Assembly (NCBI RefSeq): GCF_003762835.1
Contig: NZ_RJWA01000001.1
Span: forward strand, 620,001-684,000
Length of the DNA: 64,000 nt
Reading direction: 5' to 3'
Source: Micromonospora sp. HM5-17
GTDB lineage: Bacteria; Actinomycetota; Actinomycetes; Mycobacteriales; Micromonosporaceae
Both the position numbers and the translations under genes were made by a program. The notes beneath the pieces were generated by a model. The model did not search any database, was not told the origin of the DNA, and saw only the letters and a list, made by a program, of their open reading frames with translations. Positions 1 through 64,000 of the stretch are shown piece by piece. The number at the start of each line of letters is the position of its first letter. Positions within the stretch are counted from its first letter, which is position 1.

Positions 1-2
1 CC

Positions 3-548
3 GCGAAACGCATCGAGGAGGAGGTGGGGCGGCTCGACTCGCTGGTCAACAACGCCGGCATCGGCGGGCCGCCCCTGCCGCCCAGCCAGACCCCGATCGA
101 GCAGGTGCGGCGCACGTTCGAAACGAACGTGTTCGGCGTGATCACCGTGACCAACACCATGATGCCGCTGCTGCGGCGCTCGGCTGCCGGCCGGATCGTG
201 AACGTCAGCAGCCTGCTCGGGTCGCTGCGGCACGCCGCCGACCGGACCGATCCGACCGGGGTCTTCCCGCCCGGGGTGTTCCCGGCGGTCCTGGACTACA
301 ACACGTCGAAGGCGGCGCTCAACGCGATCACCGTCACCTACGCGAACGAGCTGCGCGACACCGGAATCCTGGTCAACGCGGTCTCTCCGGGCTTCGTCGC
401 CACCGACATCAACGACCACCGGGGCGTCCTCACCCCGGAACAGGGCGCCCGCATCCCGGTGCTGCTGGCGACCCTCGGCGACGACGGGCCCACGGCCGCC
501 TTCCTCACCGAGGACGGAACGCCGACCGGGCGGCGGCTGGAGTGGTGA
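3..548 (+). CDS. SDR family oxidoreductase, 5' end cut by window
   Basis: Short-chain dehydrogenase/reductase, probably NAD(P)H-dependent and acting on a biosynthetic intermediate. The frame is open from base 3, so the Rossmann glycine motif lies upstream of the window. Visible SDR signatures in order are VNNAGIG, NVFGV, the catalytic Ser in IVNVSS, the catalytic YNTSK and the NAVSPGFVATD loop. It is clearly paralogous to the SDR at 6997-7737, which shares the ETNVFGVI, PLLRRS and SKAALNA segments and is complete. Its stop overlaps the ATG of the next gene (TGATG), so it belongs to the same operon. The substrate cannot be told from sequence. Confidence 0.93.
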   Translation, partial: AKRIEEEVGRLDSLVNNAGIGGPPLPPSQTPIEQVRRTFETNVFGVITVTNTMMPLLRRSAAGRIVNVSSLLGSLRHAADRTDPTGVFPPGVFPAVLDYNTSKAALNAITVTYANELRDTGILVNAVSPGFVATDINDHRGVLTPEQGARIPVLLATLGDDGPTAAFLTEDGTPTGRRLEW

Positions 549-1870
549 TGGTCGACGGAGACGCCACCGAGATGAGTACACCCACCCCGCCCTCGGGTCG
601 GGCCGGCCCCGCCGACCGTCCCGGCCCGCTGCACTCGCTGACCGGGCTGCGATTCGTTGCCGCGCTGCTGGTCTTCCTGTGCCACGCGACCCTCGCCGGC
701 TCGTACATACCGCCGTACACGCCGATCAACCCGTACGCCGACCCCGACCTGGCCGCCGCCCTGACCTGGGCATTCGGCACGTTCGGCTTCATCGGGGTGT
801 CGTTCTTCTTCGTCCTGAGTGGGTTCGTGCTCACCTGGTCCCTCCGACCCGGTGAGCCGGCCAGGGCCTTCCTGCGCCGGCGGATCCTGAAGATCTTTCC
901 GAACCACCTCGTCACCTGGGCGCTGGCCATGGTGCTGTTCGCCGCGGTGCTCACCCCGCCATCCCGATGGCTGCCGAACCTGTTGCTGGTGCACGCGTTC
1001 TTCCCGTCGCCGGAGTTCTTTCTCACCGTCAACGTGCCATCCTGGACGCTCAGCTGCGAGCTGCTGTTTTACCTGCTGTTCCCGCTGATCGTCCGTCCGG
1101 TCCGGCGGATACCCCAAAACCGGCTCTGGACGTGGGCCGGCGTGCTGGTCGTCGGCATGGCCCTGGTCCCGGTCGTGGGCTACCTCCTGCTGCCGGACCA
1201 GCCCTCGTACCAGGGAAGCCCGGCGTCGGTGGCGCAGTTCTGGTTCGGCTACTTCTTCCCGGTGCCGCGCCTGTTCGAGTTCGTGCTCGGCATGGTGCTG
1301 GCGCGAATCGTGCTCTCCGGGCGGTGGCTGCCGCTCGGCATCGCCCCGGCAGCCGGTCTGATGCTGCTCGGGTACGCGGCGGTGCAGGTCGTTCCGTTCC
1401 TGTTCAAGTTCACCGTGGCCACGATCCTGCCGATCGGGGCGCTCATCTGTGCCGCGGCGGCGGCTGACCACCGGGGTGCCCCGTCGGTGCTGCGGGGGCG
1501 GGTCATGCGCTGGCTGGGCGAGGTGTCCTTCGGGCTCTACATCTGCCAGGGGATCGTCCTGTTCTACGGTCGATGGCTACTCGGTCCGGAGCGGGTCTTC
1601 GACGTGCCCGAGGCCACCGCCGTGATCGCCGGGCTGTTCCTGGCCAACCTGCTGGCCGGATGGATGCTCTACGTGGGTGTCGAGCGGCCGATCATGCGGC
1701 GCTGGAGCCACCCGCGCCGCGGTACCGTCGTGGCACCGGCCCGAAAGGCGACCGCCGTGGGGTCCGCACCGGAGGCTGCCGGCGCGGTGGCGACCATGGC
1801 CGCGCCGACTGGCCCGTCCGCCGCCCCACCGGCGGAACTGCCCACCGTGTCAGTGGTGGAGCCGCGATGA
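548..1870 (+). CDS. Acyltransferase 3 family membrane protein
   Basis: Integral membrane O-acyltransferase of the OafA/YrhL (acyltransferase-3) type, 440 aa with about ten hydrophobic segments. The family signature SLTGLRFVAALLVFLCHA lies near residues 30-50, with the conserved Arg and His expected for acyl transfer. FFVLSGFVLTWS follows, then the RRRILKIFP loop. The ATG at 548 overlaps the previous stop and has GGAG five bases upstream; GTG codons at 542 and 545 are possible but poorly spaced. The Ala/Pro-rich tail after the last membrane segment is probably disordered. In this tailoring-gene setting it may acylate a sugar or a polyketide hydroxyl, or work on cell-envelope glycan; the sequence does not decide. 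Confidence 0.9.
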   Translation: MVDGDATEMSTPTPPSGRAGPADRPGPLHSLTGLRFVAALLVFLCHATLAGSYIPPYTPINPYADPDLAAALTWAFGTFGFIGVSFFFVLSGFVLTWSLRPGEPARAFLRRRILKIFPNHLVTWALAMVLFAAVLTPPSRWLPNLLLVHAFFPSPEFFLTVNVPSWTLSCELLFYLLFPLIVRPVRRIPQNRLWTWAGVLVVGMALVPVVGYLLLPDQPSYQGSPASVAQFWFGYFFPVPRLFEFVLGMVLARIVLSGRWLPLGIAPAAGLMLLGYAAVQVVPFLFKFTVATILPIGALICAAAAADHRGAPSVLRGRVMRWLGEVSFGLYICQGIVLFYGRWLLGPERVFDVPEATAVIAGLFLANLLAGWMLYVGVERPIMRRWSHPRRGTVVAPARKATAVGSAPEAAGAVATMAAPTGPSAAPPAELPTVSVVEPR

Positions 1871-3177
1871 CGCCTGTCCACCACGCCAATGGGGGATCCG
1901 CGAGGACGGCCGGGACCGCGGCCCGCCGGACGCCGGTGACCCGATGGGAGCCCCGGCTCTGGGCGCTGCTGCTGGTCCTCTCCGGCAACATGGCGCTGGA
2001 CTCCGTCGAGGTGTCGGTGGTGCTGGTCGCGTTACCGACCATCGGCGCCGACCTCGGCCTCTCGCCGTGGGGCGCGCAGTGGCTGATGAGCGGCTTCGCG
2101 GTCGGCTTCGGCGTGTTGCTGCTCGCCGGGGGCCGGATCACCGCCCGCTGGGGCACCCGCCGCCTCTACCTCGCGGCGATGGCCGGGTTCGCGCTCGCCT
2201 CGCTGGTCGGCGGCCTCTCCGATGACATCGCGGTGCTCGTCGCCACCCGGGTGGTCAAGGGCTGCTGTGCCGCACTGACCGCCCCGGCCGGGCTCGCCAT
2301 CATCGTGAGCACGTTCCCCGGCGGGACGCCCCAGCGGCGGGCCGTCTCGGTCTACGCCTGGGTCGGCGCGGTGGGTTTCACCCTCGGGCTACTGCTCTCC
2401 GCCGGGCTGGTGGAGGTGGACTGGCACGGGGTCTTCCTGTTCCCTGCCCCGGTGGCGCTGCTGCTGCTCGTGTCCGGGCTGCGCCTGCTTCCCCCCGACC
2501 CACCCCGATCCGCCGCACCGCGGCTCCGCGGGCTCCCGCGTGGCGCGCTGGTCCGCTCCGCACTCGGCGCCGCCACGCTCAACGGCACGTACCAGAGCCT
2601 GCTGGTGCTCTTCACCTTCCAGGCCGGCGGGATCGGCTGGCGTCCCTGGCAGACCGTGCTCGCGCTGCTGCCAGCCTGTGTCCCGCTGGTGCTCACCGTT
2701 CCCTTCGCGGCCGCGATGGTGGCCCGGTTCGGCACGGCCCGGCTGATAGCCGTTGGTGCCTTCGCGGCGTTTCTCGGCCAGGCGTACTACCTGTGGCGTC
2801 CGGCGGCCGAGCCGTATCCGACCACTGCCCTGCCGGCGCTGTTGCTGGTCGAGGCGGGGTTCGTGTTCGCGTTCGCGGCGCTGAACATGCAGGCCACCGC
2901 CGAGATCCCGGTGCCTCGGCGGGGCGTCGCGGTGGCGCTGTACCAGACGGCCGTCCAGTTCGGTGCCGCGCTGCTGTTGCCGCTGGTGATCCTGGCGGCG
3001 GCAGCCGGCGGTCACCGTGCGGCGCTGGCGCTGACCACGTCGGCCGCCGCCGTCGGGCTGGTCACCGCGCTGATCGGGCTGACGCGCGGACCGGCCGCCG
3101 ACCGAGCCGGGCAACGACCGCGGGCCGAGGCGGCGGAGGGCCAGCGGATTCCGACCCACCGAGCCGTCGAGGAGTGA
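1867..3177 (+). CDS. MFS transporter, DHA2-like drug exporter
   Basis: A 436-aa major facilitator permease with about 14 predicted membrane segments, typical of proton-driven drug:H+ antiporters of the DHA2/EmrB group. The first helix carries the motif MALDSVEVSVVLVALPTI, matching the family LDxTIVNVALP pattern. WxxxxY/F-like and GGRITARWGTRR (motif A-like) segments follow at the helix 2-3 loop. The ATG shares bases with the acyltransferase stop (ATGA), showing tight coupling. The location inside a tailoring-gene run suggests export of, or resistance to, the cluster's product. The last 40 residues are hydrophilic. Confidence 0.92.
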   Translation: MTPVHHANGGSARTAGTAARRTPVTRWEPRLWALLLVLSGNMALDSVEVSVVLVALPTIGADLGLSPWGAQWLMSGFAVGFGVLLLAGGRITARWGTRRLYLAAMAGFALASLVGGLSDDIAVLVATRVVKGCCAALTAPAGLAIIVSTFPGGTPQRRAVSVYAWVGAVGFTLGLLLSAGLVEVDWHGVFLFPAPVALLLLVSGLRLLPPDPPRSAAPRLRGLPRGALVRSALGAATLNGTYQSLLVLFTFQAGGIGWRPWQTVLALLPACVPLVLTVPFAAAMVARFGTARLIAVGAFAAFLGQAYYLWRPAAEPYPTTALPALLLVEAGFVFAFAALNMQATAEIPVPRRGVAVALYQTAVQFGAALLLPLVILAAAAGGHRAALALTTSAAAVGLVTALIGLTRGPAADRAGQRPRAEAAEGQRIPTHRAVEE

Positions 3178-3182
3178 GTCAG

Positions 3183-3776
3183 TTGCCGGACCACCCGATC
3201 AGACTCGCCGTCATCATCGCCAGCGTCCGTGCCGGGCGGCTCGGCCCCACCGTTGCCGACTGGCTGGTCGGCCGGGCCAGTGAGCGGCCGGACCTGGCCG
3301 TCGACCGGATCGACCTGCTCGACCATCCGCTGCCGCTGGCGTTGCCGTCCCCCGAACATCCGCCGTCCGCCGAGGCCGCCGAGGTACGCGCCCGGCTGGG
3401 CGCCCGGCTGGCCGCGGCCGACGCCTTCATCGTCGTGACACCGGAGTACAACCACAGCTTCCCCGCGCCGCTGAAGAACGTACTCGACTGGTTCCTCGAC
3501 GAGTGGGCGGCCAAGCCGGTCGGTTTCGTCTCCTACGGCGGGCTCGCCGGGGGCCTGCGCGCGGTCGAGCACCTGCGTCAGGTCTTCGCCGAACTGCACG
3601 CCGTGACCGTCCGCGAGACGGTCAGCTTTCACAACGCCTGGACCCGCTTTGACGAGCGTGGGGTCCCGGCACCCGCCGGGGAGGCCGAGGCCGCTGCGAA
3701 GGCCCTGCTCGACCAGCTCTGTTGGTGGGCGGAGGCGTTGCGGACGGCGCGGGCGGTCCGGCCGTACCGCCGCTGA
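3183..3776 (+). CDS. NADPH-dependent FMN reductase
   Basis: A 197-aa flavodoxin-fold reductase. It shows an N-terminal beta strand followed by ASVRAGRLGPTVADW (flavin phosphate loop) and the hallmark TPEYNHSFPAPLKNVLDW, which contacts the isoalloxazine in NADPH-dependent FMN reductases and quinone reductases. The TTG at 3183 is preferred because GAGGAG at 3169-3174 is eight bases upstream. A GTG at 3174 overlaps the MFS stop (GTGA) but has no well-placed ribosome site. It could supply reduced flavin to a partner monooxygenase or reduce quinone intermediates; no flavin monooxygenase partner is visible inside the window. Confidence 0.9.
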   Translation: MPDHPIRLAVIIASVRAGRLGPTVADWLVGRASERPDLAVDRIDLLDHPLPLALPSPEHPPSAEAAEVRARLGARLAAADAFIVVTPEYNHSFPAPLKNVLDWFLDEWAAKPVGFVSYGGLAGGLRAVEHLRQVFAELHAVTVRETVSFHNAWTRFDERGVPAPAGEAEAAAKALLDQLCWWAEALRTARAVRPYRR

Positions 3777-3829
3777 GGCACCGAGGTGTCGTACCGCCAG
3801 ATTGGAGAACCACGGTGACAGGAGACCTG

Positions 3830-4468
3830 ATGACCACGGCGACCGTGAAGACCATGCCAGACGTACGCCGCACCGACGCGACGGCCGTCTTCGTCAGCAC
3901 CTGGTACGTCCCGGACCCGGAGAGCCGGTCGCGCCTGCTCGGCGGGCTGGGCCGGCAGTGGCGCGACCCGGCCGGCGGAGCGGGAATCGTCTCTGCCAGC
4001 TCCTTCGTCAGCGTCGCCGGAGACACGATCCTGGCGTACGTCCAGTGCGCCGACCCGGCGGGCTACCGTCGGGCGATGCGGTCCACCCCGGGCGCGGTGC
4101 AGGTCGGAGCGGTGGAGTACCGGTTGCGGCGCTGCGTGGTGTGCGCCGACGGGGCGCCCGGGTGTGTGGTCGTCGCGACCTTCGACGTCGACGGGCCGGA
4201 CCGGCAGGCGCACATCGTCGACGCCATCGTCGACGCCATCGAACAGGCACCACCGGACGGCCAGCCTGGGCTGCTCGCCGCCAACTTCCACGTCAGTGTG
4301 GACGGGAGCCGGGTGCTCAACTACGCGGAGTGGACCACGGACGAGGCGCACGAAACGTTTCTCGCCGGTTCGACCCGGGCCACCGCTCTGCGGATCAGTA
4401 CCACCACGCCGGGCGTACGCCCCATCGGCTTCACCCGCTACCACCTGCACGAGAGCTGTCAGCCGTAG
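3830..4468 (+). CDS. Tandem ABM (antibiotic biosynthesis monooxygenase) domain protein
   Basis: A 212-aa protein with two dimeric alpha/beta-barrel (ferredoxin-like) ABM repeats. Each half has a beta strand, an amphipathic helix and a closing strand: FVSTWYV...SSFVSVAGDTILAYVQC in the first and VVATFDV...NFHVSVDGSRVLNYAEW in the second. Members of this fold act as cofactor-free monooxygenases or cyclases on aromatic polyketides. It is paralogous to the protein at 8858-9541, sharing the AANFHxSVDGxxV segment. The ATG at 3830 has GGAG five bases upstream; a GTG at 3815 also has a GGAG and would add five residues. Whether it oxidises or cyclises cannot be decided. Confidence 0.85.
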   Translation: MTTATVKTMPDVRRTDATAVFVSTWYVPDPESRSRLLGGLGRQWRDPAGGAGIVSASSFVSVAGDTILAYVQCADPAGYRRAMRSTPGAVQVGAVEYRLRRCVVCADGAPGCVVVATFDVDGPDRQAHIVDAIVDAIEQAPPDGQPGLLAANFHVSVDGSRVLNYAEWTTDEAHETFLAGSTRATALRISTTTPGVRPIGFTRYHLHESCQP

Positions 4469-4490
4469 CTTCGAGCCGGTACGGTCGTCC

Positions 4491-4540
4491 AACAACTTGA
4501 ACTGGCAGGTACAGTATGACGGACCAATCGGTATGATGTG
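4491..4540 (+). promoter_or_regulatory. AT-richer promoter-like segment before the degenerate SDR
   Basis: The 151-base gap ahead of the gene at 4620 contains an unusually AT-rich stretch for this DNA, with TATGAT at 4532-4537 as a candidate -10 element and imperfectly repeated GTATGA cores at 4514 and 4531. No convincing -35 was found at 16-18 bases. This may mark a transcription start separating the upstream operon from the following genes. Confidence 0.3.
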
Positions 4541-4619
4541 GCCCGGACGACGGCCCGATGAGCTCTGACGTGCCCACGTCGATGCCAGGCGCAACCCGGG
4601 TCGATGAAGGAGTCAGTTC

Positions 4620-5444
4620 GTGAAGACCATTGTGATTTCGGGCGGAACCGACGGGATCGGCGCCGGGCTCGCGCTGGCCTGCCTGCGTCGGGGCGACACT
4701 GTCGTCATCGTCGGCCGGGACCAGGCGAAGGGCGCGGCGCTCGTCGACGCCGCGAGGAAAGGGGGAGCCGTCGCCGAGGCGATGGTCGTCCGGGCGGATC
4801 TGAGCCTGGTCAGCGAGAACGAGCGGGTCGTCAAGGAGATCAAGGTTCGCTTTCCGACCGTGGACGCGCTGGTGCTCTGCGCCCGGTTCTTCCGCAGCAG
4901 GCACGCGGTGACCGCGGAGGGGTTCGAGCACAACCTGGCCCTGTTCTACCTGAGTCGGTTCCTGCTCGGGCACGGGCTCGCCGACGCGATGGAGCGGGCC
5001 CAGCAACCTGTCGTCGTCAACGTCGCCGGCCCCGGCCCGAACCCGACCGACATCCACTGGGACGACCTCGGGCTCGCCCGCAACTACGATGGCGTCACCG
5101 CCCTCATGCAGGGCGGCAGGCTGAACGATCTGCTCGGGGCGGCCTTCCCTGCCGTCCACCCGGAAAGCCGAATCCGGTACGTCCTGGTGAATCCCGGCAG
5201 CACCGCGACCAGTTTCGCCGGGGAGTACGACCCGCCGACCGCCGCCCACATCGAGTCGATGAAGCGGTTCGGGAAGCCGGTCGAGCAGAGCGTTGCTCCG
5301 ATTCTCACGCTGCTGGACACGCCACCGGACGAGCCGCTGAGCGCCTTCGTGGAAGGGCGACGAATCAGCGTGGACGGTCCTGCGTTCGATCGCGACGACG
5401 CGCTTCGGCTGCACACCCTCACCGAGAAGATGCTGTCCCGTTGA
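4620..5444 (+). CDS. SDR-fold protein with degenerate active site
   Basis: A 274-aa Rossmann protein related to retinol-dehydrogenase-like SDRs. The nucleotide-binding TGxxxGxG region is intact (SGGTDGIGAG, residues 7-16) and RADLS follows at the expected acidic position. The catalytic landmarks are missing, however: the NNAG segment reads LCARF, the Ser-bearing VNVSS reads VNVAG, and the YxxxK helix reads as a Gln/Gly-rich LMQGGR. It may therefore bind NAD(P) without classical SDR catalysis, or act as a structural or cyclase-like partner. The GTG at 4620 has AAGGAG seven bases upstream. Codon use matches its neighbours, so this looks like a diverged functional gene rather than a decayed one. 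Confidence 0.85.
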   Translation: MKTIVISGGTDGIGAGLALACLRRGDTVVIVGRDQAKGAALVDAARKGGAVAEAMVVRADLSLVSENERVVKEIKVRFPTVDALVLCARFFRSRHAVTAEGFEHNLALFYLSRFLLGHGLADAMERAQQPVVVNVAGPGPNPTDIHWDDLGLARNYDGVTALMQGGRLNDLLGAAFPAVHPESRIRYVLVNPGSTATSFAGEYDPPTAAHIESMKRFGKPVEQSVAPILTLLDTPPDEPLSAFVEGRRISVDGPAFDRDDALRLHTLTEKMLSR

Positions 5445-5525
5445 ATGGTCGTCCGAGGCGGCGAGATCTGGGGACGGGCTGACGTCCGGGCATCGCCGGC
5501 GGCAGGGGCCGGGCGGGGTGAGGAC

Positions 5526-5554
5526 TTGACGAAGAATTGACGATAGCTTGAGGT
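5526..5554 (+). repeat. Three 7-bp direct repeats at 11-bp spacing
   Basis: TTGACGA at 5526, TTGACGA at 5537 and TTGAGGT at 5548 are separated by four bases each, giving an exact 11-bp period, about one helical turn. A weaker CTGATTG continues the register at 5559. This geometry is that of binding sites for SARP-family activators (heptamers of the TCGAGxx/TTGACxx kind). The repeats end just upstream of the -35 of the P450 promoter. The regulator itself is not in the window. Confidence 0.5.
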
Positions 5555-5562
5555 CCGCCTGA

Positions 5563-5590
5563 TTGAAACGGTCCGCGACACGCCTACTAT
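5563..5590 (+). promoter_or_regulatory. Sigma-70-type promoter for the P450 operon
   Basis: TTGAAA at 5563-5568, a 16-base spacer and TACTAT at 5585-5590 form a near-consensus housekeeping promoter, rare in such GC-rich DNA. Transcription would begin near 5597, leaving a leader of about 105 bases before the P450 ATG at 5702. Confidence 0.65.
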
Positions 5591-5608
5591 GAAAGGCGCC
5601 GCGCGATC

Positions 5609-5633
5609 AATTGACAATTTATGTCAGTCAATT
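5609..5633 (+). promoter_or_regulatory. Nested palindrome, candidate operator
   Basis: AATTGAC (5609-5615) is mirrored perfectly by GTCAATT (5627-5633). Inside it, TGACA (5612-5616) is mirrored by TGTCA (5622-5626) around five bases. It sits just downstream of the predicted start of transcription, a position typical of repressor operators of MarR or TetR type. Confidence 0.5.
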
Positions 5634-5701
5634 TGGAAGATTTTCGCCCGGCCCTTGGTCGATCCGCGGCCGCCACCATTCCCCGAGGAGGCGCTCAGCC
5701 C

Positions 5702-6925
5702 ATGAACTCCCCCCAGGTGGACTCCCGGCAGGCCCCGCCCACCCCCCGCCCCGCCAGCGACTTCGTCGCGGAACGCCTCGATCTCGATCCGCGCTACGCC
5801 GCTCTGCGGGAGGAGCCTCTCTCCCGGGTCACCATGCCCTACGGCGGCGACGCCTGGCTCGCCACCCGCTACGAGGACGTGCGGACGGTGCTCGCCGACC
5901 CCCGGTTCAGCCGGGCTGCCGCGGTGGGTACCGCGGCGCCCCGGATCACCCCCGTGGACCAGCAGGGCGGCTCGCTGCTGGGGATGGATCCGCCGGAGCA
6001 CACGCGGTTGCGTCGGCTCGTCGCGAAGGCGTTCACCAGCCGTCGGGTCAGTGACCTGCGCCCGCGGGTGCAGGCCCTGGTGGACGACCTGCTGGATCAG
6101 ATGATCGCGGCGGGTCCGCCGGCCGACCTGACCGCCGCCCTGGCCTGGCCACTGCCGATCACCGTCATCTGCGAGATGCTCGGGGTGCCGGTCGACGACC
6201 GGGACACGTTCCGCACCTGGACCGACCAGTTGGTCGCACTCTCCGCCGACGATCCGCAGGTCATCCTCTCCGCCCGGGAGAGCCTCGACTCGTACCTGGC
6301 CGGGTTGATGGCGCAGCGCCGGGCACAGCCGACCGACGACCTGTTCGGTGCCCTCGTCGCCGCCCGCGACCAGGGCGACAAACTCAGCGAGGAGGAGCTG
6401 GTCGCCTTCGGGGTCACGCTGCTCGTCGCCGGCCACGAGACCACCGCCAACCAGATCGGAAACTTCGTCTACCTGCTGCTCAGTCAGCGGGAGCGGTGGG
6501 ACCGCCTGGTCGCCGAGCCGGAGCTGGTGCCGAGCGCGGTCGAGGAACTGCTGCGGTTCACCCCGCTGGAGGCGACCGTCGGCTTCTTCGCCCGGATCGC
6601 GACCGAGGACATCGAGCTGGGCGGGCGGACGGTCCGTGCCGGCGAGGCGGTCATCGTCCAACTGGCCTCGGCCAACCGGGACGCCACCGTGTTCGCCCGT
6701 CCTGACGAGATCGACTTCACGCGTACCGAGAACCCGCACATGGCTTTCGGACACGGCGTGCACCACTGTGTCGGCGCTCCGCTCGCGCGGCTGGAACTCC
6801 AGGTCGCGCTCGGGACGCTGGTCCGGCGGCTGCCCGGGCTCCGGCTCGCGGTCCCTGCCGACGAGGTGGTCTTCCGGACCAACCGGGTCATGCGTGCGGT
6901 CGACGAGTTGCCGGTGCGGTGGTAG
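5702..6925 (+). CDS. Cytochrome P450
   Basis: A soluble bacterial class I P450 of 407 aa, the usual length. Visible hallmarks are the I-helix oxygen-activation motif AGHETTAN near residue 243, the K-helix ExxR in EELLRF, and the haem loop FGHGVHHCVGAPLARLE with the thiolate ligand Cys356. It needs ferredoxin and reductase partners, which are not encoded nearby. The ATG at 5702 is chosen because GAGGAG lies at 5685-5690 and the protein then starts at the usual place. An in-frame ATG at 5621 would start inside a palindromic operator. It likely hydroxylates or couples an intermediate of the local pathway. It is followed directly by a strong hairpin. Confidence 0.95.
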   Translation: MNSPQVDSRQAPPTPRPASDFVAERLDLDPRYAALREEPLSRVTMPYGGDAWLATRYEDVRTVLADPRFSRAAAVGTAAPRITPVDQQGGSLLGMDPPEHTRLRRLVAKAFTSRRVSDLRPRVQALVDDLLDQMIAAGPPADLTAALAWPLPITVICEMLGVPVDDRDTFRTWTDQLVALSADDPQVILSARESLDSYLAGLMAQRRAQPTDDLFGALVAARDQGDKLSEEELVAFGVTLLVAGHETTANQIGNFVYLLLSQRERWDRLVAEPELVPSAVEELLRFTPLEATVGFFARIATEDIELGGRTVRAGEAVIVQLASANRDATVFARPDEIDFTRTENPHMAFGHGVHHCVGAPLARLELQVALGTLVRRLPGLRLAVPADEVVFRTNRVMRAVDELPVRW

Positions 6926-6932
6926 CCGGCGA

Positions 6933-6970
6933 CGCGCCGCCCGGGTGGCACCGGCCACCCGGGCGGCGCG
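6933..6970 (+). terminator. Perfect 17-bp hairpin after the P450 gene
   Basis: Bases 6933-6949 and 6954-6970 are exact inverted repeats (CGCGCCGCC...GGCGGCGCG ends) around a four-base loop. It begins seven bases after the P450 stop. There is no T-run, as is common for actinomycete terminators. It could also act as a processing or attenuation element, because the downstream SDR lies only 27 bases on in the same direction. Confidence 0.75.
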
Positions 6971-6996
6971 GGTGAGCGACGACGGAGGCGGAGGGA

Positions 6997-7737
6997 ATGA
7001 CCGAGACGGCAAAGGTCGCCCTGGTCACCGGTGGCAACCGGGGGATCGGCTACCACGTCGCCCGGCAGCTTGCCGAGGCGGGGGTGCACGTTCTGCTCGG
7101 GGCGCGGGATCTTGACCGCGGGCGGGCCGCCGTGGCGGCCCTGGCCGCCGACGGGCTCGACGTTCACCTGGTCCAACTGGACGTGACCGACGCGGCCTCG
7201 GTGGCGGCGGCGGCCAAGGCGATCGAAGCCGACCCGGGACGGCTGGACATTCTGGTCAACAACGCGGGGATCGCGGCCGGCTTCGCACCGCCGTCGCAGG
7301 CGAGCCTGGACGAGGTACGGGCCACCTACGAGACCAACGTGTTCGGCGTCATCGCCACCACCAACGCGATGCTGCCGCTGCTGCGGCGTTCCCCAGCGGC
7401 CCGCATCGTGAACGTCACCAGTGTCCTGGGAGCGATGCACCTGCTCACGGATCCGACGGCTCGCTGGGCCGATCTCACGCCGCTGGCCTACCGGTCGTCC
7501 AAGGCGGCGCTCAACGCCGTCACCGTGCTGTACGCGACCGAGCTGCGGGACACCCGGATCACCGTCAACGCGATCTGTCCTGGCCTGCGGGCCACGGGCT
7601 TCGGCGGTGGATCGCCGCCCCCCGGCGCCGGTGATCCCGCCGAGGGCGCCGCCGGCGTCGTCCGGCTGGCGCTGCACAACGACGACGGCGTCACCGGCCG
7701 GTTCTTCAACTACGACGGCACACCGTACCGCTGGTAG
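6997..7737 (+). CDS. SDR family oxidoreductase
   Basis: A complete classical SDR of 246 aa with all landmarks: TGGNRGIG at residues 11-18 for the dinucleotide, LDVTD, VNNAG, the catalytic Ser in IVNVTS and the catalytic Tyr-Lys in YRSSK, then NAICPGLRATGF. The Arg in the GARD loop after strand 2 hints at NADPH preference. It is paralogous to the truncated SDR at the window start. GGAGG at 6984-6988 supports the ATG at 6997. It probably acts as a ketoreductase in the same pathway as the P450 and methyltransferase. Confidence 0.95.
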   Translation: MTETAKVALVTGGNRGIGYHVARQLAEAGVHVLLGARDLDRGRAAVAALAADGLDVHLVQLDVTDAASVAAAAKAIEADPGRLDILVNNAGIAAGFAPPSQASLDEVRATYETNVFGVIATTNAMLPLLRRSPAARIVNVTSVLGAMHLLTDPTARWADLTPLAYRSSKAALNAVTVLYATELRDTRITVNAICPGLRATGFGGGSPPPGAGDPAEGAAGVVRLALHNDDGVTGRFFNYDGTPYRW

Positions 7738-7796
7738 CCCCGGCGCGAGGCGCACCGCGTACGGGCGACCGGCCCCGTTTCGAGGAGGCGACCGAC

Positions 7797-8831
7797 ATGA
7801 ACTCCGCACACCCCGAGCCCCCCGCAGATCCTGACCTCGGAGCGATCATGGCGATCGCCACCGGGCACTGGCAGACCAAGATCCTGGTGACCGCGGTGGA
7901 GGCGGACCTGTTCACCAACCTCTCCGGCTCCTCCGCGACCATCCCCGAGCTGAGCGAGCGCCTGGGCTACCGGATGCCCGGCGCCAAGGGTTTCTTCCTG
8001 GCCCTGGTCGGCCTGGGGCTGCTCGAGTCCCACGATGGGAGACTGCGCAACTCGGCCACGGCCGAGCAGTTCCTGGTCCGGGGCCGGCCCCAGTACATCG
8101 GCGGCTATCTGCAGTTCTGCGCGCGCGAGCTGAACCCGGCCTGGGACGGCCTCGCCGTGGCGCTCCGCACCGGCCAACCGCAGAACCGCGCCGCGATCGA
8201 GGGCAACCCGTACGACTCGCTGTACCGGGACGAGGCGGCCACCGAGGCGTTCCTGGACAGCATGGACATGTTCAACACGCCGATCGGGCTGCACGTCAGC
8301 AGCCTCGACTGGAGCCCGTACAGCAGCGTGGTCGACGTCGGCGGCGCGCGGGGCAACCTCGCACACACCCTGGTGACCAGGAATCCTCACCTGACCGCGA
8401 TCGTGTTCGACCTGCCCCAGCTGGAGTCGGCCTTCACCCGGCACATGGCCGCCCTCGGCGGCACCGACGCGGTCTCGTTCGTGGGTGGCGACTTCTTCAC
8501 CGACCCCCTTCCCGAGGCCGATGTGCTGATCTTCGGCCACATCCTGCACAACTGGAGTGAGGAACACCGGATCAAGCTGCTCCAGAACGCGTACCAGGCG
8601 GTCCGCCCCGGTGGCGCCGTCCTCGTCTACGACCCGATGGTCGACGGCGCGAACCCACCGTTCAACGCCGTGCTGGCGAGCCTGAGCATGCTGGTCTGGT
8701 CGGCGGGCGGGAGCGAGTACTCGGTGGAGGAGTGCCACGGCTGGTTGACCAAGGTGGGCTTCCGCCCGGAAACGGTCGCGCCGGCCGGCATGCCGGACGA
8801 CGTCCTGGTCATCGGGCACAAGGACCGCTGA
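7797..8831 (+). CDS. COMT-like SAM-dependent O-methyltransferase
   Basis: A 344-aa protein with an N-terminal winged-helix dimerisation domain (residues 15-100) and a class I SAM-binding domain. Motif I reads VVDVGGARGNLA at about 178-189; the third Gly of the usual DVGGGxG is Ala. GGDFF near 231 and HILHNWSEEH near 246-255 match the post-motif region where polyketide O-methyltransferases place the general base or substrate contacts. The ATG has GAGGAG upstream. It lies 60 bases after the SDR and 26 before the ABM gene, in one transcription unit. It likely methylates a phenolic hydroxyl. Confidence 0.93.
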   Translation: MNSAHPEPPADPDLGAIMAIATGHWQTKILVTAVEADLFTNLSGSSATIPELSERLGYRMPGAKGFFLALVGLGLLESHDGRLRNSATAEQFLVRGRPQYIGGYLQFCARELNPAWDGLAVALRTGQPQNRAAIEGNPYDSLYRDEAATEAFLDSMDMFNTPIGLHVSSLDWSPYSSVVDVGGARGNLAHTLVTRNPHLTAIVFDLPQLESAFTRHMAALGGTDAVSFVGGDFFTDPLPEADVLIFGHILHNWSEEHRIKLLQNAYQAVRPGGAVLVYDPMVDGANPPFNAVLASLSMLVWSAGGSEYSVEECHGWLTKVGFRPETVAPAGMPDDVLVIGHKDR

Positions 8832-8857
8832 CCACCGCACCCCGAGGAGAGTCGCGC

Positions 8858-9541
8858 ATGTCCCACGTACCGCCGGTCATCGACCGGCCAGACGTCACCT
8901 CAGTGCTCGTCGCCGAGATCGTTGCCGGTGGCCCCGGGCGGCAACGGGCCGTGGCGGACGCGATCGTGGCCCACTGGCGGTCCTGTTCCTGGTCTGCCGG
9001 CCTCGTGTCGCTGACCTGCTTCGTCAGCACCGACGGCGAGTTGGTGCTGACCTACGCCCAGTGGTCCTCCGACCAGGCGCTGGCCGCCTCGCTACGAGAC
9101 GAGGGCGGCATCTCCCGCGGCGTGCCGGGCTGGGGGATACCCGGCGTCGAGTCCCCCGAACCCCGGCAGTACAAGCTGTACCGGGTGGTGCGGGGCGGTG
9201 CGATCACCGACCCGGCTCCGGTGCCACAGTGCTTCCCGGCCGCCATCTTCAAGATGGAGAACGAGACGGCGGCCCGCAACTGGGTCGATGGCCTGCTGGC
9301 CTCGGAGGAGGCGGCGGAGGGCAAGGAGCGGGCCTACCCCGGCGCCATCGCCGCCAACTTCCACATCAGCGTCGACGGAACGAGCGTGTTCCTGCTCTCC
9401 GAGTGGGCCTCCGAGGAGGAGGCGGTGGCGCACATCGCCGAGGTCATCGAGCCGATTCTGGAACAGGTCGGCAGCGGGGACACCGGTGCCGGTGCCCGCT
9501 ACCGGCACCACGTGACGCTCACCGCGCCGGAACAGCGGTGA
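8858..9541 (+). CDS. Tandem ABM domain protein (second copy)
   Basis: A 227-aa protein with two ABM ferredoxin-like repeats (about residues 10-100 and 115-220), paralogous to the gene at 3830. Shared features are FVSTDGELVLTYAQWSS in the first repeat and AANFHISVDGTSV followed by EWAS in the second. Cofactor-independent quinone-forming oxygenases and cyclases of aromatic polyketide pathways have this fold. Two separate copies in one cluster suggest sequential or heteromeric action. The ATG at 8858 has GAGGAGA upstream. It is the last biosynthetic gene before a regulatory pair. Confidence 0.85.
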   Translation: MSHVPPVIDRPDVTSVLVAEIVAGGPGRQRAVADAIVAHWRSCSWSAGLVSLTCFVSTDGELVLTYAQWSSDQALAASLRDEGGISRGVPGWGIPGVESPEPRQYKLYRVVRGGAITDPAPVPQCFPAAIFKMENETAARNWVDGLLASEEAAEGKERAYPGAIAANFHISVDGTSVFLLSEWASEEEAVAHIAEVIEPILEQVGSGDTGAGARYRHHVTLTAPEQR

Positions 9542-9713
9542 CCTCGGGCTGGGGGTGACCTCGGCCATCGCCGCGACTCGGGAGCCCGGCGACGCCGGTA
9601 ACCGCCACCGCCCGGCGGCCGGGTGACGTCCGGTGCGTGCGTGTCGGGTTCGCCGCCGTCGCGCACCTGTCGCGCACGGGTCACGCACCTTTGCGCGACC
9701 GGGACGGACGTGG

Positions 9714-11318
9714 ATGATCGAGCCTGTGACGGCCGGTGCGTTCGATCTCGGGGTCGCGTGCCTGGTCGGCCTGAGTTTCGTCCTGGCCGGCCTGGTCGGC
9801 TGGCGAGCCCGCCCTCGCAATCGGGTCGGGCCACTGCTGCTCGCCGTCGGCGTGCTGTGGGTGCTGGCGAAACTGCCGGCTGCGGTGGCGCTGCCGGACG
9901 GCGTCGCGGTGGTCCGCGCCGGCGCCTGGGCGGCGATGTTCGTCCACCTGGTGGTGGCGTTTCCGGCCGGGCGGCTCGGCACGGTGGCGTCGCGGCTGGT
10001 CGTCGCACTGGGATATCTCAGTCTCACCGTCGTCGGCACGCTCACCGCACTGTGGCCCGGCGCCGGGCCGGGCCGCGGCGGCGCCGGTGTGGTCGCGATC
10101 GTCGGGGTCGTCGTTCCCGGCGCCGCCGTGGTCGTGCACCTGACCGTCCGCTGGGTACGCAGCACCGGGCCCCGCCGCCGCCAGCTCAGTCCGCTGCTCG
10201 GGGTGGCGGTGATCGCGGCGGCGCTGGTCGTCGCGGTGAAGCCGGCCACCATCGCCGGGCGGGACGTCGCCGGGCTGAACGCCGTACTCCAGGTGGCGCT
10301 GACGACGATCCCGCTGGCCTACCTGGCCGGCCTGCTGCGTCGCCGGATCGACCGGGCCGGCGTCGCCGACCTGGTCGTCCGGCTGCACCGGGCGGACCGT
10401 CCGGTGCGCCCGGAGATCGTACTGGCCCGCACGCTGCACGACCCGACGTTGCGCATCGGCTACTGGGTGGCCGATTCCGGCCGGTACGTCGACACCGGCG
10501 GACATCCGGTCACGCCTCCCTCGCCGGATGAGCCGGATCGGGCGGTCACCCGCATCGACCGGGACGGCAAGCCGATCGCGATCGTGGTCCACGACCGGGC
10601 GCTGCTGGAGGAACCGGATCTGATCGAGGCGGCCTGCGCGGCCCTGGGCCTGGTGCTGGAGAACGAACGCCTGACCGCCGAGCTTCGGTCCCGGCTCCGG
10701 GAACTCGCCGAGTCCCGTCGGCACCTCGTCCGGGCCGCCGAGGCGGAACGCCGACGACTGGAGCGGGACCTGCACGACGGCGTACAGCAGCGGCTCCTCT
10801 CGATCCCGATGGCGCTGAGCCTGGCCGAGGCGGTGCTGCCGGACGATCCGGAGCGGGCCCGGTCGCTGCTCCGCGAGGCCCGGGAGGCCGGTTTGGCGGT
10901 CCTGGACGACGTGCGCGCCCTGACCCAGGGCCTGCACCCGCCGATGCTGACCGAACGCGGGCTGGCCGGCGCGATCCGGGAACTGGCTACGCTGTCGCCG
11001 GTGCCGCTGCGGATTCCGGACGACGTGCCGGCCGGACTGCCGGCCGAGGTGGAGACGACGGCGTACTACGTCGTCGCGGAGGCACTGGCGAACATCGCCA
11101 AGCATGCCGCGGCGGACGAGGCCGAGCTGCGCATCGGGCTGCGCGCCGGGCAGCTCACGCTGGAGGTCCGCGACGACGGCCGGGGCGGAGCCGATCCGGC
11201 GTCCGGGTCGGGACTGCGCGGGCTGGCCGAGCGGGTGGCGGTCGAGGGAGGAGTGTTCCAGGTGGAGAGTCCGCCCGGCAGGGGGACGCGGGTACGGGCA
11301 ACACTGCCGTGCGGGTAG
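9714..11318 (+). CDS. NarL-type sensor histidine kinase
   Basis: A 534-aa membrane kinase. About seven hydrophobic segments fill residues 8-215. A linker without a clear PAS or GAF signature follows, then a HisKA_3 dimerisation helix with RRRLERDLHDGVQQRL, where His354 is the predicted phosphorylation site. The C-terminal HATPase has N-box ALANIAKHA and the G-box DDGRGG...GSGLRGL. The coding end overlaps the response regulator by ten bases, so the two form a two-component system. It stands directly downstream of the biosynthetic genes and may sense an envelope or metabolite signal; no target is evident. Confidence 0.92.
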   Translation: MIEPVTAGAFDLGVACLVGLSFVLAGLVGWRARPRNRVGPLLLAVGVLWVLAKLPAAVALPDGVAVVRAGAWAAMFVHLVVAFPAGRLGTVASRLVVALGYLSLTVVGTLTALWPGAGPGRGGAGVVAIVGVVVPGAAVVVHLTVRWVRSTGPRRRQLSPLLGVAVIAAALVVAVKPATIAGRDVAGLNAVLQVALTTIPLAYLAGLLRRRIDRAGVADLVVRLHRADRPVRPEIVLARTLHDPTLRIGYWVADSGRYVDTGGHPVTPPSPDEPDRAVTRIDRDGKPIAIVVHDRALLEEPDLIEAACAALGLVLENERLTAELRSRLRELAESRRHLVRAAEAERRRLERDLHDGVQQRLLSIPMALSLAEAVLPDDPERARSLLREAREAGLAVLDDVRALTQGLHPPMLTERGLAGAIRELATLSPVPLRIPDDVPAGLPAEVETTAYYVVAEALANIAKHAAADEAELRIGLRAGQLTLEVRDDGRGGADPASGSGLRGLAERVAVEGGVFQVESPPGRGTRVRATLPCG

Positions 11319-11956
11319 TTGTCGCCGAGGACAACACGCTGCTGCGCGAGGGGCTGGTTCGGCTCCTCGCGGAGGTCGGGTTCACTGTCGCGGCGAGTGT
11401 CGCGGACGCCGCCGCGCTGCTCGCCGAGGTCGCCCGGCACCGGCCGGAGGTGGCCATCGTCGACATCCGGCTGCCGCCGACCCGCACCGACGAGGGGCTG
11501 CGGGCGGCCCGGGAGATTCGGCGGCGACACCCGGAGACGGGCATCCTCGTCCTGTCCCAGTACGTCCGGGCCAGCTACGCGGTCGAGCTGCTCGACGGCG
11601 GCGCCCGGGGGGTCGGCTACCTGCTCAAGGACCGGGTGTCGGACCTGACCGAGTTCGCAACGGCGGTACGGCAGGTCGGCAACGGCGGGTCGGCGTTCGA
11701 CCCGGTCGTGATCGACCAGCTCGTCGGGCGCCGGGACCGCCCGGACGACCCGCTGCGTGACCTGAGCGAACGGGAGCGGGCGGTGCTGGCCCTGATGGCC
11801 GAGGGCCGCACCAACCAGGCGATCGCCGCCAGGCTCGGCATCGCCGAGCGGACGGTGGAGAAGCACTGTACGGCCATCTTCGCCAAGCTCTCGCTGCCCT
11901 CCCGGCCCGACGACCACCGCCGGGTGCTCGCCGTACTCCGCTACCTCAACGGCTGA
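11309..11956 (+). CDS. NarL/LuxR-family response regulator
   Basis: A 215-aa regulator. The receiver domain has the acidic pair at residues 7-8 (AED), phospho-acceptor Asp52 in AIVDIRLPP and Lys107 in YLLKDR. The GerE/LuxR helix-turn-helix spans about 150-210, with LSERERAVLALMAEGRTN and IAERTVEKH. The GTG start lies inside the end of the kinase gene, so translation is probably coupled. It is expected to dimerise on phosphorylation and bind DNA. The 22-bp repeats immediately downstream are not obviously its binding sites. Confidence 0.94.
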   Translation: MRVVVAEDNTLLREGLVRLLAEVGFTVAASVADAAALLAEVARHRPEVAIVDIRLPPTRTDEGLRAAREIRRRHPETGILVLSQYVRASYAVELLDGGARGVGYLLKDRVSDLTEFATAVRQVGNGGSAFDPVVIDQLVGRRDRPDDPLRDLSERERAVLALMAEGRTNQAIAARLGIAERTVEKHCTAIFAKLSLPSRPDDHRRVLAVLRYLNG

Positions 11957-11968
11957 GCGGCTCGGGCC

Positions 11969-12056
11969 CGCCCCGGCCGGCCCGATCTCGCGCCCCGGCC
12001 GGCCCGATCTCGAGCCGCGGGTGGGCCGATCTCGCGCCGCGGGTGGGCCGCCGAGC
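11969..12056. repeat. Four tandem 22-bp repeats
   Basis: Units at 11969, 11991, 12013 and 12035. The first two are identical and contain CCGGCCGGCCCGATCTCG. The third and fourth share GCCGCGGGTGGGCCG; the third keeps the GATCTCG end and the fourth degenerates. They begin 13 bases after the response regulator stop and lie in non-coding DNA. Confidence 0.85.
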
Positions 12057-12218
12057 GCGGGCGACGGTCGGGCGGTGGTGCGGGTAGCCGTACCGGCCCG
12101 GTGCGGCGACCCTGCGGGCGGCTGAGGGTTGGCACGGTTGGCGGCCGGCGAGGCCCGCCCCAGACTCGGTGCGGGGTCCCGACACCGGGTCGGGACGGCG
12201 AACTCGGGAGGAACGAGG

Positions 12219-12593
12219 GTGTCTGGGACTGTTCGTCGGTTGGACACCGTGCTGGTCGCGCGGCTCGCGGCGGCGGCGATCGTCGTCGTGATGGTGGTCT
12301 ACTTCCTGACCTCGGGCGCGATCCGATCCGACAACCCGTTCCTGGTGCCCGATGCGCTCGTCCTGCTGTTCGCCCTCGTGACGCCGATGCTGCCGCGCCG
12401 GGCGGCGGTGCCGGGGATGATCTTTGCCTTCGCGTGGGCGGCGGCGGTCCTCACCGTCTCCCTGTGCACCCACATCGTCCGGGACGACGTGTTCCGGGTC
12501 GACCACCTCTTCATGATCGTGCCGAGCCTCGTCCTGGTGGTGCTGCTCGGCCGGGTGGCGGCACGCGGCGGAGAGTGGCTGGCCGCGAGGTGA
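12219..12593 (+). CDS. Small membrane protein, unknown function
   Basis: A 124-aa protein with three or four hydrophobic segments: LVARLAAAAIVVVMVVYFL, ALVLLFALVTPML, GMIFAFAWAAAVLTVSL and the C-terminal HLFMIVPSLVLVVLLG. The GTG at 12219 is chosen because GGGAGGA at 12206-12212 is well placed; the frame is open further upstream without a ribosome site. No family is recognised and no conserved polar motif stands out. It is monocistronic, downstream of the repeat array and facing the PP2C gene. Confidence 0.7.
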   Translation: MSGTVRRLDTVLVARLAAAAIVVVMVVYFLTSGAIRSDNPFLVPDALVLLFALVTPMLPRRAAVPGMIFAFAWAAAVLTVSLCTHIVRDDVFRVDHLFMIVPSLVLVVLLGRVAARGGEWLAAR

Positions 12594-12775
12594 CGGTCTG
12601 GTGACACCCGGCCCGTGACCACCTGCCGGCCGGCGACGTCACGAGGGCTGCGGGAGGATCTCGCGCAGTGGCGGCGCGGCGGCCGGGGCGGCACCGTCGA
12701 CGGCCAGCGCCCGGGCTGCGGCTCGTCCGCCGGGATACCGGCCATCATCGGGACGCGCCTGCCGGGCCGGACGGC

Positions 12776-13499
12776 TCAGCCCGTCTCGGCGACGTCCGCC
12801 ACGACCAGCGTGACGTTGTCCGGGGCGCCGGCCTGGTGCGCCAGCTTGACCAGCTGGCGCGCGCACCCCTCCCGGTCCGGGTACGTCCCCAGCACCTGCC
12901 CGATCAGCTCGTCCTCCACCACGTCGGAGAGCCCGTCGCTGCACAGCAACAGCCGGTCGTCCGGGGTCACCCGCAGGACGGTCGTGGCCGGATCGATCGG
13001 CACGCCCTGCACCGCGCGGGTCACCAGCGACCGCTGCGGGTGCCGCCGCGCTTCCTCCGGGGTCAGCCCGCCGTGGTCGACGAGCTCCTGGACGAAGGTG
13101 TCGTCCCGGGTCACCTGCCGCAACACGCCGTCGCGCAGCAAATAGCCACGCGAGTCGCCGATGTGCGCGATGGTCAGGCTCGTGCCGTGCAGCAGCATCG
13201 CGGTGACCGTGCTCCCCATGCCCTGCGTCTGCGGGTCGGCCCTGGTCACCTCCGCGATCCGCTGGCTGGCGGTGCGGAGCGCCGCGACCAGGGCGTCCCG
13301 CGGCGCCTGCCCGGCCGTGAGCTGCTCCACCGGCGCCAGGGCGCTGATCACGATCTCGCTGGCGACCTCGCCGGCGGGCGCTCCGCCCATGCCGTCGGCG
13401 ACCGCGATCAGCCGGGTGCCGGCGAAGGCCACGTCCTCGTTGTTGGCCCGGAGCAGACCAGGGTCGCTGAGGGGCCAGGCTGCGCAGGATGACGCTCAT
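12776..13499 (-). CDS. PP2C-family Ser/Thr phosphatase, 5' end apparently frameshifted
   Basis: The metal-dependent phosphatase core is intact from about 13485 down: DPGLLRANNED, AVADGMGG, AHIGDSRGYLL, LLCSDGLSD and APDNVTLVV, the Asp-based two-metal motifs of PstP/PrpC enzymes, about 240 aa. The only plausible start (ATG at 13499, MSVILRSLA) is in another frame. Removing one G from the GGGG run at 13471-13474 joins it smoothly to SDPGLLRANNED. Without that correction, translation could only begin at the GTG at 13432, losing the NNED metal-binding segment. This is either a real frameshift or a base-calling error. No kinase gene is adjacent. Confidence 0.85.
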
Positions 13500-13560
13500 C
13501 CTCTGAGCTTGCCGCGTCAGCCACGCGGGTCTCTAGGCAGTACCACGTAGGGCGGACGCC

Positions 13561-13976
13561 ATGATGCCGGTGTCGATGGTGGGGCGCGCCGGTGAGTTGG
13601 CCGAGTTTGCCCTCTCGCCGCGGCGCCCGATCTTCCGGCCCCGCTGGTGGTGGCGAGCCGGCCGCCGAAGATGGCGGTGTCCCGGCGGATCGTCGCGGCC
13701 CCCCTCGCCCGGCTGGCCGGGGCGCCCGGCGCCGTCCGGCAGCGCCTGGGCCCGCTGACCCCGGCGGACGTCGCGGAGGTGCTCGGCCAGGTCTACCCCG
13801 ATCCGGCCGAGGTGTCGGACGACCTGGTGGCGGCCGTCTGGCGGCGGACCGGCGGCAACCCGTACCGGTTGATGGAGCTGCTGACGATCGAGGGCGGCGC
13901 CGGACCGACGGCGCTGGCCCGCGCGGACCGGCCGGAGGTACCGGGGTGGGTCGGCCGAGCTGACCGGCCGGGATAG
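13561..13976 (+). pseudogene. Remnant of an AAA/LuxR-type ATPase regulator
   Basis: Two frames carry the ends of an AAA_16/STAND-type ATPase. MVGRAGELAEF at about 13576 resembles the N-terminal VGRexEL of this class. A second frame from about 13650 has SRRIVAAPLARL, LGPLTPADVAEVLGQVY and RRTGGNPYRLMELL, the typical winged-helix and GGNP region. The Walker A and B segments between them are missing and the frames do not join. It reads as an internally deleted, frameshifted remnant; no LuxR helix-turn-helix remains. Confidence 0.6.
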
Positions 13977-14287
13977 CGAGATCCGTTCATCCGGGTCGCC
14001 GGTGTTTCCGCCTCACTTGACGTGTGCGCCATCATTGGTAGATAGGCCCGGAGTGCGAAGGGGATGGTGGCCATGAAACGTGGCGCCACTGTGGATAGGT
14101 CGAGCAGTCCGGCGTTGACCAGCATTTTCTTGTGATTCACGACGGGGTCGCGGGTCGGGAGTGCCGGGACGCGTCGGGATCGACGGATCATCCGGCGCGG
14201 TACGGGGCCGCGGCGAAGCGCGACGCGCCATAACATGAGCGCATTGACGACCTGACCGGTTGATTCGCGGATGGTGGTGCACGACAG
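13977..14287. other. Non-coding stretch
   Basis: 311 bases between the regulator remnant and the SCO2524-like gene. Base composition is slightly less GC-rich than the surroundings. Short frames on both strands (for example 14013-14282 minus) have no recognisable content and unremarkable codon use. TTGACG near 14246 could be a -35, but no matching -10 was found. It must hold the promoter of the SCO2524-2522 operon. Confidence 0.5.
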
Positions 14288-16120
14288 ATGAGGATCCAGC
14301 CCCGTCAGGAGCTCTTGGAAATCTGGGGAGCCACCGTCCGAACGAGCTGGCAGGACGGCAAGTGGCAGTGGGGCGGCCGGGACGGTCCCAATTCGATCAG
14401 CGACGCCGAGCAGTTGCTCTGTATTCTCCTGCCGGCCACGCAGGCGGACTTCAGCCTGGACCGTCCGGACGAAACCGCCGACGAAATGATCAAGGCGTTG
14501 CGGCCGCTCGGCACCGCCACCCAGATTCCCCGGGTGTTGGTCCAGCTCCTGACCGAGTATTACCAGCGGTACACCGACACATCCGGGACGCCGATCTTCT
14601 CCGGACGGACGTATTTCCAGACTGACGGCGCGGAACCGACCGAGCAGCAACTCGACCTCGACATCGTCGACTCGTTCGCGATGTCGATCACCCTGTCCCT
14701 GGCGGCCATCGGTTTCGCCCGGGTCTTTCGGACGGCGGTACGCCGTGACGAGGTCCTGCGTGAGATCGACGAACTTGAGGCGATGGCGAGCGCGCGGCTC
14801 ACCGCCGCGATGGTGGGGCTGCTGCGCAGCTTCGCGGTCAACGTCTTCGACATCGACTCGCCCGAGGGCCAGGCGCTCTGCTCCATGATCAACCAGGGCG
14901 ACCTGCCGCAGCGGCAGGTCGTCGCCCAACTGCGCCGCCGGCTGCGTCAGACGATCGCCAGCTTCCGCGAGATCCTGATCGGTTCCGGCCAGGTGGCCGA
15001 CCTGGACAGTCCCAACCGGCTCTTCGAGTGCGGCTGGTCCTGGGGGATCGTCCGGGACGCCCCGGAGGTCGAGACGACCGAGCCGATCGGGAGCCAGCCG
15101 GCCGGGGTGGCGCCGGAGGAGCCGTACCTCTACTTCACGGTCATCGCGATCGACGCGATCGAGGAGCTGTTCACCGAGCGGACCCGCATCCTCGGCCTGC
15201 TCAACGACGAGCAGCAGCGGCTGGCCCGGGCGCTGCAACTGCGCTGGGACCTGACCCGGACCTACTGGGCGACGGTCGCCACCTTCGGCGACGGTCACCG
15301 GTGGCCGCTGGAGGACATCCCGTGGCGGACCACCGACCGCGAGGCGTCGGACTACTACACGCTGCTGGTGACCTCGCTGGCGGTCAAGGGCCTCGTACAG
15401 GAGCGGGGCGCCGACGCGGAGCTCAGCCGGATCGGCGCGATCCTGGAGGAGCTGGCCAATCGCGCTCGGATCACCCGGCGTCCGTTCGACCAGGATCCGG
15501 CGCTGCACCTGCACGCCCCCGGCGTCGAGCTGAGGTTGCAGCGCAGCGAGCTGCTCGGCGGGCCCACCCTGCGCTGGACGGTGAGCGAGTTCTCGGCACT
15601 GCTCCTCCAGCGCACCGCGTACATCGCCGGCCTGCTCAGCGACGCCGACGCGCGGGCACGGCTGCTGGACCTGGCCGACCGGGTCTGGGACCACCTGATC
15701 ATCCGCCGGCTCGACCGCGGGCCGGCGCGCAGCCTCTGGGACCAGCCGGCGCGGGCGTTCCGCCAGCTCGACACCTACTACGACGCACCCTCGTGGTACT
15801 ACACCGAACGGGTGGTGCAGTCCCTGGTCACCACCGTCAAGGTCCTGCGCCGGCCACCGCTGCGGAGTGAGCGGTTGACCGAGTACGCGCTGGATCTGCT
15901 GAACGAGGCCGAGCACCTCTACGACATGGAACTGCTCAGCGGTACGGCGGAGGGCGGGCCGAAGATCCGGCAGACCCTGCAGGTCGTCCGGCTCAGCCTC
16001 CGGCGGGCCCGGGAGATCGTGCACGAGCGTCCCGGCACCGCCGCGTCCCTCGCCGCCACCGCGCTGCTCTCGCTGGACGAGCTCAACGCCGCCCGCAAGG
16101 ACGTCGCGGAGGCGGGCTGA
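14288..16120 (+). CDS. SCO2524 family protein
   Basis: A 610-aa protein recognised as the SCO2524 family from its N-terminus (MRIQPRQELLEIWGATVRTS, then WGGRDGPNSISDAEQLLCI) and its place before an SCO2523-type P-loop gene. It is mainly alpha-helical, with long Arg/Leu-rich amphipathic helices, for example residues 145-180 and 200-240. It lacks membrane segments, a signal peptide and any known catalytic motif. The function is unknown; the family is confined to actinomycetes that carry this gene set. The stop and the next ATG share bases, so it is translationally coupled to SCO2523. The start has only weak ribosome-site support. Confidence 0.85.
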   Translation: MRIQPRQELLEIWGATVRTSWQDGKWQWGGRDGPNSISDAEQLLCILLPATQADFSLDRPDETADEMIKALRPLGTATQIPRVLVQLLTEYYQRYTDTSGTPIFSGRTYFQTDGAEPTEQQLDLDIVDSFAMSITLSLAAIGFARVFRTAVRRDEVLREIDELEAMASARLTAAMVGLLRSFAVNVFDIDSPEGQALCSMINQGDLPQRQVVAQLRRRLRQTIASFREILIGSGQVADLDSPNRLFECGWSWGIVRDAPEVETTEPIGSQPAGVAPEEPYLYFTVIAIDAIEELFTERTRILGLLNDEQQRLARALQLRWDLTRTYWATVATFGDGHRWPLEDIPWRTTDREASDYYTLLVTSLAVKGLVQERGADAELSRIGAILEELANRARITRRPFDQDPALHLHAPGVELRLQRSELLGGPTLRWTVSEFSALLLQRTAYIAGLLSDADARARLLDLADRVWDHLIIRRLDRGPARSLWDQPARAFRQLDTYYDAPSWYYTERVVQSLVTTVKVLRRPPLRSERLTEYALDLLNEAEHLYDMELLSGTAEGGPKIRQTLQVVRLSLRRAREIVHERPGTAASLAATALLSLDELNAARKDVAEAG

Positions 16121-17037
16121 TGCTGATCTTCGCAACCTCGGACAAGGGCGGCACCGGCCGCTCGGTGACCAGCAGCAACATTCTCTACCGGAGTGCGTTG
16201 CAGGGTAGCGATGTCTGCTACCTCGACTTCGACTTCGGGTCGCCGACCGCGGGCGCCATCTTCAACATCGCGGCCGTCGCCCACGGCACCACCCGGGGCG
16301 GCCTGCACGAATACCTCGACGGCGCGCTGGCCGAGCCGCAGCGGATCGAGGTCTGGGCGGAGTCCGACCGAGCGAGCCTGCGCGAGCGGCCGCCGGGTGC
16401 CGGGCGGCTCGTCCTGCTCCCCGGGGACGCCGGCGGCGGGGAGTTCCCGGCCACGCGCGAGCACGTCGAACGCTGCGCCGACCTCTTCCTCCGGCTGGAG
16501 GAGGAGTTCGACCTGAGCCTCGTCGACCTCAGCGCCGGACGCTCCTGGGCGACCCAGATGGTCCTCGCCGCCACCGCGATGCCGAAGCTGCGTTCGGTCC
16601 GGTGCCGGTGGCTGGTCTTCCACCGCTGGACGCGGCAGCACGTGCTGGCGGCCTCGGGGCTGGTCTACGGCCCGCGGGGCATCCTCGACATCGGCACCCG
16701 GGCCGGGCACGACTACGACGAACTGCTCAACTCGCTGCGGTTCGTCCGTACCGCCGTGGTCGATCCGGACTCGCCCGAGCTGGAGGGGCTCAAGCCCGCA
16801 CAGGTCGCCTGGCTGCGGGAGTGCAACCAGGACCTGCTGGAACTGGCCAGCGTCAGTCGGGTCGGCCGGACGATGCTGATCGGCTCGGTGCCGCTCGACC
16901 CCGTGCTGCAATGGCGTGAGCAGCTCATCTCCGACAATGACGTGCACGCTCGCAAGATCGCCAACCTGGAGACGGTCGAGGCCTTCTCGCTGCTGGCGAA
17001 GCTCATCGTCGACGACTCGGCCTGGGAGATGCTGTGA
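16120..17037 (+). CDS. SCO2523 family variant P-loop protein (MinD/ParA-like)
   Basis: A 305-aa SIMIBI-class ATPase homologue. The deviant Walker A reads TSDKGGTGRSVTS at residues 6-18. The MinD signature Lys9 is kept, but the P-loop Lys of KGGxGKT is Arg14, the feature that names this family. CYLDFDFGSPTAG at about 34-46 corresponds to the switch I Asp region, and LSLVDLSAGRSW to the Walker B/switch II hydrophobic strand. MinD-like proteins dimerise on ATP and move partner proteins on membranes or DNA; here the partner is presumably SCO2524 or SCO2522. It overlaps both neighbours by one base. Confidence 0.88.
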   Translation: MLIFATSDKGGTGRSVTSSNILYRSALQGSDVCYLDFDFGSPTAGAIFNIAAVAHGTTRGGLHEYLDGALAEPQRIEVWAESDRASLRERPPGAGRLVLLPGDAGGGEFPATREHVERCADLFLRLEEEFDLSLVDLSAGRSWATQMVLAATAMPKLRSVRCRWLVFHRWTRQHVLAASGLVYGPRGILDIGTRAGHDYDELLNSLRFVRTAVVDPDSPELEGLKPAQVAWLRECNQDLLELASVSRVGRTMLIGSVPLDPVLQWREQLISDNDVHARKIANLETVEAFSLLAKLIVDDSAWEML

Positions 17038-17996
17038 TGGGACCGGACGTCAGATTCGAGGAGAGCACCGCCCGACGCAGCGTCGAGTCCGTGCCGCTGT
17101 CGCACCTCTCCATCGAGCTCGGGCACCTCTACATCGAGGAGTTCGCCGGCGGCGCCGAGCAGCTTCGCCGGCACTTCGCCCGGGTCGTACCGTGGGTCGC
17201 GGCGGCCCGGCAGGCCTGCCTGGACCGTACGCCGACCGGGAAGCCCCGGATCAGCACCTGCTTCCTCATCGACGACTACTTCACCCGGTTCAGCACCCCC
17301 CGCTTCGTCATGGAACAGGTACGCCAGGCCGCCCAGGACACCGGGTTGGTGATCGATTACTTCGCCCGTGAGGCCGGGTGCGCCCAGGCGGACGACATCC
17401 CCCTCGCCGAGCTGGTCCTCACCCAGCTCGTCTCGGACCCGGTCCCGGAGACCACCGGCGACCGACCGCCCACCTCCGAGACGGGCTGGCTCTGCAACGG
17501 CAAGCGGTCGCCCTCCTCGGGGCCGGGCCAGGCGATGAGCGCCGGCCGACCCTGGCAGCCTCCGGTGCAGAACGCGGCGAACCGGCACTCGATCTTCCTG
17601 GACGTCGAACTCTGGGACTACGAGGAGGACGGACGGAGACGCTGGTCCTGCCCGTTCCTCGCCGCCGTCTGGCAACTGATGCGGATGGGCCTGCTCCGGC
17701 ACGAGGGCGAGGGGGTGACCAACCCGTACCAGCTCGACGACTGGCCGGACGACTGGGACGACATGCCGGCGGTGGTGAAACTGAACCCGCACGCGGCGCC
17801 GTTCAGCGCGTACCGCACCTTCTCGGTACTCGGCTCCCGCTTCCTGTCGGTCGAGCACGCCGTCCGGACGATCCTCAGCCAGGTCTCGATCAGCCCAGCC
17901 GTCCTCGACCAGATCCAGACGCGCAGCCGTAACGAGCACATCGATCTGCCGAAGGACCTCGTCGAGCGGGTCGAGTACGTCTTCATCGGCGACTGA
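17037..17996 (+). CDS. SCO2522 family protein
   Basis: A 319-aa soluble protein recognised as SCO2522 family from VESVPLSHLSIELGHLY near residue 20 and KPRISTCFLIDDYF near 80. The latter has an acidic DD pair that could bind metal, but no enzyme family is assigned. The ATG at 17037 overlaps the SCO2523 stop (TGATG) with GGGAG eight bases upstream; a GTG three bases earlier is equally in frame. It is the third gene of a tightly coupled three-gene operon whose joint function is unknown. It is convergent with the large NACHT gene. Confidence 0.86.
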   Translation: MGPDVRFEESTARRSVESVPLSHLSIELGHLYIEEFAGGAEQLRRHFARVVPWVAAARQACLDRTPTGKPRISTCFLIDDYFTRFSTPRFVMEQVRQAAQDTGLVIDYFAREAGCAQADDIPLAELVLTQLVSDPVPETTGDRPPTSETGWLCNGKRSPSSGPGQAMSAGRPWQPPVQNAANRHSIFLDVELWDYEEDGRRRWSCPFLAAVWQLMRMGLLRHEGEGVTNPYQLDDWPDDWDDMPAVVKLNPHAAPFSAYRTFSVLGSRFLSVEHAVRTILSQVSISPAVLDQIQTRSRNEHIDLPKDLVERVEYVFIGD

Positions 17997-18023
17997 CCGC
18001 ACAGGGGCACGGTTGGGTCGGGA

Positions 18024-18040
18024 CGGCGGTCCGGCCGCCG
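18024..18040. terminator. Weak bidirectional hairpin
   Basis: CGGCGG and CCGCCG around a five-base loop, between the convergent SCO2522-like and NACHT genes. The stem is only six base pairs, so termination here is a guess. Confidence 0.3.
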
Positions 18041-18061
18041 GGGTCGGGGCGTAAGCGGGCA

Positions 18062-21000
18062 TCAGGCGTCCGGCAGGTCGTCGGGGTCGGCATCCGGCAG
18101 CCAGGTGAGGACCTGACCGGCCCGGCGCCGGAAGCCCGGGTCCGGATCGTCGCGGGCGAGGTTGACCAGGAGCGCCCGGATCTGTCCGTCGGTGCCGAAG
18201 TGGGTGGCGAGCGCCAGCAGGCTGGTGGCCCGGACCGACCAGTCGTGGTCGCGGAGCCGTTCGACGAGGAGCGTCCGTACCTCGGGAAACTCGGCCAGCC
18301 GCTCGGCGAGGACGTGCAGCACCTCGCGGCGGACCTGTACCTCCGGATCGTTACCGGCCCGCTCGATCAACAGCTCGCGGACCGTACGGTCGGCGCCGAA
18401 CTGTTCCCCGAGGATCCGACCCGCCACGATCCGCACCGGCGGGTCCTCGCCGACGGCGCGGGTCATCAGCACCTCGCACTGCTCGACGTCGGTGCCGAGC
18501 TGTGCGGCGAGCTGGATCGCCGCCTCCCGGACCAGGTCCGGGTCCGGGTCCAGCCGGATCCGCTCCAGCAGCACCTCGCGGACCTCCGCGTCGATGCCGA
18601 AGCTCTGGATCAGCAGCCGTACCGAGGCGAGCCGGACCCGGGGGTTGCCGTCGCCGCGTACCCGGGTGGTCAGCAGGGCGTACACCTCGGGCCGGGGCCC
18701 GCCGTGCTGGATCACCGCCGTCGCGGCCAGGGCGAAGACCGTGGCGTCCGGGTCGTGGTGCGCCCGGTCGACCAGGACCTCCTGGATCTCGTCGGAGCCC
18801 TGCGGGTGCCGGGTCAGGGCCCGCAACGCGGCCTCCCGGACCCGGGCGTCGCTGTCGGCCCGGGCCCGCTCCAGCACCACGTCCCGGCACTTGAGGTCGC
18901 GCCCGACGATGTCGGCAAGGGCGTTGACCGCGGCGAGCCGTACCGAGGCGTCGCGGTCGTCGCGGGCGAGCCCGGCGAGCACGTCGCAGACCGCGGTGTC
19001 CATCCCGACCCGCTCGACCAGGGCCTGCGCCGCGGTGAGCCGGATCCGGGCGTCGCTGTCGCCGAGCGCCAGCTCCCCGAGCGCGGCGCCGACGGTCGCG
19101 TCGGTGCCGATCTCGTCGGCCAGCGTCCGGGTGGCGAGCAGCCGGACATCACCGTCCTTGTCCTGCCGGGCGGTCGCGACCAGCAGGTCGAGCAGACCCC
19201 GGTCGTGGTCGAAGGACTCGACCAGCAGCTGGAGGGCGGTGCGGCGGACGATCTCGTCGGGGTCGGCGTGGGCGCGACTGACCAGCAGATCGCGCACGAT
19301 GGCGCCGTCCGACCCACGCTCGTCCAACACGGCCCGGGCGGCGGCCCGGAGCACGCCGGGATCGTGGTCGGCCCGGATCCGGTTGACCAGCAGCGTGCGG
19401 ACCTGGTGGTCGGTGGCGAGCCGGTCGCCGAGAATCCGGACGGAGGTGCGCCGGATGACCGGGTCGGTGTCGTCGTGGGCGCGGCTGGTGAGCAGCGTGC
19501 GGACCTGTCGGGTGGCGCCGAAGCGCTCGATCAACACCTGGGCGGCGGCCCGGGTCACCTCGGCGTCGCCGTCGGTGCGCAGGCAGCCGAGCACGACGTC
19601 CCGCAGTTCCTCGTCGCCGCCGTACCGGTCGCCGATGGTCTGCACCGCGGCCCGGCGGACGCTGGCGTGCTCGTCGGCGCGGGCACGCTCCCGGAGAAGG
19701 TCGCGGACCTGGGGCTCGTCGTGGAACCGTTCGCCGAGGGCCTGGACGGCGGCGAGTCGCACCCCGGCGTAGCCGTCGGCGCGGACGCGGTCGATCAGGA
19801 GGTCACGGGCCTCGGGATCGGCGCCGAATCGCTCGCCGAGGGCCTGGACGGCGGCGAGCCGTACCCCGGCGTGTCGGTCGTCGCGGGCTCGGGCGATCAG
19901 TCGGGCCCGGGCCCGGGCCGTGGCGGCCTGGTGCGCCGGGCTCTCCCGGGCCGCCGTGGCGAGCTGGGCGACCTCGGCCAAGCCGGCGACCGAGGCGTAC
20001 GAGGCGGCGCTCTCGCCGAGCCGGCCGAGCATGTCGTCGAAGAGGTCGTCGATGCGCTCGGCCGGAGTGGAGAGGACCGCGGCCAACCGGGCGGCGTGCG
20101 TCGACACCGGGCTCCAGACGACCCGGACGCCACGGCGGCGGTACCAGGAGAGGTAGACCTGGCGACCGGGCCAGTTCGGGCCGACCGCCCGGGCGGCGGG
20201 AAGGATCTCCTCCTCGATGAGCCGGGCCGTCTCCCGGTCGTCGATCGAGACGCCGTGTTCGAGGAGGAGGACGAGGCGGCGAAGCAGGTCCTCGGCGGGT
20301 CGGGCGACGGCGGCGTGCGGGGCCCGGACCTCGGCCAGGCACTGCACCGCGAGGGCGAGGTTCCACGGTGGTGGGTCGAACGCGCCCGGCGGCCAGGTCT
20401 GGTTGACCTCGCGGGTCAGCACCTGGATCAGCGCCGCGGTGTGGTTCTCGTGCAGCGCGCCGGCGAGCAGCCGCAGGACCTCCCGCCAGGAGAGGTCGGC
20501 CCAGTGCCGGCGGAACAGCTCCTTGAGCTCGTCGAAGGAGAGGACCTGGTCGTGTTGGAACTTCGCCAGGATCGCGTCGGCGCAGAAGAACTCCAGAAAG
20601 GTGCGGTGTACGAACCCGTACACCCGCGGGTCGTACCGGCCGAGGATGAAGTTGCGCTCCCGGAACTGGTCGATCATGGCCCGGGCGATGGCGCGGGCCG
20701 CCGGGGGATCGCGACGGTAGCGTTCGACCAGGTACCGCTCGAAGACCTCGCAGAGCTCGGCCCGGTCGATCGAGTTCGCGGCCAGCCCGCGGTCGACCGC
20801 CTGCATCCGGTACGCCAGCCGGCGCAGCAGTTCCTTCTTGTCCTCGATGTCGAGGAAGTCACCGACCTCGGAGCGGTCGTGCAGGTGCCGGTCGACGTCC
20901 CACTGCTGCACCAGCACGGTCGCGGCGTGGTCGTACAGCTTCCATCGCTCCCGGGGCAGCACCTGGTGCTTGCCGACGATCGCCAGGATGGTCAGCAGCA

Positions 21001-22423
21001 GCGGGTTTCCGGCCAGCTCCCGCATCGCGTGCGAGTGCCGCATCGCCGCCAGGAGCCGGGCGCGTTGCGCGACGGCGTCTTCCGGACGGTCCCGGGTCGC
21101 CAGCCGGTACCAGTTCGACAGGAACTCGGCCGTCTGCTCCTCGTCCAGGTCCTGGAGGGTGTAGTGGCTGAATCCGGCGCTGGTCAGGATCCGACGGGAG
21201 TAGCCGATGATCCGGGAGGTGACGATCAGCCGCACCTTCGGGTGGTTGGCGGCGAAGTTGGCGATCTGCCGCGCCACCTCCTCGCGGCGGGGTCGGTCGA
21301 AGATCTCGTCCAGCCCGTCCAGGATCATCACCGCCCGGCCGTCCTCGCCGAGGTGCCGGAGCAGCGCGGCGCGCTCGATGCCGAGCCCGTCGATTCCGGC
21401 CCGGTGGTCCAGGTAGTCGATGAAGCTCTCGCACCGGCCCTCGGCCATCAGGGTGACGTACGACCGCAGCTCGATCAGGAGCGGCAGGTGGCCGGCGAGC
21501 GTGCTCAGTCGCTCGTCGGCCGGGCCACCGGCGAGGCTCAGCGCCACGTAGCGGGCGGCCGTCGACTTGCCCGAGCCGGGGTCGCCGAGCAGCACGATCG
21601 CCCGTTCCTCCGGCTCGCCGAGGACGTCGAGGAGCCGCCGCAGCGGCTTCGCGTCGTACGACTCCGGCGGCTCCGTCAGGTCTGGTTGGTCCGGCGCCGC
21701 CGGCCCGTCGTCGACCCCGGGCCGCCCCGCCGAACGGAGCGGGCGCGGCCACGCCCGGGGCAGCTCGCCCGGTGGCGGATCCTTGCGGACCCACTGCTCG
21801 ACGAAGATCGACGTCAGGCTGATGCGCAGGTAGTCCTCGGTCTGCTGCTCCGGGGTCAACGCGTCCAGGTCCAGCACCCCGTAGTGCTGACGCAGCCGGA
21901 GGAAGTACTGCCGGAGGGTGTCCCGGCTCAACGCCGGCATGCCACCCCCGCTGGTGAAGCCGGCGTCGGTGAGACAGTTGGCCACGGCGGCGGTGACCAT
22001 CGCGGCCAGCTCGGCGGAGGAGCGGAACGTGCTGCACATGTGCCGCTCCGCCAGCTCGGCGCGAAGCGCTTCGATCTTGTCCGCGTCGGCCCCCCGGTCG
22101 ATGAAGGTACGCGGCCAGGGCGCCTCCTCGTCGAGGAGGAAGATCAGACAGGGCTTGCCGTGCGCGAGTGCCTCGCGGTACTCCAACTCCGTGATCGAGC
22201 GGTCGTACCCGACCGGGATGAAGCCGTACCGCCAGGCGAAGATGCCGACGTAGACGTCGCAGTTGGCGACATCGGCCAGACACCTCTCCAGGGGGCGCCG
22301 GTCCTCGGCCACGTACGACTCCATCGCCATGTCCTCGACCCGCAGCCGGCGGAGCGCGAGTTGGACCGCGGCCCGGCACTCCTGGAGATCCCGAAACGTG
22401 GCCGACACATAGACCTTGGTCAC
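18062..22423 (-). CDS. DUF4062-NACHT ATPase with C-terminal HEAT-like repeats
   Basis: A 1453-aa STAND-class signalling ATPase. Residues 1-150 are a DUF4062 domain (VYVSATFRDLQECR, DVYVGIFAWRYG, SITELEYREA), a TIR-like Rossmann fold. The NACHT domain has Walker A GDPGSGKST at 280-288, Walker B VMILDGLDEI at 365-374, a sensor VTSR near 401, and the NACHT-associated FVHRTFLEFFCA near 604-615. From about residue 835 to the end run some 18 regular repeats of 34 residues with the pattern VRxxAxxxLxxxxGxDxxVRxLLxxRxxxD, forming a HEAT-like solenoid. Proteins of this build oligomerise on ligand sensing and include anti-phage systems. The GTG start has AAGGAG six bases upstream. It sits on the opposite strand within the SCO2521-2524 set. 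Confidence 0.92.
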   Translation of the reverse strand: MTKVYVSATFRDLQECRAAVQLALRRLRVEDMAMESYVAEDRRPLERCLADVANCDVYVGIFAWRYGFIPVGYDRSITELEYREALAHGKPCLIFLLDEEAPWPRTFIDRGADADKIEALRAELAERHMCSTFRSSAELAAMVTAAVANCLTDAGFTSGGGMPALSRDTLRQYFLRLRQHYGVLDLDALTPEQQTEDYLRISLTSIFVEQWVRKDPPPGELPRAWPRPLRSAGRPGVDDGPAAPDQPDLTEPPESYDAKPLRRLLDVLGEPEERAIVLLGDPGSGKSTAARYVALSLAGGPADERLSTLAGHLPLLIELRSYVTLMAEGRCESFIDYLDHRAGIDGLGIERAALLRHLGEDGRAVMILDGLDEIFDRPRREEVARQIANFAANHPKVRLIVTSRIIGYSRRILTSAGFSHYTLQDLDEEQTAEFLSNWYRLATRDRPEDAVAQRARLLAAMRHSHAMRELAGNPLLLTILAIVGKHQVLPRERWKLYDHAATVLVQQWDVDRHLHDRSEVGDFLDIEDKKELLRRLAYRMQAVDRGLAANSIDRAELCEVFERYLVERYRRDPPAARAIARAMIDQFRERNFILGRYDPRVYGFVHRTFLEFFCADAILAKFQHDQVLSFDELKELFRRHWADLSWREVLRLLAGALHENHTAALIQVLTREVNQTWPPGAFDPPPWNLALAVQCLAEVRAPHAAVARPAEDLLRRLVLLLEHGVSIDDRETARLIEEEILPAARAVGPNWPGRQVYLSWYRRRGVRVVWSPVSTHAARLAAVLSTPAERIDDLFDDMLGRLGESAASYASVAGLAEVAQLATAARESPAHQAATARARARLIARARDDRHAGVRLAAVQALGERFGADPEARDLLIDRVRADGYAGVRLAAVQALGERFHDEPQVRDLLRERARADEHASVRRAAVQTIGDRYGGDEELRDVVLGCLRTDGDAEVTRAAAQVLIERFGATRQVRTLLTSRAHDDTDPVIRRTSVRILGDRLATDHQVRTLLVNRIRADHDPGVLRAAARAVLDERGSDGAIVRDLLVSRAHADPDEIVRRTALQLLVESFDHDRGLLDLLVATARQDKDGDVRLLATRTLADEIGTDATVGAALGELALGDSDARIRLTAAQALVERVGMDTAVCDVLAGLARDDRDASVRLAAVNALADIVGRDLKCRDVVLERARADSDARVREAALRALTRHPQGSDEIQEVLVDRAHHDPDATVFALAATAVIQHGGPRPEVYALLTTRVRGDGNPRVRLASVRLLIQSFGIDAEVREVLLERIRLDPDPDLVREAAIQLAAQLGTDVEQCEVLMTRAVGEDPPVRIVAGRILGEQFGADRTVRELLIERAGNDPEVQVRREVLHVLAERLAEFPEVRTLLVERLRDHDWSVRATSLLALATHFGTDGQIRALLVNLARDDPDPGFRRRAGQVLTWLPDADPDDLPDA

Positions 22424-22470
22424 GGCGGCTCCTTGGGGGCGAGAGCGGCACGTGAGGCAAACGTAGCAAC

Positions 22471-22486
22471 GGTCGGCAAGCCGACC
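22471..22486. promoter_or_regulatory. 16-bp inverted repeat between divergent genes
   Basis: GGTCGGC and GCCGACC flank a central AA. It lies 48 bases upstream of the NACHT gene and about 100 upstream of SCO2521, so it could be an operator shared by both. Confidence 0.4.
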
Positions 22487-22589
22487 CGGTCGGCGACGGT
22501 TTGCGGGATCGAATCATGATGAAATTGCCATCGACCGATCGGCCTCGTGCGCCCCGGTCACGGTGACCCGCGAGCCTGTGGAGGGTTCC

Positions 22590-23522
22590 ATGCTGACTCT
22601 GGGCGAGGTCCATACCGGACTGCTGCAGAACTCCACCGCCCTGTCGCTGGACCACACCACCCAGCTTCTCGATCTCCTGGTCGGCCAGCGGGTCCGCCGG
22701 TCGGAGCGGCCGATCGCGTACGCGGTCTCGCCCGACCAGCTCACCGGGGTCGACTGCCGCCTCCCCACCGCCTCGGGCCGGGTCACCCGAGGCGTCGGCA
22801 CGGTGGTGTCACACGCCGCGGTGACCGGCGGGCACGTGGTGCAGGGCTCGACGTACACCCGGCTCGACCGGGCCGCGAGCAACCGGCGGTTGATCTGGTC
22901 GCACTACCTGTCCCGGCCGGGCCGGGTGGAGACGATCGGCAAGGTCGACTTCTCGGACGTCGCGCAGGGGTTCCTCTCGCCGGCGCCGCAGCCGCAGACG
23001 CTCAACCTCGGCGCGGTCAGCGCCCGGCTGATGGACGTGGTGCAGAGTTCGCCGCGGCTGGACCGGCGCCCGCCGTTTCGGACCAAGCGGACCCGGCTGC
23101 GCTGGGCGATCCGGCCGGCACCGGACGCCACCGCGGAGCCCCGGGGGACCTTCCGCGTGGAGTCCGACACGCTGCGAACCCTGGAGTTGACGGCGCCACA
23201 CGACGACGTGTCGGCGTTGGTCGAACTCTGTGAGGACCTGGCCCTGCACGACTGGCTGCTGACCACGCTGCTCTCGCTGATGGAGTTCAGCCTCACCGGG
23301 CCCGGGACCCGGGCGCAGAAGATCGACCGGCTTCGGCCGGCGATCGACTGCCTGCTGCACCTGTGGATGCCGGCGGCCCGGCTCGACGAGTCGGTGCTGC
23401 CGGTCTGGCGCGACCTCGAACACCGGCCCGGTTTCACCCGACAGTGGCAGACCTCGGTCACCCGGATCCGCGACCAGGTCACGCTGAGCACGATCGCCCT
23501 GCTGGAGGCGCCGGCGCGCTGA
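22590..23522 (+). CDS. SCO2521 family protein
   Basis: A 310-aa protein recognised as SCO2521 family from MLTLGEVHTGLLQNS and RRSERPIAYAVSPDQL near residues 30-50, plus IWSHYLSRPG near 105. No membrane segment or catalytic motif is visible; the C-terminal half is helical. The ATG at 22590 is preferred because GGAGG precedes it by about seven bases. It belongs to the same conserved actinomycete set as the genes at 14288-17996 but is separated from them by the NACHT gene. Function is unknown. Confidence 0.86.
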   Translation: MLTLGEVHTGLLQNSTALSLDHTTQLLDLLVGQRVRRSERPIAYAVSPDQLTGVDCRLPTASGRVTRGVGTVVSHAAVTGGHVVQGSTYTRLDRAASNRRLIWSHYLSRPGRVETIGKVDFSDVAQGFLSPAPQPQTLNLGAVSARLMDVVQSSPRLDRRPPFRTKRTRLRWAIRPAPDATAEPRGTFRVESDTLRTLELTAPHDDVSALVELCEDLALHDWLLTTLLSLMEFSLTGPGTRAQKIDRLRPAIDCLLHLWMPAARLDESVLPVWRDLEHRPGFTRQWQTSVTRIRDQVTLSTIALLEAPAR

Positions 23523-23540
23523 CCACCGCCGGTGCGGTGG
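23523..23540. terminator. Hairpin after SCO2521-like gene
   Basis: CCACCGC (23523-23529) and GCGGTGG (23534-23540) flank a four-base loop, starting directly after the stop codon. Confidence 0.45.
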
Positions 23541-23585
23541 GCTGCGGTGACCCCGGCGGTACGGGTGCCGGGGCCACCGACAGGT

Positions 23586-23825
23586 TCACTGCCAGCCGCC
23601 GGGCAGCCGGGGGGAGAGTTCGCGCCAGGTGTCCGAGCCGACCAGCAGGGCCCGGATCGCCTCGTACGCGGCCTCCTCGCTGTCGAACTCGTAGAACCGG
23701 GAGACGCCCTCGGCACCGCCGGTCCGCTGCTCCACGTGCCACCGGTCGGCGTCGGTCCGCAGGTAGACGTCACGTCGTGCCAGGCGCCCCCACTGGCCGT
23801 TCCACCAGTGCTTTCGCTGCTCCAT
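23586..23825 (-). CDS. Small conserved-looking protein under LexA control
   Basis: A 79-aa soluble protein beginning MEQRKHWWNGQWGRL, with a central WHVEQRTGG...SRFYEFDSEEAAYEAIRALL segment that resembles a small beta-beta-alpha unit. No family with known function is recognised. A perfect SOS box abuts a TAAGGT -10 element; seven bases separate that element from the ATG, so the mRNA is probably leaderless and DNA-damage induced. It does not resemble the usual SOS genes (recA, imuA, dnaE2). It is convergent with the SCO2521-like gene and shares no operon. Confidence 0.8.
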   Translation of the reverse strand: MEQRKHWWNGQWGRLARRDVYLRTDADRWHVEQRTGGAEGVSRFYEFDSEEAAYEAIRALLVGSDTWRELSPRLPGGWQ

Positions 23826-23832
23826 GCTCGAG

Positions 23833-23854
23833 ACCTTATCGAACGTACGTTCGA
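23833..23854 (-). promoter_or_regulatory. LexA (SOS) box abutting a -10 element
   Basis: TCGAACGTACGTTCGA at 23839-23854 is a perfect 16-bp palindrome matching the actinobacterial LexA consensus TCGAAC-N4-GTTCGA. On the minus strand it is followed at once by TAAGGT (23838-23833), then seven bases and the ATG at 23825. LexA bound here would block RNA polymerase directly. Confidence 0.9.
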
Positions 23855-23954
23855 TTTGGTTGTCGGGTTGTGAAACTCCCCTGACGGGTGGAACCCGGGT
23901 CCGGAGGTGGGCTGCCGGCCGGCACTCCCCGACCGCCCACCCCCGTCGTCCGGC

Positions 23955-24443
23955 TCAGGGGCGGCGCGCGGCCGGCAGGTGGCCGTACGGGTCGTCGGCG
24001 CGGTACCCGGCTCCCGGTGCCGTCCCGGGGGTCCCGCCCGGCCGTTGCCCGGCCGCCCGGTTGGCGGCGACCAGCGCGTCCCGGATCTCGGTCAGCAGCT
24101 TGATCTCCTCGCTCGGTACGGGTGGCGGCGCCACCTCGCCCCGGCGCAGCCGCTCGGTGAGCTTGTTCATCGGGAAGACCACAAGGAAGTAGAGGACGGC
24201 CGCGGTCATGAAGAAGGTGATCACCGCGTTGACGAAGCCGGCCCAGTCGACGAGGACGCCGTTGGGGAGTTTCCAGGCGCCCGCCCTGATGCCCTCACCG
24301 CTACCGACCAGACTGATCAGCGGCTTGAGAAACGAGTTGGTGAACGCGGTGACCATGCCGGTGAACGCCGCTCCGATGACGACGCCGACCGCCAGATCGA
24401 CGACGTTGCCGCGCATGATGAAGTCTCTGAAACCCTTGAGCAT
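23955..24443 (-). CDS. mscL: Large-conductance mechanosensitive channel MscL
   Basis: A 162-aa protein with the canonical MscL N-terminus MLKGFRDFIMRGNVVDLAVG, the TM1 pore helix with VVIGAAFTGMV, a periplasmic loop, TM2 (FVNAVITFFMTAAVLYFLVVFP) and the EEIKLLTEIRDAL cytoplasmic helix. It opens under membrane tension to release solutes during hypo-osmotic shock. The ATG at 24443 is chosen because GGAGAG precedes it and it matches the family start. The Gly/Pro-rich C-terminal tail is longer than in E. coli MscL. It is divergent from the VWA gene. Confidence 0.97.
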   Translation of the reverse strand: MLKGFRDFIMRGNVVDLAVGVVIGAAFTGMVTAFTNSFLKPLISLVGSGEGIRAGAWKLPNGVLVDWAGFVNAVITFFMTAAVLYFLVVFPMNKLTERLRRGEVAPPPVPSEEIKLLTEIRDALVAANRAAGQRPGGTPGTAPGAGYRADDPYGHLPAARRP

Positions 24444-24620
24444 CCGTCTCTCCGTTGGGGTTGCCGATGTCGACGGACAACCTATGTGCCGGCCGGCTCG
24501 GCGGATCATCCGGTCGTCACCGCGTGAGGCGCGGCGTCGGCCCCACGATCGGCTTCGTCGGCGGCGCGGCCCGGCTCGTCACATTCGTCGGTCGCGACCG
24601 GTGCGGAATAACCGTCTGAT

Positions 24621-24626
24621 TAGGAT
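24621..24626 (+). promoter_or_regulatory. -10 element for a leaderless VWA mRNA
   Basis: TAGGAT lies eight bases before the GTG at 24635 and there is no Shine-Dalgarno sequence, so transcription probably starts at the GTG. Confidence 0.5.
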
Positions 24627-24634
24627 GCTCCGGC

Positions 24635-25939
24635 GTGATCATTCTTCAACGATCCATCGGAGTCCTCTTAGGACTGACGGCTGCCCTTGTCCTGCCTGGC
24701 ATCTCGCCGGCCAGGGCAGACGTGCCTGAGGGAGAGCCGCCCAAAGTAGAGCTCGTCCTCGACGTCAGCGGTTCGATGCGGGCCAACGACATCGGCGGTC
24801 GCAGCCGGATCTCGGTCGCCCAACAGGCATTCGGCGAGGTGGTGGACGCGCTGCCGGACGAAACGCACCTCGGTATTCGGGTACTGGGCGCCACCTACCC
24901 GGGCAACGACAAAAAGAAGGGCTGCCAGGACACCCAGCAGATCGTGCCGGTCGGCCCGGTCGACCGGGTAAAGGCCAAGAATGCCATCGCCGGGCTGCGC
25001 CCGACCGGCTTCACCCCGGTCGGTCTCGCGCTGCGCGCCGCGGCCGAGGATCTGGGCACCGGGGGTACGACCCGACGGATCGTGCTCATCACCGACGGCG
25101 AGGACACCTGCGCCCCGCCCGACCCCTGTGATGTGGCGCGGGAACTGGCGGCGCAGGGCATCCGCCTGGTCATCGACACCCTCGGCCTGGCCCCCGACGA
25201 GAAGGTACGTCGGCAGCTTGTCTGCATCGCCGCCGCCACCGGCGGGACGTACACCGCCGCCCAGAGCGTGGAACAGCTGACCGACCGGCTCAAGCAGTTG
25301 GTGGACCGGGCCAAGGACACCTACACCCGCACCCCGGCCATCGTCGCCGGCTCCGGCGACTGCGCCAAGGCGCCGTTGCTCACCCCCGGCGTCTACACCG
25401 ACCGCGAGCGGTTCTCCGAGCACCGCTGGTACCGGGTGACGGTCCGGCCCGACCAGGAACTGCGGGCCTCGGTCAGCATCGGGCTGGACCGGCCGCTCAA
25501 CCGGGATTACGGGGTGCTGCTCCGCGCCGTCGCTCCCGACGGGCGCGAACTCGTCCGCGGTACGGACGCCGGCAGCGGCCGGACGGACGTCCTCTCCGCC
25601 GGGCTCCGCTGGTCGGCCACCGAGCCGGACGAGGCGCTGCGTGAGGAGGATGACGACGAGGAGGACGCCGACGACGAGGACGCGCCCGATCCCGTTCTGA
25701 CCGTCTGCCTGGTGGTGAGCAACTCCTTCTCCGCGCCGGGATCGGTCTCCGCCCAGGCACCGGGTATGCCGATCGAGCTGACCATCGACGTGGTCGAGCG
25801 CTCGCCCGCGCCGAACAGTCCCGGTCTCGGCCGGGGCTGGCTGCTGCTCGGCGTGCTGACCGTGGCCGGGCTGGTCACCGGACTGCTGGCCGGTTGGCTG
25901 ACCCGCTGGTGGGTGGCCACCTGGAGGGAGAACCGATGA
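24635..25939 (+). CDS. Secreted/anchored von Willebrand factor A domain protein
   Basis: A 434-aa envelope protein. The N-terminal signal peptide (residues 1-28) ends in ARA. The VWA domain begins PKVELVLDVSGSM, with a complete MIDAS DxSxS at residues 43-47 and the later TDGED metal contact. A second extracytoplasmic beta-rich region spans about 230-390 and includes an acidic run (EEDDDEEDADDEDA). A single C-terminal membrane helix (LLGVLTVAGLVTGLLAGWL) and a short basic tail follow. VWA domains bind proteins through a metal ion; the partner is likely the next gene product, with which it overlaps (ATGA). Confidence 0.9.
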   Translation: MIILQRSIGVLLGLTAALVLPGISPARADVPEGEPPKVELVLDVSGSMRANDIGGRSRISVAQQAFGEVVDALPDETHLGIRVLGATYPGNDKKKGCQDTQQIVPVGPVDRVKAKNAIAGLRPTGFTPVGLALRAAAEDLGTGGTTRRIVLITDGEDTCAPPDPCDVARELAAQGIRLVIDTLGLAPDEKVRRQLVCIAAATGGTYTAAQSVEQLTDRLKQLVDRAKDTYTRTPAIVAGSGDCAKAPLLTPGVYTDRERFSEHRWYRVTVRPDQELRASVSIGLDRPLNRDYGVLLRAVAPDGRELVRGTDAGSGRTDVLSAGLRWSATEPDEALREEDDDEEDADDEDAPDPVLTVCLVVSNSFSAPGSVSAQAPGMPIELTIDVVERSPAPNSPGLGRGWLLLGVLTVAGLVTGLLAGWLTRWWVATWRENR

Positions 25940-26886
25940 GCCTCCGGACGACGAGCCGATCGCGGACGGGACGATCGAGGGGAGGGCGACCGAGGATGGA
26001 CCGCACGAGGGTGAGCCGATCGAGGATGGGCCGTGGCCTGCTGCGCCGGGCCGCCCCGTCGATCCTGGCCGTCGCCGCCTCCGTGCTGCTGCCGGCCGTA
26101 CCGGCCACCGCCGCCCCGACGACACCCACCCCCTCGCCCGGAGCCGTGACGGTCACCAAGGCCGGCACCTCGTTCCTGACCGCGACCGCGATCGGGCTTG
26201 GACAGCCGGTCAAGGTCCCCGCCTCCCTCGGCGACTACCTGTACTGGTCGTTCCCGGGCTCGGCCGGGGAGACCAACGAGGTCGCGATCACGGTGGCCCT
26301 ACCCCCCGGCAGCAGCCGGCACGGTGCCGCCACCTGGACGGTCGACGTCTTCGACGGGCTGCGGCGTCGCCAGGCCTGTACCGCGGGAGCCCAGACCCCG
26401 ACCGCCGGACCCAACGACGCACAGGTGACCCTCGGGTGCAGGCTGCGGACGGTCCGGCCCTGGGCCGAACCGTGGTCCGGCGACCCGCTGCCCGGCACCT
26501 ACTACGTACGGCTCTCCGTCACGGATCTGCCGGAGGAGGACCTGGGCCTGCCGGTTCGGGTGGAGCTGCTGGTCAGCACGATCGACGACACGGACACCCC
26601 GCTCGAGGACGGCGACCTGAAGGCGCCACTGGTACCGGCGACCGAGCCGGGGAAGGTCCTGACGGGCGCCACGCCGGACGCCACCCCCGCGCCGGGCGCC
26701 TCGGGCCGGCCGGAGCTGGCCGCCGGCGAGGACGACGACGATGGCTGGTTCGACGGCTGGTTCGAGGGATGGTTCGACGGCTTCTCGTCCCGCTGGATCT
26801 GGACCTCCGCCGGCGGCGTGTTGGCCGCGATCGCCGGTGTCGTCGGCTTCGGTCTGACCCGTCGACCCCGACGACCCGTACGCTGA
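25936..26886 (+). CDS. Secreted membrane-anchored partner of the VWA protein
   Basis: A 316-aa protein with a very long Arg-rich n-region (residues 1-36) before a signal-peptide core SILAVAASVLLPAVPATAAP, a beta-rich extracytoplasmic domain with conserved-looking DYLYWSFPG and GTYYVRLSV, an acidic/Trp linker DGWFDGWFEGWFDGF, and a C-terminal membrane helix (GGVLAAIAGVVGFGL) with a basic tail. The ATG overlaps the VWA stop and has GGAGGGAGA upstream; internal ATGs at 25996 or 26026 would give a more ordinary signal peptide. The topology is the same as the VWA protein (outside domain, one helix, short inside tail), suggesting a complex. No family function is known. Confidence 0.82.
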   Translation: MSLRTTSRSRTGRSRGGRPRMDRTRVSRSRMGRGLLRRAAPSILAVAASVLLPAVPATAAPTTPTPSPGAVTVTKAGTSFLTATAIGLGQPVKVPASLGDYLYWSFPGSAGETNEVAITVALPPGSSRHGAATWTVDVFDGLRRRQACTAGAQTPTAGPNDAQVTLGCRLRTVRPWAEPWSGDPLPGTYYVRLSVTDLPEEDLGLPVRVELLVSTIDDTDTPLEDGDLKAPLVPATEPGKVLTGATPDATPAPGASGRPELAAGEDDDDGWFDGWFEGWFDGFSSRWIWTSAGGVLAAIAGVVGFGLTRRPRRPVR

Positions 26887-27013
26887 CCGGCCTCGCCGGC
26901 TCGCGGACCATCGCGACCGGCCCGGACGTCCACCCCCGCGGCGGGCGCCCGGGCCGGTGCGCCGGCTCCTGGTCCCGGGCCGTACCCAGCCCCGGCCGCT
27001 CGCGGAGCGTCGG

Positions 27014-27367
27014 TCAGGCGCGGATCGGAGTGCCCCCGGCCACCGCCTCCTCGACCGAGGGGTAGGTCTGTAGCACCTCCACCAGGCCGCTGACCTCGAG
27101 AATCCGCAGTACGCTCCGGCGCGGGGCGGCCAAGCGCACGACACCGCCGGCCTCGTCGGCGTCGGTGCGGGCGCGGACGAAGACGGAGAGGCCGGTCGAG
27201 TCACAGAACGTGAGGTCGGTCAGGTCGAAGACCAGCCGGTTCTTCCCCTTGTCGAGCAGATCCGTGATCTGGTCCTGGAGCCCCGGCGCGGTGGCCATGT
27301 CGAGTTCGCCCGCGACCAATACGACGACCACGTCGGCACGCTCTTCGGTGTGCACGGTCAGGGACAT
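27014..27367 (-). CDS. STAS-domain anti-sigma factor antagonist
   Basis: A 117-aa SpoIIAA/RsbV-type protein. The STAS fold shows VVLVAGELDMATAPGL and FDLTDLTFCDSTGLSVF; Ser in DSTG is the phosphorylation site by which RsbW-type kinases switch it off. When dephosphorylated it would bind an anti-sigma factor and free a sigma factor. The ATG at 27367 has GGAGG six bases upstream. No anti-sigma gene is adjacent, but a SpoIIE-type phosphatase with a kinase-like domain is encoded at 35939-38026 and a second STAS protein at 43569, so these may cross-talk. Confidence 0.93.
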   Translation of the reverse strand: MSLTVHTEERADVVVVLVAGELDMATAPGLQDQITDLLDKGKNRLVFDLTDLTFCDSTGLSVFVRARTDADEAGGVVRLAAPRRSVLRILEVSGLVEVLQTYPSVEEAVAGGTPIRA

Positions 27368-27517
27368 GTGGGACCTCCTGCTGGGATATCGGTCGAACGT
27401 ACTCCCATCCGGTCCGCGACGCACCCTCGACCAACGGCGGGCTCGCGGGGAGACGGCGTGACCGCCCGTCGCCCGGCCCGGTCACCTCGTGCCCTCGGCG
27501 TACCTGCTCCAGCCGGG

Positions 27518-28342
27518 CTACGCACCGGTCCGCGGCGACGCTCCGCACGACCGGTCACCCACGGGCGTGGCCGTACCGGATCTGACACACCCGGGACCCG
27601 GGTTCGCCGCTTCGGGTGGTTCGTCGAGACGGACCATCCGGTGGTCCCGCCCGTGCAGCCCGCCGTAGAGTTCTGGGCCCCAGGCCAGGGCGATCAGTCC
27701 GGCAGCGACGCAGCAGCAGGAGAGCAGTGCCGCGACGATGCCGAGCAGGAACCACCACCGACGGTCGCCCGGCTGGCCGAACTCCGGTACGACGGTGCCC
27801 GGCCTGGGTCTCTCCCGGGGCGGATTCGGCGGGTTTCCCTGCCCCGCGGTGTGCGCCGGCCAGGACACGGGGTGCGGATATCCGCTCAGCGGCGGCGTGC
27901 TGGCCGGTGTTTCCGGGGTGGACCAGTCCGGGGCGTCCACCGACCGTCCCGCCAGGGGGTCGGCCACCGGCTCCTGGTCCGGCCCCTCCGGCGGCGCCGG
28001 GTCGATCGCCCACTCCCACGAGCGGACGCCCGGCTCCGGTCCCGGCTCGCCGGGCGGTGTGGCCGGCTGGCCGGGCCGTCGCTCCCCGCCCGGCCCGGCG
28101 TCGGGTTCGCGGTTGGGCACCGCGCTCCGCCCGGCGTCGGGTGGGACGCCCGGTTCGGGGGCCGCCTTGGCGCCGGGGCCGGCAGCCCGTGCGGGGCTCG
28201 GCTCGCCGGCCGGTCCGTCGCCGTGCTCGTCGGGCTGCCTGCCGGGCTCCGGGAACCCGGCGGCTCTGCCACCGTCCGACGGTCCGTCGGACCCGGCACC
28301 GGGCTGGTGCGGATCCTCGCCGGACTGCTCGGGCCTGGTCAT
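27518..28342 (-). CDS. Pro/Gly-rich single-pass membrane protein
   Basis: A 274-aa protein of unknown function. Residues 1-190 are a low-complexity Pro/Gly/Glu-rich, probably disordered cytoplasmic region. One membrane helix follows (WWFLLGIVAALLSCCCVAAGLIALAWG, about 195-221, with a CCC cluster), then a short polar tail. It could be a DUF4190-like or signalling anchor protein, but no domain is recognised. The ATG has only a weak GGGGA upstream. Similar in plan to the larger Pro-rich protein at 60488-62632. Confidence 0.65.
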   Translation of the reverse strand: MTRPEQSGEDPHQPGAGSDGPSDGGRAAGFPEPGRQPDEHGDGPAGEPSPARAAGPGAKAAPEPGVPPDAGRSAVPNREPDAGPGGERRPGQPATPPGEPGPEPGVRSWEWAIDPAPPEGPDQEPVADPLAGRSVDAPDWSTPETPASTPPLSGYPHPVSWPAHTAGQGNPPNPPRERPRPGTVVPEFGQPGDRRWWFLLGIVAALLSCCCVAAGLIALAWGPELYGGLHGRDHRMVRLDEPPEAANPGPGCVRSGTATPVGDRSCGASPRTGA

Positions 28343-28459
28343 CGCGGTCCCCGTGTCGTCGGTACGCCTTGAGAAGATATTAGGCTTTGGTCGGAATAGT
28401 CCCGGTAGGGATCGTCATTCGGACCACCGGCGGCGACGAAGTGGCGGCGCCGCCGGTGG

Positions 28460-28465
28460 CAGGAT
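28460..28465 (+). promoter_or_regulatory. -10 element for a leaderless dehydratase mRNA
   Basis: CAGGAT lies six bases before the GTG at 28472, with no ribosome-binding site between. Confidence 0.4.
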
Positions 28466-28471
28466 GGCGGC

Positions 28472-29428
28472 GTGGATCTCGTGACCCTCGGCGACGTCCA
28501 GCAGGCGGCGGACGACCTGGTCGGCGTCGCGGTACGTACCCCGCTGCTGCGCTGTCCCTGGGACGAACGGCTCTGGGTCAAGCCGGAGAGCCTGCAACCG
28601 GTCGGCTCGTTCAAGCTCCGCGGTGCGACCCACGCGGTGGCCCGGCTCGACCCCGCGCGGCGGGCCAGGGGCGTGGTCACGCACTCCTCGGGGAACCACG
28701 GACAGGCCCTGGCGTACGCCGCCCGGGTGCACGGCGTGCCGTGCACCGTGGTGATCCCGGAGGGCGCTCCGGAGATCAAGATCGAACGGGTACGGGCGCT
28801 CGGCGCCGAGGTCCGGATGGTCCCACCGGCCGAGCGGCTGGCCGCCGCCGAGCGGATCGCCGCGGAGCAGGGGCGGACGCTGATCCCGCCCTTCGACGAC
28901 CGCCGGATCATCGCCGGTCAGGGCACCATCGGGGTCGAGATCGTCGAGGACCTGCCCGAGGTCGACGTGGTGCTGGTCCCGGTCGGCGGTGGCGGGCTCG
29001 CCTCCGGAGTCGCCACCGCGGTCAAGGCGCTGTGTCCGACGACCGCGGTGATCGGGGTCGAGCCGGAACTGGCGGCCGACGCCCGGGACTCGCTGACCGC
29101 CGGGGAGCTACGGATCTGGGAGCCGGCCCGGACCTACCGGACGAGCGCCGACGGGCTGCGGACCAACCTCTCCGCGTTGACCCTCGCCCACCTGCGGGAA
29201 CGGCTGGACGGCATCGTCACGGTGAGCGAGGACGAGATTGCCGCGGCCACCGCCCGGCTGGTCCGGCACGTCCGGCTGGTCGTCGAGCCGAGCGGTGCGG
29301 TCGCGACGGCGGCCCGGATGTTCCACGCCGCCGAGCTGCCCGCCGGCCGTACGGTGGCGGTCGTCAGCGGCGGGAACGTCGACCCGGCCGTGCTCGTCGC
29401 GGCGGTGACCCGGCCCGAGCCGGCCTGA
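28472..29428 (+). CDS. Threonine/serine dehydratase, PLP-dependent
   Basis: A 318-aa fold-type II PLP enzyme lacking the C-terminal ACT regulatory domain, so of the catabolic or serine racemase-like type. PLP Lys lies in GSFKLRGA near residue 49, the Asn-containing phosphate loop SSGNHGQALAYAA near 73, and PVGGGGLASG near 170. It deaminates threonine or serine to the 2-oxoacid; racemase activity is possible. Its last codons and stop lie in the first copy of a 38-bp tandem repeat. The gene stands alone and is probably leaderless. Confidence 0.92.
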   Translation: MDLVTLGDVQQAADDLVGVAVRTPLLRCPWDERLWVKPESLQPVGSFKLRGATHAVARLDPARRARGVVTHSSGNHGQALAYAARVHGVPCTVVIPEGAPEIKIERVRALGAEVRMVPPAERLAAAERIAAEQGRTLIPPFDDRRIIAGQGTIGVEIVEDLPEVDVVLVPVGGGGLASGVATAVKALCPTTAVIGVEPELAADARDSLTAGELRIWEPARTYRTSADGLRTNLSALTLAHLRERLDGIVTVSEDEIAAATARLVRHVRLVVEPSGAVATAARMFHAAELPAGRTVAVVSGGNVDPAVLVAAVTRPEPA

Positions 29429-29515
29429 CGGTGTGCCGGGCGGTGAGTCGGCCCGGACCGGCGTGACGCGGTCCCGGGCGGTGAGTTGGCCCGCGCCGGT
29501 ACGACGCCGGCCTCG
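29402..29515. repeat. 38-bp tandem triplication over the dehydratase stop
   Basis: Three copies start at 29402, 29440 and 29478, exactly 38 bases apart, each beginning GCGGTGA and containing GGCCCG...CCGG. The first copy includes the last eight codons and the TGA of the dehydratase. The other two are non-coding and progressively diverged. Confidence 0.85.
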
Positions 29516-29618
29516 ACGGGCGGCGCCGCGGATCCGGCGCGGCGCCGCCCGGGGTGTGGTCGGACGGGGTGTGGTCGGTCGGCGACGAGCGTGGGGCCGG
29601 AGGAGGGAGCGGCCGGCC

Positions 29619-30848
29619 TCAGCCGCGTCGCCACTTCTGGTTCGCCCCGCCGGTGCACTCCCAGAGCTGGAGCTTGGCGCCGTTGGCCGAGTTCCAGTCC
29701 CGTACGTCGACGCACTTGTTCGCCTGTGGGTTCACCAGGTCACCGGCGGCGCTGAGCACGAACTGCTGGGCCGGGTTGCCGTTGCAGCCGACGATCTGGA
29801 TGTTGGCGCCGTTCGCGGTCGAACCCCAGGCCACGTCCATGCACTTGCCCATCGCCCGTACCGTGCCGTCGGTGGCGAACGTCCACTGCTGGGCGACGGC
29901 GCCGTTGCAGTCCCAGATCTGCAACTGGGTGCCGTCGGCCGGGTTCGCCCCGGGGATGTCGATGCACTTGTTGGCGTACCCGATGATCGCGCCGGTGGTG
30001 CCGGGGTTGCCGCCACCCGTGTTCCAGGCCCAGACCCGGACGTAGTCGACCAGCATCTGCTGCGGGAACGTGGTGGTGGCGTCCGGGTAGCCGGGCCAGT
30101 TACCGCCGACCGCGACGTTCATGATCATGAAGAACGGGTGGTCGAAGACCCAGGGGTTGCCACGCAGGTCCGCCGGGGTCTTGCGGGCGTACTGAATGCC
30201 GTCGACGTACCAGGTGACCGAGTCCGGCGCCCAGTCGACCGCGAAGGTGTGGAAGGCGTCGGCGAAGTTCCCGCTCGGCAGCGTGTAGGAGCTGCTGATC
30301 GCGTTGCCGCCGGAGTAGCCGGGGCCGTGTAGCGTGCCGTACACCCGGTTTGGCTCACGGCCGATGTTCTCCATGATGTCGATCTCGCCGCGGTCCGGCC
30401 ACGGCAGGCCACCGAGCATCCAGAACGCCGGCCAGATCCCCTGCCCGCGCGGAATCTTGATCCGTGCCTCGAACCGGCCGTACGTCTGGGTGAAGGTGTT
30501 GGCGGTGAGCAGCCGCGCCGAGGTGTACTCGCAGCGGCCGTAGTGACATTGGTAGTTGGCCGGGTTCTCCCGGCGGGCGGTGATCACCAGGTTGCCGTTG
30601 CCGTCGTGCGCGGCGTTGCTGGTGCTGTCGGTGTAGTACTGCCGCTCGTTGTTTCCCCAGCCGCCGCCGCCGATGTCGTGCCGCCACTTGTTCGGGTCCG
30701 GCGGGGTGCCCGCCGGGGCGTTGAACTCGTCACTCCAGACGAGCGCGCCGGGTTCCGCGCTGGCCGGGCTGGTCGGGGTGGCCACCAGCGTCGCGGCCAG
30801 GCCCATGCCCAGCAGGGCCAGGACCAGGGGGGGTCGTCGCACACGCAT
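29619..30848 (-). CDS. Secreted GH16 endo-beta-1,3-glucanase with ricin-type lectin domain
   Basis: A 409-aa secreted enzyme. The signal peptide (residues 1-31) ends ASA. The GH16 catalytic domain covers about 36-275, with the nucleophile/acid motif GEIDIMEN (ExDxxE), preceded by WPAFWMLGG; laminarinase-like members cleave beta-1,3-glucans. A short Gly/Asn linker leads to a beta-trefoil CBM13 (about 285-409) with three QxW-like repeats (QQWTF, QQFVL, QKWRR) and paired Cys. It probably degrades fungal or plant beta-glucan outside the cell. The start lies only a few bases after a predicted -10, so the mRNA is nearly leaderless. Confidence 0.95.
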   Translation of the reverse strand: MRVRRPPLVLALLGMGLAATLVATPTSPASAEPGALVWSDEFNAPAGTPPDPNKWRHDIGGGGWGNNERQYYTDSTSNAAHDGNGNLVITARRENPANYQCHYGRCEYTSARLLTANTFTQTYGRFEARIKIPRGQGIWPAFWMLGGLPWPDRGEIDIMENIGREPNRVYGTLHGPGYSGGNAISSSYTLPSGNFADAFHTFAVDWAPDSVTWYVDGIQYARKTPADLRGNPWVFDHPFFMIMNVAVGGNWPGYPDATTTFPQQMLVDYVRVWAWNTGGGNPGTTGAIIGYANKCIDIPGANPADGTQLQIWDCNGAVAQQWTFATDGTVRAMGKCMDVAWGSTANGANIQIVGCNGNPAQQFVLSAAGDLVNPQANKCVDVRDWNSANGAKLQLWECTGGANQKWRRG

Positions 30849-30857
30849 GTAGATGGT

Positions 30858-30884
30858 TGTATATCACCGCCCGATTTCTGACAA
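30858..30884 (-). promoter_or_regulatory. Promoter of the GH16 gene
   Basis: On the minus strand, TTGTCA (30884-30879), a 15-base spacer and TATACA (30863-30858) lie just before the ATG at 30848, predicting a leader of only a few bases. Confidence 0.5.
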
Positions 30885-30886
30885 GG

Positions 30887-30924
30887 TTCCTAACTGAAAA
30901 CCTCGGTCTTCTTAACTAAAACCT
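30887..30924 (-). promoter_or_regulatory. Paired direct repeats upstream of the GH16 promoter
   Basis: Read on the plus strand, TTCCTAACTGAAAACCT (30887) and TTCTTAACTAAAACCT (30909) are near-copies 22 bases apart, two helical turns. They lie immediately upstream of the -35 and are strikingly AT-rich here, so they look like sites for a carbohydrate-responsive regulator. Confidence 0.5.
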
Positions 30925-31010
30925 GCGGTACGGCGTCGCTGGCGTCTCGGCCGACCTTGCCGGCCGGAATCGTCGAGGTGGGCCGACACCACGGCGGAGC
31001 GGGGCCGACC

Positions 31011-31042
31011 GCGGTACGGCGGGGAGGCCTCCGCCGTACCGC
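31011..31042 (-). terminator. 12-bp perfect hairpin after the macro-domain gene
   Basis: GCGGTACGGCGG (31011-31022) and CCGCCGTACCGC (31031-31042) flank an eight-base loop, about 70 bases beyond the stop of the macro-domain gene. It could also serve as a barrier between two minus-strand genes. Confidence 0.6.
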
Positions 31043-31115
31043 CACCTCCCACCGGGCCGCGCGTCCCACCGGACAGACGAGAGAGGGCCGGGGCGGATCG
31101 ACGTATCCCCACCGG

Positions 31116-31835
31116 TCAGCGACGCGGCCGGGGTGGCCTGATCCGTACCCGCTGCGTCGGCTGGCGCTCGATGTCGTCGAGCTGTGCGCGGATCGTCTGC
31201 CGCAACTCGTCGTAGTCGTGGAAGCGGTGGTCGTGGAACAGGGTGTAGCCGCTCCACATCAGGTTGGCGCAGACCTGCGCCGGCACCCGGCCGGTCGCCG
31301 CACCCAGGCCGACCAGTGCCACCGACCGGATGCTGTCCGGCTCCGTCTCGTTCTGCAAATGGATCGCCTGGAACGCGGCGGCGCAGGCCAGCGCCACGTT
31401 CAGCGTCGCGCTCACGTCCTGGGCCGGCCGCACCATCGTCGGCGTCGAGATCACGAACTTCGGGTTGGCCGCCCCGGACGGTACGCAGACCGCGCTGCCC
31501 ACCGGCAGCGACCCACCGAACCGGTCACGGATCGCCCGCTGCACCCGGAGCTGAATTCCCGGCCCGAGGTACCGCTTGATAACCGCGTCGACCCCGCCGT
31601 CCATCCGGCCGCGCGAGTTCGTCGGGCTGACCCAGGCGTCGACGTGCTGGTCGAGAATGGACCCCTGGTGGATCTCGACCTCGGGAGTGTCGGCGAACGC
31701 CGAACGCCACGCCTCCACCACCCGCGGGTTGATGTCGGTCAGCACCACCTTGAGCTGCGGCTTCACCTGCCTGTCGGTCATCGGCTCAGTCTGCTGCGTG
31801 TCGCTCGTCGCCTCAGCTTGTTGCCTGTTGGTCAT
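31116..31835 (-). CDS. Macro-domain (ADP-ribose-binding) protein
   Basis: A 239-aa protein. After a polar N-terminus (1-27) comes a macro fold: VVLTDINPRVVEAW, the ADP-ribose loop SPTNSRGRMDGGVD with Asn73 and Asp79-Gly80-Gly81, and the phosphate loop GLGAATGRVP near 178-187. Macro domains bind ADP-ribose and many hydrolyse it from protein or nucleic acid. It diverges from a gene encoding an ADP-ribosyltransferase fusion, 221 bases apart, an arrangement that suggests a writer/eraser or toxin/antidote pair. The first ATG has GGAG upstream; Met19 is an alternative start. Confidence 0.9.
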   Translation of the reverse strand: MTNRQQAEATSDTQQTEPMTDRQVKPQLKVVLTDINPRVVEAWRSAFADTPEVEIHQGSILDQHVDAWVSPTNSRGRMDGGVDAVIKRYLGPGIQLRVQRAIRDRFGGSLPVGSAVCVPSGAANPKFVISTPTMVRPAQDVSATLNVALACAAAFQAIHLQNETEPDSIRSVALVGLGAATGRVPAQVCANLMWSGYTLFHDHRFHDYDELRQTIRAQLDDIERQPTQRVRIRPPRPRR

Positions 31836-32056
31836 GACTCACTCCGGCTCGCGGGGATGCGTGCTTCCAGCGGCCACGGAAGCTACCAGGGCGCCCCGAC
31901 ACCCGGATGTGGTCGGAGGGGTGCCCTATCTTTCCCGGCGACCCCGATCGGCGACGGGTCGGCCATCCGGCCGTGCGTCGCGACGATCACCCACCCAGCG
32001 TTCGCGCCGACGTCCGACAACGCGACGACCGCCGACAGCCCAGCCGGGAGTCTGTG

Positions 32057-33673
32057 ATGAGCGACAACACCGCAACCACCCCGTCCGACCCGAACGACCC
32101 GCTGGACCTCGCCCCACTCTTCGCGGGTGGCGGGGAGCCGTGGCTTCCGCTGCTGAAGCCGGTCATCGAGGCACAGCCGGCGGCGGAGACGTTCATCGGC
32201 CCGAACCGCAGCCCGCAGGTCGTCCCCGTCCGGGAGCTGACCTTCCAGGCGCTCAAGCCCCACCCACCGCACAGGTGGAAGGTCGTCGTCTTCGGCCAGA
32301 ACCCGTACCCGCGGCCGGAGAGCGCCACGGGTATCGCGATGTTCGACAACACCTTCCACCACTGGGACGACAGCCAGTTCGGCCGGGTCGTCAGCATCCG
32401 CTGCATCATCAAGGCGGCGGCGATGTGGAAGTACGGCATCCCCAAGAAGACGCCGATCGCCGACATCCGGGCCCTGCTGCGCGAGCACAACACCGTGCAG
32501 CCGCCGGAGTGGTTCCAGGCGATGCTCACCCAGGGCGTCCTGCTGCTGAACGCGGCCCTCACCGCCAGCAGCGACGGGGCGATGGCCACCGACGCGCACA
32601 CCGCGTTCTGGCGGCCGGTCGTCGAAGCCGTGATCGAGGAGATCCTGAAGGCCAAGCAGGACGCCGACGAGCCGGACCGGGGTGTGGTGTTCGCCTGGTG
32701 GGGCGCGCACGCCCGCGGCCTGAAGAGCGTCGTGGCCAGGCTCCAGAAGAAGTACCCCGGGGTGCGGGTCCGGCACCTCGACCACGCCAACCCGGCGGCA
32801 CAGGGCGACATCTTCTGCGACGGCGACCACTTCGCGATGGTGAACGCGGCGCTCGCGGCGCTCGGCGCCGACGAGATCGACTGGCTGCCCAGCGTGGGGT
32901 GGAGCGAGGCCGCGGCGCAGGCCGGCGGGCCGGACGTGGAGACGGCCAACCGGATGGGGGCGTTCATCGCCTCCACAATGGAGCTGCACCAGCTCTACCT
33001 GGAACGGCTCGCCAGCGTCAAGGACGAGGGTCTGGTCCTCCCGGCGATCACCGGTGTCTTCGACACCCCGCTGATGAACTTCCGGGAGGCGATCGCCCCG
33101 GTGACGAAGGTGCTCTCCGGTCTCGACTGGTACGTCACGGAGTCGCACGAGTTCGCCACGAGGCGGGCGGAAGAGACCACCGTCGGCCTCTCCGCCGACG
33201 AGATCGCCGCGCTCTACCTCTACACCTGCGAGTCGGCGTTCTACCGGCAGCTCAACGCCACCCTGCGGGACCCCGACCGCGGCAAGGTGGTGCCGTACCT
33301 GCCGTACCTGCGGCTGCTCTTCTCGGCCGTGTCGCGGCTGCCGGTCCGCACCGAGCCGCTCTGGCGCGGGGTGTCGCTCGACCTGCGGTCGCAGTACCCG
33401 GTCGGCCGGACCGTGACCTGGTGGGGCGTCTCCTCGTGCACCTCAAAGTTGAGCGTGGCCAAGGCGTTCCTCGGCCGTCGCGGCCGACGGACCCTCTTCG
33501 AGGTACGTCCCGTACGGGCCGTGGGAATCCGGCAGTTCTCCGCGTTCACCGACGAGGAGGAGTACATCCTCGCGCCCGGCACCCAGCTCACCGTCACGGA
33601 CGTGCTGACCGAACGCGGCGGGCTCTGCACCGTGCGGCTGACCGAACTCGCCGAGCCGGGCCTGGTGAGGTGA
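32057..33673 (+). CDS. Uracil-DNA-glycosylase-like domain fused to ADP-ribosyltransferase
   Basis: A 538-aa two-domain protein. Residues 20-270 resemble family 1 uracil-DNA glycosylase: VFGQNPYP (79-85) stands where Ung has GQDPYH, GVLLLNAALT (160-169) matches GVLLLNTVLT, and DHANP with His243 matches the HPSPLS loop. The catalytic Asp is Asn82 and the following His is Pro, so base excision is doubtful. Residues 360-530 form an R-S-E class ADP-ribosyltransferase: helical lead-in (AALYLYTCESAFYRQLN), Arg437 in LWRGVS, SSCTS near 459-463, and the ExE pair in DEEEYILAPG (Glu500 and Glu502). The ATG has GGGAG six bases upstream. The fusion is unfamiliar; the divergent macro-domain gene is the natural counterpart. 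Confidence 0.85.
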   Translation: MSDNTATTPSDPNDPLDLAPLFAGGGEPWLPLLKPVIEAQPAAETFIGPNRSPQVVPVRELTFQALKPHPPHRWKVVVFGQNPYPRPESATGIAMFDNTFHHWDDSQFGRVVSIRCIIKAAAMWKYGIPKKTPIADIRALLREHNTVQPPEWFQAMLTQGVLLLNAALTASSDGAMATDAHTAFWRPVVEAVIEEILKAKQDADEPDRGVVFAWWGAHARGLKSVVARLQKKYPGVRVRHLDHANPAAQGDIFCDGDHFAMVNAALAALGADEIDWLPSVGWSEAAAQAGGPDVETANRMGAFIASTMELHQLYLERLASVKDEGLVLPAITGVFDTPLMNFREAIAPVTKVLSGLDWYVTESHEFATRRAEETTVGLSADEIAALYLYTCESAFYRQLNATLRDPDRGKVVPYLPYLRLLFSAVSRLPVRTEPLWRGVSLDLRSQYPVGRTVTWWGVSSCTSKLSVAKAFLGRRGRRTLFEVRPVRAVGIRQFSAFTDEEEYILAPGTQLTVTDVLTERGGLCTVRLTELAEPGLVR

Positions 33674-33678
33674 GCGGC

Positions 33679-33724
33679 GTCAGGGGGCCGCGCGGGTCGG
33701 GTCCCGTCCGCCCGGCCCCCTGAC
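33679..33724. terminator. Bidirectional hairpin between convergent genes
   Basis: GTCAGGGGGCCG (33679-33690) pairs perfectly with CGGCCCCCTGAC (33713-33724). It fills the 53-base gap between the stops of the ADP-ribosyltransferase and peptidase genes and can serve both. Confidence 0.65.
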
Positions 33725-33726
33725 GA

Positions 33727-35814
33727 TCACTCCCGGATTCCGAAGCGGTCGAGGATCCAGGCGGTGATGAACGCCTCCTCCTTCCAGGAGTCGTACCGGC
33801 CGCTCGGGCCGCCGTGCCCGGCGCCCATCTCGGTCTTCAGCAGGTAGTCGCCGTCCGGAGCGACGGCGCGCAGCCGCGCGATCCACTTGGCCGGCTCGTG
33901 GTACAGGACGCGGGTGTCGTTGAGGCTGGTCACCGCGAGGATCGCCGGGTAGTCCTGCGCGGTGACGTTCTCGTACGGCGAGTACGACTTCATGTACGCG
34001 TACACCTCGGGATCCTCCAGCGGGTTGCCCCACTCCTCCCACTCCGTGACGGTGAGCGGCAGTGACGGGTCGAGGATCGAGGTGAGCGGGTCGACGAACG
34101 GCACCTGGGCGACGATCCCGCAGAAGGCGTCCGGCGCCAGGTTCGCCACCGCCCCCATCAGGAGCCCACCGGCCGAGCCGCCCCGGGCGACGAGCCGGTC
34201 CGCCGACGTCCAGCCCGCCTTCGCGAGGTGTCGGGCGGCGGCGACGAAATCGGTGAAGGTGTTCTTCTTGGCCAGCAGCTTGCCGGTCTCGTACCACCGG
34301 CGTCCCAGCTCGCCGCCGCCCCGGACGTGCGCGATCGCGAAGACCACGCCCCGGTCCAGCAGGGAGAGCCGGGGGATCGAGAACCAGGGGTCCATGCTGG
34401 CCTCGTACGAGCCGTAGCCGTAGAGCACACAGGGGGCCGAGCCGTCCCGGGGGGTGCCGGCCCGGCAGACCAGCGAGATCGGCACCCGGGTGCCGTCGTC
34501 GGCGACCGCCCAGTCCCGGTGCTGCTCGTACCGGGCCGGGTCGAAGCCGCCGAGCACCGGCTTGCGCTTGCGCAGCACCATCTGCCGGGTCACCAGGTCG
34601 TAGTCGTAGACGGAGTCCGGGGTGACCATCGAGGCGTAGTGCAGCCGGATCGTGCTGGTGTGGTACTCCGGGTTGCTGTCCAGCCCGACGCTGTAGAGCG
34701 GCTCGGGGAAGTCGATGTCGTAGGAGTCGCCGGTGCCGTCCGGCAGCACCCGGATCCCGGTCAACCCGCCGGTTCGCAGCGACACGACGATGTGGTTGGC
34801 GAAGGCGTCCACCGCCTCCAGCCGGGTGCCGGGAGAGTGCGGTATCAGCGGCACCCAGTCCCCGGGGTGGTCCGCCGAGGTGTACGCGAGCGCGAAGTCC
34901 TCGGCGCCGTCGTTGTGCAGGATCAGGAACCGGTGGCCGTGGTGCTCGATCGAGTATTCGACGCCCTGCCGGCGCGGCGCGATGACCGCCGGTTCGGCGG
35001 TCGGGTTGTCCGCCGGGATGACCCGCACCTCGCTGGTGATCTTGCTGTGGGAGTCGATGACGACGAACCGCTCGGAGCGGGTCAGCCCGACGCCGACCCA
35101 GAAGCGCTCGTCGCGCTCCTCGTAGACGATCTGGTCGTCCGACGCCGGGGTGCCGACCACGTGCCGCCACACCCGGTACGGCCGCCAGGCGTCGTCGACG
35201 GTCAGGTAGAACAGCGTCGAGCCGTCGGCGGACCAGGCGCTGCCGTAGAACGTCTCCGGCACCTCGTCGGCGAGTACCTCGCCGGTCCGCAGGTCCTTCA
35301 CCCGCAGCGTGAACCGCTCGTTGCCGGCGAAGTCCGTGGAGTACGCGAGCCACCGGCCGTCCGGGCTGACGTCGAAGGTCCCCAGGGCGAAGAAGTCGTG
35401 CCCCTCGGCGAGCTGGTTGCCGTCGAGCAGGATCTCCTCACCCTCCAGCGGCGCGCCGTCGGCCGGCATCGGCGGGTCCGTCTCCCCGTCTCGGACCGCG
35501 CGCCGGCAGTGGATGCCGTACTGCTGTCCCTCGACCGTGCGGGTGTAGTACCAGTACCCGCCCTTGCGGGTGGGCACCGAGAGGTCGGTCTCCTGGGTGC
35601 GGGTCTTCGTCTCGGTGAACAGGGTTTCCCGCAGCGTGGCCAGCTCGGCCGTCCGCTGCTCGGTGTAGGCGTTTTCGGCGGTCAGGTACGCGATGGTCTC
35701 CGGGTCGTCCTTCGCGGCGAGCCAGGCGTACTCGTCGATCACCGTGTCGCCGTGGTGGGTGCGCTCGGTCGGCACCCGCTTGGCGACCGGGGCGGCGGTC
35801 CTCTCAGTGTTCAC
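33727..35814 (-). CDS. ptrB: S9 family peptidase, oligopeptidase B-like
   Basis: A 695-aa cytosolic serine peptidase of the prolyl oligopeptidase clan. The N-terminal stretch (RTHHGDTVIDEYAWL) and a seven-bladed propeller (about 80-410) gate a C-terminal alpha/beta hydrolase. The triad is visible: Ser in RGGSAGGLLMGA near 545, Asp in SLNDTRVLYHEP and His in GAGHGGPSGR. PYENV and the acidic WEEWGNP region are typical of oligopeptidase B, which cuts short peptides after basic residues. Starts with GTG; the ribosome site is weak. No operon partner. Confidence 0.93.
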   Translation of the reverse strand: MNTERTAAPVAKRVPTERTHHGDTVIDEYAWLAAKDDPETIAYLTAENAYTEQRTAELATLRETLFTETKTRTQETDLSVPTRKGGYWYYTRTVEGQQYGIHCRRAVRDGETDPPMPADGAPLEGEEILLDGNQLAEGHDFFALGTFDVSPDGRWLAYSTDFAGNERFTLRVKDLRTGEVLADEVPETFYGSAWSADGSTLFYLTVDDAWRPYRVWRHVVGTPASDDQIVYEERDERFWVGVGLTRSERFVVIDSHSKITSEVRVIPADNPTAEPAVIAPRRQGVEYSIEHHGHRFLILHNDGAEDFALAYTSADHPGDWVPLIPHSPGTRLEAVDAFANHIVVSLRTGGLTGIRVLPDGTGDSYDIDFPEPLYSVGLDSNPEYHTSTIRLHYASMVTPDSVYDYDLVTRQMVLRKRKPVLGGFDPARYEQHRDWAVADDGTRVPISLVCRAGTPRDGSAPCVLYGYGSYEASMDPWFSIPRLSLLDRGVVFAIAHVRGGGELGRRWYETGKLLAKKNTFTDFVAAARHLAKAGWTSADRLVARGGSAGGLLMGAVANLAPDAFCGIVAQVPFVDPLTSILDPSLPLTVTEWEEWGNPLEDPEVYAYMKSYSPYENVTAQDYPAILAVTSLNDTRVLYHEPAKWIARLRAVAPDGDYLLKTEMGAGHGGPSGRYDSWKEEAFITAWILDRFGIRE

Positions 35815-35938
35815 CCGGTCACGTTACCGCCCGGAGCGGCACCCGGTCGCGCCCCGGCACGGGCCGCGATTCGGTCCCCCTGGGAGCGGTGCCGTCCGAG
35901 CCGAGGCGGTGGCGCCGGCGACCGGCGCCGGGTCCGGC

Positions 35939-38026
35939 TCAGCCGGCCGTGTCGTTGCGGAGCACCAGGATCGCGATGTCGTCCCGCGGCGACTCGACGG
36001 AGAAGCCGATCACCGCCGACCGAAGACGCGCCGCCACCACCTCGGCCGAGTAGCCGGCCAGCGGAACCGCCGCGGCCCGGAGCCGGTCGAGGCCGAAGAG
36101 TTCCCGGCCGCGCCGCCGCTCGGTGACCCCGTCGGTGAAGAAGATCAGCGCGTCACCCGGATCCAACCGCAGCTCCGTCGCCGGGGAGGTGACCGAGTCG
36201 AGCAGGCCGAGCGCCGTACCGCCGGTGCCGACGAACGAGGCGCGCCCGTCGCTGCGGAGCAGCAGCGGCCGGTCGTGCCCGGCCAGGTGCAGCGTGACGT
36301 GCAAGTGTCCACTCGGGTCGCGCTGCACGGCGGCGAGCGCCAGCGTGCAGTACCGGCCATGGCCCCGTTCGACCAGCGTCTCGTTGAGCCGGGTCAGCGC
36401 GTCCGGCAGCGGCCGGCCATCGCCGACCAGCACCCGGATCACGTCCCGGACCAGGCCGGTCACGGCCGCCGCCTGCACGCCCTTGCCGGAGACGTCGCCG
36501 ATCACCACCAGCCAGCGGTCGTCAGCCAGCGGCACGACGTCGTAGAAGTCGCCGCCAACGTCCGCGGCGTCGCCGGTCGGGACGTACTCGGCGCCGAGGC
36601 CGATGCCGTCGACGACCGGGAGGACCGGTGGCAACAGCGACTGCTGGAGAGTCTGGGCGACCTTGCGCCGCTCGTCGTGGATCCGGGCGTTCTCGATCGC
36701 CAGCGCGGAGCGGCGGGCCACGTCCTCCAGCACGGCGATCTCGTCGGGGTCGTGCCGGTGCCGCTGGTGACGGCCGACCGAGAGGGTGCCGAGCCGCTGC
36801 CCCCGGGCGATCAGGGGTACGGCGATGCCATCCAGCGGCGCCCCGATCGGCACCTGGCCCGGGCCGCGGCCCGCCTCGCGCAACCGGGCCTGCACCGAGT
36901 CGGGTCCCTCCTCCCGGAGCATCTTGTGCAGCTCGGGCAGCATCGTCTCGTCGGCGTGGATCGCGGCCGCCAGCCGCAGCCGCCCCCACTCGTCGATGGT
37001 GTGCACCGCGCACCACTGGCCGAGCCGGGGGACCACGAGCTGGGGGATCAGCGCCATGGTCAGGTCGACGTCGAGCGACTGGGCGAGCAGCTCGCTCGCC
37101 TCGGCGAGGAAGGTGAGCCAGGTCTGGCGACGGATGTCGGCCCGGCGCAGCCGGTCGTTCTCCAGGTGCAGGGAGAGGCGTTCGGCGACCAGCGCGGCGA
37201 GCGGACGGGCGTACCCGGAGGGGGCAGCGTCCAGTTCGAGTTCCCCCGCGTACGGCCGGTGCACGGTCAGCGGCACCCGGAGCAGTTCGTCGCCGGGGCG
37301 GGGCTGCCGGCCGTACCGGGCGAGGAGCTGCCAGCCCGCCCCGTCGCCCCGGTCGAGCCGGATCGCGCCGCCGGCCGCGCCCACCATGTCCCCGACCCGC
37401 ACCAGGAGGTCGGCGGCGAAGGTGGGGAGCGGGTCGTCGGCGTACGGGTCCGGGGAGGTCTGCATCAACGCGCTCATCGCGCCGGCGGTCGGCGCGGAGG
37501 GGGCCGGCCCTGGGGAGCTGGCGGAGCCGGCGCTCGGGACCCCGGGTGGCACCGGGTCGTCCGGCCGGTTGTCGCCCCGGGCGTGCCCCTTGCGGTCCAG
37601 CCGGAACCAGACACCCTTGCCGGTGGCCTGGTGGGTGGTGCCCCAGCGACTGGCGAAGTGGTCGACGAGGAGCAGGCCGCGGCCGCGTTCCGAGACCTGC
37701 GAGATGTCGGTCAGGTCGTTGCGGGGGCGGGCGGTCACGTCGTCGATCGGCCCGGCCGCGAAGTCGGAGACGGTGACGGTGAGGCCGGAGCGGTCGGCCA
37801 CGACCTCGATGTCCAGTTCGGTACGGGCGTGCTCGATGGCGTTGGTGGAGAGCTCGGTGGTGAGCAGCAACGCCTCGTTGAGGAGTTCTTCCAGCCCCAC
37901 CTCGGTCAACACCGACCGGACCAGGGCGCGGGCGGCTGCGGGGGTGCGCCGGTCGGCCGGGAGACGGACCCGGCGTACCTGCCCGTCGGCCCTGCCCGGC
38001 ACCGCCCCGTCCGTCGCCGTCGACAC
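35939..38026 (-). CDS. SpoIIE-type PP2C phosphatase with anti-sigma ATPase and GAF domains
   Basis: A 695-aa soluble regulator. Residues 20-150 are an RsbW-like HATPase_c_2 domain (ELSTNAIEHA N-box, VSDFAAGPID, SERGRGLLLVDHFA). GAF-like sensory regions occupy about 200-480. The SpoIIE phosphatase (about 500-690) shows GDAADVGGDFYD, VIGDVSGKG, FFTDGVTE and SPRDDIAILV. It would dephosphorylate STAS antagonists, two of which are encoded in the window, and may itself bind a sigma factor or phosphorylate STAS proteins. The GTG at 38026 has GGAGGAG seven bases upstream. Divergent from the poly-HAMP kinase. Confidence 0.93.
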   Translation of the reverse strand: MSTATDGAVPGRADGQVRRVRLPADRRTPAAARALVRSVLTEVGLEELLNEALLLTTELSTNAIEHARTELDIEVVADRSGLTVTVSDFAAGPIDDVTARPRNDLTDISQVSERGRGLLLVDHFASRWGTTHQATGKGVWFRLDRKGHARGDNRPDDPVPPGVPSAGSASSPGPAPSAPTAGAMSALMQTSPDPYADDPLPTFAADLLVRVGDMVGAAGGAIRLDRGDGAGWQLLARYGRQPRPGDELLRVPLTVHRPYAGELELDAAPSGYARPLAALVAERLSLHLENDRLRRADIRRQTWLTFLAEASELLAQSLDVDLTMALIPQLVVPRLGQWCAVHTIDEWGRLRLAAAIHADETMLPELHKMLREEGPDSVQARLREAGRGPGQVPIGAPLDGIAVPLIARGQRLGTLSVGRHQRHRHDPDEIAVLEDVARRSALAIENARIHDERRKVAQTLQQSLLPPVLPVVDGIGLGAEYVPTGDAADVGGDFYDVVPLADDRWLVVIGDVSGKGVQAAAVTGLVRDVIRVLVGDGRPLPDALTRLNETLVERGHGRYCTLALAAVQRDPSGHLHVTLHLAGHDRPLLLRSDGRASFVGTGGTALGLLDSVTSPATELRLDPGDALIFFTDGVTERRRGRELFGLDRLRAAAVPLAGYSAEVVAARLRSAVIGFSVESPRDDIAILVLRNDTAG

Positions 38027-38399
38027 CCTCTGACTCCTCCACCGCCTCAAATTCGAGATCCAAGTAACACTATCCGGGCGACACGACTATCTGGCCCGGT
38101 TGCGGCGCGGGCCGGCGAGATCCCTCCTCTCCGAGTCGAAGTCTGCCTGACTCGCGCATGATGTCGGTTTCCGTCGCGGTCCTGCCGCGGTCCTGCCGTG
38201 GTCCTGCCGTGGTCCTTCCGCAGGTTGGCATCGATGAGCGGGCTGCGGCGAGGGGTGGCAGTTTCCGGGTGAAAGGCACCATGATGAGGTGTCGCGCCGG
38301 GGCGGGAACCGCGGGCGCCCTGGCGACGCGGCCGGGACCACCTGGTGGGCGCGGGGTCGCCCGGGCCGCCCGCCTGCCACCACATCCGAGCGAGGGACG
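38027..38399. other. Divergent regulatory region
   Basis: 373 bases between the SpoIIE and poly-HAMP kinase genes. It holds a four-copy 11-bp repeat at 38178-38221 and must contain both promoters, but no -35/-10 pair is convincing. Short frames across it have no recognisable product. Confidence 0.5.
38178..38221. repeat. Four tandem 11-bp repeats
   Basis: GGTCCTGCCGC, GGTCCTGCCGT, GGTCCTGCCGT and GGTCCTTCCGC follow each other without gaps, one helical turn per unit. The array lies in the middle of the divergent promoter region. Confidence 0.8.
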
Positions 38400-41300
38400 A
38401 TGACCACGGCGAATCACCTGTCGGCCGAGCAGCGGCCCGCCGAGGACGCGGCGCTGCTCAGCGAACTTGCGGACGCGCTGCGGCGGGTCCGCCGTGGTGA
38501 CCTCAAGGTACGGCTGCCGCGCCGGATCGGTGCGGCGGGCGAGGTCGCCGACGCCTTCAACGAGGTCGTGTCGTTGCAGGAACGGCAGCATCTCGATCTC
38601 CGCCGGATCAGCCGGATCGTCGGCCGGGACGGTCGGCTCACCGAGCGGCTGGAGGAGGAGGGGCTGGAGGGCGCCTGGGCGGAGAGCTACCGGGCGGTCA
38701 ACTCCCTCATCGACGACCTCGGCCGGCCGACCACCGAGATCGCCCGGGTCATCGTCGCCGTCGCCGAGGGCGACCTCTCCCAGCACATGGCGCTGGAAAT
38801 GGACGGCCGGCCACTGCGCGGCGAGTTCCTCCGGATCGGGCGCACCGTGAACACCATGGTCGACCAGCTCTCGTCGTTCGCGGACGAGGTGACCCGGGTG
38901 GCCCGCGAGGTGGGGACCGAGGGCAAGCTGGGCGGCCAGGCGGACGTCCGCGGCGTCGCCGGCACCTGGAAGGACCTCACCGACTCGGTCAACACCATGG
39001 CCTCCAACCTGACCCACCAGGTCCGGTCGATCTCCCAGGTGGCGACCGCGGTGGCCCGGGGCGACCTGTCGCAGAAGATCACCGTCTCCGCCAAGGGCGA
39101 GGTCGCGGAGCTGGCCCACACGATCAACGGCCTGACCGACACGCTGCGACTCTTCGCCGAGCAGGTGACCCGGGTGGCCCGGGAGGTGGGGACCGAGGGC
39201 AAGCTGGGCGGCCAGGCCGAGGTGCCGAACGTCGCGGGCACCTGGAAGGACCTCACCGACAGCGTCAACTCGATGGCGTCGAACCTGACGGCGCAGGTGC
39301 GGAACATCGCTCAGGTCTCGACGGCGGTGGCGAAGGGCGATCTGTCGCAGAAGATCACGGTGGCGGCCCAGGGTGAGATCGCCGAGCTGAAGGACACCGT
39401 GAACACGATGGTGGATCAGCTGTCGTCGTTCGCGGACGAGGTGACCCGGGTGGCCCGGGAGGTCGGCATCGAGGGCAAGCTCGGTGGCCAGGCCCAGGTT
39501 CGTGGTGTCTCCGGCACCTGGCGGGCGCTGACCGAGAACGTCAACCAGCTCGCCGGCAACCTCACCTCACAGGTGCGGAACATCTCCCAGGTCTCGACGG
39601 CGGTGGCCCGGGGCGACCTGTCGCAGAAGATCACTGTCGACGCCCGGGGCGAGATTCTGGAGCTGAAGAACACCGTGAACACGATGGTGGATCAGCTGTC
39701 GTCGTTCGCGGACGAGGTGACCCGGGTGGCCCGGGAGGTGGGGACCGAGGGCAAGCTGGGTGGTCAGGCCGAGGTGAAGGGGGTCTCCGGGACCTGGCGG
39801 GCACTGACCGACAACGTGAACTCGATGGCGTCGAACCTGACCGCCCAGGTCCGCAACATTGCCCAGGTCACCACGGCGGTGGCGAAGGGTGATCTGTCGC
39901 AGAAGATCACTGTCGACGCCCGGGGCGAGATTCTGGAGCTGAAGAACACCGTGAACACGATGGTGGATCAGCTGTCGTCGTTCGCGGACGAGGTGACCCG
40001 GGTGGCCCGGGAGGTGGGGACCGAGGGCAAGCTGGGCGGCCAGGCCCAGGTCCGAGGCGTGGCCGGTACGTGGCGGGATCTGACCGACAACGTGAACTCG
40101 ATGGCGTCGAACCTGACGGCGCAGGTGCGGAACATCGCTCAGGTCTCGACGGCGGTGGCGAAGGGTGATCTGTCGCAGAAGATCACGGTGGCGGCCCAGG
40201 GTGAGATCGCCGAGCTGAAGGACACCGTGAACACGATGGTGGATCAGCTGTCGTCGTTCGCGGACGAGGTGACCCGGGTGGCCCGGGAGGTGGGGACCGA
40301 GGGCAAGCTGGGTGGTCAGGCTGAGGTGAAGGGGGTCTCCGGGACCTGGCGGGCGCTGACCGACAACGTGAACTCGATGGCGTCGAACCTGACCGCCCAG
40401 GTCCGCAACATTGCCCAGGTCACCACGGCGGTGGCGAAGGGTGATCTGTCGCAGAAGATCACCGTTGACGCGCAGGGCGAGATCGCCGAGCTCAAGGACA
40501 CCGTGAACACGATGGTGGATCAGCTGTCGTCGTTCGCGGACGAGGTGACCCGGGTGGCCCGGGAGGTCGGCATCGAGGGCAAGCTGGGTGGTCAGGCCGA
40601 GGTGAAGGGGGTCTCCGGGACCTGGCGCGACCTCACCGAGAACGTCAACCAGCTCGCCTCCACCCTCACCACCCAGCTTCGGGCGATCGCCCAGGTCTCC
40701 ACGGCGGTCACCCGGGGCGACCTGACCCAGAAGATCACCGTCGACGCCGAGGGCGAGATCGCCGAGCTGAAGGACAACATCAACCAGATGATCGTCACGC
40801 TGCGCGAGACGACCAAGAAGAACGCCGAGCAGGGCTGGCTCGACTCGAACCTCGCCCGGATCGGCGGTCTGCTCCAGGGGCAGCGGGACCCCGGCGAGGT
40901 CTGCCGGATGATCATGACCGAGGTCACCCCGTTGGTCGACGCCCAGCTCGGCGCCTTCTTCCTCGCCGACACGAGCGACGAGGCCGCGATGCGGCTCCGG
41001 CTCTCCGCGTCGTACGGCTACGTCGCGCGCAACCACGACGTCACCTTCGGACCCGGCGAGGGGCTGGTCGGGCAGGTGGCCCTGAGCCGGCGGACGATCC
41101 GGGTGGGCGCACCCCGGGACGGCAACCTGGTCATCCGCTCCGGACTGGCCGCCACACCCCCGGCCGACCTCGTGGTCCTGCCGATCCTCTTCGAGGGCGA
41201 ACTTCTCGGCGTGATCGAGTTCGCCAGCGTCTCGCCCTTCTCCGACCTGCACCTGTCGTTCCTGGAGCGGCTGGTCTCCACCATCGGCATCGCGCTGAAC

Positions 41301-42800
41301 ACCATCCAGGCCAACCGGCGGACCGAGGAACTCCTCGCCCAGTCCCAGCGGCTCGCCCACGAGCTGCAGGAACAGTCCGCCGAACTGCAGCGCACCAACG
41401 CCGAACTGGAGGAGAAGGCGAAGCTGCTGTCGGAGCAGAAGGGCAACATCGAGATCAAGAACCGGGAGATCGAGCTGGCCCGGATCGGCCTGGAGGACAA
41501 GGCACAGCAGTTGGCCCGGGCCTCGGCGTACAAGTCCGAGTTCCTGGCGAACATGAGCCACGAGCTGCGTACGCCGCTCAACTCGCTGCTGCTGCTGGCC
41601 CGGCTGCTCGCCGACAACTCGGAGCAGAACCTCACCGAGAAGCAGATCGAGTTTGCCCGGACCATCTACAGCGCCGGCTCCGACCTGCTCGCGCTGATCG
41701 ACGACATCCTCGACCTGTCGAAGATCGAGGCGGGTCGCATGGACGTCTCCCCGGCCGAGGTGCGGTTTTCCGAGATCCGCAGCTACGTGGAGCAGGCGTT
41801 CGCGCCGCAGGCGGAGGAGAAGGGCCTGGACTTCCAGGTCCGCATCTCCAAGGACCTACCGCCGACCCTGATCACCGACCCCCAGCGCCTCCAGCAGATC
41901 CTGCGGAACCTGCTCTCCAACGCGGTCAAGTTCACCGACAACGGCGCGGTGACGCTGCGGATCGGCCCGGCCTCGGCGCCCGAGGGCGCGTTCGCCGACG
42001 TACCGGCGCTGGCCGCCGCCCGGCAGGTGGTGGCGTTCACCGTCATCGACACCGGGATCGGGATCTCCGACGACAAGCTCGGGCTGATCTTCGAGGCGTT
42101 CCAGCAGGCCGACGGGACCACCAGCCGGCGGTACGGCGGCACCGGGCTCGGGCTGTCGATCAGCCGGGACCTGGCCCGCCTGATCGGCGGCACCATCACC
42201 GTCTCGTCCGCGCCCGGCCAGGGCTCGACGTTCACCCTGTTCGTCCCGGACGTTCTGGCGCTGGACACGATGGTCAACCCGACGCCGGCACCGCTGCCGG
42301 CCGGCCGGGGTAACGCGGCTCCGCCGATGCTGCGGATCCCCACCGAGCCCGACCGTCAGGTCTCGGCGGCGGCCCGGCAGCTCGACGGCGCCACCGTCCT
42401 GATCGTCGATGACGACGTCCGCAACGTCTTCGCGCTGACCAGCGCGTTGGAACTGCACGGCATGACCGTGCTCTACTCGGACAACGGGGTCGACGGGGTA
42501 CGGCTGTTGGCGGAGCATCCGGAGGTGGACATCGTGCTGATGGACGCGATGATGCCCGACCAGGACGGGTACGAGACGACCCGGGCGATCCGCCGCAACC
42601 ACCGGTTCACCGACCTGCCGGTGGTGTTCCTGACCGCCAAGGCGATGCCCGGAGACCGGGAGTCGGCGCTGGCCGCCGGGGCGAGCGACTACATCACCAA
42701 GCCGGTCGACCTGGACGAGCTGATCGAGTTGATGGCGGCCTGGGTCCACGGGGAGGGCCGGACCGTGGATGGGGGCGACGGGGGGACGCGCAGTGAGTGA
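38400..42800 (+). CDS. Soluble poly-HAMP hybrid histidine kinase
   Basis: A 1466-aa cytosolic hybrid kinase without membrane segments. Residues 15-815 are a chain of HAMP units, including seven near-identical 92-residue blocks. A GAF domain follows (about 845-985), then a coiled coil (1000-1040), HisKA with [12 protein letters not shown] (His1054), HATPase with [11 protein letters not shown] and [10 protein letters not shown], and a receiver domain with Asp1382 in VLMDAMMPD. The order resembles fungal Nik1/Os-1 group III kinases, where the HAMP array transmits osmotic or stress signals. The ATG at 38400 follows GAGGG. It overlaps a response regulator gene by eight bases. Confidence 0.95.
38913..40844 (+). 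repeat. Seven 276-bp tandem coding repeats (HAMP blocks)
   Basis: Units begin at 38913 and recur every 276 bases, each encoding [10 protein letters not shown] to TRVAREV. Units 3-6 are almost identical at the nucleotide level over long stretches, far more than protein selection needs, which points to recent duplication or gene conversion. Confidence 0.9.
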
Positions 42801-43347
42801 GGTGGCCAAGGCCCTGCTGGTCGATGACCGGCGGGAGAATCTCATGGCGCTCGAGGCGATCCTTCAGGGCCTGCCGGTCCAGCCGGTGACGGTGGAGAGC
42901 GGGGAGGCCGCGCTCAAGCAGCTGCTGGTGGAGGACTTCGCCGTCATCCTGCTGGATGCCCAGATGCCCGAGATGGACGGCTTCGAGACCGCCAGCCACA
43001 TCAAGCGGCGGGAGCGTACCCGGCACGTGCCGATCATCTTCCTCACCGCCGCCGACCGAGACGCCCAGCTCGCGCTCCGGGGGTACGCGGTTGGCGCCGT
43101 CGACTACCTGACGAAGCCCTTCGACCCATGGGTGTTGCGGGCGAAGGTATCGGTCTTTGTCGACCTGTGGGTGAAGACCCGACAGCTCGCGGCGCAGTCC
43201 GCGCTGGTCCGGGAGCGGGACGCCCAGTGGCGGGGGCTGACCGAGGCGGTCGACGAGGCGGTGACGCTGCTGCGGTCGGACGATCCGGCGGCCCGGCACC
43301 GCGCGGTGCAGGTGCTGGAGCAGGCGCGGTGGGGCGCCGCGGCCTGA
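42793..43347 (+). CDS. Stand-alone response regulator with short C-terminal helix
   Basis: A 184-aa protein. The receiver domain covers 1-125: ALLVDDRRENL, phospho-acceptor Asp in VILLDAQMPEMDGFE and Lys in DYLTKPFDP. A C-terminal coiled helix (about 130-180) has no DNA-binding motif, so it probably acts by protein contact. The GTG start lies eight bases inside the hybrid kinase gene, making it the natural second phospho-acceptor of that kinase. Confidence 0.92.
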   Translation: MSEVAKALLVDDRRENLMALEAILQGLPVQPVTVESGEAALKQLLVEDFAVILLDAQMPEMDGFETASHIKRRERTRHVPIIFLTAADRDAQLALRGYAVGAVDYLTKPFDPWVLRAKVSVFVDLWVKTRQLAAQSALVRERDAQWRGLTEAVDEAVTLLRSDDPAARHRAVQVLEQARWGAAA

Positions 43348-43568
43348 CGGGCCGGGTACGTCGGGGCGGTCGTCGCCGGCCCGGACCGGGGTGGGGGTGA
43401 CCGCGCTCCCGTCGTGGTGCTGGTGGGACGGGGTCGGAGTGCCCGGAGCGGGGTGGAGGTTGGGGCCGGATCACCCGCTCTGGGCGGTCAGGCTTGATCT
43501 CGTCGCGGGCGATCCGGCCCCAACCCGACCTGGTCGGGCTGCGAGCGTCGGCCCGGCGACCGTGGCGG

Positions 43569-43904
43569 TCAGCTCGCGCGCTGCTCGTTCCTAATCATCA
43601 GGGCGGAGCGGAGCCCGGTGATGTCGAGTACCCGGAGCAGGAAGTCGCCGACGTTGGTCAGCACCAGCAGGCTCTGGGCGTGACTCGCCTTGCGGCTCAG
43701 CACCACCAGGGTGCCGAGCCCCTGCGAGTCACAGAAGGTGACGTCGGCCAGGTCGAGAACGATTCGGGACGGTGCACCGGTGAGCACCTCGTTGACGATG
43801 CTGGACAGCTTGCCAGCGGTCAGCATGTCGATCTCGCCGGTGAGGCGGAGGGTCACCTCGTCGGCGTTTCGCTCGACCGCGATGGTCAGCTCCGCACGAG
43901 TCAC
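43569..43904 (-). CDS. STAS-domain anti-sigma factor antagonist
   Basis: A 111-aa SpoIIAA-like protein: VTLRLTGEIDMLTAGKL, then VLDLADVTFCDSQGLGTL with the phosphorylatable Ser in DSQG. It is a likely substrate of the SpoIIE phosphatase encoded 6 kb away. TAGGCT (43916-43911) lies six bases before its GTG without a ribosome site, so the mRNA is probably leaderless. It ends convergently with the response regulator. Confidence 0.92.
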   Translation of the reverse strand: MTRAELTIAVERNADEVTLRLTGEIDMLTAGKLSSIVNEVLTGAPSRIVLDLADVTFCDSQGLGTLVVLSRKASHAQSLLVLTNVGDFLLRVLDITGLRSALMIRNEQRAS

Positions 43905-43910
43905 CCGATC

Positions 43911-43916
43911 AGCCTA
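43911..43916 (-). promoter_or_regulatory. -10 element for leaderless STAS mRNA
   Basis: TAGGCT on the minus strand, six bases before the GTG at 43904. Confidence 0.5.
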
Positions 43917-44174
43917 TCGCGATCTAGCCGAACCGGCCTGTCGGTGACGTGGAGTCGACGTGGCCGCTACGGCCCGTTCTGGCAGGCGGGCCGGACGAGT
44001 CGGTGTCGGGTGCCGGAACGTCCGTACGCGGATCGACCCGGCCCCCACCGCCACCCCGGCGAGCCCGGCTCGCGAGCCGGGTCACGCCCCGGCCGGCTCC
44101 GCCGGAGTGACCAGGGCGACCGGTCCAGGGGTGGCTGCCGACCGGTCAGGTGGCGCTGACAGAATGGCGGCACC

Positions 44175-45512
44175 GTGAGCGAGACGTACCCCGCCGGCTC
44201 CGGCCGCTATCCGGCCGACGCCCCGGCCTCCCAGGCCCTGTTCGACCGCGCCCGCGCCCTCGTGCCGGGCGGGGTCAATTCGCCTGTCCGCGCCTTTCGC
44301 GCCGTCGGCGGCACCCCCCGGTTCATGGTCCGGGGCAGCGGCCCCTGGCTCTTCGACGCCGACGGCCGGCGCTACGTCGACCTGGTTTGCTCGTGGGGCC
44401 CGCTGATCCTCGGGCACGCCCATCCCGAGGTGGTCGCGGCGGTGCAGGCCGCCGCCGCCCTCGGCACCAGCTTCGGCACCCCCACCGAGGGCGAGGTCGA
44501 GCTGGCCGCCGAGATCGTCGCCCGAACCTCGGTGGAACAGGTCCGCCTGGTCAACTCCGGCACCGAAGCGACGATGTCGGCGATCCGACTCGCCCGCGGC
44601 TACACCGGGCGTAGCAAGATCGTCAAGTTCGCCGGCTGCTACCACGGCCACGTCGACGCCCTGCTCGCCTCGGCCGGTTCCGGGGTCGCCACCCTCGCCC
44701 TGCCCGATTCGCCCGGGGTCACCGGCGCGGCCGCCGGCGAGACGATCGTGCTGCCGTACAACGACGTGGCCGCGGTCGAGGCGGCGTTTGCCGCCGCCGG
44801 GCCGGAGATCGCCGCGATCATCACCGAGGCCGCGCCCGGCAACATGGGTGTGGTGGCGCCACGGGACGGCTTCAACGCCGCGCTGGCCCGGATCGCCCAC
44901 GCGCACGGCGCGCTGCTGATCGTCGACGAGGTGATGACCGGTTTCCGGGTCTCCCGGAGCGGCTGGGCCGGGCTCGACCCGGTCGAGGCCGATCTCTTCA
45001 CCTTCGGCAAGGTGATGGGCGGCGGGCTCCCCGCCGCGGCGTTCGGCGGCCGGGCCGAGATCATGGCGCGGCTCGCGCCGGCCGGCCCGGTCTACCAGGC
45101 GGGGACGCTGTCGGGGAACCCGCTCGCCTGCGCCGCCGGGCTGACCACGCTGCGCCTGGCGGACGACGCGGTGTACCGGCGGCTCGACGAGACCGCGGCC
45201 ACGGTGGGCCGACTGGCCAGCGAGGCGCTGACCGCCGCCGGGGTGCCGCACCGGCTCTCGTACGCCGGCAACATGTTCTCGATCTTCTTCACCGACGCGG
45301 AGGTGGTGGACTACGCGACCGCGCGCGGTCAGGATGTCGCCGCATTCAAGGCGTTCTTCCACGCGATGCTGGCCGGCGGGGTCTACCTGCCGCCCAGCGC
45401 GTTCGAGGCGTGGTTCGTGTCGACGGCGTGGGACGATGCCGCCCTGGAGCAGTACGCGGCGGCGCTACCGGCCGCGGCGCGGGCTGCCGCGGCGGCGGGG
45501 CACGGGGGGTAG
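44175..45512 (+). CDS. hemL: Glutamate-1-semialdehyde 2,1-aminomutase
   Basis: A 445-aa fold-type I PLP enzyme that converts glutamate-1-semialdehyde to 5-aminolaevulinate in the C5 haem pathway. It shows the family start ([20 protein letters not shown]), [29 protein letters not shown] and PLP Lys279 in [17 protein letters not shown]. The start is GTG with no clear ribosome site. It stands at the head of the phosphatase and cytochrome c maturation genes, which links haem synthesis to haem delivery. Confidence 0.97.
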
Positions 45513-45521
45513 AGGGCCGGC

Positions 45522-46169
45522 ATGAGCAAGACCGTGGTGCACGTGGTCCGGCACGGCGAGGTGTACAACCCGGACAAGATCCTCTATGGCCGGCTCCCCG
45601 GCTTCCGCCTCTCCGAGCTGGGCGTCCAGATGGCGAAGGCGGCCGCGCAGGCGCTCGCCGACCGCGACATCGTGCACGTGGTGGCGAGCCCGCTGGAGCG
45701 CGCCCAGCAGACCGCCGAGCCGATCGCCGCCCAGTTCGGGCTCCCGGTCGCGGTCGACGAGCGGCTGATCGAGAGCACGAACTGGTTCGAGGGCAAGCGG
45801 GTCTCGCCGGGCGACGGCTCGTTCCGGGACCCGCGCAACTGGTGGGTGCTGCGGGACCCCATCACCCCGTCCTGGGGTGAGGCGTACCGGTCGATCGCCG
45901 AGCGGATGTTCGCGGCGCTGCACGCCGCCCGGATGGCGGCCGAGGGGCGGGAGGCGGTCTGCGTCTCACACCAGCTGCCGATCTGGACGCTGCGCCGGTA
46001 CGTCGAACGCAAGCGGCTCTGGCACGACCCGCGCAAGCGGCAGTGCGGGTTGGCGAGCCTGACCTCCTTCCACTTCGAAGGTGCCAAGGTCGTCGGGATC
46101 GGCTACAGCGAGCCGGCGGCGCATCTGGTGGCGATGTCGCCGAGCGCCCGGACGGCCAAGGGGGCCTGA
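45522..46169 (+). CDS. Histidine phosphatase (phosphoglycerate mutase-like)
   Basis: A 215-aa enzyme of the histidine phosphatase superfamily: phospho-acceptor His in VRHGEVYNP near residue 10, second Arg/Glu pocket in VASPLERAQQTAEPI, and VSHQLPIWTLRR with the second catalytic His. It is too short and divergent for glycolytic mutase, so it is more likely a general phosphatase. It starts nine bases after hemL and ends one base before the thioredoxin gene, a conserved haem-operon arrangement in actinomycetes. Confidence 0.92.
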   Translation: MSKTVVHVVRHGEVYNPDKILYGRLPGFRLSELGVQMAKAAAQALADRDIVHVVASPLERAQQTAEPIAAQFGLPVAVDERLIESTNWFEGKRVSPGDGSFRDPRNWWVLRDPITPSWGEAYRSIAERMFAALHAARMAAEGREAVCVSHQLPIWTLRRYVERKRLWHDPRKRQCGLASLTSFHFEGAKVVGIGYSEPAAHLVAMSPSARTAKGA

Positions 46170-46170
46170 G

Positions 46171-46761
46171 ATGAGCCCCTCCTGGCGTGCCGGCCTCGGT
46201 GTCCTGCTCGTCGCCGCCGCGACGCTGGCCCTGGCCGGCTGCTCGGGCGACGGCGGACGGGACTGGCAGGACGACTGCACCACCACGAACGGCGTGATCG
46301 AGTGCGCGCCGGAACACCGCCCGCCGGCGCCGGCCATCGCCGGTGAGCTGCTCACCGGCGAGAGCTACGACCTGGCCCGGGAACGCGGCCAGGTGGTGGT
46401 GGTGAACTTCTGGGGCTCCTGGTGCGCGCCCTGTCGGGCGGAGGCGGATGACCTGGAGGCGACGTACCAGGCGACGAAGGACCAGGGCGTCCGGTTCCTC
46501 GGCATCAACATCCAGGACGGCCGGGACAAGGCCCGGGCCTTCGAGGAGGCGTTCAAGGTCAGCTACCCGAGCCTCTTCGATCCTCCGAGCCGGCTGGCGC
46601 TCGCCTTCGAGGTGCCGCCGAACTCGATCCCGGCCACCATCGTGCTGGACCGGGAGAACCGGATCGCGGTGGTGATCCGGGGCTCGACGAAGCAGGAGAC
46701 ACTGCAGCCGATCGTCAGCCGGATCGCGGCGGAGCAGCCGGCACCGGGCGGGGCGGACTGA
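46171..46761 (+). CDS. resA: TlpA/ResA-like thiol-disulfide lipoprotein
   Basis: A 196-aa extracytoplasmic thioredoxin. The signal peptide has a lipobox (TLALAGC), so it should be lipid-anchored. The active site is WGSWCAPCRAEADDLE, with FLGINIQDGRDKARAFEE and the cis-Pro loop SIPATIVLD. It would reduce apocytochrome c haem-binding cysteines using electrons from the CcdA protein that follows. The ATG at 46171 is two bases after the previous stop and the TGA overlaps the next ATG. Confidence 0.94.
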   Translation: MSPSWRAGLGVLLVAAATLALAGCSGDGGRDWQDDCTTTNGVIECAPEHRPPAPAIAGELLTGESYDLARERGQVVVVNFWGSWCAPCRAEADDLEATYQATKDQGVRFLGINIQDGRDKARAFEEAFKVSYPSLFDPPSRLALAFEVPPNSIPATIVLDRENRIAVVIRGSTKQETLQPIVSRIAAEQPAPGGAD

Positions 46762-47597
46762 TGGGGGAGACCTTCGCCGACCTTGCCCGGAACGGTCCGC
46801 TGCTTCTGGCGATCGGCGCGGCGGCGCTCGCCGGTCTGGTGAGCTTCCTCTCCCCGTGCGTCCTGCCGCTGGTCCCCGGCTATCTGTCGTACGTCACCGG
46901 GCTGGCCGGCAGCGACCTGGAGCGGCGTGGCGCGGCCGGGCGGGTCTCCTCCGGGGCGGCCCCGGCCGGCGGCCCGGGTGGGGGCACCGGCGGCGTGGCG
47001 GTGGTGGCCCGGCCGGTCATCTGGGGCCGGGTTCTCGCCGGCACGCTGCTGTTCATCGCCGGCTTCACCGCCGTCTTCACCCTCACCGCCGTGCTGGTCA
47101 CCGCGCTCGGCCAGGCGCTCTTCGCGCAGAAGCGGCCACTGGAGATCGTCATCGGCGCGGTGATCGTCCTGCTCGGCCTCGCCTATCTCGGGCTGATCCC
47201 GGGGATGCAGCGCGAGTTCCGGATCCAGCGGCTACCGGCCGCCGGCCTGCTCGGCGCCCCGGTCTTCGGGGCCGTCTTCGCGCTCTCCTGGGTGCCCTGC
47301 GTCGGCCCGACCCTGGGCGCGGTCCTCGGCATGGGTACGGCGAGCGGGCAAGCCGACCGGGCGGCGGTGCTCGCCGTCGCGTACTGCCTCGGCCTGGGGC
47401 TGCCCTTCGTCGTCTTCGGGCTCGGCTTCCACCGGTTGCTCGGGCTCTTCCGGACGGTCCGTCGCAACAGCCGATGGGTGACCCGGGTCGGCGGCGCCCT
47501 GCTGATCGTGATCGGGCTCGCCCTGGTCACCGGTGGCTGGCAACAGGTGGTCATCTGGCTCCAGACCACCGTCGGGGTGGGCGAGGTGAGTATCTGA
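46761..47597 (+). CDS. ccdA: CcdA/DsbD-type cytochrome c biogenesis protein
   Basis: A 278-aa membrane protein with six or seven helices that carries reducing power across the membrane to ResA-like proteins. The paired redox Cys are in FLSPCVLPLVPGYLSYV near residue 32 and SWVPCVGPTLGAVL near 180, the DsbD signature. The loop between helices 1 and 2 is extended by a Gly/Ala-rich insert. Overlaps both neighbours by one base. Confidence 0.95.
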   Translation: MGETFADLARNGPLLLAIGAAALAGLVSFLSPCVLPLVPGYLSYVTGLAGSDLERRGAAGRVSSGAAPAGGPGGGTGGVAVVARPVIWGRVLAGTLLFIAGFTAVFTLTAVLVTALGQALFAQKRPLEIVIGAVIVLLGLAYLGLIPGMQREFRIQRLPAAGLLGAPVFGAVFALSWVPCVGPTLGAVLGMGTASGQADRAAVLAVAYCLGLGLPFVVFGLGFHRLLGLFRTVRRNSRWVTRVGGALLIVIGLALVTGGWQQVVIWLQTTVGVGEVSI

Positions 47598-49225
47598 TGG
47601 CGAAGCTTGACGACCGGGCCGCCACCGGTCCGCCCCGGGAGGTCGACGAGCCGACCCGGCCGGTACGCCGTACGCCCGCACCGCTGGCCCTGCTGCGTAA
47701 CTCCTGGCGGCAGCTCACCAGCATGCGTACCGCGCTGATCCTGCTCTTCCTGCTCGCCCTCGCCGCGATTCCGGGGTCGCTGCTGCCGCAGCGCAACGTC
47801 AACATCGAGAAGGTCGGCGACTTCCAGCGGGAGCACCCGGATCTCTTCCCGATCCTGGACCGGCTCGGCGGCTTCGACGTGTACGCCTCGCCGTGGTTCT
47901 CGGCGATCTACGTCCTCCTCTTCACCTCGCTGGTCGGCTGCATCGTGCCGCGGCTGCGCGACCACGTCCGGGCGCTGCGTGCCGTACCGCCGGCGGCGCC
48001 GAAGCGGTTGGACCGGCTGCCCCGGCACGCGGTGCTCTCCGACCACGACGGCGACCTGAGCGCGATCGCGGCGATGCTGCGGAGGCGGCGCTGGCGGGTG
48101 GTGGTCCGGGACGGCGAGGTGGCGGCGGAGAAGGGCTACCTCAAGGAGACCGGCAACCTGCTCTTCCACTTCTCGCTGGTCGCGGTGCTCTTCGGGGTCG
48201 CCCTCGGCTCCTGGTACGGCTGGCACGGCAACCGGTTGCTCATCGCCGGGCCGGACCACGCGTTCTGCAACACGGTGCAGCAGTTCAGCGAGTCGAAGCT
48301 CGGTCAGCGGGTCGACGACGGCGACCTGCCGCGGTTCTGCCTGGAACTGACCGACTTCGACGCGACGTTCCTCCCCTCCGGGCAGCCGGAGTCGTTCCGG
48401 GCCCACGTCCGGGTCGAGCCGTGGGGGCGGACGCCGTACGCGGCGAGCTTCTCGGTGAACGATCCGCTGCGACTGGACGGGGCGAACGTCTACCTGCTCG
48501 GGCACGGCTACGCGCCGATCCTGCGCTACACCGACCGCTACGGGAAGTCGCTGGTCAGCGAGCAGGCGTTCCTCAGCATCGATGGCAACCTGACCAGCGA
48601 GGGCGCGGCCTTCTTCCCGGACGTCAACGTCGACCCGGCCACCGGCAGGCGTGACCCGAACCTCCAGGTCGCGTTCGAGGGCCTCTACTTCCCGACCACG
48701 CCGGAGGACGGGCCGGCGGTCCGTTCGGTGTACCCGGCGGAGCGGGCACCCGGGCTGTTCCTGCGGGCGTACCGGGGCAACCTCGGGATGGACGCGGGGA
48801 TCCCCGGGTCGGTCTACTCCATCGACCAGCGCCAGGTGGCCAACGGCCGGCTCAAGGAGATCGGTGACGGGAAGCTGCTGCGGCCGGGCGAGACGTGGAC
48901 CCTCGACGACGGTACGAGGCTGGAGTTCCTCGGCACCCGGGAGTACATCACCCTCTCGGTCCGGTACGACCCCGGCGAGAAGATCGTGTTGGCCAGCGCG
49001 GCACTGCTGCTCGTCGGGCTGACCCCGGCGCTGTTCGTCCGGCGCCGTCGGGTGTGGTTCCGGGTGGTTCCCGCCCCCGCCGACACGTCCACGACGAGTC
49101 GTAGTAGTTTGGTGGAGGTCGGCGGGTTGCCCCGTACCGACTACTCCGGCTTTGCCGAGGAGTTCGACCAGCTCGTTGCCGCGGCTCGGCGTGGCGGGAC
49201 GGTGACGGAAGAGGAGACCGACTGA
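47597..49225 (+). CDS. resB: ResB-like cytochrome c biogenesis protein
   Basis: A 542-aa Ccs1/ResB protein of the system II haem lyase. It has three N-terminal membrane helices (TALILLFLLALAAIPGSLLPQ, IYVLLFTSLVGCIV, LLFHFSLVAVLFGVALG), a large extracytoplasmic domain (about 215-460) and a fourth helix near 470. GYLKETGNLLFHFSL with the conserved His matches the family. It works with CcsB to export haem and attach it to c-type apocytochromes. The start overlaps the ccdA stop. Confidence 0.95.
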   Translation: MAKLDDRAATGPPREVDEPTRPVRRTPAPLALLRNSWRQLTSMRTALILLFLLALAAIPGSLLPQRNVNIEKVGDFQREHPDLFPILDRLGGFDVYASPWFSAIYVLLFTSLVGCIVPRLRDHVRALRAVPPAAPKRLDRLPRHAVLSDHDGDLSAIAAMLRRRRWRVVVRDGEVAAEKGYLKETGNLLFHFSLVAVLFGVALGSWYGWHGNRLLIAGPDHAFCNTVQQFSESKLGQRVDDGDLPRFCLELTDFDATFLPSGQPESFRAHVRVEPWGRTPYAASFSVNDPLRLDGANVYLLGHGYAPILRYTDRYGKSLVSEQAFLSIDGNLTSEGAAFFPDVNVDPATGRRDPNLQVAFEGLYFPTTPEDGPAVRSVYPAERAPGLFLRAYRGNLGMDAGIPGSVYSIDQRQVANGRLKEIGDGKLLRPGETWTLDDGTRLEFLGTREYITLSVRYDPGEKIVLASAALLLVGLTPALFVRRRRVWFRVVPAPADTSTTSRSSLVEVGGLPRTDYSGFAEEFDQLVAAARRGGTVTEEETD

Positions 49226-50268
49226 TGGCTGCGCTCTCCGACCAGCTTCTGGTGGTCGCGATCCTGGGCTACCTGCTGGCGATGATCTGCCACGCCGCCG
49301 AGTACGCGTTCGGCACCCGGAGCCTGGTCGGCCGGGCGGCGGTCCGGCCGGAGCGTGAGCTGGCGCTGGTCGGTGCCGGAGCCGCCGCCGGTCCGGTGCT
49401 CGACGGGCCGGCGGCCGAGGTCGAGCCCACGCTGTCGGACGGTGCCGCCGAGCGACCGGACGGCGACGCCACGCCGCGGCCCGCGGCCGGCGGCGGCGAA
49501 TCGGCCTCGAAGGCGGCGCTCGCCGGGGGGGTGGCCGTCGGGCTCTTCGCGATCGCCGCCGCGGTCCACCTCGCCGTCCTGGTCACCCGCGGGATCGCCG
49601 CCGAGCGGATGCCGTGGGGCAACATGTACGAGTACGTCTTGGCGGTGACCTTCGTCGGCAGCGTCGGCTGGCTCTGGCTGGTCTCCCGGCGCACGTCGAT
49701 CCGGCATCTCGGGCTCTTCGTCGCCCTCGCCATGGTGCTCCTGCTCGCCGTCGCGGGCCTGGTGCTCTACGTGCCGATCGTGCCGCTGCTGCCGGCGCTC
49801 AACTCGTACTGGTTCATCGTCCACGTCTCGGCCGCGGCGCTCTCCTCGGGGCTGCTGCTGCTCGGCGCCGTACCGGCGGTGATGTACCTGATCCGCGACG
49901 GGTACGACCGGGGCAAGCGCAGCTTCCCGTACACCCTGGGGGCTCGGGTGCCGGCCGCCGCCACCCTGGAGCGGCTGACCTTCCGGCTGCACGCCTTCGC
50001 CTTCCCGATCTGGACCTTCGCGGTGATGGCCGGCGCGGTCTGGGCCGAGGCGGCCTGGGGTCGGTACTGGGGTTGGGACCCGAAGGAGACCTGGGCGTTC
50101 ATCTCCTGGGTGGTTTACGCCGGCTACCTGCACGCCCGGGCCACCCCGAGCGTGAAGCGGCCGGTGGCGACCTGGATCGCCGTGGTCGGCTTCCTGACCA
50201 TGCAGATGAACCTGTACGGCGTGAACATCTTCTTCGAGGGCCTGCACGCGTACGGCGGCCTCGACTGA
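49225..50268 (+). CDS. ccsB: c-type cytochrome biogenesis protein CcsB (CcsA/ResC family)
   Basis: A 347-aa polytopic haem-handling protein. The tryptophan-rich WWD-type signature WGRYWGWDPKETWAFISW lies near residue 275; conserved His are in FIVHVSAAALSSG and FRLHAFAFP. It joins with ResB to form the haem channel and synthetase. A 60-residue Ala/Glu-rich loop follows the first helix. It is the last gene of the operon and is followed by a strong hairpin. Confidence 0.95.
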   Translation: MAALSDQLLVVAILGYLLAMICHAAEYAFGTRSLVGRAAVRPERELALVGAGAAAGPVLDGPAAEVEPTLSDGAAERPDGDATPRPAAGGGESASKAALAGGVAVGLFAIAAAVHLAVLVTRGIAAERMPWGNMYEYVLAVTFVGSVGWLWLVSRRTSIRHLGLFVALAMVLLLAVAGLVLYVPIVPLLPALNSYWFIVHVSAAALSSGLLLLGAVPAVMYLIRDGYDRGKRSFPYTLGARVPAAATLERLTFRLHAFAFPIWTFAVMAGAVWAEAAWGRYWGWDPKETWAFISWVVYAGYLHARATPSVKRPVATWIAVVGFLTMQMNLYGVNIFFEGLHAYGGLD

Positions 50269-50297
50269 CGGGACATCCGCGTCGAGGTTCCTGCACC

Positions 50298-50330
50298 GCG
50301 CCCGACGGCTGCTGACTCGCCGTCGGGCGC
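50298..50330 (+). terminator. 12-bp perfect hairpin after ccsB
   Basis: GCGCCCGACGGC (50298-50309) and GCCGTCGGGCGC (50319-50330) flank a nine-base loop, 30 bases after the ccsB stop. Confidence 0.75.
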
Positions 50331-50392
50331 GCCGTGTGCTCGACGGGTTCACCGGCACCGCGATCTCGGCCGGGAGTGGCGGAATCTAGCTA

Positions 50393-50434
50393 TTGACAAG
50401 ATCCCTCGTCTGGGGACATCTTGACAGTGTCAAG
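50393..50434 (+). promoter_or_regulatory. Promoter with overlapping palindromic operator
   Basis: TTGACA at 50393-50398 is a perfect -35; CATCTT at 50417 is a possible -10 after 18 bases. CTTGACA-G-TGTCAAG at 50420-50434 is a perfect palindrome with a one-base centre, placed over the -10/start region, as expected for a TetR- or MarR-type repressor site. Confidence 0.6.
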
Positions 50435-50461
50435 TCATCGTCGAACCACCTGGGAGCCCGC

Positions 50462-50866
50462 ATGTCGTCCGCCACCCAGACCACCGCCGGCATCCTGCTG
50501 ATCACCGTTTCGACGATCGCGTTCGGCGGCCTGTCCCTGCTGACGCACCTCGTCCGCCGGATACCCGGCTACCTCGACAACCCGGTCCGGCGGGCCCTGT
50601 GGACCGCCGGACACGCCCACGCCGGGATCCTGGTGCTCTTCGCCCTCGTCGCCCTGCTCTACCTCGACCACGCCGGGTACGGCACCGGCACGGCGACGCT
50701 GATCCGGGTCCTCCTCGTCGCCGCGCCGATCCTGATGCCCCTCGGCTTCTTCCTCTCGGTCGTCCGTCCCGCCGACACCCGGCCCAACAGGCTGATCTGG
50801 CTCACCGTGCTCGGTGGGGCCAGCCTGACCGCGGCCACGCTGCTGCTCGGCATCGGTCTGCTGTAG
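50462..50866 (+). CDS. Small four-helix membrane protein
   Basis: A 134-aa protein of unknown function with four hydrophobic segments: AGILLITVSTIAFGGLSLL, GHAHAGILVLFALVALLYL, LLVAAPILMPLGFFLSVV and LGGASLTAATLLLGIGLL. GHAHAGI with two His near residue 60 resembles the haem or metal-facing helices of small oxidase-like membrane proteins, but no family assignment is safe. GGGAG precedes the ATG. It has its own regulated promoter, so it is likely induced by a small molecule. Confidence 0.8.
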   Translation: MSSATQTTAGILLITVSTIAFGGLSLLTHLVRRIPGYLDNPVRRALWTAGHAHAGILVLFALVALLYLDHAGYGTGTATLIRVLLVAAPILMPLGFFLSVVRPADTRPNRLIWLTVLGGASLTAATLLLGIGLL

Positions 50867-50969
50867 CGGCATCACCGCCCCGCGCGTCGGTGCCGGGCTG
50901 CGTCCCGGCCGGGATCGGATCGGGCCACCCGGAGGGGACCCGGGTCGGGCGGTACGCCGGACGGTGCGC

Positions 50970-50975
50970 CAGACT
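50970..50975 (+). promoter_or_regulatory. -10 element for leaderless UbiD-family mRNA
   Basis: CAGACT lies seven bases before the ATG at 50983, without a ribosome site. Confidence 0.45.
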
Positions 50976-50982
50976 TACCGCC

Positions 50983-52446
50983 ATGGCAGCGCGTGGCTTC
51001 CCGTACGACGACCTCCGAGCGTTCCTCGGCGCGCTGGAGGGCGCGGGCGAACTACGCCGGGTGTCGGTGCCGGTCGATCCGACGCTGGAGATCAGCGAGG
51101 TGGTGACCCGGACCGTCCGGGCGAACGGCCCCGCGCTGCTCTTCGAGCAGCCCACCCGGGGCGAGATGCCGGTGGCGATCAACCTCTTCGGCACCGAGCG
51201 CCGGATGGCGATGGCCCTCGGGGTCGACCGGCTCGACGAGGTCGGCGACCGCATCGGGGCGCTGATCAAGCCGGAACTCCCGGTCGGCTGGTCCGGCATC
51301 CGCGAGGGCCTGGGCAAGGTGCTGCAACTGAAGTCGCTGCCGCCGAAGAAGGTCAAGACCGCCCCCTGCCAGCAGGTGGTCTACCGGGGCGACGACGTGG
51401 ACCTGAACCGGCTCCCCGGCCTGCAGGTCTGGCCCGGTGACGGCGGGATCTTCCACAACTTCGGGCTGACCCACACCAAGCACCCCGAGACCGGCAAGCG
51501 CAACCTCGGGCTCTACCGGCTGCAACAGCACTCGCACAACACGCTCGGGATGCACTGGCAGATCCACAAGGACTCGACGGCGCACCACGCGGTGGCGGAA
51601 CGGCTCGGCCAGCGGCTCCCGGTGGCGATCGCCATCGGTTGCGACCCGGTGGTGTGCTACGCCGCCTCGGCGCCGCTGCCCAGCGACATCGACGAGTACC
51701 TGTTCGCCGGCTTCCTGCGGGGTGAGCGGGTGGAGATGGTCGACTGCCTGACCGTGCCGCTCCAGGTGCCGGCGCACGCCCAGATCGTGCTGGAGGGGTA
51801 CCTGGAGCCGGGGGAACGGTTGCCCGAGGGGCCGTTCGGCGACCACACCGGCTTCTACACGCCGGTCGAGCCCTTTCCGGTGCTGCACGTCGAGGCGATG
51901 ACCATGCAGCGCGACCCGATCTATCACTCGATCATCACGTCCAAGCCACCGCAGGAGGACCACGGCCTCGGCAAGGCCACCGAGCGGATCTTCCTGCCCC
52001 TGCTCAGGATGCTGATCCCCGACATCGTCGACTACGACATGCCGGCCGCCGGCGTCTTCCACAACTGTGTGATCGTCTCGATCCGGAAGCGCTACCCGAA
52101 GCACGCGCAGAAGGTGATGAACGCGATCTGGGGCGCCCACCTGATGTCGCTGACCAAGCTGATCGTGGTGGTCGACGAGGACTGCGACGTGCACGACTAC
52201 GCCGAGGTCGCCTGGCGGGCGTTCGGCAACGTCGACTACGCCCGGGACCTGCTGGTCACCGAGGGCCCGGTGGACCACCTCGACCACGCGTCGTACCAGC
52301 AGTTCTGGGGCGGCAAGGCCGGCATCGACGCCACCCGTAAGCTCCCCACCGAGGGCTACACCCGCGGCTGGCCGGAGGAGATGACCATGTCGCCCGAGAT
52401 CCGGGCCCTGGTCGACAAGCGCTGGAAGGAGTACGGCATCTCATGA
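50983..52446 (+). CDS. UbiD-family decarboxylase, menaquinone-type
   Basis: A 487-aa prenylated-FMN-dependent decarboxylase. It has the UbiD N-terminus (YDDLRAFLGALEGAGELRRV) and the central GLYRLQQHSHNTLGMHWQIHKDS, with the Arg and metal-ligand residues that hold the cofactor phosphate. EGPFGDHTGFYTPVEPFPV with the catalytic Glu region and IVVVDEDCDVHDYAEVAW follow. It is coupled to a UbiA-type prenyltransferase gene (ATGA overlap) with a UbiX gene nearby, so it probably decarboxylates a naphthoate in the futalosine branch of menaquinone synthesis. Classical UbiD in ubiquinone synthesis is unlikely in this organism. Confidence 0.94.
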   Translation: MAARGFPYDDLRAFLGALEGAGELRRVSVPVDPTLEISEVVTRTVRANGPALLFEQPTRGEMPVAINLFGTERRMAMALGVDRLDEVGDRIGALIKPELPVGWSGIREGLGKVLQLKSLPPKKVKTAPCQQVVYRGDDVDLNRLPGLQVWPGDGGIFHNFGLTHTKHPETGKRNLGLYRLQQHSHNTLGMHWQIHKDSTAHHAVAERLGQRLPVAIAIGCDPVVCYAASAPLPSDIDEYLFAGFLRGERVEMVDCLTVPLQVPAHAQIVLEGYLEPGERLPEGPFGDHTGFYTPVEPFPVLHVEAMTMQRDPIYHSIITSKPPQEDHGLGKATERIFLPLLRMLIPDIVDYDMPAAGVFHNCVIVSIRKRYPKHAQKVMNAIWGAHLMSLTKLIVVVDEDCDVHDYAEVAWRAFGNVDYARDLLVTEGPVDHLDHASYQQFWGGKAGIDATRKLPTEGYTRGWPEEMTMSPEIRALVDKRWKEYGIS

Positions 52447-53345
52447 CCGCGGTCGCGGAGGCACCCGGACGGGTCCGCTCCTTTCTCCGGCTGGTGGCGA
52501 TCGAGCACTCGGTCTTCGCGCTGCCGTTCGCGTACCTGTCGGCGCTGACCGTGATGGCCCGCGAGGGCGGGAGGATCCGCTGGGCCGATCTGGTCCTGGT
52601 GACGATCGCCATGGTGGGCGCGCGTACCTTCGCGATGGCGGCGAACCGGATCATCGACCGGCACATCGACGCGCGCAACCCGCGTACCGCCGGGCGGGAG
52701 TTGGTCACCGGGGCGGTGAGCGTCCGGACGGCCTGGACCGGCGCGATCGTCGCCCTGGTCGTCTTCCTCGCCGCCGCCGCCGCGCTCAACCCGCTCTGCC
52801 TGGTCCTCGCCCCGCTCGCCGCGGTGCCGCTGGTGATCTACCCGTACGGCAAGCGGTTCACGGACTGGCCGCACGCGATCCTGGCGCTGGCCCAGGCGGT
52901 CGGCCCGGTCGGTGCCTGGCTCGCGGTGACCGGGACCTTCGACGGCTCCGGTCCGGCCTGGCTGCTCGGCGCCGCGGTCGGGCTCTGGATCGGCGGCTTC
53001 GACCTGATCTACGCCTGCCAGGACGCCGAGATCGACCGGCGGATCGGGGTCCGCAGCGTCCCCGCCCGGTACGGCCTGCGGTTCGCGCTGCACGCCTCGA
53101 CGCTGTCGCACGTGGTGGTGTTCGCGCTGTTCATCTGGTTCGGGGTGCTGGTGGGGCTGGGCTGGCTCTGGTGGGTGGGGTTGGCGCTGGCCGCGCTCGC
53201 GTTCGGGTACCAGCACGTGGTGGTGACCCCGACCGACCTGTCCCGGGTCAACCGGGCGTTCTTCACCGCCAACGGGTTCGTCGGGATCGTGCTCTTCGTC
53301 TTCGCCCTGCTCGATCTGCTGGTCCGGTCCCACCTGGGCGCCTGA
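52443..53345 (+). CDS. mqnP: UbiA-family prenyltransferase, MqnP-like
   Basis: A 300-aa membrane prenyltransferase with about eight helices. The first Asp-rich Mg-diphosphate motif is NRIIDRHIDARN near residue 73; the second is DLIYACQDAEIDRRIG near 190. It attaches a polyprenyl chain to an aromatic acid before decarboxylation by UbiD. Start shares bases with the ubiD stop. The pairing with UbiD and UbiX argues for MqnP rather than MenA. Confidence 0.93.
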   Translation: MTAVAEAPGRVRSFLRLVAIEHSVFALPFAYLSALTVMAREGGRIRWADLVLVTIAMVGARTFAMAANRIIDRHIDARNPRTAGRELVTGAVSVRTAWTGAIVALVVFLAAAAALNPLCLVLAPLAAVPLVIYPYGKRFTDWPHAILALAQAVGPVGAWLAVTGTFDGSGPAWLLGAAVGLWIGGFDLIYACQDAEIDRRIGVRSVPARYGLRFALHASTLSHVVVFALFIWFGVLVGLGWLWWVGLALAALAFGYQHVVVTPTDLSRVNRAFFTANGFVGIVLFVFALLDLLVRSHLGA

Positions 53346-53416
53346 CCGGCGTACTGGCCGGAGCGGCCGCCGCGGCCGGGGTGGTGGGTCGGGCGCGGGT
53401 CGCCGCCGGATCCGGT

Positions 53417-54385
53417 TCAGCGGGCGGCGGCGAGCCCGGCGTAGCGGGCGCTCTCCAGCGACCAGTCCAGGGTGCCGCGTACCGAGTTCGCCAGCCCGTC
53501 CAGGTAGAGGGCGAGCGCCTCGTCGTGGCCGCCCCCGAAGGACGGGACGGCCTCGCGGAGCTCGACGAAGCGGGTCATCGACTCCTGCCAGCGGCCGACG
53601 ACCACCCGGACCGCCGCGTCGCGCGGGATCCCCTCCTCCCGGGCCACCGCCAACACCAGGTTGTGCCCGCCGGAGGTCACCGCGTCCCGCTCCAGCGAGA
53701 GCAGGTCGTTGAACCACGAGAGCAGGTCGTTGGCGGTGTCGGCGACGGCGCGGACCGCCGGGTGGTGGTAGATCGCGTCCGGTACGGGACGCCCGGTGGC
53801 AAACTCGATCAGCGCGTATGAGACGTACGCGGCGGAGGTGGCCCGGCGCAGGGTGACGTACGTGGCGACGTCGGGCGGCTGCCCGGTCGCCTTGTTGGTC
53901 GCCTCGGTCGTCACGCCGTCGAAGTGGTGCGCGACCGCGTCGACGAAGCGGCGCCGCCAGGCGGCGGACATCCGGCGACGTGGGACCTGCCAGGCCTCGG
54001 TCAGCATCCGACGCAGCCGCTCGTCGAGCGCCCCGGGACGTGGCGGCGGCTCGTCGCGCAGCAGCCGAAGCGCCTCGCCGCAGAGCGCCGCGACCCGGTT
54101 GGGCTGCGGGGTGCCGGTGCCGTCGCAGGCGTCGTCGAGGAGGAAGAACCAGAGGAAGAGGGCGGCGAGCACCCGCAGGTCGGGTTCGGTCGCCTCCGGA
54201 TACAGCCGGCCGGCGTACCGGGCGGTCCGGCTGCTGGCGAGCCGCTTGCGGGCCTCCGGGTCGAGGGGTCCGGCGACCCGTACCACCCAGTCGAGCAGCC
54301 ACTCCTGCACCGCGTCGGCGTGCGGGGAGATGCGCGCGGGGATCGGACAGGCGAGTTCGGCAACCCAGGAGGGGGTCGCGGCCAT
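53417..54385 (-). CDS. Class I terpene synthase
   Basis: A 322-aa bacterial sesquiterpene-type cyclase. The aspartate-rich metal motif is DDACD at residues 84-88. The NSE motif reads NDLLSLERD at 226-234, with Asp in place of the usual final Glu, and is preceded by a look-alike NDLLSWFND at 219-227. The C-terminal Arg-Tyr diphosphate sensor lies in WSLESARY. It ionises a prenyl diphosphate, probably farnesyl, and cyclises it; the product is unpredictable. AAGGAG precedes the ATG. It is placed on the opposite strand between mqnP and the UbiX gene, without P450 or methyltransferase partners. Confidence 0.9.
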   Translation of the reverse strand: MAATPSWVAELACPIPARISPHADAVQEWLLDWVVRVAGPLDPEARKRLASSRTARYAGRLYPEATEPDLRVLAALFLWFFLLDDACDGTGTPQPNRVAALCGEALRLLRDEPPPRPGALDERLRRMLTEAWQVPRRRMSAAWRRRFVDAVAHHFDGVTTEATNKATGQPPDVATYVTLRRATSAAYVSYALIEFATGRPVPDAIYHHPAVRAVADTANDLLSWFNDLLSLERDAVTSGGHNLVLAVAREEGIPRDAAVRVVVGRWQESMTRFVELREAVPSFGGGHDEALALYLDGLANSVRGTLDWSLESARYAGLAAAR

Positions 54386-54403
54386 CCAGACTCCTTCGCT
54401 CGA

Positions 54404-54415
54404 TATCGATCGATA
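54404..54415 (-). promoter_or_regulatory. 12-bp palindrome before the terpene synthase
   Basis: TATCGATCGATA is a perfect palindrome 19 bases upstream of the ATG, in the likely promoter. It may be an operator. Confidence 0.4.
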
Positions 54416-54550
54416 GGTACCTGAGTAGGCTTCCAGTTTCGGTCGACCCGAGGGCGCCTGTTACGCCTGTCGCGTTTTGCACTTGGTGATGATCGGCTCT
54501 TCGGGCACCGTCCGCCCAGGGCCGGTTGGTGGTCCGGCGGGCGGCTGGGG

Positions 54551-54556
54551 CAGGCT
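54551..54556 (+). promoter_or_regulatory. -10 element for leaderless UbiX-family mRNA
   Basis: CAGGCT lies six bases before the ATG at 54563. GGAGG is only one base from the ATG, too close to act as a ribosome site. Confidence 0.45.
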
Positions 54557-54562
54557 GGAGGC

Positions 54563-55192
54563 ATGCGACGGCCGTGGGTGATCGGAGTCTCCGGGGCCTC
54601 GGGTACGCCGTACCCGGCGGCGGTGCTCAACGCGCTCCTCGACGCCGGGGAGGCGGTGGACCTGGTCGTCTCCCGGGCGGCCCGGCTGACGATCCTCGAC
54701 GAGACCGGCCGGCCGTTCCGGGACGCGCACTGGAAGGACGACCTCGGCGCCTGGCTCGGCCGTGACCTGGTCGACGCCGACGTGACGTACTGGCCGGCGG
54801 GGGATCTCGCGGCCGGGCCGAGCAGTGGCTCGTACCCCGTGAAGGGGATGGTCGTGGTGCCGGCGAGTACGGCGGCGTGCGCCGGCATCGCGATCGGCCT
54901 CTCCAAGGACCTGCTGCAACGGGCGGCCGAGGTGAACCTGAAGGAGCGGCGTCCCGTGGTGGTGGTGCCGAGGGAGACACCGGTCACCCGGAGCCACCTC
55001 GAGCACCTCATCGCGCTGCACGACGCCGGGGCGGTGGTCCTGCCGGCCAGCCCCGGCTTCTACGGTGCCGGCGCCTCCGCCACCGCGGCCCAGCTGGTCG
55101 ACTTCGTGGCCGGAAAGATCCTGGACGCGCTGGGCGTGCCGCACACCCTGTTCCGGCGCTGGTCCGGGGAACTGAACGCCGAGCGATCCTGA
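54563..55192 (+). CDS. ubiX: UbiX-family flavin prenyltransferase
   Basis: A 209-aa flavoprotein that prenylates FMN to make the UbiD cofactor. FMN loop GVSGASGTPYPAAVL lies near residue 8, with VVPASTAACAGIAIGLSKDLLQRAAEVNLKE and the PRETP segment that closes the dimethylallyl phosphate pocket. Canonical members have GASG and the SxxTxxxI pattern seen here. It serves the UbiD decarboxylase encoded 2 kb upstream, separated by the terpene synthase insertion. Confidence 0.95.
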   Translation: MRRPWVIGVSGASGTPYPAAVLNALLDAGEAVDLVVSRAARLTILDETGRPFRDAHWKDDLGAWLGRDLVDADVTYWPAGDLAAGPSSGSYPVKGMVVVPASTAACAGIAIGLSKDLLQRAAEVNLKERRPVVVVPRETPVTRSHLEHLIALHDAGAVVLPASPGFYGAGASATAAQLVDFVAGKILDALGVPHTLFRRWSGELNAERS

Positions 55193-55299
55193 GCCGGCCG
55201 CGTCGTCGCGTCCACCGACCGAGCGGTCGTGCCGGCTCCCGGTCGTCACCGTCGGGTCTCGGTCGCTCGCGGCTCCGGCCGCTCCCGTCCCGGCTGGCC

Positions 55300-55400
55300 T
55301 CCTGACCGTCCCGACCGTCACCGACTGTCCCGGCCGTCAACCCTTCCCGGATCCCTGCTGTCCCTGTTGTCCCTGCTGTCCCGGCCGTCACCTGTCCGGG
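55300..55400. repeat. Low-complexity CCCTGCTGT-type repeats
   Basis: Short imperfect units such as CTGTCCCTG and CCGTC recur across a non-coding gap between the convergent ubiX and bldC genes. No gene or clear hairpin is seen. Confidence 0.5.
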
Positions 55401-55458
55401 CCTGGGTCGGCACGCCGCGGCCGCGACCACGGCACCCGCCCCGGCACCCGAGGTCGGG

Positions 55459-55740
55459 TCAGGGCATCCCCGGGGTGCCGGCGCCGCTCGAACCGGGGCC
55501 ACTCGGGGTGGCGGGTCCCTCGTTACGGGGCCGGTTGGCGATGTCCTGGTCGACCTCGTCGAGCATCCCCTCGCCCTCCAGCAGTGCCCGTACCTCCGAC
55601 TCGCGGAACCGGCGGTGCCCGCCCGGTGTACGGATGCTGCCGATACGCCCGGCCGCGGCCCAGCGTGTGACGGTCTTGGGATCGACGCGGAAGAGTGCTG
55701 CCACCTCGCCCGGCGTCAGCAGACGATCTCCTGTGTCCAC
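55459..55740 (-). CDS. bldC: BldC-like developmental regulator
   Basis: A 93-aa MerR-type winged helix-turn-helix protein. The core LLTPGEVAALFRVDPKTVTRWAAAGRIGSIRTPGGHRRFRESEV region is close to Streptomyces BldC, which binds direct repeats cooperatively and delays differentiation. A 30-residue acidic/Pro-Gly tail extends beyond the 68-aa Streptomyces form. The GTG at 55740 follows AGGAGGGGG. An open frame upstream to 55833 lacks a ribosome site. Confidence 0.93.
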   Translation of the reverse strand: MDTGDRLLTPGEVAALFRVDPKTVTRWAAAGRIGSIRTPGGHRRFRESEVRALLEGEGMLDEVDQDIANRPRNEGPATPSGPGSSGAGTPGMP

Positions 55741-55974
55741 AGCCCCCTCCTCGCGTCTACGAAGCCCCCGGACTGGTAGGACCGTCCCCGTAACACGTGC
55801 TTGCCAGAGCCTTCGTTTAGGGACGTACGGCAATTACAACACCGCCGGAGTGTCGTGTCCGGCAAACGCGAAAACGTACTGTCTGTCAGGTTGACCGGGG
55901 CTGTTTTACGTCATTCACGGGCCTTTGTCGGCAACAATGTCGCTGCCGCCCGTCGCGCCGCCGCGGACCCCGAC

Positions 55975-55980
55975 TAGGGT
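55975..55980 (+). promoter_or_regulatory. -10 element for leaderless Lrp/AsnC mRNA
   Basis: TAGGGT lies six bases before the GTG at 55987, with no ribosome site. Confidence 0.55.
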
Positions 55981-55986
55981 CTCACC

Positions 55987-56454
55987 GTGGACTCCATCGA
56001 CCTGACGCTCGTCGAGCTGTTGCGGGGCAACGCCCGGCTGTCGTACGCCGAGTTGGCCCGCCAGGTGGGCCTCTCCGCTCCGGCCGTGCACGAGCGGGTG
56101 GGCAAGCTCGAGGCCAACGGCGTCATCCGGGGCTACCGCGCCGACGTGGCCCCGGAGGCGATCGGGCTCGGCGTGACGGCGCTCATCGGAATCGTGCAAG
56201 ACTCCGGAGGCGACACAGACGACGTACTTGAGGCGATTCGGGACATGCCGGAAATCGAGTCCTGCTACTTCATGGCCGGGGTCGAGTCGTTCCTGTTGAA
56301 GGCCCGAGTGGGGACAATTGCCGAGCTGGAACAACTGATCCTGCGCCTGAACCGGACCGCCGGGGTCGCCTCGACCCGTACCGCCGTGGCGCTCTCGACG
56401 AAGTGGGAGAACCGGCCGCAGCCGGTGACCCCACGCCGCCCCGCCGGCACCTGA
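55987..56454 (+). CDS. Lrp/AsnC family transcriptional regulator
   Basis: A 155-aa regulator. The N-terminal helix-turn-helix ([19 protein letters not shown]...[18 protein letters not shown]) is followed by an AsnC-type ligand/oligomerisation domain (about 65-145) with a beta-alpha-beta-beta pattern. These proteins bind amino acids and form octamers that wrap DNA. The downstream cysteine desulfhydrase-like gene, 125 bases on, is a plausible target, suggesting cysteine or another amino acid as ligand. Confidence 0.93.
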
Positions 56455-56566
56455 GCGTCGGCGCGGCCGGCCGATTCCGATGCGGCCAGGCGGTCCGCGC
56501 GTCCCGGGCCGTGGCGGGCGGCGGACCGCGCCGGTGCGGGCCCGGAACCCTGCCGGAAGGGCTTGC

Positions 56567-56572
56567 TACGTT
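56567..56572 (+). promoter_or_regulatory. -10 element for leaderless cds1-like mRNA
   Basis: TACGTT lies seven bases before the ATG at 56580, with no ribosome site. Confidence 0.5.
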
Positions 56573-56579
56573 GCTGGCC

Positions 56580-57671
56580 ATGGAGCAGCTGGACCGGTTC
56601 GACGACGCGGAGCGGGCGTGGGTGACGGCGGCGGTCGCCGCGGTGGAGGCCGACGCGAACCGGTCCGCCGACACGCACCTGCTCACCTTTCCGCTGCCCC
56701 GGGAGTGGGGGATCGACCTGTACCTCAAGGACGAGTCGGTGCACCCCACCGGGTCGCTCAAACACCGGCTGGCGCGGTCGCTGTTCCTCTATGGACTCTG
56801 CAACGGCTGGATCGGTCCGCGAACCACCATTGTGGAGGCATCGTCGGGCTCCACGGCGGTTTCCGAGGCGTATTTCGCCCGGATGCTCGGGCTGCCGTTC
56901 ATCGCGGTGATGCCGGCCACCACGTCGCCGGAGAAGATCGCGCTCATCGAGTTCCAGGGTGGACGGTGCCATCTGGTCGACGATCCGGCCGCCGTCGTGG
57001 TCGAGGCACGGTGGCTCGCCGAGGACCTGGGTGGGCACTTCATGGACCAGTTCACGTACGCCGAACGCGCGACCGACTGGCGGGGTAACAACAACATCGC
57101 CGAGTCGATCTACGCGCAGATGGCGCTGGAGCGGCACCCCGTACCGGACTGGATCGTGGTCGGGGCCGGCACCGGCGGCACCAGCGCGACCATCGGGCGG
57201 TACCTGCGGTACCGCCGGCTCGCCACCCGGCTCTGCGTGGTCGACCCGGAAAACTCGGCGTTCTATCCGGCCTGGACGTCGGGCGACTGGTCCGTCACCA
57301 CCGACGGCGCCTCCCGGATCGAGGGGATCGGCCGCCCCCGGGTGGAGGCGTCGTTCCAGCCGACCGTGGTCGATCGGATGATCCGGGTCCCGGACGCGGC
57401 CTCGCTGGCGGCGATGCGCGCCGCCAGCGAGGTGCTCGGCCGTCGGGTCGGCGGCTCCACCGGCACCAACCTGTGGGGTGCCTTCGGACTGATCGCGCAG
57501 ATGCGGGCCGAGGGCCGGACCGGATCCGTGGTGACGCTGCTCTGCGACGGCGGCGAGCGGTACACCGACACGTACTACTCCGACGCCTGGGTCGCCGACC
57601 GGGGCCTGGACCTGGCGCCGTACCTCGACACGATCGCGCGCTTTCTCCGCACCGGCGCCTGGCCCGACTGA
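56580..57671 (+). CDS. PLP-dependent cysteine desulfhydrase/cysteine synthase family protein
   Basis: A 363-aa fold-type II PLP enzyme close to mycobacterial Cds1 (Rv3684), which releases hydrogen sulfide and pyruvate from cysteine. PLP Lys is in [15 protein letters not shown] near residue 62; [16 protein letters not shown] binds substrate; [20 protein letters not shown] and [15 protein letters not shown] (phosphate loop) follow. It is longer than CysK by a C-terminal segment with [12 protein letters not shown]. The Lrp/AsnC gene upstream may control it. Confidence 0.9.
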
Positions 57672-57732
57672 CGCGGGGCCCACCGCGACCTCCGTCCCGG
57701 CTGTCCCCACCGTCGCTTCCGGCCGCCGGTCG

Positions 57733-58356
57733 TCAGCCCCGACGCTGGGCCAGCCCCGGGTAGTGCAGCACGTAGTCCTCCGGGTCGAGGGCGATGTCGG
57801 CCGTGAAACCCGCGCTGTCGAAGCGGACGACGTGTCGGTCCAGGGTGGTGTACGTCTGCTCGACCGGCATGACCCGCAGGCTCGGCACCAGCACCCAGGC
57901 CACGGTCACGGTGCGGCTGGTCCCCGGCGGGGCGGTGCCGAGCCCCAGCCGTCGTACCGGCGGGGTGTTGAAGAGCGGAGAGCCACCCAGGTCGACGTCG
58001 CGCGCCTCGGCGAGCCGGTGCGGCTCGTCCGTGCCGGGCGGTCCGGCGGTCGGATGCCCCGCCTCGGCCAGCACCGCATCCAGGTCGCCCCGCTCCGCCG
58101 TGCTGGCCCGCCAGCGGCCGGCCGCCCGGGTCAGGTGGAGCGTGCGGAGCCAGCCCGCCCCCTCGCAGCTGACGTCGAGCCCCTCGGTCGCCCAGTCCGC
58201 GTCGGTGTGGAGCTCGTACCGGCAGGTGAAGGGGATCGGGTCGACGGCGAGGATGGTGCCCCGGGCGTCGAATCCGCGGCGGTCGTCGACGATCGCGTGG
58301 TCGGCACCCGGCACGTCGGTGCGGACCCAGTACAGCGACTTCGGCGTGGGCGACAT
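57733..58356 (-). CDS. Putative glycolipid-binding domain protein (DUF1089)
   Basis: A 207-aa protein of the Glycolipid_bind/DUF1089 family: start MSPTPKSLYWVRTD, then GTILAVDPIPFTCRYEL and DVDLGGSPLFNTPPVRRL, which are the family's strongest blocks. It is a beta-barrel fold linked to lipid or glycolipid binding; the role is unknown. TAGCGT lies eight bases before the ATG at 58356, so the mRNA may be leaderless. The last gene before the helicase, same strand. Confidence 0.88.
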   Translation of the reverse strand: MSPTPKSLYWVRTDVPGADHAIVDDRRGFDARGTILAVDPIPFTCRYELHTDADWATEGLDVSCEGAGWLRTLHLTRAAGRWRASTAERGDLDAVLAEAGHPTAGPPGTDEPHRLAEARDVDLGGSPLFNTPPVRRLGLGTAPPGTSRTVTVAWVLVPSLRVMPVEQTYTTLDRHVVRFDSAGFTADIALDPEDYVLHYPGLAQRRG

Positions 58357-58450
58357 ACCTTCGGACGCTACCGCCGGTGCCGGTTGTCGGTGGCCGATGC
58401 CGGAAAGCGGCCGGTGCGCCGGACGCGCCGGCGTACCGGCCGCGGCCGAC

Positions 58451-60181
58451 TCAGCGGGCCGGAGCCGGGCGCCGGTGCCCGTCAGACCAGCGGTCGCGCG
58501 GTCCGTGCCGCTCGTCCGGCCGGTGCGCGTCGGACGGCTGGCCGCCGTACCGCCGTTCGCCGTAGGGGCGATCACCGTACGGGCGGCTGCCGGAGTGCCG
58601 TTCGCCGTGCCGGCGGCTGCCCGGCTGGCGCTCTCCGTCCTGGCGGCGGTCGCCGTACGGGCGGTCCCCGCCGTAGCGGCGGTCCGCTGGCTGGCGGTCC
58701 CCGCCATACCGCCGGTCGCCGCCGTAGCGGCGGTCGCCGCGGTGCGGCCGGTCGCCACTACGGTGCTCGCCGTGCGCCCGCCCGCCCGGGCGGCGGTCGG
58801 AGCCGCGGCGCGGCGCCGGAGGCTCGTCGACCACCGGTATGCCGCTGGGCTGCCGCGCCCCGGTCACCTCGGCCAGGATCGGATCGCCGTAGCGGACGCG
58901 GGTCTGCGCCGGCTCCACCCCGGCCTTCTGCAGCATCGCGAGCGTGGCGCGGCGCTGCTTCGGCAGGACCAGGGTGGCCACCGCCCCGGACTCGCCGGCC
59001 CGGGCGGTACGACCGGCCCGGTGTAGGTAGTCCTTCGGGTCCGTCGGAGGGTCGACGTGTACCACCAGTGAGACGCCGTCGACGTGGATGCCACGGGCGG
59101 CCACGTCGGTGGCGACCAGGACGTTCATCCGGCCCTCGCGGAACTCGGCGAGGGTGCGGGTCCGCATCCGCTGGGTCTTGCCGCCGTGGAGCGCGCCGGC
59201 CCGGACGCCGACCTGGGCCAGTTGGGCGACCAGCCGGTCCACCCCCAGCTGCGTCCGCGCGAACATCATGGTTCGCCCCGGCCGGGCCGCGATCGACGCC
59301 GCCACCGCGAACTTGTCGTGCGGCGGGACCAGCAGCAGGTGGTGGTCCATCGTGGAGACCGCGGCGGTCGGTGGCGCGGTCGAGTGGGTGACCGGATCGG
59401 ACATGAACCGCTGGACGAGGGCGTCCACGTCGTCGTCCAGGGTGGCGGAGAAGAGCAGCCGCTGTGCGTTCGCCGGAGTCTTGGCGAGCAGTTCCGTGAC
59501 GCCGGGCAGGAAGCCCATGTCGGCCATCCGGTCGGCCTCGTCGAGGACGGTGACCTCGACGTCGTCGAGGTGGCACACGCCGCGGTCGATCAGGTCGCCC
59601 AGCCGTCCCGGGGTGGCGACCAGGATCTCCACACCCCGGCGCAGCGCGTCGACCTGCCGGTCGTACGGCACGCCGCCGACGGCGGTCTTGAGGAACACCC
59701 CCACCGCCCGGCCGAGTGGCATCAGCGCGTCGTTGACCTGCATCGCGAGTTCCCGGGTCGGCACCAGGATCAGCGCCCGGGGGCGGTGTGGTCGGGCCTT
59801 GGCCCCGGCCGCCATCCGGGCCAGGACGGGCAGCCCGAACGCGAGGGTCTTGCCGGAGCCGGTCTGCCCCCGGCCCAGGACGTCCCGGCCGGCCAGTGCG
59901 TCGGGAAGCGTGGCGCGCTGGATCTCGAACGGGGTGGTGATGCCCTCCCGGCCGAGCGCCCGGACCAGCGGCCGGGGGAGGCCGAGCGCGGCGAAGTCGA
60001 CGATCTCGGAAACCTCGTCGGATCCGGTTCCGTCGGCCTGGATGAAATCGCCACCGTCGGCGTTTTCCGATACCGGGGATTGCGCGGCGGGAATGGGCTC
60101 GCCCGAATCGGCCAGGTCGAGGGAATCGGATTGCCTGTCGAAAACGGACGGAAACGTGCTGGGGTCAGCGAAGCTTGTCAA
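58451..60181 (-). CDS. DEAD-box RNA helicase with Arg/Gly/Tyr-rich tail
   Basis: A 576-aa SF2 helicase. The Q motif is FAALGLPRPLV...TPFEIQ, motif I GQTGSGKT at residues 105-112, motif II DEAD near 215, motif III SAT, and the C-terminal RecA lobe has ATDVAARGIHVDGV and HRAGRTARAG. Residues 455-576 are a repeated RRYGGDR/GDRPYGDR tail that probably binds RNA or drives condensate formation, as in cold-shock helicases. An acidic N-terminal extension of 60 residues is unusual. Start is TTG at 60181 with GAGAGG upstream. Confidence 0.94.
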   Translation of the reverse strand: MTSFADPSTFPSVFDRQSDSLDLADSGEPIPAAQSPVSENADGGDFIQADGTGSDEVSEIVDFAALGLPRPLVRALGREGITTPFEIQRATLPDALAGRDVLGRGQTGSGKTLAFGLPVLARMAAGAKARPHRPRALILVPTRELAMQVNDALMPLGRAVGVFLKTAVGGVPYDRQVDALRRGVEILVATPGRLGDLIDRGVCHLDDVEVTVLDEADRMADMGFLPGVTELLAKTPANAQRLLFSATLDDDVDALVQRFMSDPVTHSTAPPTAAVSTMDHHLLLVPPHDKFAVAASIAARPGRTMMFARTQLGVDRLVAQLAQVGVRAGALHGGKTQRMRTRTLAEFREGRMNVLVATDVAARGIHVDGVSLVVHVDPPTDPKDYLHRAGRTARAGESGAVATLVLPKQRRATLAMLQKAGVEPAQTRVRYGDPILAEVTGARQPSGIPVVDEPPAPRRGSDRRPGGRAHGEHRSGDRPHRGDRRYGGDRRYGGDRQPADRRYGGDRPYGDRRQDGERQPGSRRHGERHSGSRPYGDRPYGERRYGGQPSDAHRPDERHGPRDRWSDGHRRPAPAR

Positions 60182-60487
60182 AGAAAACCTCTCACGCGGG
60201 GCGCATCTCCGCGATGGCCCGCCGCGACCGGAGTCGCCGTCGATTCGCCCGCAAGATCGCCCATGGGCGCGTACCGCGCCAGATCAACAATTGGTACGAG
60301 TGTACGGCGAGTCGCGGCCATCGCCACGTCGCCGGCCCCGGCAGTGGGCAGGCTCACCTCGTGGATCGATACCGGGATCGGTTCGGCGTCCGCCGCTCCG
60401 CCCCCGCGGGCCGGGGGCACCGTCCGGGGTGTCCGATCCCCGTGCCGGGCGCCGGTTCGCGAGACCCGGCAGCCCGAGACGGTCGGG
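60182..60487. other. Leader/intergenic region of the helicase gene
   Basis: 306 bases between two minus-strand genes. A small minus-strand frame (60178-60420) overlaps the helicase TTG by its stop, but its third-position GC content is low and it has no recognised family. The region contains the helicase promoter and perhaps a structured leader; no clear -35/-10 was found. Confidence 0.45.
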
Positions 60488-62632
60488 TCAGCTGCTCAGC
60501 ATTCCGCTGAAGAGACTGTCGAAGGCGTCTCCGGCGAGCAGGACGACGAGGAGGCCGACCGCGACCAGGATGCCGAGTCCGACGACGAGCACGATCACCG
60601 TCCGGGTCGTATCGGCCTGCTGCGTCGGAGTGTCCGGCCGGCCCTGGGCCAGGATGTGGCCGGTCAGCGAGCCGGAGTTCTCGACCTGGTCCAGGGCGGA
60701 CTGCGACGGGTGGCCGGAGAGGCCGACGCCGCCGGCGCCGGGAACCTGCCACGCACCGGGCGCCTCCTCCGGCTCCGACGAGGGTGGGAAGCCGGCGTCG
60801 GGTGCCGGGGCGAACCGGTGTGGGTGGGTCGCCGAGGGGCGGCCGGATCCGGTCCCGGGCGCCGGTGCGGGGTCGACCGGCGGATGGGAGGGCCCGGGAT
60901 CGGCCGGTGGCAGTGAGTATCCGGAGGGCGCGGCGGGTGGGTAGCCGCCCGGAGCCGTCGGGTTCGTCGGCGGGGGCCAGCTCGGCAGCGCGGGCGCCGG
61001 TACGACCGCCGGGGCCGCCCCCGCCGGTCGCTCGTCCACCGCCACGCTCGCCCGGGCCGTCACGGTACTGCTGGTCGCGGTGGGCGGCGGGTAGGGCGAG
61101 TTCGGCGGCACGGGGCCGGGGTCCGGCGGGTACGGCGTCGGCGGTGGGCCGGCCGGTACCGGATCCGGGCCGGGCGGGTTCGGTGCCGGTGGGACGGGAG
61201 CCGGGAACGGACTCGGGCGGGGCGGCTCCGGCAGCGCCGGGTCCGGCGGTTGTGCCGGCTCGGGCGGCCGTACCGGCTCCGGCGGCTGCGGAGGTTCCGG
61301 TGGGGTGGCGGGAGTGGGCTCGCTCGCCCGGTAGACCTTCGCCTGGGACGGCGCCGCCGCCACGGCGGCGGCCTCGGCCGGCAGCACCCGGGCCAGCCCC
61401 GGTACCGACGCGCTGGCCCGGGTCGTGCCGGAGCCGCCGCTGTACGGGGCGCTGCGCGGCGACGGCACGGTGTACGTCGCCGGTGGACGGCCCGGATCGG
61501 GTCCGGTGGGATTGGCCAGCGCGGCGACAGAGGACGACGTGCCGACCGGCGCCGCGGCGGCCACCGGCGCCGCAGCGGCGACGGGAGGCGCGGACGACAG
61601 TACGGCGGACGGCGCCGTCGAGCCGGCGGGTGGTGGCGTGGACGTGCCGCCGGGCGACGGCGGTGGCGTGGACGCGGTGGACGGCGGGGCGGACGGTGGC
61701 GCCGTCGGGGCGGATCCCCCGGCCGCCGTGGACGTGGCCGGGGACTTGACGGCGTTGGCAAAGGCCGGCCACGAGTCGAGCAGCGGAGGCTGGGGCCGCC
61801 GCTGCTGCAACGGTGACGCCGGGGGCGTCGCCGCGCCGGGGACGGAGCTGGCGACCGCCGAGGCGGGCGCCGCGCCGCCGGTGGCGGGGGTCGGGGCCGG
61901 GTCCGCCGCGGCCCGAGGGGCCGGCGAGTCGGCGGGGCGGCCGAGCTCCCCGGCGCGGTACGTCCGGCTGACCGAAACGTTGGCTGGCATGGCGGCGATG
62001 TCGGCCGGGGTCGGGATGGCGGTCGTCAGCGGCATCGCCCGGCCCCGCGCGACGGACGGACCACCCGGAGCGGCGGGTTCGTCTGCCGAGGAGGTCGAGG
62101 TGTGCGGGTTGTCGTCGGCCTGCTTCCGCGGTGCGTTGCCAACCTCGGCCCCGCCCGAGTCGGCCGGGGCCGCGCTCTGGTCAGCGGCGTCCTGGTCGTC
62201 CGGGGTGTCGGCCGCGTCAGCGTCGGTCGGCTCGGTCGACTCGGCGTCGGCAGACCCGGCGTCGGGCGAGCCGGCGTCGGGCGAGCCGGCGTCGGCCGGC
62301 TTGGCCGAGGCGGTGTCGGTGGCCGGTGCGGTGTCGGTGGCCGGCGTTCCGTCCCCGGCCGGTGCCGCCTCCGCCCTCGCCGTGGGCTGGTCGGCCGGCA
62401 CCGCCGGCGGATCCGTCCACAGTGCACCAGGTGGGGGCGGCGGAGGCGGCTCGTACGCCTCGGGAAGCTCCTCCTCGGCGGTGGTCTCCGGCAATGCGGT
62501 GCCGACCGGCGGCGGTGGGGGCAGCGGGGGCAGCTCGCCGCTCTGGTCCAGGGCGGTCGGGTCGGCGTCGCTCGGGGCGTCAGGAGCCGGCGCTACGTCT
62601 CCAGCGTGCGGCTTTGCCTGCGATGCGTCCAT
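60488..62632 (-). CDS. Large Pro/Ala-rich single-pass membrane protein
   Basis: A 714-aa low-complexity protein. Residues 1-640 are almost entirely Pro/Ala/Ser/Thr-rich with PPPPPP and PDAGSPDAGS tandem units, probably disordered. One membrane helix near the C-terminus (VIVLVVGLGILVAVGLLVVLLAG) is followed by a short tail. No enzyme domain is visible. ATG at 62632 has GGAGG five bases upstream; an in-frame start at 62686 lacks one. It lies just downstream of the secreted NlpC/P60 gene and may be an envelope or division-associated scaffold. Confidence 0.75.
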   Translation of the reverse strand: MDASQAKPHAGDVAPAPDAPSDADPTALDQSGELPPLPPPPPVGTALPETTAEEELPEAYEPPPPPPPGALWTDPPAVPADQPTARAEAAPAGDGTPATDTAPATDTASAKPADAGSPDAGSPDAGSADAESTEPTDADAADTPDDQDAADQSAAPADSGGAEVGNAPRKQADDNPHTSTSSADEPAAPGGPSVARGRAMPLTTAIPTPADIAAMPANVSVSRTYRAGELGRPADSPAPRAAADPAPTPATGGAAPASAVASSVPGAATPPASPLQQRRPQPPLLDSWPAFANAVKSPATSTAAGGSAPTAPPSAPPSTASTPPPSPGGTSTPPPAGSTAPSAVLSSAPPVAAAAPVAAAAPVGTSSSVAALANPTGPDPGRPPATYTVPSPRSAPYSGGSGTTRASASVPGLARVLPAEAAAVAAAPSQAKVYRASEPTPATPPEPPQPPEPVRPPEPAQPPDPALPEPPRPSPFPAPVPPAPNPPGPDPVPAGPPPTPYPPDPGPVPPNSPYPPPTATSSTVTARASVAVDERPAGAAPAVVPAPALPSWPPPTNPTAPGGYPPAAPSGYSLPPADPGPSHPPVDPAPAPGTGSGRPSATHPHRFAPAPDAGFPPSSEPEEAPGAWQVPGAGGVGLSGHPSQSALDQVENSGSLTGHILAQGRPDTPTQQADTTRTVIVLVVGLGILVAVGLLVVLLAGDAFDSLFSGMLSS

Positions 62633-62741
62633 TGCTGCCTCCCGCGCCCACGCCCGGGCCGGTCGGCCGGGCCGGAAGTACGTCAACCGTCACCGTGCCA
62701 TATCTCAGCATGGCCGCCCAGTCGGCCGACGGCCGGTGCCG

Positions 62742-64000
62742 TCAGTCATCGCTGGGGCTACCGCCGGCGGTCGGCGTCGAGCCGGTGGCGCTCGGCGCGT
62801 TGCTCGACGAACCACCTGTCGGGGTGGTCGTCGGCTCCGTCGTCGGCGCGGTCGTCGGTGGCGTCGGGATGGTCGTCGGCGTCGTCGGCGTGACGGTCGG
62901 CATGCTGGTGGGCGGCTTGGTGGTCGGCGGCGTGGTCGTCGGTGGCTTCGTCGTCTTGGACGGCGTCGGACGCGGCGACGGCGTCGTCGGCGGCCGGGTG
63001 GTGGGGCTGGTGGTCGGTGCCGGCACCGCCGGGAAGACCCGGGTCGCGGCGTAGAACCGCGACCACCAGACCGTGGAGACCTTCACCACGTCGCCGGTGG
63101 TCGGCGCGTGCACCATCTTGCCGTCGCCGATGTACATCCCGACGTGGTGGATGGAGGTCCAGCTGCTGCCGGAGGCGAAGAAGAGCAGGTCACCGGGGAG
63201 CAGCGCCTCCCGGGCCACCGTCTGGCTCCGGGTGCCGTTGTACTGGTCCCGCGACACGCGGGGCAGCGTCTTGCCCTGGGACCGGTAGGCGGCCCAGACC
63301 AGGCCGGAGCAGTCGAACCGGTCCGGCCCCTCGGCGCCCCACTGGTACGGGTCGCCCCGCTGGGCGAGGGCGTATTTCACCGCGCCGAGCGCCTTCGGGT
63401 TGGCGACCAGACCGTTGACGCTGTCCAGCCCGATCTCGTTGCCGATCCGCTGCTCTGCCGCCTCCCGTTCGCGTTCGATCTCCGCGAGCTTCTCCGCGTT
63501 CTCGCGCTTCAGCTTGAGCAGCGCGGCGGAGCGCTCCTTGTACTTCTTCTCCGCCTCGGTGAAGGCGGCGGCCGCCTGCTGGCTCTCCGCCACCGCCTTC
63601 TGGTACGCGGCCTCGGCCTGCTGCTGCGCGGCCAGCGCGCGGTTCACCTCGGCGGCGGCGAGGCTCGTGTCCCGGGGGCTCCGCTCCTCGCCGCGCTGGA
63701 TCCGCTTCAGCAGCTCCAGACCGTGCAGATCGGACCCGAACGCGCCGGGCGGCAGGCCGGCGGCGTCCTTGAGCGCCTCGGCCGCCGCACTGTCCGCGAT
63801 CGCCCGCGCCTGCTCCAGCTCGGCGCGGGCCGTGGCGAGGGCGGTGTTGGCGGCCGTCACGGCGGCCGCCTTCTCGTCCCGCGTCTGGCGCAGCTTCAGG
63901 AGCTCCTCGCCGAGGGTGGCGACCTCGACCTCGAGCGCGTAGATCTGGCTCGCCAGTGGACCGGTCACCGTGGGGATCTGGAGATTGGGTGGCACCGAGG
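62742..64000 (-). CDS. Secreted NlpC/P60 peptidoglycan hydrolase, 5' end outside window
   Basis: At least 417 aa, open to the window end, so the signal peptide and true start are missing. An N-terminal coiled coil (VEVATLGEELLKLRQ... EKLAEIEREREAAEQ) of RipA/CwlO type regulates the enzyme. The NlpC/P60 domain has catalytic Cys in DRFDCSGLVWAAY, His in IHHVGMYIGDGKMVHAP and the LPGDLLFF block. A Thr/Pro-rich tail (about 85 residues of TTPPTT units) follows. It cleaves D-iGlu-DAP bonds in peptidoglycan during cell separation or growth. Confidence 0.94.
   Translation of the reverse strand, partial: SVPPNLQIPTVTGPLASQIYALEVEVATLGEELLKLRQTRDEKAAAVTAANTALATARAELEQARAIADSAAAEALKDAAGLPPGAFGSDLHGLELLKRIQRGEERSPRDTSLAAAEVNRALAAQQQAEAAYQKAVAESQQAAAAFTEAEKKYKERSAALLKLKRENAEKLAEIEREREAAEQRIGNEIGLDSVNGLVANPKALGAVKYALAQRGDPYQWGAEGPDRFDCSGLVWAAYRSQGKTLPRVSRDQYNGTRSQTVAREALLPGDLLFFASGSSWTSIHHVGMYIGDGKMVHAPTTGDVVKVSTVWWSRFYAATRVFPAVPAPTTSPTTRPPTTPSPRPTPSKTTKPPTTTPPTTKPPTSMPTVTPTTPTTIPTPPTTAPTTEPTTTPTGGSSSNAPSATGSTPTAGGSPSDD

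What the first reader, a model, noticed from the sequence alone, without database searches (positions are those of the whole stretch)
14288..23522. SCO2521-SCO2524 gene set split by a DUF4062-NACHT-HEAT gene
Four proteins of an actinomycete-specific set of unknown function are present: SCO2524, SCO2523 (variant P-loop), SCO2522 and SCO2521 types. A 1453-aa STAND ATPase is encoded on the opposite strand between SCO2522 and SCO2521, where S. coelicolor numbering implies adjacency. A MinD-like ATPase beside a NACHT sensor suggests a multi-part sensing or defence system, or a NACHT gene inserted at a tolerated site. No SCO2525-type methyltransferase is seen.
Basis: partly seen in the sequence, partly recalled or inferred. 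Interest (0 to 1): 0.85.

Follow-up and report, generated by a model that had tools for sequence, protein, structure and literature searches.

The report
NLR-like NADase tied to SCO2521-2525 genes
A large bacterial immune-receptor-like protein, with a predicted NAD-destroying head like that of human TEP1, sits inside an old actinomycete gene set of unknown function and has been inherited with that set across about a dozen genera, so it looks like a working part of the set and not a chance insertion.

Summary
All four genes hit their NCBIfam equivalogs far above cutoff. The 1453-aa gene between SCO2522 and SCO2521 is DUF4062-NACHT-HEAT. It is not a one-strain insertion. In a tree of 119 SCO2521-2524 sets, all 27 NACHT-bearing sets fall in one well-supported clade: one gain, two losses. 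The NACHT tree mirrors the set tree (distance correlation 0.97). In 121 genomes of the family, every full-length DUF4062-NACHT gene occurs in a genome that has the set. The gene pairs divergently with SCO2521, directly or through a flavoprotein gene, in both orientations of an inverted block. In Actinoplanes it runs in tandem with SCO2525 and the flavoprotein. In the window genome SCO2525, the flavoprotein and a membrane protein form a second locus about 320 kb away. The putative catalytic Glu of the DUF4062 TIR-like NADase fold and both Walker motifs are invariant. Most likely this is a TEP1-like STAND sensor/NADase coupled to the SCO2521-2525 machinery. Defence is inferred, not shown. SCO2522 is predicted to be class I aminoacyl-tRNA-synthetase-like. 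Two unrelated large NTPases (a different NACHT and a KAP-WD40) joined the set in other lineages.

The parts
14288..16120 (+). SCO2524 family protein, 610 aa, fold unknown
   Evidence: NF040567, 925 bits vs cutoff 300
16120..17037 (+). SCO2523 family MinD/ParA-like protein with variant P-loop KGGTGRS, 305 aa
   Evidence: NF040564, 509 bits vs 200; weak NF047398 KGGVGR match, 35 bits; KGGTGR invariant in alignment
17034..17996 (+). SCO2522 family protein, 320 aa; predicted class I aminoacyl-tRNA-synthetase-like catalytic core
   Evidence: NF040566, 465 bits vs 200; AlphaFold pLDDT 88; best structural matches all class I synthetases, Z up to 13.4
18062..22423 (-). DUF4062-NACHT-HEAT STAND protein, 1453 aa
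   Evidence: Pfam; own-genome NACHT hit G000:C1:641104-641604 over cutoff
22169..22417 (-). DUF4062 (TIR-like) domain, aa 3-85; putative catalytic Glu79 in SITELEY (codon 22187-22189)
   Evidence: PF13271 9.9e-22; aligns to KpSwz 10wc and TEP1 11gz; E79 invariant
21104..21604 (-). NACHT domain, aa 274-440, Walker A GDPGSGKS, Walker B DGLDE
   Evidence: PF05729; motifs conserved in homologues
18074..19876 (-). HEAT repeat array, about aa 850-1450, the least conserved part (putative sensor)
   Evidence: HEAT_2, eight stretches; conservation profile
22424..22589 (.). Divergent intergenic region shared by NACHT and SCO2521; conserved blocks next to both starts
22590..23522 (+).
   Evidence: NF040565, 425 bits vs 150; start by orthologue length and RBS; AlphaFold pLDDT 93, no clear fold match

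Best explanation
The DUF4062-NACHT-HEAT gene is a co-inherited component of the SCO2521-2525 set, not an insertion. The protein is a STAND sensor-executioner: the HEAT array (inferred sensor) keeps the NACHT ATPase off until it meets a trigger; the NACHT domain then oligomerises; and the clustered DUF4062 TIR-like domains hydrolyse NAD+, arresting or killing the cell. The trigger is most likely linked to the state of the SCO2521-2525 machinery (variant MinD-like SCO2523, synthetase-like SCO2522, SCO2524, SCO2521, with SCO2525 methyltransferase, DAO flavoprotein and membrane protein TM6 at a second locus), either because that machinery senses or makes the signal or because it is guarded. Shown: domain content, intact catalytic motifs, single gain, co-inheritance, conserved divergent pairing, the split second locus. 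Inferred: NADase activity, oligomerisation, coupling to the set, antiphage role.
For: One gain and two losses on a 119-set tree, all 27 NACHT sets in one 29-row clade at SH-aLRT 99. On the 66-set tree NACHT needs 1 change, against 6-8 for DAO, SCO2525 and TM6. NACHT and set trees congruent: distance r 0.97, 0 of 2000 permutations as high, 8 of 9 shared splits on a genus-level subset. Full-length DUF4062-NACHT in 22 of 65 genomes with SCO2523 and 0 of 56 without (Fisher 1.6e-7, not corrected for relatedness). Divergent from SCO2521, directly or with DAO between, in both orientations of an inverted block. Tandem NACHT>SCO2525>DAO in Actinoplanes and Paractinoplanes. Active site: Glu79 aligns with the only nearby Glu of KpSwz in the SxTE motif and is invariant; Walker A and B intact. 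DUF4062 is an NADase in KpSwz and TEP1, and human TEP1 has DUF4062 next to NACHT (PMC13174449). Closest NACHT-HEAT relatives stand divergent beside FxSxx-COOH operons that also carry a KGGTGR P-loop domain and TIR-like FxsC.
Against: No biochemical or phage data. The NADase residue assignment depends on a weak alignment (E 7.6e-7 with the profile) and on a numbering offset of the deposited chain. Human NWD1, NWD2 and NPHP3 with the same DUF4062-NACHT order were inactive as NADases in the cited preprint. Most sets lack the NACHT gene, so the set works without it. Two sets lost it and one has an internal deletion. Five copies sit outside the set. Flanks are ordinary genes, not a defence island. 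Trees are quick searches with some long branches.
Confidence: 0.55

Rival explanations
1. Passenger at a tolerated site: an independent STAND defence gene was acquired once next to SCO2521 and kept by vertical descent, with no functional link to the set.
For: Only one gain; the set functions without it in most lineages; five off-set copies exist, four nested among in-set copies in the NACHT tree; one otherwise intact set lacks it (L107).
Against: Retained in 27 of 29 sets of the clade while DAO, SCO2525 and TM6 turn over; inversion kept 2521/NACHT divergent; flanking genes outside the set change while the set plus NACHT stays together; every off-set copy is in a genome with an in-set copy; in Actinoplanes it is in tandem with SCO2525 and DAO; L113 lacks NACHT together with 2522 and 2521.
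Confidence: 0.22
2. Regulatory rather than immune role: the NACHT protein tunes the set (for example by local NAD+ turnover or scaffolding) in growth or development. SCO2525 has been linked to normal growth of S. coelicolor and the operon to the HupS regulon.
For: Housekeeping flanks; long-term retention unlike patchy defence genes; literature on sco2521-2526 (PMC11472566, PMC3017869).
Against: Bacterial DUF4062 and NACHT proteins are best known from antiphage systems (PMC13174449); the HEAT region is the fastest-changing part, as expected of a pathogen sensor.
Confidence: 0.18
3. Metabolic coupling: DUF4062 releases nicotinamide, which the NNMT-like SCO2525 methylates, with DAO acting on an amine product; the set is a small pathway.
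For: SCO2525 hits NNMT_PNMT_TEMT and is in tandem with NACHT and DAO in Actinoplanes.
Against: SCO2525 occurs mostly in sets without NACHT, and four of seven genomes of the window genus have NACHT but no SCO2525 match.
Confidence: 0.05

Closest known systems
Swarozyc (KpSwz) DUF4062 antiphage NADase (PMC13174449; PDB 10wc)
   Same: DUF4062 TIR-like domain with SxTE-type putative catalytic Glu at the N terminus
   Different: KpSwz has a winged-helix AUX domain that binds phage portal; here NACHT plus HEAT, and linkage to SCO2521-2525
Human TEP1 / NWD1 / NPHP3
   Same: DUF4062 directly followed by NACHT
   Different: Other C-terminal parts (WD40 in several) instead of HEAT; eukaryotic; not in a gene set
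SCO2521-SCO2525 set of S. coelicolor
   Same: Four (genome-wide five) of the same equivalog families
   Different: Streptomycetaceae sets seen here have 2522 and 2521 adjacent and no NACHT gene; in the window genome the set is split over two loci
FxSxx-COOH (FxsABC/FxsT) systems with a divergent NACHT-HEAT gene
   Same: Related NACHT-HEAT ATPase (about 500 bits), KGGTGR variant P-loop partner, TIR-like component (FxsC)
   Different: Their NACHT lacks DUF4062; they have FxsA peptide, FxsB radical SAM and NB-ARC-TPR FxsT, none of which is in this set
bNACHT antiphage proteins
   Same: Bacterial NACHT STAND ATPase
   Different: Not compared clade by clade here; DUF4062 N terminus and set linkage are distinctive

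Membership tests
SCO2521/2522/2523/2524 NCBIfam equivalogs | Whole-protein score above curated cutoff | tested here: met
   425, 465, 509, 925 bits vs cutoffs 150, 200, 200, 300
SCO2521-2525 set | SCO2525 methyltransferase present in the genome | tested here: met
   Absent from the locus, present in the genome at C1:961885, 334 bits vs 240, with DAO and TM6
STAND/NACHT NTPases | NACHT domain with Walker A and B | tested here: met
   PF05729 36.6 bits vs 26.7; motifs conserved
DUF4062 TIR-like NADases | DUF4062 domain by profile | tested here: met
   77.4 bits vs 24.7; matches 10wc and 11gz
DUF4062 TIR-like NADases | Catalytic Glu (KpSwz E97, TEP1 E1008) | tested here: met
   E79 aligns with the SxTE Glu of KpSwz and is invariant; equivalence to E97 is inferred from a chain offset, and the TEP1 alignment stops before this site
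DUF4062 TIR-like NADases | NAD+ hydrolysis | not testable with these tools
   Needs enzyme assay
Swarozyc defence system | C-terminal AUX domain sensing phage portal | tested here: not met
   C terminus is NACHT-HEAT
Antiphage defence system | Phage resistance when expressed | not testable with these tools
   No experiment possible
Antiphage defence system | Recognised by PADLOC models or in a defence island | tested here: not met
   Only marginal ATPase hits; flanks are two-component, PP2C, MscL, VWA, PALP genes
FxSxx-COOH system | KGGVGR-AAA (FxsT) above cutoff in the genome | tested here: not met
   Own genome's only match is weak, 4.2e-10, and not among those over cutoff
Class I aminoacyl-tRNA synthetases (SCO2522) | Class I catalytic fold | tested here: met
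   ArgRS 4oby Z 13.4, rmsd 3.7 over 187 aa; the listed rows are all class I synthetases; AlphaFold model pLDDT 88
Class I aminoacyl-tRNA synthetases (SCO2522) | HIGH and KMSKS motifs | tested here: inconclusive
   Invariant E28, G30, H31 in ELGH resembles HIGH with the first His replaced; no KMSKS seen, the protein ends at the last matched strand

The most novel reading that the evidence does not exclude
The SCO2521-2525 set is the core of an unrecognised actinomycete programmed-arrest or immune system: a synthetase-like enzyme, variant MinD-like protein, methyltransferase and flavoprotein make or gauge a signal, and interchangeable large P-loop NTPases (DUF4062-NACHT-HEAT; NA-iREase3-NACHT-pentapeptide-WD40; WD40-KAP) act as lineage-specific sensors or executioners.
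Probability: 0.22. Interest if true: 0.85.

Novelty: new variant of a known kind. Interest (0 to 1): 0.64.

Why it matters
It gives a long-uncharacterised actinomycete gene set a first concrete functional lead, and offers a bacterial protein with the DUF4062-NACHT order of human TEP1 inside a defined genetic context where its trigger can be looked for. If the set feeds the NADase, it would be a bacterial route to the open question of what switches on DUF4062-NACHT proteins.

Tried and rejected
Strain-specific insertion: rejected. Loss of SCO2525 from the window genome: rejected. Large protein in the NACHT slot of Catellatospora L023/L029 as another STAND: it is a DEAH-type helicase with DUF3418. 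Mce genes, Lon and a peptidase next to other sets: unrelated neighbours. PDB sequence searches with SCO2521, SCO2522 and SCO2524 profiles gave no usable match. SCO2521 structure search gave no match at Z 8 or more, so no fold is claimed. Literature searches for the set found only passing mentions; none links it to NACHT. The 780-aa antisense ORF at 13793-16135 has no family match and is taken as a high-GC artefact.
Full report
What is there. The window carries SCO2524, SCO2523 and SCO2522 in one overlapping + strand run (14288-17996), then a convergent 1453-aa gene on the - strand (18062-22423), then SCO2521 on the + strand to 23522. All four proteins exceed their NCBIfam equivalog cutoffs by wide margins. 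The large protein is DUF4062 (aa 3-85), NACHT (274-440) and a HEAT array. The genome has 11 NACHT matches, so a NACHT gene as such is common here. SCO2521 most likely starts at the ATG at 22590.

Is the NACHT gene part of the set? SCO2523 is over cutoff in 65 of 121 genomes of the same family. I took neighbourhoods of up to 20 kb around these. A homologue of the window NACHT lies in the set in 23 of 66 loci, down to about 41% identity, in all seven genomes of the window's genus and in nine further genera. Two arrangements occur: 2524>2523>2522> <NACHT 2521> (window type) and 2524>2523>2522> <2521 NACHT>. In both, NACHT points away from SCO2521, so the pair inverted as a block. A DAO flavoprotein gene can stand between them on the NACHT side.

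Tree evidence. On a tree of concatenated SCO2521-2524 from 66 loci, all NACHT-bearing sets form one clade (SH-aLRT 99) and NACHT needs one change of state, against 8 for DAO, 6 for SCO2525 and 7 for TM6. Adding named loci (the window genus is Plantactinospora by nearest relatives such as P. endophytica) gives 119 sets: 27 NACHT-bearing sets within one 29-row clade, with two losses. One loss is a set that also lacks 2522 and 2521 (L113), the other a clean NACHT loss (L107); L111 has an internal deletion. NACHT and set distances correlate at 0.97, and 8 of 9 splits are shared on a genus-level subset. The method was a quick tree search and some rows have long branches.

Reverse test. A profile of the DUF4062-NACHT region finds full-length or near-full-length matches in 22 of the 121 genomes, all with SCO2523. 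Five copies lie off the set, each in a genome with an in-set copy. Four nest among in-set copies in the tree and one is sister to them all; one is broken. The intact off-set copies are longer, and one has an extra C-terminal nSTAND5 plus TIR_2. In 296 genomes across the phylum no other full-length match was found.

The rest of the set. Around other sets three more families recur: SCO2525 (NNMT-like methyltransferase), a DAO flavoprotein, and a protein with a likely N-terminal membrane segment and a weak DUF6879 match (TM6). In Actinoplanes and Paractinoplanes the order is <2521 NACHT> SCO2525> DAO>. The window genome keeps SCO2525, DAO and TM6 side by side in a second locus near C1:960581-963719, about 320 kb away; two relatives have the same three genes (G036, G058) and a third has SCO2525 and TM6 (G104). 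Four of seven genomes of the genus have no SCO2525 at this threshold yet keep NACHT.

Function of the NACHT protein. A May 2026 preprint reports that DUF4062 is a TIR-like NADase, active in the Swarozyc antiphage system and in human TEP1, and that human TEP1, NWD1, NWD2 and NPHP3 place DUF4062 next to NACHT (PMC13174449). The window domain aligns to both solved structures. Glu79 of SITELEY matches the SxTE Glu of the KpSwz chain and is invariant, as are the Walker motifs; the HEAT region is the most variable. NADase activity is therefore likely but not shown; in the same preprint NWD1, NWD2 and NPHP3 were not active.

Links to other systems. The next-closest NACHT-HEAT proteins lack DUF4062. 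Five of them (L068-L072) stand divergent beside FxSxx-COOH operons with FxsB, FxsC and a KGGTGR P-loop/NB-ARC/TPR protein. Kaur et al. describe inactive MinD/ParA-like domains in such actinobacterial conflict systems (PMC7159879). SCO2523 has the same KGGTGR motif. Two other lineages of the SCO252x set hold unrelated large NTPases: NA-iREase3-NACHT-pentapeptide-WD40 divergent from SCO2524 (L045, L117), and WD40-KAP between DAO and SCO2525 (L047, L048, and by gene size and order L151, L157). Given how common such genes are, this recurrence is suggestive only.

SCO2522. AlphaFold (pLDDT 88) gives a fold whose best re-aligned matches are all class I aminoacyl-tRNA synthetases, Z 13.4 for ArgRS; Foldseek's own E-values were weak (best 0.016). 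A conserved ELGH resembles HIGH; no KMSKS is apparent and the chain ends where that loop would follow. It may activate an amino acid, or may be a degenerate relative.

Conclusion. The mechanism (HEAT sensing, NACHT oligomerisation, NAD+ loss, coupling to the set) is inferred. The flanks are ordinary genes, so I do not file it as a known defence system.

Noticed in passing
L165:8082-11220 (G000:C1 about 960581-963719): Second locus in the window's own genome with DAO, SCO2525 and TM6 side by side; same three genes in G036 and G058, two of them in G104.
   Followed up: yes
window 17034-17996: SCO2522 family is predicted to have a class I aminoacyl-tRNA-synthetase-like fold with an ELGH motif and no visible KMSKS.
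   Followed up: partly
L117:2901-7703 and L045:181-5163: A different STAND protein (NA-iREase3-NACHT-pentapeptide-WD40) stands divergent from SCO2524 in two related sets.
   Followed up: partly
L047:14732-18451, L048, L151, L157; also L169:4817-8158: WD40-KAP NTPase gene inside or beside the set, next to a methyltransferase and SCO2525, in Catellatospora and one further genome of the family (G077).
   Followed up: partly
L080:9658-15774: Off-set paralogue of 2038 aa with DUF4062-NACHT-HEAT plus C-terminal nSTAND5 and TIR_2.
   Followed up: partly
L068-L072: NACHT-HEAT genes divergent from FxSxx-COOH operons (FxsB, AAC(3)-like, FxsC, KGGTGR-NB-ARC-TPR); L068 has a small peptide ending FSSAV.
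   Followed up: partly
window 23586-23825 (-): 79-aa ORF without family match between SCO2521 and MscL, conserved in 14 loci.
   Followed up: no
window 24722-25939 (+): 405-aa VWA-domain protein downstream of MscL.
   Followed up: no
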